NCBI RefSeq assembly: GCF_011320075.1 | Contig: NZ_JAANPA010000032.1 | Location: 1 to 40,732 of the forward strand | Source: Sphingosinicella sp. YJ22 | GTDB taxonomy: Bacteria > Pseudomonadota > Alphaproteobacteria > Sphingomonadales > Sphingomonadaceae | Direction of reading: 5' to 3' | Length of the DNA: 40,732 bases | Part shown: in pieces, positions 1 through 40,732 of the stretch | Layout of the letters: the number at the start of each line of letters is the position of its first letter | Position numbering within the stretch: position 1 is the stretch's first letter | Notes under the pieces: model-generated | What the model was told of the DNA's origin: nothing | Database searches by the model: none | The model's input: the letters and a program-made list of their open reading frames with translations, nothing else | Translations under genes and position numbers: made by a program

Positions 1-981
1 AAGGATGGCGGCGAGACCGGCGCCGGCCAGCCCGCGATCCCTGCGCCCGCGCCGGCTCCTGCGCCCGCTCCGGCTGCCGCCACGGGTGACCGAGTCAAGG
101 CGTCGCCGCTCGCGCGCCGCCTTGCCGAACAGCAGGGCATCGATCTTTCCGGCCTGACCGGCTCGGGCCCGAGCGGCCGCATCGTCAAGGCCGACGTCGA
201 CGCTGCCGCCGGCAAGCCGAAGGCGGCCCCCGCCGCTGCCGCCGCTGCTCCCGCACCGGCCGCCGCGCCGGCCGCGCCGCTCGAGACCGACATCCCGCAC
301 GAGGCGGTCAAGCTCTCGAACATGCGCAAGACGATCGCCCGCCGCCTCACCGAGGCCAAGCAGACGATCCCGCACATCTATCTCACCGTCGACATCCGCC
401 TCGACGCGCTCCTAAAGCTACGCGGCGAATTGAACGCGGGCCTGTCGAGCCGCGGGGTGAAGCTCAGCGTCAACGACATGCTGATCAAGGCGCTCGCCGT
501 CGCCCTCGTCGAGGTGCCGGAGTGCAACGTCAGCTTCACGGCGGACCAGCTCATCAAGTACAGCCGCGCCGACATTTCCGTGGCGGTGTCGATCCCGGGC
601 GGCCTCATCACCCCGATCGTCGCCGGCGCCGACGGCAAGAGCCTCAGCGCGATCTCCAGGGAGATGGCCGAGCTCGCCGGCCGGGCCAAGGAAGGCAAGC
701 TGCAACCCCATGAATATCAAGGGGGAACCGCGTCGATTTCGAACATGGGGATGTTCGGCATCAAGTCTTTCGATGCCGTCATCAACCCGCCCCAGGGGAT
801 GATCATGGCAATCGGCGCGGGCGAGAAAAGGCCCTACGTCATCGACGACAGCCTGCAGATCGCGACGGTGATGAGCGCCACCGGAAGCTTCGACCACCGC
901 GCCATCGACGGCGCCGACGGCGCCCGACTGATGAAGCTGTTCAAGGAACTCGTCGAAAGCCCGCTCGGGATGATCGCGTAA
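1..981 (+). CDS. pdhC: Pyruvate dehydrogenase dihydrolipoamide acetyltransferase (E2), 5'-truncated by window edge
   Basis: This is the C-terminal 326 residues of the E2 core of the pyruvate dehydrogenase complex, which moves acetyl groups from lipoyl-lysine to CoA. The frame is open from base 1. It starts in an Ala/Pro-rich linker. A peripheral subunit-binding domain follows, with SPLARRLAEQQGIDL and GSGPSGRIVKADVD at bases about 109-201. After a second Ala/Pro linker comes the catalytic domain from about base 320. The active-site motif DHRAIDGADGARL lies near bases 892-930, with the catalytic His in DHRAIDG. The lipoyl domain lies upstream of the window. The gene overlaps the E3 gene by one base (TAATG), which argues for translational coupling. 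A 2-oxoglutarate dehydrogenase E2 is the alternative; the Ala/Pro linkers and adjacent E3 fit PDH better. Confidence 0.93.
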   Translation, partial: KDGGETGAGQPAIPAPAPAPAPAPAAATGDRVKASPLARRLAEQQGIDLSGLTGSGPSGRIVKADVDAAAGKPKAAPAAAAAAPAPAAAPAAPLETDIPHEAVKLSNMRKTIARRLTEAKQTIPHIYLTVDIRLDALLKLRGELNAGLSSRGVKLSVNDMLIKALAVALVEVPECNVSFTADQLIKYSRADISVAVSIPGGLITPIVAGADGKSLSAISREMAELAGRAKEGKLQPHEYQGGTASISNMGMFGIKSFDAVINPPQGMIMAIGAGEKRPYVIDDSLQIATVMSATGSFDHRAIDGADGARLMKLFKELVESPLGMIA

Positions 982-2396
982 TGGCTGACCAATATGACCT
1001 CATCGTCCTCGGCTCGGGGCCTGGCGGCTATGTCGCGGCGATCCGGGGGGCGCAGCTCGGGCTCAAGACGGCGATCGTCGAGCGCGAGCTGCTCGGCGGC
1101 ATCTGCCTCAACTGGGGCTGCATCCCGACCAAGGCGCTGCTGCGCTCGGCCGAGATCTATCATTATATGCAGCACGCCTCGGCCTACGGCCTCGCGGCTC
1201 AAGGGATCAGCGCGGATCTCGACGCGGTGGTGAAGCGCTCGCGCGGCGTCGCGGCCCAGCTCAACAAGGGCGTCACCGGGCTGATGAAGAAGAACAAGAT
1301 CGCCGTCCACATGGGCGAGGGCAAGCTGACCGGGAAGGGCAAGCTGTCGGTCACCGACAAGGACGGCAAGACCAGCGAGCTCAGCGCCAAGCACATCATC
1401 GTCGCCACCGGCGCCCGCGCCCGCGACCTGCCCTTCGCCAAGACCGACGGCAAGCGCATCTGGACCTATCGCCATGCGATGGTGCCGCCGGAGATGCCAT
1501 CGAAGCTGCTGGTCATCGGCTCCGGCGCGATCGGCATCGAGTTCGCCAGCTTCTACAACGACATGGGCGCCGAGGTGACGGTGGTCGAGATGCTCGACCG
1601 GATCGTGCCGGTGGAGGATTCCGACGTCTCCGCCTTCCTCGAGAAGGCGCTGAAGAAGCAGGGCATGACGATCATGACCGGCGCCGGAGTCGAGAAGATC
1701 GAGGCGGGCGCGTCGGGCGTCAAGGCGAGCATCAAGGGCAAGGACGGCAAGGTCGTGACCGGCGATTTCAGCCACGTCATCGTCGCCATCGGCATCGTCC
1801 CCAACACCGAGACGATCGGCCTCGAGACGCTGGGCGTGAAGGCCGACCGCGGCTTCATCCAGATCGACCCCTATGGCCGCACCAATGTCGACGGCATCTG
1901 GGCGATCGGCGACTGCGCGCCGGGGCCGTGGCTCGCGCACAAGGCCAGCCACGAGGGCGTCACCGCCGCCGAGGCGATCGCCCAGGCGCTGGGCAACAAG
2001 GACGTGCATCCGCACCCGCTCGACAAGGCCAACATCCCGGGCTGCACCTATTGCCACCCGCAGGTCGCGTCGGTCGGCCTGACCGAGGCCAAGGCCAAGG
2101 AAGCGGGCCACGAGGTCAAGGTCGGCAACTTCCCCTTCATCGGCAACGGCAAGGCGATCGCGCTCGGCGAGGCGGAAGGCTTCATCAAGACGGTATTCGA
2201 CGCCAAGACCGGCGAGCTGCTCGGCGCGCACATGATCGGCGCGGAAGTGACCGAGCTGATCCAGGGCTATACGGTCGGCAAGCAGGCGGAGCTGGTCGAG
2301 ACGGACTTCATGAACACCGTCTTCCCGCACCCCACGCTAAGCGAGATGATGCACGAGAGCGTGCTGGGGGCGTACGGGCGGGCCCTGCATATTTAG
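981..2396 (+). CDS. lpdA: Dihydrolipoyl dehydrogenase (E3)
   Basis: This flavoprotein reoxidises the dihydrolipoyl groups of E2 using NAD+. The 471-residue length is normal for the family. The FAD-binding GSGPGG lies at about residues 11-16. The redox disulfide is in GGICLNWGCIPTK (C42 and C47). The NAD-binding GSGAIGIEF is near residue 175, and the second FAD motif ends in AIGDC near residue 310. The C-terminal catalytic dyad is in HPTLSE (H450, E455). The start ATG at 981 overlaps the E2 stop, so the two genes are translationally coupled at the end of the pdh operon. Several paralogues usually exist in one genome; adjacency to E2 makes this the PDH-dedicated copy. Confidence 0.96.
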   Translation: MADQYDLIVLGSGPGGYVAAIRGAQLGLKTAIVERELLGGICLNWGCIPTKALLRSAEIYHYMQHASAYGLAAQGISADLDAVVKRSRGVAAQLNKGVTGLMKKNKIAVHMGEGKLTGKGKLSVTDKDGKTSELSAKHIIVATGARARDLPFAKTDGKRIWTYRHAMVPPEMPSKLLVIGSGAIGIEFASFYNDMGAEVTVVEMLDRIVPVEDSDVSAFLEKALKKQGMTIMTGAGVEKIEAGASGVKASIKGKDGKVVTGDFSHVIVAIGIVPNTETIGLETLGVKADRGFIQIDPYGRTNVDGIWAIGDCAPGPWLAHKASHEGVTAAEAIAQALGNKDVHPHPLDKANIPGCTYCHPQVASVGLTEAKAKEAGHEVKVGNFPFIGNGKAIALGEAEGFIKTVFDAKTGELLGAHMIGAEVTELIQGYTVGKQAELVETDFMNTVFPHPTLSEMMHESVLGAYGRALHI

Positions 2397-2592
2397 CCTT
2401 CTGAGAGGTCGAGAGCGGCTGCTTTTGGCCATAAGTGGGCTGTCTGCTTTGGGCGGCGGTGCGCGAAAGCAGGCGTCACCGCTCGATGAGGGAGAGTGTG
2501 GGGTTACAACCCATGCGCCCGTTGAACATTTTGCTACTCGGCAGAGTTCGCAGACGCCTAGCAGGACCCATTGGCCGACCGCTCATTGATCC
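2397..2592. other. Intergenic region with a short inverted repeat
   Basis: No gene is supported here. A 7-base inverted repeat, CTGCTTT at 2444-2450 and AAAGCAG at 2466-2472, flanks a GC-rich loop. It could be a degenerate copy of a dispersed palindromic repeat or a weak transcription end for the pdh operon, but no T-run follows on the plus strand. Confidence 0.3.
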
Positions 2593-2620
2593 AAAACGCC
2601 CCGGCGAACATGCCGGGGCG
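2593..2620 (-). terminator. Rho-independent terminator of the 2652-3311 gene
   Basis: A perfect 9-bp stem pairs CGCCCCGGC (2597-2605) with GCCGGGGCG (2612-2620) around a 6-base loop. On the minus strand the stem is followed by TTTT (2596-2593), so it ends leftward transcription of the secreted-protein gene. Confidence 0.8.
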
Positions 2621-2651
2621 CTTCGCTTACGCTACTTCACTCTCACGAAGA

Positions 2652-3311
2652 TCAGCGGTTCATCGGATAGACGCGAACCACCGTCTGGGTACGGGCGTCG
2701 ATCTGGTAGATCTGCCGTCCGTCGGTGCGGTAATAGGCGCCGTTGCCGTCGCGATACTGATCGCGATAGCGGCCCTGGAGACCGTAGAGCCCGCTCGATG
2801 CGCGCTGTCCGACTCTCAGGCCGCCGCCGCCGAACACGCTGTCGATCACTCCGCCGAGGCCCGAGCGCGGCTGCTGATACTGGCCCTCGTCGACGTAGCC
2901 GCCGCTCCACTGGCCGTCGCGGCCATAGCCGTCCTCACGGTCATAGCGGTCCCAGCGCGCCTGCTCGTTACCGTCGGCGCGGCGGATTCCCTGGCGAAGG
3001 TCGCGCATTCGGCGCTGAAGCTCGCCGCGCTCCTGACCGCTGATGCCGTTGCGGGCATATTGGCGCTCGAGCTGGGTAAGCTGGCGCAGCTGCTGACGAA
3101 GAGGCCTCGCTTCTCGGCGCGTGATCGATCCGCTTTGGACTCCGGCCTGCAGCCTCATCTGGAGCTGGTCGATTCGGGCCGACAGGTTCACATCGGCGTT
3201 GCCGCCGCGATAGTCGTTCTGCTGCTGGCCGCCATAGCCGGGCTGCGCGACCGCCGGTGCGGCGATGGCCAATGCCGAAACGGCTGCCATCGTTGCGATG
3301 AACTTGTTCAT
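2652..3311 (-). CDS. Secreted or periplasmic basic protein, function unknown
   Basis: The product has 219 residues. A clear signal peptide (MNKFIATMAAVSALAIAAPAVAQ) has a likely cleavage after AVAQ. The mature part is rich in Gln, Arg, Gly and Tyr. Residues about 40-110 form a long charged helical region (ARIDQLQMRLQAG, RREARPLRQQLRQLTQLERQ). A Gly-rich segment (SVFGGGGLRVGQ) follows. The end is a Tyr/Arg-rich tail (RDGNGAYYRTDGRQIYQ) that resembles the RDGYR-type repeats of small periplasmic proteins. The start is supported by AGGAGA six bases upstream of ATG. It is monocistronic, with its own terminator downstream. I do not recognise a named family. Confidence 0.82.
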   Translation of the reverse strand: MNKFIATMAAVSALAIAAPAVAQPGYGGQQQNDYRGGNADVNLSARIDQLQMRLQAGVQSGSITRREARPLRQQLRQLTQLERQYARNGISGQERGELQRRMRDLRQGIRRADGNEQARWDRYDREDGYGRDGQWSGGYVDEGQYQQPRSGLGGVIDSVFGGGGLRVGQRASSGLYGLQGRYRDQYRDGNGAYYRTDGRQIYQIDARTQTVVRVYPMNR

Positions 3312-3498
3312 TAGAATTCTCCTGGAAGAACGCCCCCCGGGCGTCTGAAATCACTTGGCGCCCTGTCAGATGTCGCTCACCTGAACAGATTATTCGTGCA
3401 ACGCGTATTAGGTCCGGAATAGACAGCCATAGAATAATTCAAGGTGGGTCGGCATATTTGTCTGGGGCAAATCATGTCGCCAACGCGTTATCCTTTTC
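3312..3498. other. Intergenic region upstream of the secreted-protein gene
   Basis: This stretch is AT-richer than its surroundings. It must hold the leftward promoter of the 2652-3311 gene. No convincing -35/-10 pair, operator or RNA gene stands out. The wider gap between annotated genes (3312-3667) contains only the tentative small ORF at 3499-3615. Confidence 0.4.
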
Positions 3499-3615
3499 AT
3501 GAACATAGCCACGAACATAGCTCTGACGTCTCATATAGCCGCCATCAACTATGGCTTGGCGGCATTCATCGTCGCACTGCCGACGATGGTGATCCTGTAT
3601 CGCTGGCTGCTCTGA
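3499..3615 (+). CDS. Possible 38-residue membrane miniprotein
   Basis: An ATG-initiated frame encodes a 38-residue peptide. The N-terminus is polar (MNIATNIALTSHIA). It is followed by one hydrophobic segment (INYGLAAFIVALPTMVILY) and a short basic end (RWLL), the layout of a single-pass small membrane protein with a cytoplasmic Arg. No good ribosome-binding site is seen upstream (GTTATCCTTTTC). Chance occurrence is possible, so this is a tentative call based on composition only. Confidence 0.3.
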   Translation: MNIATNIALTSHIAAINYGLAAFIVALPTMVILYRWLL

Positions 3616-3667
3616 GGCCCCTCACTCACGCAGGTCGTGGCGACCCGAGCCATGGCCTCCCTTCAGG

Positions 3668-4021
3668 CTATGCTGCAGGGTCCGGATCGCGCATGGCGAG
3701 CAGACGGGCCGTAAGTTGGCGAAGCACGCGGGAGCGGTGCGCATAGCGATTGTAGCGTGTTCCGACCCGTCCTTCGGAAAAGTCGCGAGCCAGGGCCTGC
3801 GTCATATCGCGGAGCGCCGCTTCAAGAGCGTCAGCCTCCGTAGTAGACCGATGACCCGTCGGCGTCGGAAGACGGGCGACGAGTAGGTTCCCGCCCTCAT
3901 TTTCCCATCTTTCCAAGGCAGCCTGCCGTCGGCGGCGGCGCTGCCGATCGGCAGGGGCCACATAGGGCAAAAATTCCGGTGCGGCATGGCCCGGTGATGG
4001 TCGTTGATAGGAGATGTCCAC
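3668..4021 (-). CDS. Hypothetical protein, basic and helical, 117 residues
   Basis: The preferred start is GTG at 4021 because GGAGG lies six bases upstream. A longer frame reaches 4057 but lacks such a signal. The product begins VDISYQRPSPGHAAPEFLPY, continues with a strongly basic stretch (RQRRRRRQAALERW), and ends in a predicted helical region (EADALEAALRDMTQALARDF). There is no signal peptide or membrane segment. It is downstream of, and co-directional with, the MreB-like gene with a 174-base gap, so co-transcription is possible. I do not recognise the family. Confidence 0.6.
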   Translation of the reverse strand: MDISYQRPSPGHAAPEFLPYVAPADRQRRRRRQAALERWENEGGNLLVARLPTPTGHRSTTEADALEAALRDMTQALARDFSEGRVGTRYNRYAHRSRVLRQLTARLLAMRDPDPAA

Positions 4022-4184
4022 TTTCCGCCTCCATCCTTGAGCGGGAGTGCAAATCATCTCTCAGTCGCGGCCATGCTCGTGAGATCGCACGCGATAGATA
4101 TAATGTGGGGGCTCGGAAGCAGAATTGCCATCGACCGCGAAAGATTAGGGTTTCGAATCGTCGGCGCCGACTCGCACTAACCGG

Positions 4185-5314
<1,130 letters not shown>

Positions 5315-5391
5315 CTAATGTCCGTTCCCAACGTGTTGATAACAGCGATTGGTCGTCCGCAATGGGCGCTTAGCTGACGTGCCCGCCTTGC

Positions 5392-5416
5392 TTGACAAAT
5401 AGGAAATGTTCCTATT
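5392..5416 (+). promoter_or_regulatory. TTGACA box joined to a perfect palindromic operator candidate
   Basis: A consensus -35 hexamer TTGACA (5392-5397) is directly followed by a perfect 8-bp inverted repeat, AATAGGAA (5398-5405) and TTCCTATT (5409-5416), around ATG. The -10 is uncertain (TATTCC at 5413 with 15-base spacing). The palindrome sits between the -35 and the start codon at 5447, an ideal place for repression, perhaps autoregulation by the HTH protein encoded downstream. Confidence 0.55.
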
Positions 5417-5446
5417 CCGTTCCATTCAAGAGAGCGGGAGCGGGAC

Positions 5447-6361
5447 ATGGCGGAGCAAGCGAAACGCGCGCCGGAGAAGGCGCCGCGGATGCGGTTGTCG
5501 CAGGAGCGGCGGGAGCGGTTCCTGGAGGTGCTGGGGGAGACCGGGAACCGGCGGCTGGCGGCGGAGGCGATCGGGGTGGAGCCTCGGCTGATGGACCAGA
5601 GGCGAAGGTTCGATCCTCTGCTCGACCGGCAGTGGCGCGAGGCGCTGGGGCGGGCGGAGCGGCGGCTCGCCGGGGCGGCGGGGCCGCTCGACACCGGGCG
5701 CGAATTCAACGTCATCCGCAAGGCGCCGAACGGGCGGACTCAGATCGTCACCGCCGGGCCCAAGCGCTGGTCGCAGAAAGTGGAGGCGCGGTTCCTGGCG
5801 GCGCTCGGCATGTGCGGCAATGTCGCGGCGGCGGCGCGGTCGGTCGGCTTCTCCGAGGGCGCGATCTGGCAGCGGCGGCGCAAATTCACCGCGTTCGCCC
5901 AGGCGATGGAGGAGGTGCTCGAGGAGGCGGAGATCCGCATCGAGTTCCGGCTGGCGGCGATGGGAAGCGACCTCGCGGCGGCCGGGCTCGACTCGTTCGC
6001 GGCGACGGAGGCGGCGGCGAACCGGTATGGGGCGGAGAACCGGGACGGCGCGGGTTCTTCGGACCATCCCCACCCCCGGCCCCTCCCGCAAGCGGGAGGG
6101 GAGACTCCGTTCGACGCGGACATGGCGTTCCGATTCCTCAAGTGGCGGGAGGCGAAGCGGCAGGGGCGGGCGCCGCGCCAGGGCCATGGCGCGCCCAAGC
6201 GGATGTCGTTCGAGGACTCGATCGCGCTGCTCGACAAGAAGCTCAAGGCGTTCGGCGCCCGGCACCGCAGGGAGCAGCTCGCGCAGGGCTGGGCCGAGGA
6301 CGAGGCGGGCCGGATGATCCCGCCGGGCTGGGTGCGGAGCGAGCCGCCGGGCGACGCGTGA
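5447..6361 (+). CDS. Duplicated helix-turn-helix protein, phage small-terminase-like, with in-frame repeat insertion
   Basis: The 304-residue product contains two related HTH units. The first is RRERFLEVLGETGNRRLAAEAIGV near residues 21-44. The second is VEARFLAALGMCGNVAAAARSVGF near 109-132. Each is followed by a basic/aromatic stretch (RRRFDPLLDRQWREAL; RRRKFTAFAQAMEEVL). This pattern resembles phage terminase small subunits and related DNA-binding proteins. Residues about 207-218 (HPHPRPLPQAGG) are encoded by an inserted palindromic repeat. The last part holds KRMSFEDSIALLDKKLKAFG. The start is supported by GGGAG upstream. No large terminase or capsid genes are next to it, so it may be a domesticated phage gene. 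The exact function is unknown. Confidence 0.8.
   Translation: MAEQAKRAPEKAPRMRLSQERRERFLEVLGETGNRRLAAEAIGVEPRLMDQRRRFDPLLDRQWREALGRAERRLAGAAGPLDTGREFNVIRKAPNGRTQIVTAGPKRWSQKVEARFLAALGMCGNVAAAARSVGFSEGAIWQRRRKFTAFAQAMEEVLEEAEIRIEFRLAAMGSDLAAAGLDSFAATEAAANRYGAENRDGAGSSDHPHPRPLPQAGGETPFDADMAFRFLKWREAKRQGRAPRQGHGAPKRMSFEDSIALLDKKLKAFGARHRREQLAQGWAEDEAGRMIPPGWVRSEPPGDA
6064..6103. repeat. Dispersed palindromic repeat element inserted in frame
   Basis: The core is a perfect 10-bp inverted repeat, CCCCTCCCGC (6080-6089) and GCGGGAGGGG (6092-6101), with a 2-base loop. It is preceded by a C-rich arm with CCCCACCCCCGG. I recognise this as a repeat common in proteobacterial intergenic DNA. Here it lies inside a coding frame and is read as HPHPRPLPQAGG without disrupting it. 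Confidence 0.7.
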
Positions 6362-6407
6362 CGGCAGCGGCCGCGGCGGCGCCAGGGGAGCGCGTCAGAG
6401 GCCCGAG

Positions 6408-7457
6408 TCAGAGGATCGCGAGATGGCGGTTGTCGAACGCGCTCTTGTATTGCGAGGCGATCTCGACCTTGCGCTCCATCGCCTCAAGCACCGGCACGCT
6501 GAAGTCGACGCCGGCGAGCCGCGAGCAGCTTTCGAGGTTGCCCGGCGAGAACACGTTCACCTCGAGGATCTTGTCGCCGACGATGTCGACTCCGACCAGG
6601 AACATGCCGTCGGCGACCAGCTTGGGCCGGATCAGCTCGGCGACGGCGAGCTCGGTGTCGCCGACCTCCACCGCCTCCGCCTTGCCGCCGGCATGGATGT
6701 TCGAGCGGATGTCGTCCTTGGCCGCGACCCGGCGAAGCGCCGCGAACTTGCCCTTAATCTGCAGCGGCGCGCCGTTCATCATGAACAGGCGGATGTCGCC
6801 CTTCTTGGCCGCGGGGACATAGGCCTGGGCGATGATGTAGCCGTCGCGGCCGATCGCTTCGATCATCTGGTTGAGATTGGACTGGTTCTCCGGATCGACC
6901 TTGAACACGCCGGATCCGCCCGAGCCCTGAAGCGGCTTGAGGATGATGTTGCCGCCATGGTCCTTGGCGAACGCCTTGATGTCCGACGCGTGCTTGGTGA
7001 TCAGGGTCTCGGCGCGGGCCTCGGCCGGGAAGCTCTGGAAATAGAGCTTGTTGGTGGCCCTGCCGAGGCTGTCGGGATCGTTGAGGACGATGACGCCGCG
7101 CCGCGCCGCCTCGCGCCCGAACAGGATTCCGCTGTCCATCGCCCAGGGGGCGTTCTGGGCGTCGATCGACGGGTCGTTGCGAAGCATCAGGACGTCGATT
7201 CCCGCCATGTCGACGCGCTCGATCTTGCACGCCTTGTCGTCCTTCAGAGTCTCGAAGAAATCGAGGCGGCTCTTGTACTTGCGCTTGGGCAGGAAGCGCC
7301 CGTGCACGTTGAGGCTGTCGTCCGGGCTCAGCACGAAGTCCGACGGGGTGATATAGCAGACCCGGTGGCCGCGGCTGACCGCCTGGTGGGCCAGCGTCGT
7401 CGTGGTGTAATTCTCATATTCGCGCTCGATGTCGTTGACGAAGAAGCCGATCATCAT
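6408..7457 (-). CDS. GshB-like ATP-grasp ligase
   Basis: This 349-residue protein aligns by eye along its whole length with bacterial glutathione synthetase. Matching segments are LMLRNDPSID, TLITKHASDIKAF, the ATP-grasp phosphate loop NIILKPLQGSGGSGVF, AQAYVPAAKKGDIRLF, the basic/Gly loop RSNIHAGGKAEA, and the Mg-binding VGVDIVGDKILEVNVFSP. The expected reaction is ATP-dependent amide-bond formation. E. coli GshB is about 316 residues, so this one is longer, with an extra N-terminal insertion (GRFLPKRKYKSRLDFF). It is the third gene of a leftward operon, seven bases after the DUF1704 stop. It may be the cell's glutathione synthetase or a paralogue that ligates another amino acid; the operon context favours the latter. 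Confidence 0.85.
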   Translation of the reverse strand: MMIGFFVNDIEREYENYTTTTLAHQAVSRGHRVCYITPSDFVLSPDDSLNVHGRFLPKRKYKSRLDFFETLKDDKACKIERVDMAGIDVLMLRNDPSIDAQNAPWAMDSGILFGREAARRGVIVLNDPDSLGRATNKLYFQSFPAEARAETLITKHASDIKAFAKDHGGNIILKPLQGSGGSGVFKVDPENQSNLNQMIEAIGRDGYIIAQAYVPAAKKGDIRLFMMNGAPLQIKGKFAALRRVAAKDDIRSNIHAGGKAEAVEVGDTELAVAELIRPKLVADGMFLVGVDIVGDKILEVNVFSPGNLESCSRLAGVDFSVPVLEAMERKVEIASQYKSAFDNRHLAIL

Positions 7458-7464
7458 CTCTCAC

Positions 7465-9309
7465 TCACTCCACATCGAGTATGTTCTGAAGCGCCAGTCC
7501 GTCGCGCAGGCGGGCGACGCGCCGCTGGACATCCTCGCGGCCGAGGAATTCCGGCGTGAACAAAGGCGGGCGGATGAGGTTCCGCTGAAGCAGCTCCTCG
7601 ATCGCGGAGACGTGGCCGGGCGCGATCTTGCCGATCCAGAACGGGTCGAGCGAGGCGCCCGACGCGACCAGCCCGATGACGTGCTGGAAGCCCTCCAGGT
7701 AGATGAAGTCCTTGACGAAGCCGCCCGAGCGGAACACCCGCGCGGTGATGTCGAAGGCCGGGCGCCGGCCGATGCCGTGGTCGTCGGACAGCATCCGGAA
7801 CACCTCGACGAAATCGGCGCCGTCGAGCATGGCGTGGACCGCGAGCACGCGGCCGGCGAGCAGGCGCAGGCGCGCAGCGGTCAGCCCGCCGACGGCCCAT
7901 TCGGCGAACACGCCGAGGCCTTCCTGAACCCCTTCATATTGCGCGAGGCCGGTGCGGAACACGGTCAGTCCCTGAGCCGCGCCGTTGCAATAGGTGAGCA
8001 GGTGGACGCTGACCTCGTGCGCCAGAAGCGGATCGAGCCGGCTTTCGAGCATCGAGGTGTTGCTCGCGATCATCAGCTTGCCGCCGGACACGATCAGGCT
8101 GCCGACGTCGTCGCGCACCTCGACCTCGGCCGCGAACCCCGGATCGATCGCCTGGTATCTGGCGACGAGGGCGCGGGCGGTGTCGGCAACCTCGGCGGCG
8201 CCGATCCGCCGGCTGGGCGGAGTCGGGGGATGCTGCGCGGCGAGGATCGCGCGGGCGTCGGCGAGCAGCCTGGTGGTGACGGTGCCGTAGTGGAGCAGCG
8301 ACGCGGCCCGGAAGGCGCGGCTGTTGCGCGTCGCGAGCATCGTCAGCTGGTGATCGATCTCCTGCCGTTTCTCCGACAGCAGGCGTTCCAGCAGCGGATC
8401 CTCCAGCTTCGACAGGTCGACCGCGTAGAGCTCGCGCTTGGCCATGTCCGGATCGACGGTCAGCGGCCGGTAACGGAATTGCGGCGCCCGCTGCGCGCCG
8501 CCGTCGAGGAAGGTCTGCATCGCCTCGCGGGTGTTGATCGGCGACACCGACAGCAGGAAATCGAAGCTTCGCGCGACTCCGTCGAGCTTGCGGTCGGCGT
8601 CCAGCGCGGCGGCGAGGAAGGCGCTTCGACCGAGCGAGCGATAATGGTCGGGGGCGCCGGTCTTGCCCTTCGCCATGAACGCGCAGGCGGCTTTGAGCAG
8701 CGCGTCGCCGCACGCCGCGGCGAGCTCGTGGGTGATTTGAGGATAGAAGGTGTCGTCGCCGGCGCGATGGATCTGCGGAATGGCGATGGACAGGTGGTCG
8801 ACGTCGGCGCCGCTCGCGCCGGTGTCGACCGGGCCGGCGTCGCCGGCCAGCTCGACGAAGGCCTGGCGAAGATCGATCTCGATCTCGGCGAGCGCCTTGG
8901 CGAGCGCGGCGAGCGCGCCTTGGGCGCGCTCCCCCGGCGACGCGGCGACCCGGAAGCGGAACTCGGGCAGGTCCTCGGAGCCGGCACGCGCCGGCTGCCA
9001 CGCCGAGTCCTCGACGGTCAGGACGAGCAAGCGCTCGAAGCGCCGGGACATCGCCGCGGCGATCGCCGCGAGCGCCTGCGCGGCGAGGGCGTCGTCCTCG
9101 GGCGACCAGATCAGATAGGCCGGGCTGTTGACCGCGACCCGCCGGGCGATGCTTCGGCCTGGGCTGGCCGAGCGGTGAAGCACGATGAACGGGAGGTAGC
9201 GGTCGAAATGCACGCGGCCGCTCGTGCCGACCGCCTGGCGCAGCTCGCCGCGCTGCCCGAGCTTTGCGGCAAAGGCCGGGGCGTCGGAGAGAGTCGCGCT
9301 ATCGGTCAT
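7465..9309 (-). CDS. DUF1704 / QEGLA-motif metallopeptidase (MATCAP-like)
   Basis: The 614-residue protein belongs to the family annotated as flavohemoglobin expression-modulating QEGLA motif protein (TIGR02421). It has the zincin motif HEVSVH (H431, E432, H436) and, downstream, YEGVQEGLGVFAEW (Y458 to W471). This supplies a Glu in the position used by eukaryotic MATCAP tubulin carboxypeptidases, to which the family is related. The N-terminal half is non-catalytic and family-specific. The start ATG at 9309 overlaps the stop of the upstream gene by four bases (ATGA), showing translational coupling. No signal peptide or membrane segment is seen, so it should act in the cytoplasm. The bacterial substrate is unknown; a carboxypeptidase acting on the product of the neighbouring ligase is my inference. 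Confidence 0.9.
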   Translation of the reverse strand: MTDSATLSDAPAFAAKLGQRGELRQAVGTSGRVHFDRYLPFIVLHRSASPGRSIARRVAVNSPAYLIWSPEDDALAAQALAAIAAAMSRRFERLLVLTVEDSAWQPARAGSEDLPEFRFRVAASPGERAQGALAALAKALAEIEIDLRQAFVELAGDAGPVDTGASGADVDHLSIAIPQIHRAGDDTFYPQITHELAAACGDALLKAACAFMAKGKTGAPDHYRSLGRSAFLAAALDADRKLDGVARSFDFLLSVSPINTREAMQTFLDGGAQRAPQFRYRPLTVDPDMAKRELYAVDLSKLEDPLLERLLSEKRQEIDHQLTMLATRNSRAFRAASLLHYGTVTTRLLADARAILAAQHPPTPPSRRIGAAEVADTARALVARYQAIDPGFAAEVEVRDDVGSLIVSGGKLMIASNTSMLESRLDPLLAHEVSVHLLTYCNGAAQGLTVFRTGLAQYEGVQEGLGVFAEWAVGGLTAARLRLLAGRVLAVHAMLDGADFVEVFRMLSDDHGIGRRPAFDITARVFRSGGFVKDFIYLEGFQHVIGLVASGASLDPFWIGKIAPGHVSAIEELLQRNLIRPPLFTPEFLGREDVQRRVARLRDGLALQNILDVE

Positions 9310-10106
9310 GCCTGGAGCAGCTCCTCGGCCGTGGCGGAGATGTGGCTGACGAACGCGCGCATGTCGTCCAGCTCGGCGGGATCGGGCGCGCCGGTCCACT
9401 CGTCCATGAAGAACTTCTTGAACTCGAGCGCGATCGCGCAGCCCTGGCCCGGGAAATTGGCGTGGACGAAGCGCGTCTGCTCGCCCTTGCCCTGGAAGGC
9501 GACATTCTCGCGCACGTCGAGGCGGCGGCCGTTGAAGTCGAAGCCGCGCATCGCCTCGATCAGCGGGTCGAGCAGGAAGGCCCATTGCTCGCGCGGCATC
9601 GAGAAGGTGCCGATGTTGATGTCGGGCGCGTCGGCCTGCGGTGTCGCGGCGCCGCCGGGGCCGTCACGGCGATGGTTGTAGCTGTGGACGTCGATCAGAA
9701 CGAAGCGGGGATGCCGCTCGGCGACCTCGCCGAGCAGGGCCCCGAGCATCCGGTAATAGTCCGCGTGCAGCGCGAGCGAGCGCTGCACCAGCCCTTCGTC
9801 GGGCGCGCCGGGCTGCCACACCTCCAGGCCCCAGGATTGCTCCGGCTTCACATAGACCGCGTCGGCGGCGGCGCGGTTGAGGTCGAATTCGAAGCGCGAG
9901 CGATGGACCACGATATGGGTGCCGACGTCGCGGACCGACTGCCCGGTGAACGGGTCTTCCTCGCGCAGGCGGTCGGCTTCGTCCAGCGCCATGACCCGCG
10001 CCACCTCGGGCCGCAGGTCGTGACCGTCGTGGATCGCGGTGGCGATGATCGGGCCGGAGCCGCGCTGCACGGTCCAGCAGGGTTCCGAGGAGATGTCGTT
10101 GACCAT
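9306..10106 (-). CDS. N-formylglutamate amidohydrolase family protein
   Basis: This is the first gene of the leftward three-gene operon, 266 residues long. FGase-family features are the N-terminal metal-site motif IHDGHDLRPEV, VGTHIVVHRSRFEFDLNRA, the metal-binding IDVHSYNHRR, and EFKKFFMDEWTG near the C-terminus. Classical HutG hydrolyses N-formylglutamate to formate and glutamate in histidine catabolism. No hut genes are present here and the gene is coupled to a peptidase and an ATP-grasp ligase. It more likely cleaves an amide bond on a glutamyl or aminoacyl conjugate. The start ATG at 10106 has AGGGG immediately upstream, unusually close for an SD. Confidence 0.88.
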   Translation of the reverse strand: MVNDISSEPCWTVQRGSGPIIATAIHDGHDLRPEVARVMALDEADRLREEDPFTGQSVRDVGTHIVVHRSRFEFDLNRAAADAVYVKPEQSWGLEVWQPGAPDEGLVQRSLALHADYYRMLGALLGEVAERHPRFVLIDVHSYNHRRDGPGGAATPQADAPDINIGTFSMPREQWAFLLDPLIEAMRGFDFNGRRLDVRENVAFQGKGEQTRFVHANFPGQGCAIALEFKKFFMDEWTGAPDPAELDDMRAFVSHISATAEELLQA

Positions 10107-10190
10107 CCCCTGTTAGCGTTTTGAAGCCGTATCGGTTGCGTAAGCAAATCGACGCCGGCCACCAAAGGGCCGCTCATCCGCGAGGGACGC

Positions 10191-10223
10191 GGCTCGGGAG
10201 GAGGTCCGGCCTCCTCCCGAGCC
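10191..10223 (-). terminator. Long hairpin after the autotransporter gene
   Basis: A perfect 14-bp stem pairs GGCTCGGGAGGAGG (10191-10204) with CCTCCTCCCGAGCC (10210-10223) around a 5-base loop. It begins eight bases after the autotransporter stop codon. No T-run follows, so it may act as a Rho-assisted terminator or mRNA-stabilising hairpin. Confidence 0.6.
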
Positions 10224-10230
10224 TGCCGCC

Positions 10231-13200
10231 TTAGAAGCGCAGGCGCGCGCCGACGCGGCCGCTGACGCCCTCGATGTCGCCGAAGCGGCCGTCGGCCTCG
10301 GCATAGAGGTCGACTCGGCCGGCGGTGACCGCGAGGCCGCCGCCGAGCTGGCCGTAGGTGCGGCCGCCGTCGGCGGTGACGACCACCTCCTCGCTGCCGA
10401 GGTCGAACACGGTCCGATCGCGGCCGCCGAACTCGCGGGCGAGCGACATGGCGAGGAAGGGGCGGACCGGAAGGCCGAGGACTCCGTCGGCGACGCCCAT
10501 GCGGAGGCCGACCTCGCCGGTCGCGACGGCGCCGTCCTCCCAGGCGATGTCGCCGTTGACGCTCTCCTGGTCGGGCAGGCTGACATGGACCCAGGACAGG
10601 CCGGCCGCGGGCTCGATCCAGATCCCGCCGACGTCGGCTCGGTAGCCGGCTTCGAGATCGACGCCGAGGCTGGTGCCGTCGCCGCTGCCTTCGAGCCCGA
10701 CCGAGGCCCAGTTGGACTGGACGTCGATGAGATCGGCGCGGAGCATCGCGCTGGCGAACCAGCCGTTCGAGGCGAAGCCGGCGTAGAGGCCGGCATTGAC
10801 GACGTCGAAGCGGCTGTTTTCGTCCTGGCCGAGGTCGATCCGGGCGGTGCCGTAGCCGGCGGTGACTCCGACCTGCCATGGGCCGAAGCCCTTCTCGGCG
10901 CCGAACTGGACGCCCTCGTGCGAACCGCTCCACTGGAGGTCGCGCGAGCCGCCGGCGTGGGACAGGCCGGTGGTGGCGTCGACGTCGCTTCCGACCGCCT
11001 GCATCCACACGCCGCCGGCTTCGCCGCCGCCGCGGGTGACGAGGAGATGGGTGGAGAGGGCGTCGGCGCCGAAGTGCCACAGGTCGCGGACTCCGGACGC
11101 CATCGCGCCGGCGAGATAGGCGGTGTCGCTGAGGTCGCTTTGCAGCCACCAGCTGTCCTGCCCGTCATAGTCGAGCGAGAACTGGACGAATCCGCGCCTC
11201 CGGCTGGCCTCGGCGAGAGTGAGCTCGGCGCCGCTGTCGGTGCCGGCCGAGCTGACCACGCGGAGGCCGTCGAGGCCGAGCCCGCTGCCGTTGCCGACGA
11301 TGTTGAGGCGAAGAGCGCTGGTGCCCTCGAGGTCGCCGACCTCGACGAGGTCGGAGGCGCCGGCGACGATGTCGAGGTCGACGGCGAGCGTCGAGCCCGC
11401 GGCCCCGGCCAAGGTGCCGCTCAGCGTCAGGCTGTCGCCGGTGCGGCCGTTGGCCAGGCTGACCGTGCCGCTGTTCTCCAGGCGCTCCAGCCCGGCGAGG
11501 GTGATGCTGGTGGCGGCGCCGTCGCGAAGGGCGAGGAGGCCGCTGTTGACCAGCCGGTCGGCGCCGCCGCCGAACTGGCTGGTGCCGGCGGTGAGGAAGC
11601 GGCCGGCATTGGTGACGACGTCGTCGCCGCCGACGAAGGACATGCGGCCCAGGACGGTGCCGGTGGCGGCGATTCGGATGTCGCTGTCGCCCTCGACCCC
11701 GAAGTCATTGTCGCGGATGTCGAGGACCAGGCCGCTTCCGCTGGTCACGGTGCCGGCGATGTCGATGCGCGTCGTCTGCGACGATCCGGCCTGGATCGCG
11801 CTGGCCGCGCCGGACACGACGGCCCCCTCCTCGATGTCGATGTTGACGTCGCCGAGCCTGGCATAGGCGACGATGGCGCGGCTGTTCTGGGAGGTCACGC
11901 CGTCCCGAACGGTGAGCGAGACGTCGCCCTGGTCGGAATAGAGCCCCATCGCATAATATTCGGGGTCGGTGCTCGTCGAGACGACGCTGCCGACGGCGAC
12001 ATCGAGGTCGCCGATGGTCGAGGCGTTGATGGCGGTCCCCACCGTCTCCATGACGTCCGCTTCGATCGTCGCGGTGCCGCCGATGGCGAGGATGCCGTTC
12101 GCGCCGATGCCATAGGTGTAGATGCGGTTGGCATCGATCGCGATGTCGCCGTTGGTGATGACGGAGATCGCCTCCGCATAGTCGCCGAACGTGCCGGCAT
12201 ATTCGCGGACGACGATCGACACGTCGCCGAAGCTCTCGACCAGGATCGCCCGGCCGCCGGCGCCGCCGGCGCCGACTCCGTCGACGTCGATCGTGATCGC
12301 GCCGAACTCGCTCGCGGCGACGATTCCGCGCCCTTCGAGCCCGTCGGCGAAGACATAGCCGGCGTTGATGTTGACGTCGCCGCGGCTGACTCCGCCGATG
12401 CCGAGGCCATAGTCGCCGGAGACGAAGACGGTGTTGGCGTTGATGTCGACATTGCCGGTGTCGGAGAGGCCGATGATGCCCTGCGCTCCGAAGCCCTCGC
12501 CGATGGTCCTGACGGCATCGATGCTGACGTTCCCCGTCATGCTCTGCGCCCAGATCGCGGTGGTCAGGTCGCCGATTCCGTAGACCTCGCCGGCGATGAT
12601 TCCGACATCGCCGTCGCCGACCGCGGTCGCGTTGATCGCCATCGCGCTTTCGCCGACGCCGTAGGCCTGGCCGGCGGTGATGGCGATGTCGCCGGAGCCG
12701 AAGGTGATCGCCGAGACGCCGCGGCCGCCGACGCCGGCGGCAAGGCCGACGTCGATGGTGATCGCGCCCTCGGCGCTGCTCGTGTCGATGCCGTTGATTC
12801 CTTCGACGTAATTGGCCGCGACGGTGACGTCGCCCTGGGCGCCGGCGCTGATGGCGACGCCGCTGCCGATGACCTGGTCAGCCCGGACGTTGACCGAACC
12901 CGAGGCGGACTGGACCTCCAGCGCCGGCCCGGTTCCGCCGAAGATGAAGGTCCCATCCTCCGCGAAGAAGGAGATCGCGCCGTCGCCGGCGACCTGGACC
13001 GTCGGATCGAAATCCGTGGAAAGCGAGCCGTCGACGATCACGCCCGACCTCAGGACCACGCCGTAATCGGTCGCGCCGGTGTAGCGGATGCTCGTGTAGG
13101 GCGGATCGGTGGCTTCGCAGACCACGGTGCCGCCGTCCGAGGCAGGGCCGCATTCGTCCTGCGCCGCCGCGGGAGAAGCGTGCGCCAGAGCGATCATGCT

Positions 13201-13260
13201 GACGAGGCCGAGGGACGCGGCCTTCGGGGCGCGGCGAGGGAAACGGGCAACAGGGTTCAT
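10231..13260 (-). CDS. Autotransporter (type Va) with beta-helix passenger
   Basis: The 1009-residue protein has a signal peptide (residues 1-33, ending ASPAAA-QDEC). A long passenger (about 35-720) is built of repeats such as GDVDINANTVFVSG and GDVNINAGYVFADG, each with a GD(V/I) turn, an alternating hydrophobic strand and a small-residue turn, typical of a right-handed beta-helix. The C-terminal autotransporter beta-barrel (about 735-1009) contains SGSHEGVQFGAEKGFGPWQ, alternating aromatic strands, and the terminal GRVGARLRF with its C-terminal Phe. Two Cys (in DECG and VVCEA) near the mature N-terminus could form a disulfide. It should be exported to the cell surface. No protease triad or RGD is obvious, so adhesion or surface structure is inference. 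GGAGA nine bases upstream supports the start. Confidence 0.92.
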   Translation of the reverse strand: MNPVARFPRRAPKAASLGLVSMIALAHASPAAAQDECGPASDGGTVVCEATDPPYTSIRYTGATDYGVVLRSGVIVDGSLSTDFDPTVQVAGDGAISFFAEDGTFIFGGTGPALEVQSASGSVNVRADQVIGSGVAISAGAQGDVTVAANYVEGINGIDTSSAEGAITIDVGLAAGVGGRGVSAITFGSGDIAITAGQAYGVGESAMAINATAVGDGDVGIIAGEVYGIGDLTTAIWAQSMTGNVSIDAVRTIGEGFGAQGIIGLSDTGNVDINANTVFVSGDYGLGIGGVSRGDVNINAGYVFADGLEGRGIVAASEFGAITIDVDGVGAGGAGGRAILVESFGDVSIVVREYAGTFGDYAEAISVITNGDIAIDANRIYTYGIGANGILAIGGTATIEADVMETVGTAINASTIGDLDVAVGSVVSTSTDPEYYAMGLYSDQGDVSLTVRDGVTSQNSRAIVAYARLGDVNIDIEEGAVVSGAASAIQAGSSQTTRIDIAGTVTSGSGLVLDIRDNDFGVEGDSDIRIAATGTVLGRMSFVGGDDVVTNAGRFLTAGTSQFGGGADRLVNSGLLALRDGAATSITLAGLERLENSGTVSLANGRTGDSLTLSGTLAGAAGSTLAVDLDIVAGASDLVEVGDLEGTSALRLNIVGNGSGLGLDGLRVVSSAGTDSGAELTLAEASRRRGFVQFSLDYDGQDSWWLQSDLSDTAYLAGAMASGVRDLWHFGADALSTHLLVTRGGGEAGGVWMQAVGSDVDATTGLSHAGGSRDLQWSGSHEGVQFGAEKGFGPWQVGVTAGYGTARIDLGQDENSRFDVVNAGLYAGFASNGWFASAMLRADLIDVQSNWASVGLEGSGDGTSLGVDLEAGYRADVGGIWIEPAAGLSWVHVSLPDQESVNGDIAWEDGAVATGEVGLRMGVADGVLGLPVRPFLAMSLAREFGGRDRTVFDLGSEEVVVTADGGRTYGQLGGGLAVTAGRVDLYAEADGRFGDIEGVSGRVGARLRF

Positions 13261-13400
13261 TCAATCATTCTCCATCCAAGGCACGAGAGAGCATCCCGCC
13301 TCGTGGAGAAGCGGGGTGCGGCTGACTCGGAGCGGCCCTGGGGAGAAGGGTTTTCAGACTCCTGACCGTGGCAAGACGCCACGGCGCGCGCAAACCCGCA

Positions 13401-13419
13401 CCCGCCGAAAATCGGCGGG
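13401..13419 (-). terminator. Possible terminator downstream of the ABC-F gene
   Basis: A perfect 8-bp stem, CCCGCCGA (13401-13408) and TCGGCGGG (13412-13419), has a 3-base loop. On the minus strand it lies 47 bases after the ABC-F stop and is followed only by a weak GTTTG tract. It separates the ABC-F gene from the autotransporter. Confidence 0.4.
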
Positions 13420-13465
13420 CCGCTGGCCGATGGATGTGCGCAAGAAGGTCGCGAACGACGCCCCG

Positions 13466-15334
13466 CTAGGCGGCGATCGCCTCGAGGGCCTCGCTGGCGG
13501 CGAGCCACTCGCGCTCGGCCTCGGCGATCTTCGCCTCGATCTCGGCGCGGCGCTTCATCAGGTCGCTCATCTTGAGGCTGGCGAGCGAGGCGTCGGCGCC
13601 GGAGGGGTCGAACATCGCGCGCTCGATAGATCCGCGCAGATCGGTCAGCCGGGCGACTTCCGCCTCGGACTTCTTCGCCTGCTTGCGCAGGGTCGCCCCT
13701 TTCTCGCGGGCCTCGGCCGCGAGCCGGCGCGCTTCCTTCTTGTTGCCCTTGTCGCTTTTCGTTGCGGGCTTGGCGTCGCCGGTGAGGACGAAGCGGATAT
13801 AATCGTCGATGCTGCCGTCATAGTCCTGCGCGGTGCCGTCATGGACCAGCACGAGGCGGTCGGCGGTCATCTCCAGCATGTGGCGGTCGTGGCTGACGAT
13901 CACCACCGCGCCGGTATAGGCGTTCAAAGCCTGGATCAGCGCCTCGCGCGCGTCGACGTCGAGGTGGTTGGTCGGCTCATCGAGGATCAGCATGTGGGGC
14001 GCATCGCGTGTGATCAGAGCGAGCGCGAGCCGGGCGCGCTCGCCGCCCGAAAGCTTGCCGACCTTGGTCGTCGCCTTCTCGCCGGAGAAGCCGAACCGGC
14101 CGAGCTGACCGCGCACCGCCGCCGGCTTCTCGCCCGCCATCAGCCGGGTCATGTGGTCGAGCGGGGTGTCGTCGCTGCGCAGCTCCTCGACCTGATATTG
14201 GGTGAAATAGCCGACCCGCATCTTGGATGTCGCGGCCATGTCGCCGTCCATCGGCTTCAGCTGCGCGGCGAGCAGGCGGGCCAGGGTCGTCTTGCCGTTG
14301 CCGTTGCGGCCGAGCAGGGCGACTCGGTCGTCGGGGTCCAGCCGGAGGTTGAGCCGCTCGAGGATCGGCGTGTCGCCATAGCCGACGCTCGCCATGTCGA
14401 GCGTGATCAGCGGCGGCCGCAGCTCGTCGGGCTTCGGAAAATCGAACGAGAGCGTGGGGTCGTCAAGCACCGCGGCGATCGGCTGCATCTTCGCCAGCGC
14501 CTTGGCGCGCGACTGCGCCTGCTTGGCGGTCGACGCCCGGGCGCTGTTGCGGGCGACATAATCCTGGAGCTTGGCGCGCTCGGCGAGCTGCTTCTCGCGG
14601 GCCGAGGCCTGCTGGGCCTGGCGCTCCGCGCGCTGGCGCTCGAACGCGTCATAGCCGCCCGGATAGAGGGTCAGCTTGCCGGACGAGAGATGGAGGATGT
14701 GGTCGACGACATTGTTGAGGAAGTCGCGCTCGTGGCTGACGATGACGATCGTCGCCGGGTAGGAGCGAAGGAAATCCTCGAGCCACAGCACCGCCTCGAG
14801 ATCGAGGTGGTTGGACGGCTCGTCGAGTAGCAGAAGGTCGGGCTCGGAGAACAATAGGGAGGCCAGCGCGACCCGCATCCGCCAGCCGCCGGAGAAGCTC
14901 TCAAGCGCGCGGTGCTGCATGTCCTCGTCGAAGCCGAGGCCGACGAGAATCCGCGCCGCCCGCGCCGGCGCCGAATGGGCGTCGATCGCATTGAGGCGCT
15001 CGTGGATCTCGCCCAGACGATCGGGGTCGTGGCTGTGCTCGGCCTCTTCGAGAAGCGCGGCGCGCTCGGTGTCGGCGGCGAGCACGGCCTCGAACGGAGT
15101 CGCGGTCCCGCCCGGCGCCTCCTGGGCGATATAGCCCAGCCGCGCGGCGCGCGGCATCTCGGCGCTGCCGCTGTCGGGATCGAGCAGGCCGGCGATCACG
15201 CGCACGAGAGTCGACTTGCCGGCGCCGTTGCGTCCGATCAGGCCGATGCGGCCACGCGGCGGCAGAGCGGCGCTCGCGCCGTCAAGGATCGTGCGCCCGC
15301 CAAGGCGGACGGTGATGTCCTTCAAATTGAGCAT
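13466..15334 (-). CDS. ABC-F family ATPase (Uup/YheS-type)
   Basis: This 622-residue soluble protein has two ABC ATPase domains and no membrane domain, which defines the ABC-F family of ribosome-associated translation factors. Walker A motifs are GRNGAGKST (residues 34-42) and GRNGNGKTT in the second half. Signature motifs are LESFSGGWRMRVALA and KLSGGERARLALAL. Walker B regions are LLLLDEPSNHLDLE and MLILDEPTNHLDVD. The interdomain linker is long and charged (P-site tRNA interaction motif region, about residues 240-290). The C-terminus (about 530-622) is a Lys/Glu-rich coiled coil, the hallmark of Uup/YheS types. It probably relieves stalled translation. The specific subfamily is uncertain. 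Confidence 0.94.
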   Translation of the reverse strand: MLNLKDITVRLGGRTILDGASAALPPRGRIGLIGRNGAGKSTLVRVIAGLLDPDSGSAEMPRAARLGYIAQEAPGGTATPFEAVLAADTERAALLEEAEHSHDPDRLGEIHERLNAIDAHSAPARAARILVGLGFDEDMQHRALESFSGGWRMRVALASLLFSEPDLLLLDEPSNHLDLEAVLWLEDFLRSYPATIVIVSHERDFLNNVVDHILHLSSGKLTLYPGGYDAFERQRAERQAQQASAREKQLAERAKLQDYVARNSARASTAKQAQSRAKALAKMQPIAAVLDDPTLSFDFPKPDELRPPLITLDMASVGYGDTPILERLNLRLDPDDRVALLGRNGNGKTTLARLLAAQLKPMDGDMAATSKMRVGYFTQYQVEELRSDDTPLDHMTRLMAGEKPAAVRGQLGRFGFSGEKATTKVGKLSGGERARLALALITRDAPHMLILDEPTNHLDVDAREALIQALNAYTGAVVIVSHDRHMLEMTADRLVLVHDGTAQDYDGSIDDYIRFVLTGDAKPATKSDKGNKKEARRLAAEAREKGATLRKQAKKSEAEVARLTDLRGSIERAMFDPSGADASLASLKMSDLMKRRAEIEAKIAEAEREWLAASEALEAIAA

Positions 15335-15386
15335 GGCGGCCCCCTAGCATCACCCGGCCGCCGGCCCAACCCCATGCGCGGGGAGC

Positions 15387-15417
15387 AAAAAGGGGAGCAG
15401 CCTAGCGGCCGCTCCCC
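15387..15417 (-). terminator. Rho-independent terminator of the metallopeptidase gene
   Basis: On the minus strand, GGGGAGC (15417-15411) pairs with GCTCCCC (15398-15392). Further internal pairing is possible, and TTTTT (15391-15387) follows. It lies 28 bases after the stop codon of the leishmanolysin-like gene. Confidence 0.85.
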
Positions 15418-15444
15418 GATTTTGACGAGAACGCTCCGCCCCGA

Positions 15445-16371
<927 letters not shown>

Positions 16372-16428
16372 TACTACTCTCCCTGGTCACAACCGGTACA
16401 CCGCCGATTGCCGTTGTTGGGGGAGTGC

Positions 16429-16456
16429 AGCCTATTGGAATGCGGGCGTCACGCAA
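16429..16456 (-). promoter_or_regulatory. Candidate promoter for the metallopeptidase gene
   Basis: On the minus strand TTGCGT (16456-16451) and TAGGCT (16434-16429) are 16 bases apart and lie about 60 bases upstream of the metallopeptidase start codon. The match to a vegetative promoter is only moderate. Confidence 0.28.
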
Positions 16457-16500
16457 GCCTTTGATTTCGTTAATGTTTCGGGGCCGATACGACCCGCGGC

Positions 16501-18039
16501 TCAGCGTGTCGCGGGCTGGTCCGGGCTGTAGTGGCGGAAGGCGAGCGCGCGCAGGAACAGGGTCTCGCCGGTGATCCAATCCTGGCGCAGCAGATTCTCG
16601 TCGCCGAGATCGACGTCCAGCCAGGCGCGGATCACCGGGCGAAGCCTGGCGCGGTTGGACGCGTTCGCCCGGCGATAGGCGAGCACCGACGCGGCGCCGA
16701 TCCAGGGCGACACCGGATGGCGGTAATTGTCGATGTAGCGCTCGCCATTTTCGAGCTCGACATAGGCTCCGGACGGGAAATGCTCGATCGCGGGCGGGAG
16801 CGTGTCGACCGAGCGGAGGAAGGCGCGGGCCGCCTGGTCGCTCTGGGTGCCGCCCGCGACCTCGGTCGCCACCGTCGCCATCGCCGCGAACACGAGATGC
16901 TCGGAGCGGCGCTCGTCATTGGGATAGTCGGCCCAGTTGGCGCCCGCCTCGGGGCCGCGGTTGAGCCAGTTGGTGGCGCGCCGGATAGCAGCGTCGACCC
17001 GCGGACGGGCGGCCGGCGGGACGATGCCGGCGCGGCGCGCCTCGGCCAGGGCAATGGTCAGCATCGCGGTGGCGTGGACGGCGGCATTGGCCTGCTGGCG
17101 AACGCCGTTGAGGCTGATCGTCCACCAGCCCTCGGCATGCTGGGCGGCGAGGATGGTCTCGAGCAGGCGCGGCGGCGCCGGGCGCCGATATTGCGCGGCG
17201 GTGACGATCACCCAGCCGTTGCCGATGCTGTTGGGGATGTCCTCCATGACGAAGCAGCCGCAGTCGGGCTGCTCGACGGTGGCGAGGTAGCGGAAATAGC
17301 CGTCGGCGAAGCTTCGGCTCTCCTCGGGCGCGGCGCTGATCAGCTGGCCGGCGAACCATGCCCAGCTCGTGCCGATCGCCTCCCGGTCTCCGCTCAGCGC
17401 CGTCTCGGCGCTTCGGGCCACCCGCTCGCGCGCCAGTCCCTCGCGCTCCACCGATGCGCTCAGCTGCTCGGCGGCGACCGGCGGCGCATCCGGGTCGATC
17501 CTGTATCTGAGCGTCGGCCAGAAGAAGGCCGCCAGCGCGGCCAGAAGCAGGATCGCGAGGACCGCCCCGATCGCGACTCGTTTGGCCCGCTTCGACCGGG
17601 CTTTGGGCCGCGGCGCGGCGGTGGCGCCGGCGCCGGCGCCGGGCTCGCCAATCCGCTCGCGCACCTCGTCGAGCAGCTTGGGCCTGGCCGCGTTGAACTC
17701 GCGCTGGCTTCGGCCGACCTTGAGCGCCTGGACGAGGAACAGGCCCATCGGAAAATCGGTCGGCGCGAGATCGTCGACCATCAGCGGAAGGAGGCCGCCG
17801 GCGTCGCGGGCGATGATCGCCTCGTGGCGGACGTTGGGCGAGGCGATGCTCGCCTTGCTCCACAGCACGATGGCGAGCCGCGAGCCGGTCAGCCGCTCGC
17901 GGATCCAGGTGTCCCAGTCGGTGCCGGCCGGGATCTCCTGGTCCCAGAACACGTCATAGCCCGCCTCGCCGAGGGCATCGCGCACGCGCTCGGCGACGGC
18001 CCGATCCTTGCTCGAATAGGAGATGAAGACGTCCGGCAA
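16501..18039 (-). CDS. TIR domain - transmembrane - alpha/alpha toroid fusion protein
   Basis: The 512-residue protein has three parts. Residues 1-130 are a TIR domain: MPDVFISYSSKD, the DVFWDQEIPAG loop, SRLAIVLWSKAS, and SPNVRHEAIIARD with E73 in the position of the catalytic Glu of NAD-cleaving TIRs. Residues about 155-176 form one membrane helix (GAVLAILLLAALAAFFW) after a basic stretch (KARSKRAKR). Residues about 230-505 form a helical domain with QW-like repeats (LETILAAQHAEGWWTIS; AIRRATNWLNRG), resembling (alpha/alpha)6 terpene-cyclase-type toroids. The start is TTG, with GGGAGG a few bases upstream. The topology suggests a cytoplasmic TIR and an external toroid. An immune or signalling role is inference; TIR adaptors without NADase activity also exist. 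Confidence 0.87.
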   Translation of the reverse strand: MPDVFISYSSKDRAVAERVRDALGEAGYDVFWDQEIPAGTDWDTWIRERLTGSRLAIVLWSKASIASPNVRHEAIIARDAGGLLPLMVDDLAPTDFPMGLFLVQALKVGRSQREFNAARPKLLDEVRERIGEPGAGAGATAAPRPKARSKRAKRVAIGAVLAILLLAALAAFFWPTLRYRIDPDAPPVAAEQLSASVEREGLARERVARSAETALSGDREAIGTSWAWFAGQLISAAPEESRSFADGYFRYLATVEQPDCGCFVMEDIPNSIGNGWVIVTAAQYRRPAPPRLLETILAAQHAEGWWTISLNGVRQQANAAVHATAMLTIALAEARRAGIVPPAARPRVDAAIRRATNWLNRGPEAGANWADYPNDERRSEHLVFAAMATVATEVAGGTQSDQAARAFLRSVDTLPPAIEHFPSGAYVELENGERYIDNYRHPVSPWIGAASVLAYRRANASNRARLRPVIRAWLDVDLGDENLLRQDWITGETLFLRALAFRHYSPDQPATR

Positions 18040-18161
18040 TGCCCCCTCCCGATCGCTGCCGGGAGGCTAACCGACGCCCCGGTCGATTGCCAGCGGCGGC
18101 TCGGCTGTTGCATGATCGGGGCTCCGGCCGAGTCCGGGCCGGCAGCGATGGAGGGGATCGC

Positions 18162-18590
18162 ATGACGGAGACGTACAAGGGCAGCTGTTTCTGCGGGAAT
18201 GTCGAGATCGAGGCGACGGGCGCGCCGGCGGCCATGGGCTATTGCCATTGCGGGTCGTGCCGCGCGCATTCGGCGTCGCCGGTCAACGCCTTCACCTTGT
18301 GGAAGTCCGACGACGTTCGGGTGACCCGCGGCGAGGACAGGCTCGCCACGTACAACAAGACCGACTTCAGCGGGCGGCGCTACTGCGCGGATTGCGGCGG
18401 CCATGTCATGGTCGACCATCCCAGCCTCGGCCTGATCGACGTCCACGCGGCGACCATACCGGACCTCGACTTCCAGCCGGCGGTGCATCTCCACTATCAG
18501 GAGACGGTGCTGCCGATGAAGGACGGCCTGCCCAAATACCGCGACTTCCCGGCGGACGTCGGCGGCTCGGGCGAGACGATGGCCGAATAG
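18162..18590 (+). CDS. GFA family (glutathione-dependent formaldehyde-activating enzyme-like) zinc protein
   Basis: This 142-residue protein of the GFA/CENP-V fold has the characteristic Cys pattern. GSCFCGNVEIE (C9, C11) and YCHCGSCRAHS (C28, C30, C33) come first, with CADCGGH near residue 75 completing two zinc sites. The family includes Gfa, which accelerates S-hydroxymethylglutathione formation, but most members have unknown substrates. The start ATG is preceded by GGAGGGG. It is divergent from the TIR gene and convergent with fixJ, ten bases from the fixJ stop. Function beyond the family is not inferable. Confidence 0.88.
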   Translation: MTETYKGSCFCGNVEIEATGAPAAMGYCHCGSCRAHSASPVNAFTLWKSDDVRVTRGEDRLATYNKTDFSGRRYCADCGGHVMVDHPSLGLIDVHAATIPDLDFQPAVHLHYQETVLPMKDGLPKYRDFPADVGGSGETMAE

Positions 18591-18600
18591 GCGCCGCGAT

Positions 18601-19212
18601 TCAGCCGGCCAGTTCGGCGATCGTCACCATCCGCACCAGCTCGGACAGGCTTCCGGCGGCCATCTTGGTCATCACGTTGGCGCGATAGACCTCGACCGTG
18701 CGGGGGCTGATGTCGAGATCGTGGGCGATGACCTTGTTGGCATGGCCCTGGACGAGGCCGTGAAGCACTTCGCGCTCGCGCTGGGACAGGGTCGCCATCT
18801 TCGATGAGACCTCGGCCTTCTCGGCGTCGCGCTGGCTTCGGCCGTCGGCGCGGGCGAGGGCGGAGCGGATCGCGCCGAGAATGGCGTCGTCGCTGAACGG
18901 CTTCTCGATGAAGTCGGCGACGCCCTGCTTCATCGCCTCGATCGCCATCGGCACGTCGGCGTGGCCGGTGATGACGATGACCGGGTGAGCGACGCCCCGC
19001 GCCTTCAGCCGTTCGATCAGCTGGAGCCCGCTCATCTCCGGCATGCGCACGTCGGTGACGATGCAGCCCGGCTCGATCCCCGGAACCGCCTTGAGGAACT
19101 CGGTCGCCGCGGCGTAGCTGCGCACCTTCATGCCGGCGCAGTCGATGAGGAATGCGAGCGAGTGGCGCGCCGAATCGTCGTCGTCGATCACGTGGATCAC
19201 CGGCTCACTCAT
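18601..19212 (-). CDS. fixJ: FixJ-type response regulator
   Basis: The 203-residue regulator has a receiver domain ([11 protein letters not shown] near the N-terminus, phospho-acceptor D54 in [12 protein letters not shown]104 in IEKPF) and a LuxR-type HTH ([19 protein letters not shown] and [16 protein letters not shown]). These are the features of FixJ. The start ATG at 19212 lies inside the end of the kinase gene (8-base overlap) and has GAGGAA upstream, so kinase and regulator are coupled. A longer frame to 19302 adds residues from within the kinase gene. It is expected to be phosphorylated when oxygen falls and to activate target promoters, with the adjacent alternative oxidase operon an obvious candidate. 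Confidence 0.93.
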
Positions 19213-20716
19213 CGAACAATTCCTCCTTGCGGACCTTCTGCAGCGTGAAGTTGAAAACCGCGCCGCCGCCCGGATTGGGCTCGGCCCAGATGCGGCCACC
19301 ATGCGCCTCGACGATGGTGCGCGAGATGGACAGGCCGACGCCCATGCCGGTGACCTTGGTCGTGATGAACGGCTGGAACAGTTGATTGGAGACCTCGGGG
19401 TCGATGCCCGGACCGGTATCGGCGACGCTGATCCGGACCATGTCGTCCTCGTCCGGCGCGACGGTGACGACGAGGTCGCGGCGGCCGTCCTCGCTGTCCG
19501 CCATCGCGTCGACGGCGTTGCGGATGAGGTTCAGCGCGACCTGCTGGACCTGGACCTTGTCGGCGAGGACCAGGTCGATGTCGGGGCTGAAGTCGAAGCG
19601 GACGCGGATGCCATGCTCCTTGGCGCCGACCAGAGCGAGGGCGCTCGCTTCCTCGATCAGCTTGGGAAGGCTCTCGATGCGCCGCTCGGTCTCGCCGCGG
19701 GCGACGAAATCGCGCAGGCGACGGATGATCTGGCCGGCGCGAAGCGCCTCGTCGGCGGCGCGGTCGACGGCGTCGGCGACCTTGTCGGTCGGAACCTCGT
19801 CGCGGGCGAGCAGCATCCTGCTGCCCTTCAGATAATTCGCGATCGCCGACAGCGGCTGGTTGAGCTCGTGGGCGAGGGCGGACGCCATCTCGCCGAGCGC
19901 AGTGAGGCGCGACACGCGAACCAGCTCTGTCTGAAGCTCCTGGAGGCGCGTCTCGGTCTGCTGGCGCTCGGTGAGGTCGCGAATGAAGCCGGTGAAGAAG
20001 CGGCCCTCGCTGAGACCCATCTCGCCGACCGCGAGCTCCATCGGAAAGGTCGAGCCGTCCTTCCGCTCGCCGACGACCAGGCGGCCGATGCCGATGATGC
20101 GGCGCTCGCCGGTGCGGTAGTAGCGCTCGAGATAGCCGTCGTGCTGCTCGCGATAGGGCGAGGGCATCAGCATGCTGACGTTGCGGCCGCGGACCTCGTC
20201 GGCGCTCCAGCCGAACAGGCGCTCGGCGGCGTGGCTGAAATTGTGGATGAGGCCGGCCTCGTCGATCACCACCATCGCGTCGGGCACGGTCTCCAGGATC
20301 GAGCGGAGATGGTCCTCGCGCTCAAGGAGGTCGCGGTTGATCGCCTCGGCGCGGCGGCGCGCGCGCTGGAACCATTCGCCGCCGGTGGTGACGGATAACC
20401 CGACCAGCACGAACACGCCGGCGCCGACCAGATTGCCGACTCCCAGCGGCCCCCCGAGCGCATCGGCGGCGAGCCCGGCCGCGGCGCCGAGCAGGGTCGC
20501 GAACACGCCCGGCCACAGGCCGGCGAGGGCGGCGGCGAGGACGACCGCGGGCACGAAGAAGATGAAGGTCGCGCGCTGGCCGAGCAGCGGATCGAGGCCC
20601 CAGCGGGCGGCGAGGCCGGCGCCGACGGCAGCAACCGCGAGCGCGCACGCCGCCGCGGGACCGAACCGGCCGTTCGCCACCTGCGGGCGCGCACGCTGGG
20701 CTGACAGCCGCTTCAT
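19205..20716 (-). CDS. fixL: FixL-type heme-PAS oxygen-sensing histidine kinase
   Basis: The 503-residue kinase starts with a membrane domain of several hydrophobic helices (residues about 20-110, [16 protein letters not shown], similar to DUF4118). The PAS domain (about 135-250) has H192 in [10 protein letters not shown]198 in LERYY and R212 in GIGRLVVG. The spacing of these three (6 and 20 residues) equals that of heme ligand H200, R206 and R220 in Bradyrhizobium FixL, so heme and oxygen binding are very likely. The transmitter has the H-box [17 protein letters not shown] (H283), the N-box [10 protein letters not shown], and G-boxes DTGPGID and GMGVGLSIS. It is membrane-bound. The operon with fixJ and divergence from the oxidase gene argue for oxygen-dependent control of respiration. 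Confidence 0.94.
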
Positions 20717-20778
20717 CCTTCTCCTCTAGGCGAAGGAGGCCCGCCGCCGCGCCTCCGCGAAACTACTTAGGGGCAAGA

Positions 20779-20791
20779 CCCGAATTTCGGG
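20779..20791. promoter_or_regulatory. Palindrome CCCGAA-T-TTCGGG in the fixL/oxidase intergenic region
   Basis: A perfect 6-bp inverted repeat around one base lies midway between the divergent fixL and oxidase starts. Just left of it is TACTTAGG (20764-20772), which loosely resembles target sites of FixJ/NarL-type regulators. It is a candidate operator for either direction. No FNR/FixK box (TTGATnnnnATCAA) is present. Confidence 0.4.
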
Positions 20792-20829
20792 CCCTCGCTA
20801 CCGCCAATAGAAGGAGCTCCGCAACGACC

Positions 20830-20855
20830 CAGTGACCAAGCGCCAGTGACCAAGC
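20830..20855 (+). repeat. Tandem direct repeat in the oxidase leader
   Basis: CAGTGACCAAGC occurs at 20830-20841 and 20844-20855, a 14-base period. The beginning of the motif (CCAGTGACC) recurs over the oxidase start codon at 20875-20883. The three copies duplicate the translation-start context upstream of the gene, either as operator half-sites or as a recent slippage duplication. Confidence 0.65.
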
Positions 20856-20877
20856 ATTTGTTTCGAAAGGAAGTCCA

Positions 20878-21567
20878 GTGACCGCTCCGTTCATCGACCT
20901 CTCCGTCCACCACCAGCCCAAGGGCGTGTCCGACCGTATCGCGTTCGGCTTCACCAAGCTGCTGCGGTGGACCGCCGACACTTTCTTCGCCGAGCGCTAC
21001 GGCCACCGCGCCGTCGTCCTCGAGACCGTCGCCGCGGTCCCCGGAATGGTCGGCGCGACCATCAACCACCTCGCCTGCCTTCGCCGCATGTGCCACGACA
21101 AGGGCTGGATCAAGACGCTCATGGACGAGGCCGAGAATGAGCGCATGCACCTGATGACCTTCATCGAGATCTCCAAGCCGACCCTGTTCGAGCGCGCGGT
21201 GATCATCGGCGTGCAGTGGGTGTTCTACTGCTTCTTCTTCCTGCTCTACCTGGCCAGCTCGAAGACCGCCCACCGCGTCGTCGGCTATTTCGAGGAGGAG
21301 GCGGTGATCAGCTATACCCACTATCTCGCCGAGATCGACGAAGGCCGTTCCGAGAACGTGCCGGCGCCGCAGATCGCCAAGGATTATTGGGGCCTGGCCG
21401 ACGACGCGACGCTGCGCGACGTGGTTCTCGTGGTCCGGGCCGACGAAGCCCATCACCGCGACGTCAACCACAGCTTCGCCAATGAGATCGCCGGGCTGCC
21501 GCAGGGCAATATCGCGCCCTGCCCGCCGCACGCCGAGCTCCAGCCGAACTGGAAGCAGGCCGCCTGA
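20878..21567 (+). CDS. aox: Alternative oxidase (AOX), quinol-oxidising
   Basis: The 229-residue protein is a di-iron ubiquinol oxidase that reduces oxygen to water without pumping protons and resists cyanide and NO. All ligand motifs are present: [10 protein letters not shown] (E49), NERMHLMTF (E88, H91), [10 protein letters not shown], and [12 protein letters not shown] (E190, H193). The hydrophobic stretch [13 protein letters not shown] is the membrane-binding region. The start is GTG with GGAAG upstream. It is the first gene of a rightward group with a receiver protein and a truncated globin, and is divergent from fixLJ. Bacterial AOX is uncommon but known in sphingomonads. Regulation by FixJ is inferred from position. 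Confidence 0.95.
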
Positions 21568-21581
21568 GCGAGACCATCCGG

Positions 21582-21603
21582 GGCGGCGGGGCAACCCGCC
21601 GCC
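21582..21603 (+). promoter_or_regulatory. GC-rich GNRA hairpin between the oxidase and receiver genes
   Basis: A perfect 9-bp stem pairs GGCGGCGGG (21582-21590) with CCCGCCGCC (21595-21603), closing a GCAA tetraloop. It starts 14 bases after the oxidase stop. No T-run follows, so partial termination or 3'-end stabilisation of the oxidase mRNA is more likely than complete termination. Confidence 0.6.
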
Positions 21604-21625
21604 TCGTCACTCCATCGAGACCGAC

Positions 21626-21994
21626 GTGACCCACCGCCCTCGAATCCTCCTCGTCGAAAGCGACCCCGCCCTGCGCGCCGCTCTCAAGTTCTCGCTCGAG
21701 CTCGAAGGCTTCGCGGTCGAGGATCATGAGAGCGGCGCCGGCATCGTCGCGCCGGCGGCGGATTGCCTGGTGCTCGACAACCGCATGGACAGCGGCACCG
21801 GCCTCGAATTGCTCGCCGCGCTCAAGAAAGAGGGGCTGTCGTCGCCGGCCATCATCCTGGCGAGCAACCCGACGCGGGCCATGTCGAGGGCGATTTCCGC
21901 GGCCGGGGCGCGGCTGATCGAGAAGCCGTTGCTGTGCGACGGCCTCGTCGCCGCGATCCGGTCCGTCATCGCGCCCAATCGCGCCGCAATCTGA
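21626..21994 (+). CDS. Single-domain response regulator receiver
   Basis: This 122-residue stand-alone receiver has the acidic pocket in LLVESDPALR, the likely phospho-acceptor D51 in VLDNRMDSGTGLELL, and the conserved Lys (K100) in IEKPLL. There is no output domain. It is FixJ-receiver-like (RM.SG.GLELL). In rhizobia, single-domain receivers can compete for FixL phosphotransfer (FixT-like antagonism) or act as phosphate sinks, so a feedback role on FixLJ is attractive but inferred. The start is GTG at 21626 with a weak SD. It lies in the oxidase-globin group. Confidence 0.85.
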   Translation: MTHRPRILLVESDPALRAALKFSLELEGFAVEDHESGAGIVAPAADCLVLDNRMDSGTGLELLAALKKEGLSSPAIILASNPTRAMSRAISAAGARLIEKPLLCDGLVAAIRSVIAPNRAAI

Positions 21995-22011
21995 CGATAC
22001 GAGACCAAGCC

Positions 22012-22419
22012 ATGACTTCCCCGATCACCGAAGGCTCCCTGAAGCGGCTCGTCGACACCTTCTACGCGCGGGTGCGGCAGGACGATCTGATCGGCCCGGT
22101 GTTCAACGGCGCGATCGACGACTGGCCGGAGCATCTCGACCGGCTGCAGGCCTTCTGGTCGTCGGTCATGCTGACCAGCGGACGCTACAAGGGCCGGCCG
22201 CTGCCCGCGCACATCAAGCATGGCGACGCGATCAACCCGGCGAGCTTCGAGCGTTGGCTCGGCCTGTGGCGCGAGACGACGAACGCGCTGCTCGACGCGG
22301 AGAGCGCCGCGGCGATGCAGGAGAAAGCCGAGCGCATCGCCGAGAGCCTGATGCTCGGCATCCAGTTCCACCGCGGCGAGGGCGGCGCCTTTCTGGGCGG
22401 CGCGCGAAGCGCGGCCTAG
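22012..22419 (+). CDS. Group III truncated hemoglobin
   Basis: The 135-residue protein has the group III pattern LVDTFYARVRQDDLIGPVF, W..HL.RL..FWSSVM (residues about 38-53), YKGRPLPAHIKH with H67 or H70 as probable heme ligand, and FERWLGLW. Members of this family bind oxygen and NO tightly; in Campylobacter one is part of the nitrosative-stress response. It is 17 bases downstream of the receiver gene, so the three genes probably form one transcript. Together with an NO-resistant oxidase and a heme sensor, it suggests protection of respiration at low oxygen or in the presence of NO. Confidence 0.9.
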   Translation: MTSPITEGSLKRLVDTFYARVRQDDLIGPVFNGAIDDWPEHLDRLQAFWSSVMLTSGRYKGRPLPAHIKHGDAINPASFERWLGLWRETTNALLDAESAAAMQEKAERIAESLMLGIQFHRGEGGAFLGGARSAA

Positions 22420-22594
22420 CAGGCCCTGTCCTCACTCCAGGGCGCCACGCGGGAGGCGAACGATCGCCGCATTTGCGCCGCATCCCGCTCCTAACCGCCT
22501 GTTGTCGCAGCATATCTTCGGCTGTTGATATCGCTTGGCCGCGCACCTAGCTGAGCCGCGGGGCGCTTGTTCGAGAGCGGGTTGGGAGTTTCGT
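22420..22594. other. Intergenic region between globin and DUF2147 genes
   Basis: A short stem, GCCCTG (22423-22428) and CAGGGC (22438-22443), follows the globin stop codon but lacks a T-run. The remainder must contain the DUF2147 promoter; no consensus elements are convincing. Confidence 0.35.
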
Positions 22595-23017
22595 ATGCGT
22601 AAGTTTGCCGTGACCGCGGTGGCCGCGGCCGCCTTGCTTGCCACGTCCGGAATGGAGGCTTCGGCGCAGACCAGCGACACGCGGCAGCTGGCCGGCGTGT
22701 GGCGCAATCCCAAGAACACCGTCCACGTCCGCATCCAGCCGTGCGGATCCAACGTCTGCGGCACGGTCGCCTGGGCGAGCCGGCAGGCGATCGCGGCGGC
22801 GCGCGAATCGGGGACTCCCAACCTGCTCGGCACCCAGCTGTTCCGCGAGTTCCGCCGCGAGAGCGAGGGCTATTGGGGCGGGCGCGTGTTCGTGCCCGAC
22901 ATGGGCCGGACCTTCTCCGGCACCCTGCGCCTGTCCGGTCCCAATGCGGTGGTCGCGCGCGGCTGCCTGATCGGCCGCTTCCTGTGCAAGTCGCAGACCT
23001 GGGTGCGGGTCGGCTGA
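22595..23017 (+). CDS. DUF2147 periplasmic protein
   Basis: The 140-residue protein has a signal peptide (MRKFAVTAVAAAALLATSG, cleavage after ASA). The mature domain is of the DUF2147 type: LAGVWRNPKNTVHVRIQPCG, then CGTVAWAS, the mid-domain FRRESEGYWGGRVFVPD, and the typical end FSGTLRLSGPNAVVARGCL. Four Cys may form disulfides. The fold is a small lipocalin-like beta-barrel; the ligand is unknown. GGGAG upstream supports the ATG. Confidence 0.88.
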   Translation: MRKFAVTAVAAAALLATSGMEASAQTSDTRQLAGVWRNPKNTVHVRIQPCGSNVCGTVAWASRQAIAAARESGTPNLLGTQLFREFRRESEGYWGGRVFVPDMGRTFSGTLRLSGPNAVVARGCLIGRFLCKSQTWVRVG

Positions 23018-23067
23018 GCCAACAGACCGGCGTGACGCGGCGGCGGCGGCGCGGTAAGGGCGACGTC

Positions 23068-23313
23068 ATGACGATCCGTATCCTCGCCGCCGCGCTCGGC
23101 GCCCTCGCCCTTGCCGCCTGCGGCGATGCAGAGACCAACATCAGCAACAATGCCACGTCCAACGTGGCGGTGACCGGCGACCTCAACAGTGCGATCGGCG
23201 GCGACGAGCTGTCGCCGATCCCCGAGGCCGAGGACGATGCCGCGGCCAATCTGAGCGACACCAACCTCGCCGCTCCGCCGCCGGCCGTGCCGGGAGCGCA
23301 GAACAGCAACTAG
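23068..23313 (+). CDS. Small lipoprotein
   Basis: The 81-residue protein has a lipoprotein signal (MTIRILAAALGALALAAC) with the lipobox LAAC, so the mature protein begins with a lipidated Cys. The rest is acidic, Asn/Ala-rich and probably disordered (TNISNNATSNVAV, IPEAEDDAAANL, AAPPPAVPGAQNSN). The Gly/Asp after Cys does not clearly direct inner-membrane retention. Function is unknown. A TAAGGG sequence 8 bases upstream supports the start. Confidence 0.78.
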   Translation: MTIRILAAALGALALAACGDAETNISNNATSNVAVTGDLNSAIGGDELSPIPEAEDDAAANLSDTNLAAPPPAVPGAQNSN

Positions 23314-23376
23314 GCGCTTCGGAACCCTTCCCGGCGGCGCGGCATTGACCGGCCGAGGGACCAAGGAGAGCGGACA

Positions 23377-23778
23377 ATGAAGGGCTATGTCGACGACATC
23401 CAGGCGCGCACGCTGGAGAATGAGGATTTCCGGCGAGTCCTCTACACCGGCAAGCACCTCCAGCTTGTACTGATGACGCTGCCGCCGGGCTGCGACATCG
23501 GCGAGGAAGTGCACGAGGACCGCGACCAGTTCTTCCGCATCGAGGAAGGCCGCGGCTCAATCGTCATCGACGGCAAGGCCAACGAGGTCGAGGACGACTT
23601 CGCCGTGATCGTTCCGGCCGGCGCGCGCCACAATGTGATCAACGACGGCGACGCGCCGCTCAAGCTCTACACCATCTACGGCCCGCCCGAGCATCGCGAC
23701 GGCACCGTCCACAAGGACAAGGCCCAGGCCGAGCGCGACCACGACAATGACGAGTGGAAGGGCGAAACCACGGAGTAG
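23377..23778 (+). CDS. Cupin-domain protein
   Basis: This 133-residue single-domain cupin has motif 1 as GEEVHEDRDQFFRIEEGRG, where the second His of the canonical HxH is replaced and Asp/Gln occupy the metal-binding region. Motif 2 is PAGARHNVINDG. The C-terminus is charged (KDKAQAERDHDNDEWKG). Homologues are annotated as mannose-6-phosphate-isomerase-like cupins without a proven reaction. The strong SD (AGGAGA) supports the start. It stands alone between a lipoprotein gene and the convergent transporter gene. Confidence 0.86.
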   Translation: MKGYVDDIQARTLENEDFRRVLYTGKHLQLVLMTLPPGCDIGEEVHEDRDQFFRIEEGRGSIVIDGKANEVEDDFAVIVPAGARHNVINDGDAPLKLYTIYGPPEHRDGTVHKDKAQAERDHDNDEWKGETTE

Positions 23779-23818
23779 GTCAGAAGCGCCCGAATTCATC
23801 GCTCGGGACGAGCGGGTG

Positions 23819-24526
23819 CTAGGTGGTCGGCGTGCGATCCAGCGACCGGCCGAGCTTCACCGCGAGGACGATCAGCGGCGGCACCGCGACCGCCGACAGC
23901 ACCACCTTGGCGAGCATCTGGCCGACGAGGAGCGGCTCGAGCGCCGCGAAGCCCGCCTGCGGATCGTAGAAGGCGACGGTGATGAAGATGAGGGTGTCGA
24001 CCGCCTGGCTGAGCATGGCGGCGACCGCGGCGCGCAGCCACAGCAGGCCTCCGCCATCGCGCTTGAGGACGCTGAACACGTAGACGTTCAGGATCTGCGA
24101 GATGCCGTAGGCGGTGATTCCGCCGATCCAGATGCGCGGCGTCTGCGCCATCATCCGCTCGAATGCCGCCTGCGATTCCGGGGTCATGAACGGCGCGGCG
24201 GGCAGGCTCAGCACCAGCAGCGCCAGCAAGGTCGAGACGATCAACGGAATGAAGCCGAGAAGCACCAGCTGATTGGCGGTCCGCCGCCCGAACAGCTCGG
24301 CGACCGCGCTCGATACGGCGACGAGGAACAGGAAGGCGAAGATCCCGGCCTCGACGGCGAGCGAGCCGACTCCCAGCACGGTGCCCAGCTCGGAAATCGG
24401 CCCGAGGGTCACCTGCTTGTTGGCGAGCACGCCGGCGATGCACACCATGCCGCCGTAGAAGATCGACAGGACGAACAGGGAGCGGGAGATACCCGGCGCG
24501 GCGGGGGCGGTGGTCTCGGTGGTCAT
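23819..24526 (-). CDS. yhhQ: Queuosine-precursor transporter (YhhQ/VUT family)
   Basis: This 235-residue inner-membrane protein has six or more hydrophobic helices. Typical COG1738 segments are NKQVTLGPI, VSSAVAELFGRRTANQLV, IWIGGITAYGISQILNVYVF and LSQAVDTLIFITVAFY. The family imports preQ0/preQ1, used for queuosine in tRNA. It is divergent from the nucleoside transporter gene across a 156-base region. No preQ1 riboswitch was recognised upstream. Confidence 0.88.
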   Translation of the reverse strand: MTTETTAPAAPGISRSLFVLSIFYGGMVCIAGVLANKQVTLGPISELGTVLGVGSLAVEAGIFAFLFLVAVSSAVAELFGRRTANQLVLLGFIPLIVSTLLALLVLSLPAAPFMTPESQAAFERMMAQTPRIWIGGITAYGISQILNVYVFSVLKRDGGGLLWLRAAVAAMLSQAVDTLIFITVAFYDPQAGFAALEPLLVGQMLAKVVLSAVAVPPLIVLAVKLGRSLDRTPTT

Positions 24527-24682
24527 CGTCCCTGACTAGGGGCAGGAAAGCCACAGTGGCAAGGGCTTGTGTCGCCCTGTGTCGCGGCGTGAGACGCGCC
24601 CGCTTGCCTTCGCGCCAAGGCCGCGCCAATCTCCGCGCCGTCCCGCGCAGCCGCGCTCGTTCCAGCCAGGAAGGCACCCACC

Positions 24683-25975
24683 CTGAGCACGCATCCGTTG
24701 ATCGGCATTGCCGGCATCCTCGTCATTCTCGGCATCGCCTTCCTGCTCTCCAGCAATCGACGCGCGATCAGGCTTCGGGTGGTCGGCGCGGCCTTCGCCC
24801 TGCAGGCCGGAATCGCAGTGCTCGTGCTCCAGACTCCGTGGGGCCAGCGGACGCTCGACACCCTCTCGACCGGCGTCTCCAACCTGCTCGGCTATGCCGG
24901 TAAGGGCACCGAATTCCTGTTCGGGCCGTCGGCGTCGAACCCGCTCGCCAACACCTTCGCGATCGCCGCCCTGCCGGTCATCATCTTCTTCGCCTCGCTG
25001 GTCGCGATCCTCTATTATCTCGGCATCATGCAGCGGGTGGTGCGCTGGGTCGGCGGCGCGATCGGCTGGGTGACCGGAATCAGCCGTGTCGAATCGCTGG
25101 GGTCGGCGGCCAACATCTTCGTCGGCCAGAGCGAATCCCCGCTCGTCATCCGCCCCTATCTCGCCGCACTCACCCCGCCGCAGCTGTTCACGGTGATGAC
25201 CGTCGGCATGGCCGGAGTCGCCGGCACCATCCTCGCCGCTTATGCCAGCCTGCTCGGCCCCGCCGCGCTTCCCTATCTGCTCGCCGCCGCCTTCATGTCG
25301 GCCCCGGGCGGCATCCTGATGGCCAAGATCATGATGCCCGACGTGCCGCCCACCCAGGAGGAGCTTCCGCTCGCCGGGACGGCCGAGGCCGGCGCCGGCG
25401 GAGTGGTCGAGGAAAAGGTCGAGGTTGCCGAGACCTTCGAGGAGGGCGAGCGGCCCGCCAACGTGATCATGGCCGCAGCCCAAGGCGCTCAGGTCGGCGT
25501 CCGGCTCGCGGTGATGGTCGGCGCGATGGTGCTCGCCTTCGTCGCCCTGGTCGCTCTGGCCAACGGCCTGCTCGGAGGCATTGGCGCCCAGTTCGGCTAC
25601 CCCGATTTGAGCTTCCAGCGCATCGTCGGCCTCGTCTTCCAGCCGGTCATGTTCCTGATCGGGATCCCGTGGAACGAGGCGGGCATGGCCGGCGGCCTGT
25701 TCGGCACCAAGGTGGTGCTCAACGAGTTCGTCGCATTCATCGACCTCGGCCAGCTCCAGGCGGCGCAGATCAGCGAGCGCAGCCGCGCCATCGTCACCTT
25801 CGCGTTGTGCGGCTTCGCCAATTTCAGCTCGATCGCGATCCAGATGGCGGTGACCGGGAGCCTCGCCCCCAACCAGCGCCCGATGATCGCCAAGCTTGGC
25901 ATCAAGGCGCTGGTCGCCGGCAGCCTTGCAAACCTGATGAGCGCCGCGCTGGCAGGGCTGCTGCTTCCGGCCTGA
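24683..25975 (+). CDS. Concentrative nucleoside transporter (NupC/CNT family), probable CTG start
   Basis: The protein is an inner-membrane nucleoside:cation symporter. Typical CNT features are FAIAALPVIIFFASL, ESLGSAANIFVGQSESPL, MSAPGGILMAKIMMPD, GIPWNEAGMAGGLFGTK and FVAFIDLG. The frame has no ATG or GTG near its beginning. A CTG at 24683 has AGGAAGG (24668-24674) eight bases upstream and gives an N-terminus LSTHPLIGIAG. The next candidate, TTG at 24698, is 23 bases from that SD. I therefore place the start at CTG (430 residues), with TTG (425 residues) as the alternative. Residues about 213-245 form an acidic cytoplasmic insertion (EEKVEVAETFEEGERP). Confidence 0.88.
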   Translation: MSTHPLIGIAGILVILGIAFLLSSNRRAIRLRVVGAAFALQAGIAVLVLQTPWGQRTLDTLSTGVSNLLGYAGKGTEFLFGPSASNPLANTFAIAALPVIIFFASLVAILYYLGIMQRVVRWVGGAIGWVTGISRVESLGSAANIFVGQSESPLVIRPYLAALTPPQLFTVMTVGMAGVAGTILAAYASLLGPAALPYLLAAAFMSAPGGILMAKIMMPDVPPTQEELPLAGTAEAGAGGVVEEKVEVAETFEEGERPANVIMAAAQGAQVGVRLAVMVGAMVLAFVALVALANGLLGGIGAQFGYPDLSFQRIVGLVFQPVMFLIGIPWNEAGMAGGLFGTKVVLNEFVAFIDLGQLQAAQISERSRAIVTFALCGFANFSSIAIQMAVTGSLAPNQRPMIAKLGIKALVAGSLANLMSAALAGLLLPA

Positions 25976-26049
25976 CGGATCGGCGGCCACTGGACTCGTC
26001 ACCCGCGCGGTAGCAGAGCGGCGCCGAACATCCTCAATGGAGCGGCGCC

Positions 26050-27513
26050 GTGAACAGCTATTTGCGTCATTATATCGACGGCCAGTGGGTCGAGAGCGAG
26101 GGCGGCCGCCGGCACGAGGTGATCAGCCCGGCGACCGAGCAGCCGGTGTCCGAGGTGGTGCTCGGAAGCGCAGCCGACGTTGACAAGGCGGTGGCCGCGG
26201 CGCGGCGGGCGTTCGAGACCTTCTCGACGACGAGCAAGGAAGAGCGGGTCGCCCTGCTCGAGCGGATCGTCGCGGAATATCAGGCGCGGATGCCGCAGAT
26301 GGCGCGGGCGATCAGCGAGGAGATGGGCGCTCCGATCTCGATGGCGAGCACGGCGCAGGTTGGCGCGGGGCTCGGCCACCTCGTCACCGGAATCGCGGCG
26401 CTGAGGGACTTCGAGTTCGAGGAGAAGGTCGGGCCGAACATGGTGCTTCGCGAGCCGATCGGCGTCGTGGCGCTGATCACGCCGTGGAACTGGCCGCTCA
26501 ATCAGATCACTGCCAAGCTCGCGCCGGCGCTCGCCGCCGGCAACACCGTGGTGCTGAAGCCGTCCGAGCAGACTCCGGGCTGCGCCGCGATTTTCGCCGA
26601 GGCGGTACATGCCGCCGGTGTCCCGGCGGGCGTGTTCAACCTGGTGCAGGGCGACGGGCCGGGCGTCGGCACCGCGCTGGCGAAGCATCCGGACGTCGAC
26701 ATGGTGAGCTTCACCGGCTCGACCCGCGCCGGGATCCTCGTCGCCAAGAATGCCGCCGACACGGTCAAGCGGGTCCACCAGGAGCTTGGCGGCAAGTCGG
26801 CCAACATCATCCTGCCGGGCACACCGCTCGACAAGGCGCTGAAAGGCGCCGCTCTGCGCCTGCTGATGAATTCGGGCCAGAGCTGCATCGCGCCGATGCG
26901 CCTGCTCGTCCACCGCAGCCAGTATGACGAGGCGGTCGCCTGGCTTCGCGCCTTCTTCGAGAAGGCAGCGGTCGACGAGCCGCTCAAGGAAGGCCAGCAT
27001 ATCGGCCCGGTCGTGAACCGGCCGCAATATGAGAAGATCCAGGGCCTGATCGCCAAGGGCATCGAGGAAGGCGCCGAGCTGGTCGCCGGCGGCCCCGGCC
27101 GGGCCGAGGGCAAGGATTCCGGCTATTACGTCAAGCCGACCCTGTTCGCGGGCGTCACCAACGACATGACCATCGCCCGCGAGGAGATATTCGGGCCGGT
27201 GCTCGGGGTGCTGGTCTACGACAGTGTCGAGGAGGCGATCCGGATCGCCAACGACACCGTCTACGGCCTCGCCGCCTACGTGATGGGCGATCCGGCGCAG
27301 GCGCGCGACGTGGTGCGCAAGCTTCGCGCCGGAAGCGTGTTCGTGAACTCGGCCAATCTCGACCCGAACATCCCGTTCGGCGGCTACAAGCAGTCCGGCA
27401 ACGGGCGCGAGTTCGGCAAATATGGGATCGAGGAGTTCACCGAGCTCAAGGGCATCATCGGCGCGCTGCCGGAGGGGGCGGTGCCGGACATTCCGGCAGA
27501 GGCGGCTGCCTAG
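26050..27513 (+). CDS. Aldehyde dehydrogenase family protein
   Basis: This NAD(P)-dependent aldehyde dehydrogenase has 487 residues. The active-site Cys is C279 (NSGQSCIAP) and the general base is E245 ([10 protein letters not shown]). Cofactor motifs are [10 protein letters not shown] and FTGSTRAG; late motifs are [10 protein letters not shown] and [13 protein letters not shown]. The substrate is not deducible. The start is GTG with GGAG about seven bases upstream. A repeated GAGCGGCGCCG (26016-26026 and 26040-26050) covers the leader and the SD. The gene is convergent with the luciferase-like gene and the two stop codons overlap. Confidence 0.93.
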
Positions 27514-28502
27514 GCAGGAACCGGAGCGAAGGACTCCGCAAGCAGGCGGTAGGATTTCAGCCGGGCCTGATGGTCGTAGATCTGGCTGGTGATCATCAGT
27601 TCGTCGGCCCCGGTGCGGGCGACGAACTCCTCGATTTGGCGGCGCACGCTGTCGGGATTTCCGATCGCCGAGCAGGACAGGACGTTGTCGATCATCGCGC
27701 GCTCCCCCGGCCCCAAGGTGTCGAGATAGCCGGCGACCGGCGGCTTGAGCTTGCCGGGATTGCCGGTGCGCAGGGCGACAAAGGCCTGCTGCATCGAGGT
27801 GGCGAGAAGCTCGGCCTCCTCGTCGCTGTCGGCGGCGAAGACGTTGTAGCCGAGCATGACATAGGGCTCGGCGAGCTGCGCCGAGGGCTGGAAGGTCGAA
27901 CGGTAGACCTGGATCGCCTGCATCATCGCGTCGGGCGCAAAGTGGGAGGCGAAGGCGTAGGGCAGGCCGAGCATCGCCGCGAGCTGCGCGCCGAACAGGC
28001 TCGATCCCAAAATCCAGATCGGCACGTCGAGGCCTTCGCCCGGGACGGCGCGGACTCGGCGCGGCTCGGACGGGTGGAAATAGTCCATCAGCTCGACGAC
28101 GTCGTTGGGGAACTGGTTGGCGTCGGTGGCGAGGTTGCGGCGCAAGGCGCGGGCTGCGGCCTGGTCGGTGCCTGGCGCGCGGCCGAGACCGAGGTCGACG
28201 CGGCCGGGATGGAGCGCGGCGAGCGTGCCGAACTGCTCGGCGACCTGGAGCGGCGACCAGTTGGGCAGCATGATCCCGCCGGCGCCGATGCGGATCGTCG
28301 ACGTGCCTTCGGCGACATAGGCGAGGCAGACCGCGGTCGCAGCGCTGGCGACGCCCGGCATCGAATGATGCTCGGCCATCCAGAAGCGGTTGTAGCCGTG
28401 CGCCTCGGCGTGGCCGGCGAGATCGCGCGAATTGCGGAGGGCGGTCCCGACATCGCTTCCCTCGGGAACCGGCGCGAGATCGAGGACGGAGAAGGGGACC
28501 AT
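27510..28502 (-). CDS. LLM-class flavin-dependent oxidoreductase
   Basis: This 330-residue luciferase-like monooxygenase belongs to the MsnO8-like subgroup. It has [12 protein letters not shown], the early motif [35 protein letters not shown], and [16 protein letters not shown]. The C-terminal [13 protein letters not shown]...ADELMI is also typical. It should use FMNH2 and oxygen on an unknown substrate. The start is five bases after the stop of the upstream membrane protein, so it may be the last gene of the leftward glycan operon. No clear SD is seen. It shares its stop region (CCTAGG) with the convergent aldehyde dehydrogenase. Confidence 0.9.
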
Positions 28503-28507
28503 CGCCG

Positions 28508-30211
28508 CTATATGGGGTTGCGGCTCCCGGTTACGAGGCAGCGCGCGTCGAGAAGCACCAATTCGCCGCGGTGCAGGGTGCAGCCGGCGGCGCGCTGCTG
28601 GAGGACAGACGGCTGGCGGGCGAGCATCGCGCGGGCCTCTCCGACCGCGCGGGGAACGACGGTGGCCCAGCGGTCCGGAAGCTCGCCGCTCTCCACGAGC
28701 GTGCGGTCGACGGCGATCACATCGACGCGGAAACGGCTGACATAATCGGCGAGAACGGCCGGGTCCGGCGCCGAGACTGCGGCGAGGCTCACCTCAAGCC
28801 TCTGCTGAAGCGGGCCGAAATAGCCGGTGTGATACGGAATCGAATGCTCGATCGTGGCGAGCGCCTCGCGGCCGGTCAGCGCGGGGATGAAGTCGAGCTG
28901 GTCGCTGACCCCGCCGATCATCGTGCCTTGAGGCATCGCGGCGACGCGCCGGATGGCGTCCGGATCGCTCGGGCGGTTGAAGCCGGGAAGGGGCGTCGCG
29001 AAGGCGGCGAGCAGGAACAAGCCGGTGAGGCCGCCGACGATGGCGAGGCCCTTGCGCCGGCCCTCGCCCGCCCAGCGGTCCAGCAGCAGGCCGAGCATCT
29101 GGCCGATGGCGAGGAATTCGAGAATCGACAGCGTGCGCTGGGTGAAGCGGCTCGGCAGGTGAAGGCTGAACGCGACGGCGAGCGCGGCGAGGAACCAGGC
29201 GACGCCGGCAAGGATCGCCCAGACATAGACGAGGTCGCCAGGCTCCTCGTCGGGCTGGTAGCGGGTGCGGCGCACCGCGTCCCAGGCAAGGAGCAACATC
29301 GGCAACAGCAGCAGGATGTTGGGGACGACCGCCCAGCGGGTCGACCAGCAGGGCACGATCTCGGGAAGGACGCCCATCCGCGCCGAGCAGAGATAGTCGA
29401 TGTCGCCGTCGAGGCCGACGATGGTGCTCCGGCCCTCGGGCGTGCCGAGGTTGGGCATGGCGAGAGCCTCGCTGACGGTGAGCGAGGGCTCCCAACGGTC
29501 GGCGGAATCGGCGAGCGGAAGCGCGGCGAGCACGACCGCGCCGGCGGCGAGGCCGCCGAGCAGCCAGGACCTGAGGTCGAAATCGATCCGGAACGGGCGC
29601 CAACCGATGCGCGACAGGCCGATCATGGTGACCCCGACGATGGCGGTGCTCGGATAGAGTAGGCCGAGCACGAACAAAGCCGGGATCATCGTCCAGGCGC
29701 GACCCCGCAGCAGGCCGTCGAGAAAGACGAGGAACAGCGGCGTCGAGAAGGCGCGCGGGGTGGCGCTGTAGATCGAATCCTCGTGGATCACGAAGCCGAT
29801 GACGAAGGCGGCGGCGACGAAGGCGGCGAGCGGGCGCTTCGTCATGAGCATCGCGACCCGCCACGCCATCCAGGCGGAGAGTGCGAGAAGGGCGAGCGGC
29901 AGGAGGCGCGCGAAGACGGTCGGCGTGAGGCCGACTGCCTCGGCGGCGCCGTAGATGGCGCGGTAGAAGGGCGGGCAGACCGACTGCCAATAATCGGCGA
30001 TGAGGTCGCCCTGCATCGCCGCGGAATCGCCGAGACGGCTCATCCAGGCGAGGAACTGGCGGGCGTCGTCCTGGATCGTGAAGGGGGCGTAGGTCAGCGT
30101 GCCCGGCTCGAAGAAGGCGAGGTAGGTGTAGATGAGCGCGGTGACCGCGGTGAGGGCGTAGAGCAGGTTCCGCGAGGACCGCTCGTCGGAGAGCTGGAAC
30201 ATCGTCGTCAT
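28508..30211 (-). CDS. Multi-spanning membrane protein, GT-C glycosyltransferase-like
   Basis: The 567-residue integral membrane protein has roughly ten or more hydrophobic helices. The first extracytoplasmic loop contains [11 protein letters not shown] (D48, D49), an acidic motif in the place where GT-C glycosyltransferases carry their catalytic Asp. The C-terminal 130 residues are less hydrophobic ([36 protein letters not shown]), consistent with a periplasmic domain. The start ATG at 30211 overlaps the preceding gene by four bases (ATGA). A longer frame to 30577 is antisense-free but lies inside that gene. It probably transfers a sugar from a polyprenyl carrier; donor and acceptor are unknown. 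Confidence 0.8.
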
Positions 30212-31143
30212 GCGCCTTGCTTGCCCTTGCGGTCGAGATAGTCGCCCATGAAGGGGAGGCCGGCGAGGGCGGGGAGGAGGTAGCGCAAGGTGGCGAGAAC
30301 GCCGAGCACCGCGGCCTGCCCTGGCGACAGGAACTCGCGGTAGAGGAACAGGATGGCGGCGTCGCGCGTGCCGATGCCGGCCATGGTGAAGGGGAGAAGG
30401 CCGGCGAGGATCGCCAGCGTCGCGAACGCCATGTTGTCGACGAACGGCACCGGCGAGAGCGCCTGGGCGAACAGCCAGAATTGGGCGAGGTGACCGCCCC
30501 AGATGGCGAGCGACACCGCGACCACCTTGAGCGCGCGCGCGGGCTCGGCCCACAGCCATTGCGTACCGGCCTGCCACTCGTCGGCGAAGCCGGCGATCCA
30601 GGTGCCGGTCTTGCCTGGCGCCCAGCGGCCGATCAGGGCGATCGTTCGCGACGCGAGCTTACCTGGCGAGAGCAGGACGACCAGCATCGTGAGCAAAGCG
30701 GCGGTGCCGAGGGCGGCGAGCAGGTAAAGCGGCTCGCCGAAGCCGACCCAGAGCAGGGCGAGAACGCCCCAGAAGAGCAGGGCGGCCATGTCGAGCGAAC
30801 GCTCCATGACGACCAGCGCGACGGCGAGCTTTGTGCCGAAGCCGTGGCGGCCGGTCAGAACGACGCCCTTGGCGACGTCGCCCATCTTGGACGGGAGGAC
30901 GAGGTTGAGCGTCGAGGCGCCGAGGATCAGCCGGGTCGCCGCGCCGAGGCTGAGCGGCGCGCGCGACAGCATGCGCAGGCGCTGCGCCGTCACCATGGTC
31001 AGCGGGATCACGGTCGCGAGGCCGGCCGCGAGCCACCAGGGATTAGCGGCGGCGACGGCGGCGAGGATCGCGTCGACATTGACCTGCCACCAGATGATGG
31101 CGAGCAGGACGAGGCTGACCAGCAGCCCGATCGCTTTCTTCAT
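30208..31143 (-). CDS. Lysylphosphatidylglycerol-synthase-TM / flippase-like membrane protein
   Basis: The 311-residue protein has about eight membrane helices and the UPF0104/LPG_synthase_TM pattern: RLRMLSRAPLSLGAATRL, LNLVLPSKMGDVAKGVVL, VMERSLDMAALLF, and the late FTMAGIGTRDAAILFLY. It lacks the LPG synthetase domain, so it is the stand-alone type often found beside glycosyltransferases, where a lipid or polyprenyl-sugar flippase role has been proposed. It is translationally coupled to the GT-C-like gene and lies four bases after the GT2 stop. Confidence 0.88.
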   Translation of the reverse strand: MKKAIGLLVSLVLLAIIWWQVNVDAILAAVAAANPWWLAAGLATVIPLTMVTAQRLRMLSRAPLSLGAATRLILGASTLNLVLPSKMGDVAKGVVLTGRHGFGTKLAVALVVMERSLDMAALLFWGVLALLWVGFGEPLYLLAALGTAALLTMLVVLLSPGKLASRTIALIGRWAPGKTGTWIAGFADEWQAGTQWLWAEPARALKVVAVSLAIWGGHLAQFWLFAQALSPVPFVDNMAFATLAILAGLLPFTMAGIGTRDAAILFLYREFLSPGQAAVLGVLATLRYLLPALAGLPFMGDYLDRKGKQGA

Positions 31144-31147
31144 GAGG

Positions 31148-32176
31148 CTAACGTGGCGGGCCGCCCATGATGCGGCCCGGCGGCGCGACGTCGGGGTGCG
31201 CGGCGCCCCTCTCGCGCAGCAGCCGCGCCGCAGTGTCGCGTTCGGCGCGGTCCTGGCGGTGCATATACTGGATGTCCTGGAGCAGTCGGCGGTTGATCGC
31301 GAACAGCTCCCCCAAAAGGCCGGCGACCCAGAACAGCAGGGCGGTGATCAGAAGCACCGCGGCGGCGACCAGGCTCGGCACGTGCGCCCGGTCCGTGCCG
31401 CCGAAATAGAGGATCAGCCAGCGCAGCATCAGCGCCGCTCCGAACAAGGCCAGCGGCAGCCCGAGGAGGAAGAAGGTCTTGCCCGGCTTGTAGACGAAGA
31501 AGGCCTTGAGGATCGACGAGATCGAGCGGCGGACATAGTCGCGGATCGACTTGACCAGCCGCGACGGCCGAGTCTCGCCATTCACCCGGATCGGCACCGA
31601 GACGATGCGGAAGTCGGAAAGCCCCGCCTGGATGATCGATTCCAGCGTGTAGGTGTAGCTGTCGAAGACGTTGATGCGCAGCGCGACGTCGCGGTGGAGG
31701 GCGCGGAAACCGCTCGGAGCGTCGGCGACGTCGGTCCGCGACACGATCTGGACGACGCGGCTGCCGAGGCGCTGCAGGAAGCGCTTGGTGCGGCTGAAAT
31801 GCTCGATGTCGGGGATCGGGCGGGCGCCGATCACATATTGCGCCTCGCGGTCGAGGATCGGCTGGATCAGCTTGGGGATGTCGTCGGCGTTATACTGGTT
31901 GTCGGCGTCGGTGTTGACGATGATGTCCGCGCCTTCCGCGAGGCCGCGGTGGAGGCCGGCCATGAAGCCATGGGCGAGGCCCATGTTCACCGGCAGGTCG
32001 ACGATATGATCGACTCCGTGCGCCTTGGCGACCTCGACGGTGCGGTCCTTGCTGCCGTCGTTGATGATCAGCCACTCGACCACGTCGACGCCCGGCACCT
32101 CGCGCGGAAGGCAGGCGAGCGCCTCGGGGAGCGACTCCTCCTCATTGTAGCAGGGGATCTGGATGATGAGCTTCAC
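31148..32176 (-). CDS. GT2 glycosyltransferase, polyprenyl-phosphate sugar synthase type
   Basis: This GT-A family 2 enzyme has the N-terminal fold IIQIPCYNEEESL, IINDGSKDRT, the DxD motif in NTDADNQY (residues 90-92), and the family segment DAPSGFRALHRDVALR. Two C-terminal hydrophobic helices (FFLLGLPLALFGAALML; LVAAAVLLITALLFWVAGLL) anchor it to the membrane, as in DPM1/GtrB-like enzymes that load a sugar on polyprenyl phosphate. The chosen start is GTG at 32176 (MKLIIQIP, 342 residues). A TTG at 32245 would add an atypical 23 residues. No SD is seen, so the mRNA may be leaderless. It heads the leftward operon. Confidence 0.9.
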   Translation of the reverse strand: MKLIIQIPCYNEEESLPEALACLPREVPGVDVVEWLIINDGSKDRTVEVAKAHGVDHIVDLPVNMGLAHGFMAGLHRGLAEGADIIVNTDADNQYNADDIPKLIQPILDREAQYVIGARPIPDIEHFSRTKRFLQRLGSRVVQIVSRTDVADAPSGFRALHRDVALRINVFDSYTYTLESIIQAGLSDFRIVSVPIRVNGETRPSRLVKSIRDYVRRSISSILKAFFVYKPGKTFFLLGLPLALFGAALMLRWLILYFGGTDRAHVPSLVAAAVLLITALLFWVAGLLGELFAINRRLLQDIQYMHRQDRAERDTAARLLRERGAAHPDVAPPGRIMGGPPR

Positions 32177-32307
32177 GGGAGGAAAGTTCGCTTGCGAGGT
32201 TGAGAATTGTGCGCGAGCTATCGCCCGCCGCGCGCCGCTGTCCAATCAAAAAGTTGCCGGGAGGGGCGGCGCCGCTCTAGAGGCGCCCGCAGCCAGGGAG
32301 TCCCGCC
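32177..32307. promoter_or_regulatory. Divergent promoter region of the glycan locus
   Basis: This 131-base region separates the leftward GT2 operon and the rightward FrhB-like operon and must contain both promoters. A GGCGCC pair (32268-32273 and 32282-32287) can form a small stem around CTCTAGA just upstream of the FrhB-like SD. No consensus -35/-10 is clear. Confidence 0.4.
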
Positions 32308-33669
32308 ATTTCCATTGAGGTTCAAGACAGGGTCGCCGAGCGGCTTGAGCGCAAGGTCGTTCGGCCGGGCATCTGCGTCGGCTGCGGCGCCTGCGTCGCG
32401 CTCGACCGGACCGGAGCCTCGCGCATGGAGCGGACTCCGCGCGGGCCCCAGCCCGTCTTTGCGCCGGGCGCTGACCTGCCCGAGCTCGCCTGGGAGGCGT
32501 GCCCCGGCAAGGGCGTCGACTATCCCAAGCTCTACATCGACCATTATGGCCGGCTTCCGGACAGCTGGCTGGTCGGCAACATCGTCGCGACCCGCACCGG
32601 CCATGCCGCCGATCCGGCGATCCGCGCCGTCGGCGCGTCGGGCGGGGTCACCACCGCGGTGCTCATCCACCTGCTCGAGAGCGGCCGAATCGACGGCGCG
32701 ATCGTCGTTCGCCAGGGCGTGCCGGCGCCGCTCGACGCGAGCGCGGTGATCGCGACCAGCCGCGACGAGATCATCGCCGCCGCGCAGTCGGTCTACATTC
32801 CGGTTTCGGTGCTCGACATCCTGCCGCGGCTTGAGCCGGGCAAGCGCTATGCCGTGACGCTGGTGCCGGAGCAGGCGGCGGCACTTCGGCGGCTGCAGGC
32901 GTCGGGCCATCCAAAGGCTCAGCAGATCGAGTTCGTGCTCGGGCCCTATACCGGCACCGCGCTCTACCCGGCGGCGATCGACAATTTCCTTCGCTCGCAC
33001 GGGGTGAGGAAGGACGACCCAGTCACCAGCCTCGAATGGCGCGCCGGCGAGTGGCCGGGCTATCTCGAGATCCGCACCAAGAGCGGCAAGGTGCTTCGCT
33101 CGAAGAAGGTCTATTACAACTTCCTCATTCCCTTCTTCGTCACCCGGGCGAGCCTGCAGAGCATGGATTTCGCCAACGAGTTTTGCGACCTGTCGGTAGG
33201 CGACGCCTGGTCGCCGAAGTTCGAGGCGGAAGGCGGCGGCCATTCGGTGGTGGTCACCCGAAGCGCGAAGATGGAGGCGGTGATCGCCGAGATGGTGGCG
33301 GCCGGTCAGCTTGCGCTGGAGCCCGAGGACAACCTCAAGGCGACCGAGATGCACGGCCACATGATCGACTTCAAGAAACGCGGCGGCCACATCCGCAATA
33401 CGTGGCGCCGCCGCTGGGGCCGTGCCGCGCCCGATTACGGCATGCGTCCGTCGCATGTGCCGGCCTCGCGCAAGGCGGTGGAGCTCGCCATTTCCGGCCT
33501 GTTCGTCGTCGGCGGCACCGGCCTCGCGCGCGGCGTGCTGCGCATGATCCCGGAGAAGGTCATCGGTCCGGTGTTCAACAAGATGCGCCTGTCGTGGAAG
33601 AATCTGAGCAAGCCGACCAAGCGCAAGGGCCTGGCCGACTTCAAGATGATCGTCGACGAGCGCGAGTGA
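32308..33669 (+). CDS. FrhB/FdhB-like iron-sulfur flavoprotein, probable ATT start
   Basis: This protein of the coenzyme F420 hydrogenase/dehydrogenase beta-subunit family has 453 residues. A ferredoxin-like cluster, GICVGCGACV (C23, C26, C29) plus C65 in EACPGKG, can bind one 4Fe-4S centre. The N-terminal family domain contains AVGASGGVTTAVLIHLLESG. The C-terminal domain has FCDLSVGDAWSP. The frame opens after a TAG at 32278-32280 and has no ATG, GTG, TTG or CTG before the Cys motif. ATT at 32308 lies seven bases after AGGGAG (32295-32300) and is the best start; an internal ATG at 32425 would remove the cluster. In polysaccharide loci such proteins are thought to act as sugar oxidoreductases. 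It is coupled to the next gene by GTGA. Confidence 0.82.
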   Translation: MSIEVQDRVAERLERKVVRPGICVGCGACVALDRTGASRMERTPRGPQPVFAPGADLPELAWEACPGKGVDYPKLYIDHYGRLPDSWLVGNIVATRTGHAADPAIRAVGASGGVTTAVLIHLLESGRIDGAIVVRQGVPAPLDASAVIATSRDEIIAAAQSVYIPVSVLDILPRLEPGKRYAVTLVPEQAAALRRLQASGHPKAQQIEFVLGPYTGTALYPAAIDNFLRSHGVRKDDPVTSLEWRAGEWPGYLEIRTKSGKVLRSKKVYYNFLIPFFVTRASLQSMDFANEFCDLSVGDAWSPKFEAEGGGHSVVVTRSAKMEAVIAEMVAAGQLALEPEDNLKATEMHGHMIDFKKRGGHIRNTWRRRWGRAAPDYGMRPSHVPASRKAVELAISGLFVVGGTGLARGVLRMIPEKVIGPVFNKMRLSWKNLSKPTKRKGLADFKMIVDERE

Positions 33670-35264
33670 CGGGTCTCGACCTCCACGCGCCGCTGGAGCG
33701 CCTTGCCCGCAGCTGGGCGCCGCGCATCCTGACGCAGCTGTGCCGCGACGCGACCTCGCCGCTCTATGGCTGCGCCGACCGCAACTGGTGGCACTACAAG
33801 ATCCGCGACTTCCCCTCGATCATCCTCCAGCAGGCGGGCTACGCGATGCACCTCGCCGGGCAGCATCCGGCGTGGAGCGCGGACAAGGTGGCGCTGGACG
33901 CTGTCGCGGCGGCGAGCGCACGCTTCTGGAACGAGCGGGCGAAGAAGCATTACGCGTTCGAGGAATATTATCCTTGGGAGCAGGGTTACCCGCCGCTCGC
34001 TTTCTCGACGCTGGCGATGGCCAAGCTCGCCGCGGCCGGCGTGGTGCCTGTCGAAGAGATCCGCCCAGGCCTTCTCGTCGCGGCGCGGCAGCTGCGCACG
34101 CGGGTGGAAGAGAAGGCAGGCAACCAGCAGGTCGCCGGCCTCGCAGCCTTGGCGTGGATCGACAAGGTCCTGCCCGGCGACGCCGATCCCGCCGCATTCG
34201 CTCGTCAGAAGGCGGCGACGCTCGCGCTGCAGCATGAGGAGGGCTGGTATTGGGAATATGACGGCCCGGACCTCGGCTATCTCGCCGTCACCATCGACTG
34301 CCTGTGGGACCTCTACGACGCCACCGGCGACCAGGATTTTCGCGCCAGCATCGCCAGCGCGCTGAGCTTCACCGCCCAGTTCGTGGCCGCCTCGCCGCGC
34401 GGCATCGGCCAGCACAACAGCCGCAACACCGATTACCTCGTGCCCTACGGCATCGTCCGCTCGGCGCTGGAAGGCGAGGGGGCCGAGAAGCGCGATGCGG
34501 CTCTGATCGCGGTCACCGCATTCGCGAACGCCGACCGGCCCGACCATTTCTTCGCCGCGGTCGATGACCGTTACATCTGCCACTATATCGGCCAGTCGGT
34601 GTTCCGCTCGCTCCTTCTGCTGCGCGATCGCCCGCTCGACAGCCTGCCGTCCGCGCCGCCCAAGCCGCGCCTGATCCCGGGCAGCGGCCATTATCTCGAG
34701 CCGGGCCTGGTCGTGTCGTGCCGTAAGGGCGGCATCCTCACCGTCACTCGGGGCGAGGCGGAAGCGAGCGACTTCGGCTGGATCGTCGAGCGCGGCGCCA
34801 AGCAATATGTCAGCCATTGGTGGAGCGACGCCTGGCGCTTCACGCAAGATGCAGGGGGGATCGTCGTCGAAGGCGAGATGTTCCCGCACAAGGAGCGCCT
34901 GTCGACGCCGCCCAAGCATATCGTGCTGCGCATGCTGAGCTTCGTTCTCGGCCGCCGTCTCACCGCGCTCCTCAAGCGCGTGCTGATCTTCAAGCGCGGC
35001 GGCACCGGCCTCGGCTTCACGCGGCGCATCTCGTGGGATGCTGAGGGCGTGGAGATCGACGACCGGATCACCGGCCTTCAGCCGTCCGACCGTCTCGTCC
35101 GCGCCCCGCGTGCGTCCAAGCGTCACGTCGCCAGCGCCGACAGCTTCCACCGGCAAGATCTCGCGCTCGACCGCGGCTTCGTCCGCGAGGAGGAGCGCAG
35201 CGAGGCCGGCGGCGAGGTCCGCATCGTCACGCGCCTCCGCCGAGGCGTTGCTTCAAGCCGCTAA
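33666..35264 (+). CDS. Predicted (alpha/alpha) toroid plus beta-sandwich protein of the glycan locus
   Basis: The 532-residue protein begins with a GTG that overlaps the FrhB-like stop (GTGA). Residues about 1-330 look like an (alpha/alpha)6 toroid, with repeated helical segments and aromatic-rich loops: DRNWWHYKIRDFPSIILQQ, HYAFEEYYPWEQGYPP and HEEGWYWEYDGPDLGYL. Residues about 335-530 look beta-rich (HYLEPGLVVSCRKGGILTVTR; SDFGWIVERGAKQYVSHWW; GEMFPHKERLS). This two-part layout recalls heparinase II/III-like lyases and related glycan-active enzymes. No signal peptide is visible. A role in trimming or modifying the glycan is inference; I cannot name a family with confidence. Confidence 0.78.
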   Translation: MTGLDLHAPLERLARSWAPRILTQLCRDATSPLYGCADRNWWHYKIRDFPSIILQQAGYAMHLAGQHPAWSADKVALDAVAAASARFWNERAKKHYAFEEYYPWEQGYPPLAFSTLAMAKLAAAGVVPVEEIRPGLLVAARQLRTRVEEKAGNQQVAGLAALAWIDKVLPGDADPAAFARQKAATLALQHEEGWYWEYDGPDLGYLAVTIDCLWDLYDATGDQDFRASIASALSFTAQFVAASPRGIGQHNSRNTDYLVPYGIVRSALEGEGAEKRDAALIAVTAFANADRPDHFFAAVDDRYICHYIGQSVFRSLLLLRDRPLDSLPSAPPKPRLIPGSGHYLEPGLVVSCRKGGILTVTRGEAEASDFGWIVERGAKQYVSHWWSDAWRFTQDAGGIVVEGEMFPHKERLSTPPKHIVLRMLSFVLGRRLTALLKRVLIFKRGGTGLGFTRRISWDAEGVEIDDRITGLQPSDRLVRAPRASKRHVASADSFHRQDLALDRGFVREEERSEAGGEVRIVTRLRRGVASSR

Positions 35265-35303
35265 GCCGCCATTTTTCTGCCGCGTGCGTCGCCTACATGA
35301 AGG

Positions 35304-35328
35304 GGAACGTTGCTTTGACCCTGCCGTT
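35304..35328 (+). promoter_or_regulatory. EcfG-type (general stress response) promoter
   Basis: GGAAC (35304-35308) and CGTT (35325-35328) are separated by 16 bases, matching the alphaproteobacterial sigma-EcfG consensus GGAAC-N16/17-CGTT. The expected start site is about 35335, giving a short leader that includes the SD GGAGG (35344-35348) and the GT4 start at 35359. Only one such pair was noticed in intergenic DNA of this window. Confidence 0.6.
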
Positions 35329-35358
35329 GGCAGGTGCGGCGCAGGAGGCGTCGGACGA

Positions 35359-36576
35359 ATGAAAGAGGCGAAAGGGAAAGCGGCGGGGCTCCGCATCGCG
35401 CTGTTTTCCGGCAATTACAACATCACCCGCGACGGCGCCAATAAGGCGCTGAACCGCCTCGTGCGCTACCTGATCGACAATGGCGCGCAGGTCCGCGTCT
35501 ATTCGCCGACCGTGAAGGATGCCGCGTTCGAGCCGGCGGGCGAGCTGGTGTCGGTGCCGTCCTTCCCGATCCCGTTCCGTCCGGAATACCGCCTGTCGAC
35601 CGGTCTTCCGAAGCGCGTCCGCGACGATATTCGCGCCTTCAACCCGAACCTGTTTCACCTCTCCGCGCCCGACATGCTCGGCCACAAGGCGCAGAGCTTC
35701 GCGCGCGAGCTCGGGGTGCCGGTCGTCGCCAGCCTCCACACGCTGTTCCAGACCTATCTCGATTATTATTATCTCGGTTTTATGCGGCCGGCGATGGAGC
35801 GCGGCCTCAACCGCTATTACGGCCGCTGCGACTGGGTGCTGGTGCCCAACGATCCCCTCGCCCGCGAACTGCAGCGCGACGCCGGGCTCGAGGATCATGT
35901 CCGGATCTGGAGCCGCGGCGTCGACCATGAAAAGTGGCACCCCGGCCGTCGCGACATGGCCTGGCGCCGCTCCCAGGGTTTTGCGGATGACGAGACCGTG
36001 GTTCTGTTCTTCGGCCGCGTGGTGAAGGAGAAGGGTCTCGACATCTTCGAGGCCACTGTCACCGAGCTTCGCGAGCGCGGCCACAAGGTCCGGCCCCTGA
36101 TCGTCGGCTCCGGGCCGGCCGAGGACGACCTCGCCAAGAGCATCGGCGAGGCGGTGTTCACCGGTCATGTCGAGGGCGACGCGCTGTTCCGCGCCGTCGC
36201 CAGCGCCGACATCCTCGTCAATCCGAGCACCACCGAGGCGTTCGGCAACGTCAACCTCGAGGCGATGGCCTGCGGTCTCGCCGTGGTCAGCGCGATCGCT
36301 CCGGCCGCCGAGGCGATGATCGAACATGGCCGCACCGGCCTGCTCGTGCCGCCGCGCGACGTCGGCGCCTGGGCGGATGCGGTCGAGGGGTTGATCTGCG
36401 ATCCGTCGCGGCGGATCGCGCTCGGCCGCGCCGCTCACGAGGAATCGCAGTCCTACCGCTGGTCGTGCATCCTCGACCGGGTGATCGACACCTATCGGGT
36501 GGCGATCGAGGCCGGTCCCCGCGCCGGCGGCCGCCGCCCGGTCAGCCGCCGGTTCAGGAAGCCCGCTACCGCCTAG
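35359..36576 (+). CDS. GT4-family glycosyltransferase
   Basis: The 405-residue GT-B enzyme is similar to GDP-mannose-dependent and MgtA-like glycosyltransferases. The N-terminal domain contains LFSGNYNITRDGANKAL, FHLSAPDMLGHKAQ and ASLHTLFQTYLDYYYLG. The C-terminal Rossmann domain has LFFGRVVKEKGLDIF, GHVEGDALFRAVASADI, and the donor-binding motif PSTTEAFGNVNLEAMACG with its E-x7-E pattern. It is cytoplasmic or peripheral, with no membrane segments. It follows the toroid gene but has its own EcfG-like promoter, suggesting stress-responsive expression. It is convergent with glpX, with only three bases between stops. Confidence 0.92.
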   Translation: MKEAKGKAAGLRIALFSGNYNITRDGANKALNRLVRYLIDNGAQVRVYSPTVKDAAFEPAGELVSVPSFPIPFRPEYRLSTGLPKRVRDDIRAFNPNLFHLSAPDMLGHKAQSFARELGVPVVASLHTLFQTYLDYYYLGFMRPAMERGLNRYYGRCDWVLVPNDPLARELQRDAGLEDHVRIWSRGVDHEKWHPGRRDMAWRRSQGFADDETVVLFFGRVVKEKGLDIFEATVTELRERGHKVRPLIVGSGPAEDDLAKSIGEAVFTGHVEGDALFRAVASADILVNPSTTEAFGNVNLEAMACGLAVVSAIAPAAEAMIEHGRTGLLVPPRDVGAWADAVEGLICDPSRRIALGRAAHEESQSYRWSCILDRVIDTYRVAIEAGPRAGGRRPVSRRFRKPATA

Positions 36577-36579
36577 AGC

Positions 36580-37608
36580 TTAATCGCAGTGGAGGCCGGG
36601 TTCCTTGCGGTGCTCGCCCCTCACCCAGCGCACCGTGCCGGTCGAGGCGCGCATCACCACGCTCTCGGTGGTGACACAGCCGCGGCGGCGCTTGACGCCT
36701 TCCAGCAGGCTGCCGTCGGTGACTCCGGTCGCGGCGAAGATCACGTCGCCCTTGGCGAGATCGTTGAGATGGTAGATGCGGTCGAGGTCCTCGACGCCCC
36801 AGCGGTCGGCGCGGGCGCGCTCGTCGTCGTTGCGGAACACCAGCCGGCCCTGGAACTGGCCGCCGACGCAGCGCAGCGCCGCCGCGGCAAGAACGCCCTC
36901 CGGCGCGCCGCCCTGACCCATATAGACGTCGACGCTGGTGTCCGGATCGGTGACCGCGATCACCCCGGCGACGTCGCCGTCGGGGATGAGCTGGATGCCG
37001 CAGCCGAGCGACCGCAGCTCGGCGATCAGATCGGCATGGCGCGGCCGGTCGAGCACGCAGGCGATGATCTCGTTGGGCTGAACGCCCTTGGCGGCGGCGA
37101 TGGCGCGGATGTTGTCGGTCACCGACTTGCCGAGGTCGATCGTGCCTTCGGGATAGCCCGGGCCGATCGCCAGCTTGTCCATGTAGACGTCGGGCGCGTT
37201 CAAGAGGCAGCCCTGCTCGGCGATGGCGAGCACCGCGAGCGCGTTCGGCCCCGCCTTGGCGGTGATGGTGGTGCCCTCCAGCGGATCGAGCGCGATGTCG
37301 ATGCGCGCCGCGTTCGGATTGTCGCGGCCGGCGCCGACACGCTCGCCGATGAACAGCATCGGCGCCTCGTCGCGCTCGCCTTCGCCGATCACCACGGTGC
37401 CGTCGAAGTCGAGCTGGTTGAGCGCCTCGCGCATCGCCTCGACCGCGGCATGGTCGGCGGCCTTCTCGTCGCCGCGGCCGATCAGGTGCGAGGCGGCAAC
37501 GGCGGCGGCCTCGGTCACGCGCACCATTTCCAGCACAAGCACGCGGTCGAGCGCGTTGCTGGCCGTGGTCCCCGTCGCGGCGCGCGCCGCCTGCATCGTG
37601 TCAGTCAT
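36580..37608 (-). CDS. glpX: Class II fructose-1,6-bisphosphatase
   Basis: The 342-residue metal-dependent phosphatase converts fructose 1,6-bisphosphate to fructose 6-phosphate in gluconeogenesis. GlpX-specific motifs are the metal site VVIGEGERDEAPML, DIALDPLEGTTITAK, the central VLDRPRHADLIAELR, and DVYMGQGGAPEGVLAAAA. The start ATG at 37608 has GGGAG upstream. A longer frame to 37668 adds an unlikely leader. Upstream (minus strand), the Mur ligase gene ends 66 bases away, so the two may be co-transcribed. Confidence 0.95.
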   Translation of the reverse strand: MTDTMQAARAATGTTASNALDRVLVLEMVRVTEAAAVAASHLIGRGDEKAADHAAVEAMREALNQLDFDGTVVIGEGERDEAPMLFIGERVGAGRDNPNAARIDIALDPLEGTTITAKAGPNALAVLAIAEQGCLLNAPDVYMDKLAIGPGYPEGTIDLGKSVTDNIRAIAAAKGVQPNEIIACVLDRPRHADLIAELRSLGCGIQLIPDGDVAGVIAVTDPDTSVDVYMGQGGAPEGVLAAAALRCVGGQFQGRLVFRNDDERARADRWGVEDLDRIYHLNDLAKGDVIFAATGVTDGSLLEGVKRRRGCVTTESVVMRASTGTVRWVRGEHRKEPGLHCD

Positions 37609-37674
37609 AAGGCTCCCGTTCGTGTCTTTGCGCCGGCGATAGGCCAGCCCTGTTTCGGAGTCGAGCAACCGGAG

Positions 37675-39075
37675 TCACGCCAGGCGGTCGACGAGATCCT
37701 GAGCGAACAGGCTTAGCGTGTCGTCGCGCGCGCCCATGACGATGATGCGGTCGCCCGGGCGGGCGAGCTCGGCGAGCCGCGCCCCGGCGGCCTCGCGCTG
37801 CGCGACATGCTCGGCATTGCGGCCGCGCGCCTTGACGCCCTCGACGATGGTCTCGCTGCCGACCGATCGGTCGGTGGTGCCGCCATGATAGACCGGGTCG
37901 GGCATGATCAGGATGTCGTCGCCGCCGAGCTCGTCGGCGAAGGTGTCGACCAGCTCCTTTCCCATTGTCCGGAGCGGGCCGTAGCCGTGCGGCTGGAAGA
38001 AGATCAGCAGCCGGCCGGGAAAGGCGTGGAGCGTGCGCAGGGTCGCGGCGATCTTGTCGGGATTGTGCCCGAAATCGTCGATCACGGTGACTCCGCCCGC
38101 TTCGCCGACTTTCTCGAAGCGGCGGCGAAGCCCGGTGAAGCCGCCCATCGCCTGGCACGCCTCGGCCAGCTGCACCCCGGCGGCGGCGGCCGCTGCGATC
38201 GCGGCGAGCGCGTTGGCGGCGTTGTGGCGGCCGGGGACCTGGAGGTGGAGCGGCGCGCTCTCGCCGGTGCGGCGGTCGGTCACGGTGAGCGCGAGTCCGA
38301 ACGGCTCCTCGGTAAGTCCCGAGCCGCTGATGTGGGATTCGGCGCCGTTGAGGCTGTAGGTGACGAGCTTCTCGGCCGGCAGCGCCGCCGCGAGCAGGCG
38401 GACCTCGTCGTCGTCGAGATTGAGCACGACCGTCTCGGCCTTGGCGGCGAAATCGCCGAACAGGTGCCTCAGCTCCTCCAGCGATTTGTGGTCCAGCGTC
38501 ACGTTGTTCAGCACCGCGACCCGGGGATGATAGAGGACGATCGTGCCGTCGCTCTCGTCGACCTCGCTGACGAAGTCGGGACCGCGGCCGACCAGCGCGC
38601 TTGCGAAGGGTTGCTCGGGCGACACGAAATTCTTCATGATCGCGCCGTTCATGACGGTCGGATCGCGGCCGACGGCATGGAGGATCCAGCCGATCATGCC
38701 GGTGACGGTCGACTTGCCCGAGGTGCCGCCGACGGCGATGCCGGTCTCGGCCTCGTTGAACAGCTTGGCGAGCAATTCGGCACGGCCGAGCCGCTCGGCC
38801 CCGACCTCGCGCGCCCTGATCACGTCGGGGACGCTGTCCTCGACAGCGGCGGAGGCGATGAGGATCTGGTCGGAGCCGGTGATCCCGGACCCGTCCTGCG
38901 GAAAGAGCGGAATGCCGCGCGCACGCAACGACTCGAACTTCGCCGCGAGCTTGCCCTGGTCGAGCGTGCGGTCGGAGCCGGCGACCGTGCCGCCGCGGCC
39001 CTGAACGATCAGCGCCAGCGGCATCATGCCGCTGCCGCCGATCCCGCAGAAGAAATAGCGTTTGTCGAGGTTCAT
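37675..39075 (-). CDS. Mur ligase family protein (MurC/Mpl-like)
   Basis: The 466-residue protein has the three Mur-ligase domains. The N-terminal Rossmann part is FFCGIGGSGMMPLALI. The ATP loop is VGGTSGKSTVTGM, with Ser where most MurC/Mpl have His (GTHGKTT). The central domain has VAVLNNVTLDHKSLEEL. The C-terminal domain has FGHNPDKIAATLRTLHAFPG and FFQPHGYGPLR. Length and order fit Mpl, which joins recycled murein tripeptide to UDP-MurNAc, or MurC, which adds L-Ala. The canonical murC lies in the dcw cluster, and this copy is divergent from an L,D-carboxypeptidase 49 bases away. A recycling role is therefore more likely than essential MurC. Confidence 0.87.
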   Translation of the reverse strand: MNLDKRYFFCGIGGSGMMPLALIVQGRGGTVAGSDRTLDQGKLAAKFESLRARGIPLFPQDGSGITGSDQILIASAAVEDSVPDVIRAREVGAERLGRAELLAKLFNEAETGIAVGGTSGKSTVTGMIGWILHAVGRDPTVMNGAIMKNFVSPEQPFASALVGRGPDFVSEVDESDGTIVLYHPRVAVLNNVTLDHKSLEELRHLFGDFAAKAETVVLNLDDDEVRLLAAALPAEKLVTYSLNGAESHISGSGLTEEPFGLALTVTDRRTGESAPLHLQVPGRHNAANALAAIAAAAAAGVQLAEACQAMGGFTGLRRRFEKVGEAGGVTVIDDFGHNPDKIAATLRTLHAFPGRLLIFFQPHGYGPLRTMGKELVDTFADELGGDDILIMPDPVYHGGTTDRSVGSETIVEGVKARGRNAEHVAQREAAGARLAELARPGDRIIVMGARDDTLSLFAQDLVDRLA

Positions 39076-39124
39076 CGCGCCGCCCTATTGGCAGAGGCGA
39101 GGAACTTCAAACGGGAACCGGTGA

Positions 39125-39943
39125 ATGCGGATCGGCGTCGTCGCGCCCAGCGGGCGTTTCGTCCGGGACAGCGCGCAAAGGGTGGCGGCGATCGCGGCCG
39201 CGGCCTTCCCCGACGTGGAGCTGGTCTTCCATCCGCAATGCTTCCGCGAGGACAACCACTTCGCCGGGACCGACGCCGAGCGTCTGGCGGCGTTCGTCGA
39301 GACGGCGAACGACCCGGCGTTCGCCGCGATCTGGTTCGCGCGCGGCGGCTACGGCGCGTGCCGGATCGCCGAGGATGCGGTGGCGGCGCTTGGCGCTGCG
39401 GCGCGCGACAAGGCCTATCTTGGCTATAGCGACAGCGGCTGCCTGCTCGCCGCGCTCTACAAGGCGGGATTTCCGCACGTGGCACATGGCCCTCTCGTTC
39501 ACGACGTTGCGCGGGAAGGTGGCGCCGCACCGGTGTCTCGGGCGCTCGCCTGGCTGGCCGAGCGGTCGCCGGACTCGCTCGAGCCCGGGTTGGAGCGCGG
39601 CACGGCCTATGCGGCGTTCAACCTCACCGTGCTCGGGCTGCTGACCGGGACCGCGCTCGAGCCGGACCTTGGCGGCCATGTGCTTCTGGTCGAGGACGTG
39701 TCGGAACACGCCTATCGCACCGATCGCGCACTGTTCCATATCACCTCCCAGCCGCAGCTTCGCCGCCTCGCCGGGATCCGCCTCGGACGGGTAACCGACA
39801 TTCCGGAAAACGACCCAGATTTCGGCGTCACCAGCGAGGGCATCGCGCGCTACTGGTGCGAGCGCTCCGGCATTCCCTATCTCGGCCGGGCCGATATCGG
39901 TCACGATGTGGACAACAAAGTGGTGCCGTTCGGCGTGTTCTGA
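39125..39943 (+). CDS. ldcA: L,D-carboxypeptidase (peptidase family S66)
   Basis: The 272-residue cytoplasmic serine carboxypeptidase removes the terminal D-Ala from murein tetrapeptides during recycling. The N-terminal domain has VVAPSGRF, and the oxyanion region FARGGYGACRI. The nucleophile is S102 in LGYSDSGCLLAAL. The catalytic Glu is in LLVEDVSEHAYRTDR, and the His is in IGHDVDNKVVPFG. This order (Ser, Glu, His) is that of S66. It is divergent from the Mur ligase gene. Its product (tripeptide) is the substrate of Mpl, so the gene pair reads as a recycling module. It is slightly shorter than E. coli LdcA (about 304). Confidence 0.92.
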   Translation: MRIGVVAPSGRFVRDSAQRVAAIAAAAFPDVELVFHPQCFREDNHFAGTDAERLAAFVETANDPAFAAIWFARGGYGACRIAEDAVAALGAAARDKAYLGYSDSGCLLAALYKAGFPHVAHGPLVHDVAREGGAAPVSRALAWLAERSPDSLEPGLERGTAYAAFNLTVLGLLTGTALEPDLGGHVLLVEDVSEHAYRTDRALFHITSQPQLRRLAGIRLGRVTDIPENDPDFGVTSEGIARYWCERSGIPYLGRADIGHDVDNKVVPFGVF

Positions 39944-40009
39944 AGGACACACTTTCCCATGGGAGCCCTCAGAGACGGCCTCTGTTCACCACGCTGTGAC
40001 GCACTCCAC

Positions 40010-40038
40010 TTGCAAACTGATTTGTATTGGTTCTAATC
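40010..40038 (+). promoter_or_regulatory. Candidate promoter of the SWIB gene
   Basis: TTGCAA (40010-40015) and CTAATC (40033-40038) are 17 bases apart and precede the SWIB start at 40069 by about 30 bases. The -10 match is poor. The upstream DNA (39944-40009) shows nothing else distinct. Confidence 0.3.
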
Positions 40039-40068
40039 GAGCGCACAGGTTCACAGGAGGGAATGTAA

Positions 40069-40323
40069 ATGGCGAATGCGCAACAGAGCGGTCTGCAGCG
40101 GCCGGTCACGCCGTCTAAGGATCTTGCCGAGATCACCGGGAGCGCGCCGCTGCCGCGCAGCCAGATGGTCAAGAAGGTGTGGGATCACATCAAGGCGAAC
40201 AATCTGCAGAACCCGCAGAACAAGCGCGAGATCCTGGCCGACGACAAGCTGAAGAAGATCTTCGGCAAGGACAAGGTGTCGATGTTCGAGATGAACAAGC
40301 ACCTGTCCAAGCACGTCAGCTAA
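40069..40323 (+). CDS. SWIB/MDM2-domain miniprotein
   Basis: The 84-residue protein is almost entirely a SWIB domain: PLPRSQMVKKVWDHIKANNL, QNKREILADDKLKKIFGK and VSMFEMNKHLSKHVS. In eukaryotes the domain is part of chromatin remodelers and MDM2. Small bacterial versions occur in Chlamydia and many alphaproteobacteria with no settled function, possibly nucleoid- or topoisomerase-associated. The strong SD (AGGAGG) and a strong terminator downstream mark it as a well-expressed single-gene unit. Confidence 0.92.
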   Translation: MANAQQSGLQRPVTPSKDLAEITGSAPLPRSQMVKKVWDHIKANNLQNPQNKREILADDKLKKIFGKDKVSMFEMNKHLSKHVS

Positions 40324-40346
40324 GACAAGCTACCCTTTTCAAGGGC

Positions 40347-40387
40347 ATCCGCCCGTCCGGGACCTCCCGGGCGGGCGGATTTCTTTT
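40347..40387 (+). terminator. Rho-independent terminator of the SWIB gene
   Basis: A 16-bp stem (40347-40362 with 40365-40380, one G:T-type mismatch, 2-base loop) is followed by TTCTTTT (40381-40387). It lies 24 bases after the SWIB stop codon and also separates it from the converging receptor gene. Confidence 0.93.
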
Positions 40388-40397
40388 GGGGCTAAGC

Positions 40398-40732
40398 TCA
40401 GCCGCGGATGCGCAGGCCCAACCATAAGGTTCGCGGCGTCGCGCGTTCGATCGTCCCGTCGGAGCCGATTGCCGCCTCGACCCGCGCGTCAGTCACATTC
40501 TCGCCGCGCGCTTCGAGCGCCAGGCCGCGCGACACCGGCCACAGCAAAACGGCATCAAGAGTGACGGCGTCATCCAGCGCCTGGCGGTTGCGGTCGTCCT
40601 CGAACTGCGAATCGACATAACGGGCGCTGAGCGAGGCGCGGGCGCCGTCGCGCGGCGTCCAGGCGACGGTGGCGGCGGCGCTGTGGCGCGGGGTCTGGGC
40701 GGGCCTCAGGCCGTCGAGCGGCGCGGCGGGGC
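40398..40732 (-). CDS. C-terminus of a TonB-dependent receptor, truncated by window edge
   Basis: The last 111 residues of an outer-membrane receptor are visible on the minus strand. The final beta-strands show the family pattern: GLRPAQTPRHSAAATVAW, LSARYVDSQFEDD, LEARGENVTDARVEAAI and the end RATPRTLWLGLRIRG. The GENVTDARVE segment is the usual penultimate region of TonB receptors. The final residue is Gly rather than Phe. The substrate (siderophore, vitamin or glycan) cannot be told from this end. Confidence 0.88.
   Translation of the reverse strand, partial: PAAPLDGLRPAQTPRHSAAATVAWTPRDGARASLSARYVDSQFEDDRNRQALDDAVTLDAVLLWPVSRGLALEARGENVTDARVEAAIGSDGTIERATPRTLWLGLRIRG

What the first reader, a model, noticed from the sequence alone, without database searches (positions are those of the whole stretch)
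6408..10106. Coupled operon: FGase-family hydrolase, QEGLA/MATCAP-like metallopeptidase and GshB-like ATP-grasp ligase
Seen: three leftward genes with an ATGA overlap and a 7-base gap, so they are made together. Known: FGase enzymes cleave N-acyl-glutamate amides, MATCAP relatives are carboxypeptidases that use HExxxH plus a downstream Glu, and GshB-type ATP-grasps form amide bonds. Inference: the set makes and removes a short amino-acyl or glutamyl modification on a peptide, protein or metabolite. No hut genes are present to explain the FGase. The peptidase family is annotated only through its effect on flavohemoglobin expression. I recall comparative-genomic proposals of amidoligase/peptidase modification systems but cannot verify them here.
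Basis: partly seen in the sequence, partly recalled or inferred. Interest (0 to 1): 0.72.

Follow-up and report, generated by a model that had tools for sequence, protein, structure and literature searches.

The report
Widespread ligase–two-peptidase osmotic stress operon
Three bacterial genes that make and break amide bonds travel together across many distant bacteria, often beside pressure- and ion-channel genes, which points to an unstudied peptide-based way of coping with changes in salt or water stress.

Summary
It is a conserved system. Of the 80 best-matching relatives (11 phyla), 73 hold all three genes, 67 in this order; the GshB-like subfamily PRK12458 adjoins a MATCAP gene in 15 of 16 cases (the 16th at a contig end). 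In another lineage FGase and MATCAP are one fused protein; here the first ~238 residues of the peptidase look like a degenerate FGase domain. The ligase is not glutathione synthetase: the genome has separate gshB and gshA, and 12 of 28 carriers show neither gshA family. Best reading: a reversible glutamyl-peptide ligase/carboxypeptidase cycle serving osmotic or ionic stress. Substrate unknown.

The parts
9306..10106 (-). FGase-family amidohydrolase, presumably zinc-dependent (P0003, 266 aa), a subfamily distinct from HutG
   Evidence: PF05013 83.5 bits, TIGR02017 26.3 of 278.75; AlphaFold model pLDDT 94.4, best Foldseek matches N-formylglutamate amidohydrolase 2q7s (E 3.0e-11) and 2odf; H26, S70 R71 F72, D75, N77 R78, D139, H141 and E228 each kept in 44 of 44 rows (their catalytic role is inferred)
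7465..9309 (-). MATCAP/QEGLA-type gluzincin metallopeptidase, long form (P0001, 614 aa)
   Evidence: PF08014 278.5 bits; H431, E432, H436, Q462, E463, G464 invariant in 49 of 49 rows; Foldseek best match human MATCAP 7z6s/7z5g, E 3.5e-8; profile search 7z5g E 7.7e-15
8596..9309 (-). N-terminal domain of the peptidase (about residues 1-238): probable degenerate FGase domain without the DxHS and SRFxxDLN motifs
   Evidence: hhalign with the FGase alignment A1 E 7.9e-8, probability 94.5, and with the free FGases alone E 2.6e-5, probability 74.7; DxH[ST] in 0 of 49 rows and SRFxxDLN in 0 of 49; similar order of helices and strands in the two models, judged by eye; weak Foldseek match to FGase 2q7s, E 0.21
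6408..7457 (-). GshB-like ATP-grasp amide ligase, PRK12458 subfamily (P0002, 349 aa; 'GshB2' below)
   Evidence: NF009110 442.4 bits over the 408 cut-off; glutathione synthase equivalogs TIGR01380 195 of 299.05 and NF003573 214.2 of 272 not reached; in a tree of 111 proteins its group (90 rows, 100/99) lies apart from 15 presumed true GshB (100/100)
10191..10223 (.). 13-bp perfect inverted repeat just after the stop of the upstream gene (10231-13260), ending 84 nt before the FGase start; possible terminator separating the operon (no T run)
   Evidence: sequence, arms checked; not folded

Best explanation
A mobile three-gene stress module. The GshB-like ligase (GshB2) uses ATP to add an amino acid to the free carboxylate of a glutamyl-ended small peptide, making a glutathione-like but not glutathione compound. 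The FGase and the MATCAP peptidase, which work as a physical pair (fused in one lineage, perhaps held together by a dead FGase domain in the other), trim it again from the carboxyl end. The peptide acts in the response to osmotic (mainly downshift) and ionic stress, as a solute or as a ligand of channels. Shown here: the operon, its conservation, the fusion, the separation from glutathione synthesis by sequence, and the channel and stress-promoter context; the dead domain is well supported. Inferred: the chemistry of each enzyme from its family, the physical pairing in the unfused lineage, the glutamyl substrate, that the product is a small peptide, and its role.
For: Unit: all three genes within the fetched stretch in 73 of 80 loci, same order and strand in 67 of 80; 15 of 16 over-cut-off PRK12458 genes adjoin a MATCAP gene, the 16th begins at base 48 of its contig. 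Fusion of FGase and MATCAP in 6 loci of the phylum survey plus Photobacterium sp. GJ3 and Vibrio sp. HDW18. Protein distances of the three genes co-vary, r 0.87-0.93 over 75 loci, 0.47-0.69 over 23 loci outside the alphaproteobacteria. Not glutathione: neither gshA family found in 12 of 28 carriers; only 6 of 28 have a further GSH-S_ATP match of 200 bits or more. Context: MscS within 5 kb in 9 of 44 loci, 0.38 expected, P 3e-10; CorA in 6 of 44, 0.13 expected, P 5e-9; an MscS gene overlaps the third GshB2 copy by 4 bp in L129; MgtE in L053 and L143 and, by phmmer only and about 7 kb away, L044. Stress control: sigma-EcfG motif GGAAC-N15-18-CGTT within 300 nt upstream in 11 of 51 alphaproteobacteria against mean 0.27, maximum 3 for 319 permuted motifs, 0 of 21 others (consensus in PMC3892343, passages). 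Experiment by others: P. damselae A0J47_RS17020 'GshB' up 38.4-fold and RS17025 'QEGLA' up 27.5-fold at 1% against 3% NaCl (PMC10308900, passages); Photobacterium sp. GJ3 has a GshB2 + FGase-MATCAP pair. rloABC-like genes follow the ligase in L049, L050, L054, L055 (Pfam on L055 only); rlo controls hypoosmotic tolerance in P. aeruginosa (PMC12239564, passages). Two or three GshB2 copies in L122 and L129 suggest that several residues are added.
Against: No substrate or product is known. The MATCAP relatives with known action cut protein tails, not small peptides (PMC10499314, passages). The window's own operon has no channel family among the 7 flanking window proteins scanned and no EcfG motif in 400 nt upstream. 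The rlo neighbours are one genus. Four of the nine MscS loci and three of the six CorA loci (G037, G113, G173) are related. TrkA_C enrichment is weak (4 of 44, 0.78 expected, P 0.008). L104, L106, L112 and L135 have no recognisable FGase in 2.5-8 kb upstream. I did not fetch the P. damselae genome, so its two genes are matched by annotation, adjacent locus tags and a congener. Many carriers are metagenome bins, where missing gshA may be a gap. S. meliloti pSymB copies show no EcfG motif in 300 nt. Vibrio sp. HDW18 has the fusion without an adjacent GshB2. Co-variation of the three proteins may in part reflect descent of the hosts.
Confidence: 0.42

Rival explanations
1. The same ligase-hydrolase cycle, but on a protein: GshB2 adds residues to the C-terminal tail or a glutamyl side chain of a protein (a channel, envelope or ribosomal protein) and FGase plus MATCAP remove them, a bacterial parallel of the tubulin tyrosination/glutamylation cycle and of RimK/RimB.
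For: MATCAP is the family of tubulin tail carboxypeptidases, with HExxxH and QEG/EEG kept (PMC10499314, passages). FGase matches M14 carboxypeptidases including the deglutamylase CCP5 8v3p at E 4.3e-3. RimK and rlo are ligase-protease systems, and RimK is up 52-fold in the same low-salt experiment. Channel genes sit next door in several phyla.
Against: P0002 has both GshB domains and no TTL domain match; known GshB enzymes work on small molecules (recalled). I saw no obvious conserved protein target next to the operon.
Confidence: 0.28
2. A scavenging or catabolic operon: FGase and MATCAP break down N-acyl or glutamyl peptides, and GshB2 is a salvage ligase of the same compounds.
For: FGase relatives include HutG and a phage poly-gamma-glutamate hydrolase 3a9l. 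ABC-transporter ATPases (named by eye) lie in the flanks of 29 loci (not tested against genome-wide counts), and in S. meliloti a ytf sugar ABC transporter follows; a glutamate dehydrogenase lies in L133.
Against: ABC ATPases are a very large family, and the ligase is kept in 79 of 80 loci (the other is cut by a contig end); stress promoters and low-salt induction do not suggest nutrient use.
Confidence: 0.1
3. A backup glutathione synthetase with glutathione-degrading peptidases.
For: GSH-S domains by Pfam; nearest solved structure E. coli GshB 1gsa, E 7.9e-35.
Against: Fails the two glutathione synthase equivalog cut-offs; separate group in the tree; other GshB-type and gshA genes in the same genome; 12 of 28 carriers without a gshA match.
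Confidence: 0.05
4. Neighbouring genes without a shared function (chance operon).
For: Sporadic: none of 18 other genomes of the window's family in the draw has a MATCAP gene.
Against: Same trio in loci labelled with 11 phyla, with fusion and co-variation.
Confidence: 0.02

Closest known systems
rim operon (RimK ligase, RimB protease) and rlo operon (RloA retropepsin, RloB membrane protein, RloC ATP-grasp), PMC12239564 (passages)
   Same: ATP-grasp protein encoded with an opposing peptidase; rlo acts in hypoosmotic tolerance; rloABC-like genes follow the ligase in L049, L050, L054, L055 (Pfam on L055)
   Different: Different ligase subfamily (GshB/PRK12458), two metallohydrolase families instead of one aspartic protease, no membrane protein in the triad
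Eukaryotic tubulin code enzymes: TTL/TTLL ligases, CCP (M14) and MATCAP/TMCP carboxypeptidases (PMC10499314, passages; the ATP-grasp nature of TTL is recalled)
   Same: P0001 is in the MATCAP family; FGase is weakly like M14/CCP by fold; ligase and carboxypeptidases oppose each other
   Different: No TTL domain match, no known tail substrate; one operon
Glutathione synthetase GshB
   Same: Domain layout and nearest solved structure
   Different: Separate group in the tree, below both equivalog cut-offs, occurs where no gshA was found
HutG N-formylglutamate deformylase
   Same: PF05013 family and fold
   Different: 26.3 bits against 278.75 cut-off; own subfamily tied to MATCAP
Short QEGLA proteins of other Pseudomonadota (TIGR02421)
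   Same: MATCAP catalytic domain
   Different: No FGase-like gene and no PRK12458 ligase beside them; a distant GshB/RimK-like gene in L159 and L162 only
Amidoligase/peptidase systems proposed by Iyer et al. 2009 (10.1039/b917682a), recalled; the paper is not held (seen only as reference 35 of PMC12239564)
   Same: Class of proposal: ligase plus peptidase neighbourhoods (recalled)
   Different: Cannot tell whether this trio is listed there

Membership tests
NCBIfam NF009110 / PRK12458 'glutathione synthetase' subfamily | score over the curated cut-off | tested here: met
   442.4 of 408 bits
Glutathione synthase GshB (TIGR01380, NF003573) | score over the equivalog cut-off | tested here: not met
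   195 of 299.05 and 214.2 of 272
Glutathione synthase GshB (TIGR01380, NF003573) | works in a genome that makes gamma-Glu-Cys | tested here: inconclusive
   own genome has gshA and a second GshB-type gene; 12 of 28 carriers show neither gshA family and 3 more only a 25-28-bit GCS2 match, some being bins of unknown completeness
MATCAP (PF08014) | domain score and HExxxH plus downstream E of E/QEG | tested here: met
   278.5 of 27 bits; residues invariant in 49 of 49 rows
QEGLA equivalog TIGR02421 | score over cut-off | tested here: not met
   330.3 of 338.65, just below
MATCAP (PF08014) | carboxypeptidase activity on Tyr/Glu tails | not testable with these tools
   needs enzymology
FGase (PF05013) | domain score, fold, conserved His/Asp-x-His/Glu | tested here: met
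   83.5 of 28.9 bits; Foldseek 2q7s E 3.0e-11
HutG (TIGR02017) | equivalog cut-off | tested here: not met
   26.3 of 278.75
rlo operon | RloA (PF05618), RloB (PF14400/PF14402) and RloC (PF14397) together | tested here: not met
   not the triad: PF14397 matches P0002 only at 16.9 of 31.4 bits, and none of the three is among the matches of 7 other window proteins scanned; they follow the ligase in another genus
Tubulin tyrosine ligase-like enzymes (TTL) | TTL domain in the ligase | tested here: not met
   no TTL family among the six Pfam matches of P0002 at E up to 0.1
Anti-phage defence systems (PADLOC) | match of any component | tested here: not met
   0 families for the three proteins at E up to 0.01

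The most novel reading that the evidence does not exclude
A bacterial 'tail code': an ATP-grasp ligase writes and a paired FGase/MATCAP carboxypeptidase machine, partly built on a dead copy of one of its own enzymes, erases residues on ion or mechanosensitive channel proteins (or a channel ligand), setting how bacteria of many phyla answer osmotic downshift; the tubulin-trimming MATCAPs of animals would be relatives of its eraser.
Probability: 0.15. Interest if true: 0.9.

Novelty: new variant of a known kind. Interest (0 to 1): 0.68.

Why it matters
Genes annotated as 'glutathione synthetase', 'N-formylglutamate amidohydrolase' and 'flavohemoglobin expression-modulating QEGLA protein' are one functional unit across many phyla, and probably do none of those things. 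A published low-salt experiment took what is probably this ligase for glutathione synthesis. The osmotic context gives the unit a first testable role, and the peptidase is in the family of the enzymes that trim animal tubulin, whose bacterial job is unknown. Sinorhizobium meliloti 2011, a laboratory strain, carries it on pSymB.

Tried and rejected
Short QEGLA proteins: I listed the genes around 17 short-form loci (by eye) and searched 18 stretches of them for FGase- and GshB-like frames (L063 and L169 are one locus). FGase-like frames: 0 of 18. GshB-like frames: only L159 and L162, both distant (24-26% identity). So the pairing is a property of the long and fused forms. A few short-form frames in GC-rich genomes read longer than 480 codons because the start is unsure. 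Defence system: no match. Glutathione backup: rejected. A conserved fourth gene: clustering of flanking ORFs gave large families, named by eye (histidine kinases in 31 loci, ABC ATPases 29, LysR 15), rhizobial stress-type genes (SDR 9, topoisomerase IB-like 8), MscS (9) and CorA (6); only MscS, CorA and TrkA_C were held against genome-wide counts. Of 135 neighbours called in 26 loci I scanned 26 by Pfam (20), picked by size, position or similarity; one search held 4 and held 3 proteins of other loci. Four of the ten are sigma-54-type regulators and two are OmpA proteins. A 70-aa gene ahead of the S. meliloti copy has relatives only in L071, L077, L081 among the upstream regions searched. RpoE2 data of S. 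meliloti: no paper holds both terms searched, and the locus-tag stem was a guess from memory. Comparison of GshB2 with the substrate site of E. coli GshB was not done. The channel tests were chosen after seeing them as neighbours. The MscS rows are cut at about E 1e-14, so near MscS genes may be undercounted. G421 was placed on contig C353 and C555; no listed MscS lies on either. Core and hit positions were copied by hand, some rounded to the nearest hundred bases. Literature: the listings (20 of 38, 39 of 41, 30 of 84, 15 of 62, 10 of 24, 0, 0 and 1 papers shown) hold no title on the trio; papers were seen as listings and passages only (PMC10499314, PMC12239564, PMC3892343, PMC6599016, PMC10308900).


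Full report
Observation. Pfam and NCBIfam agree with the family names. P0002 passes the cut-off of the PRK12458 subfamily (442.4 of 408) and fails both glutathione synthase equivalogs; P0003 fails HutG by far (26.3 of 278.75); P0001 falls just short of the QEGLA equivalog (330.3 of 338.65).

Is it a unit? In a draw of 398 Pseudomonadota genomes MATCAP occurs in 47, PRK12458 over its cut-off in 14, both in 13 (1.65 expected, Fisher P 2e-12). Of the 16 over-cut-off PRK12458 genes, 15 adjoin a MATCAP gene and the last (G109) begins at base 48 of its contig. MATCAP genes come in a short form (mostly about 390-480 aa), without an FGase-like or PRK12458 gene beside it (0 of 18 stretches for FGase), and in long or fused forms, which go with the ligase; one long gene, in G093 contig C24 (L056), has no ligase or FGase in the fetched stretch. 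All three genes lie in the stretch in 73 of 80, with the window's order and strand in 67. Of the seven others, L103 and L127 begin at or inside the MATCAP gene and L131 ends with it, at contig ends; L104, L106, L112 and L135 lack a recognisable FGase in the flank. The ligase is in the stretch in 79 of 80. Distances of the three proteins co-vary (r 0.92, 0.87 and 0.93 over 75 loci, 0 of 999 permutations as high; 0.69, 0.47 and 0.64 over 23 loci outside the alphaproteobacteria); part of this may be descent of the hosts.

Fusion and a dead domain. In six loci of the phylum survey (L045, L046, L051, L052, L058, and L059 of the window's own order) one 660-703-aa frame carries FGase then MATCAP, and the ligase gene stands before it. 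Photobacterium sp. GJ3 has the same pair and Vibrio sp. HDW18 the fusion alone. In the unfused form the peptidase has about 238 extra N-terminal residues with no Pfam match. Profile comparison places them on the FGase domain (E 7.9e-8, probability 94.5 with the full FGase set; E 2.6e-5, probability 74.7 with the free FGases alone). The DxH[ST] and SRFxxDLN motifs, invariant or nearly so in 44 free FGases, are absent in 49 of 49 peptidases. AlphaFold models (pLDDT 92.9 and 94.4) show, by eye, a similar order of strands and helices. Foldseek links the free FGase to 2q7s and 2odf and more weakly to M14 carboxypeptidases including CCP5, and the peptidase to human MATCAP (E 3.5e-8) with only a weak match to 2q7s (E 0.21). 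In L058 the fused FGase is itself losing its motifs. I infer that the split form shares ancestry with the FGase-MATCAP fusion and that FGase and MATCAP work as a pair.

Not glutathione. The window's genome has another GSH-S_ATP gene (221.7 bits) and a GCS2-type gshA (314.9 bits). Among 28 carrier genomes, 12 show neither gshA family and 3 more only a 25-28-bit GCS2 match; only 6 have a further GSH-S_ATP match of 200 bits or more. A tree of 111 proteins puts 15 presumed true GshB, 6 ligases of the fused type and 90 of the unfused type each on one branch (100/100, 100/100 and 100/99; the program warns of long branches). Missing genes in metagenome bins may be gaps; Litoribacter ruber (L135), among the 12, is a named strain.

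Context. Selected flanking genes were named by Pfam. They include MscS mechanosensitive channels, CorA and MgtE Mg2+ transporters, TrkA_C proteins and Ion_trans channels, besides sigma-54-type regulators, OmpA proteins and others. With genome-wide counts as control, MscS lies within 5 kb of the triad in 9 of 44 loci where 0.38 is expected (P 3e-10; within 10 kb 12 of 44, 0.71 expected), CorA in 6 of 44 where 0.13 is expected (P 5e-9), TrkA_C in 4 of 44 where 0.78 is expected (P 0.008). Four of the nine MscS loci (G037, G113 twice, G173) and three of the six CorA loci are related; counting that group once leaves six MscS lineages (Acidobacteriota, Planctomycetota twice, Gemmatimonadota, Myxococcota and this group) and four CorA lineages. 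In L129 the third of three tandem ligase genes overlaps an MscS gene by 4 bp. In one genus (L049, L050, L054, L055) the ligase is followed by three genes that in L055 are a PF05618 protease, a PF14400/PF14402 membrane protein and a PF14397 ATP-grasp, the rloABC set that governs hypoosmotic tolerance in Pseudomonas aeruginosa (PMC12239564, passages). In alphaproteobacteria the sigma-EcfG promoter motif lies within 300 nt upstream of FGase in 11 of 51 loci, against a mean of 0.27 and a maximum of 3 for 319 permuted motifs, and in 0 of 21 other loci; over 800 nt 13 of 50, mean 0.85, maximum 6. The consensus is that of PMC3892343 and PMC6599016 (passages); the latter also lists MscS genes and a topoisomerase IB under EcfG. 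The window (400 nt) and the S. meliloti copies (300 nt) show no such motif.

Published expression. In Photobacterium damselae, A0J47_RS17020 'Glutathione synthase GshB' rises 38.4-fold and the next listed tag, RS17025 'QEGLA motif protein', 27.5-fold at 1% against 3% NaCl; the authors discuss the first as glutathione synthetase; RimK rises 52-fold (PMC10308900, passages). The genome itself was not fetched; neighbouring tags, annotation and the Photobacterium sp. GJ3 operon (its ligase 72% identical to that of L051) make the match likely.

Mechanism. ATP-grasp enzymes of this type join a carboxylate and an amine, and FGase and MATCAP relatives cut amide bonds next to a free carboxylate (family knowledge; MATCAP/TMCP action on tubulin tails in PMC10499314, passages). 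I commit to a reversible glutamyl-peptide cycle, most likely on a small peptide because the ligase has both GshB domains and occurs in tandem copies (L122, L129), serving osmotic and ionic stress. A protein-tail version is the main rival. No result here fixes the substrate.

Novelty. The listings shown held no paper on the trio. Iyer et al. 2009, which may mention it, could not be read. I rate it a new variant of a known kind (ligase-peptidase systems such as rim and rlo).

Noticed in passing
window 4196-5293 (-): An MreB/Mbl protein (PF06723, 439.9 bits) a little downstream of the operon.
   Followed up: no
window 10231-13260 (-): A 1009-aa protein upstream of the operon without any Pfam match at E up to 1e-4; by eye its repetitive sequence looks like an autotransporter.
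   Followed up: no
window 15445-16371 (-): 308-aa protein with a leishmanolysin (Peptidase_M8) match of 45.7 bits.
   Followed up: no
G000 and family: None of 18 other genomes of the window's family in the draw has a MATCAP gene, while Qipengyuania marisflavi (L064) does, so the operon is sporadic; MATCAP relatives are on 118 plasmid records, 79 of them Sinorhizobium.
   Followed up: partly
L116:9845-10891 and L103:2046-3097: The ligase gene appears as two adjacent frames: a broken gene or a sequencing error. Left as it is.
   Followed up: no
L128, L129, L133, L143 flanks: Sigma-54-dependent regulators near the triad in four loci of three phyla; not tested against background.
   Followed up: no
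L172/L173 upstream of FGase: A 70-aa gene precedes the S. meliloti operon; relatives only in L071, L077, L081 among the upstream regions searched.
   Followed up: partly
L158, L167, L170: In these loci (bacterial family f44) the short QEGLA gene follows a TetR-like regulator and a lipoprotein-like gene (by eye), a different setting.
   Followed up: no
L159, L162: Short QEGLA loci of family f76 with a distant GshB/RimK-like frame in the stretch (24-26% identity to the query).
   Followed up: no
L058:9998-11980: Fused FGase-MATCAP whose FGase motifs are decaying (VLHSG, SRLACDLN, DLNS).
   Followed up: partly
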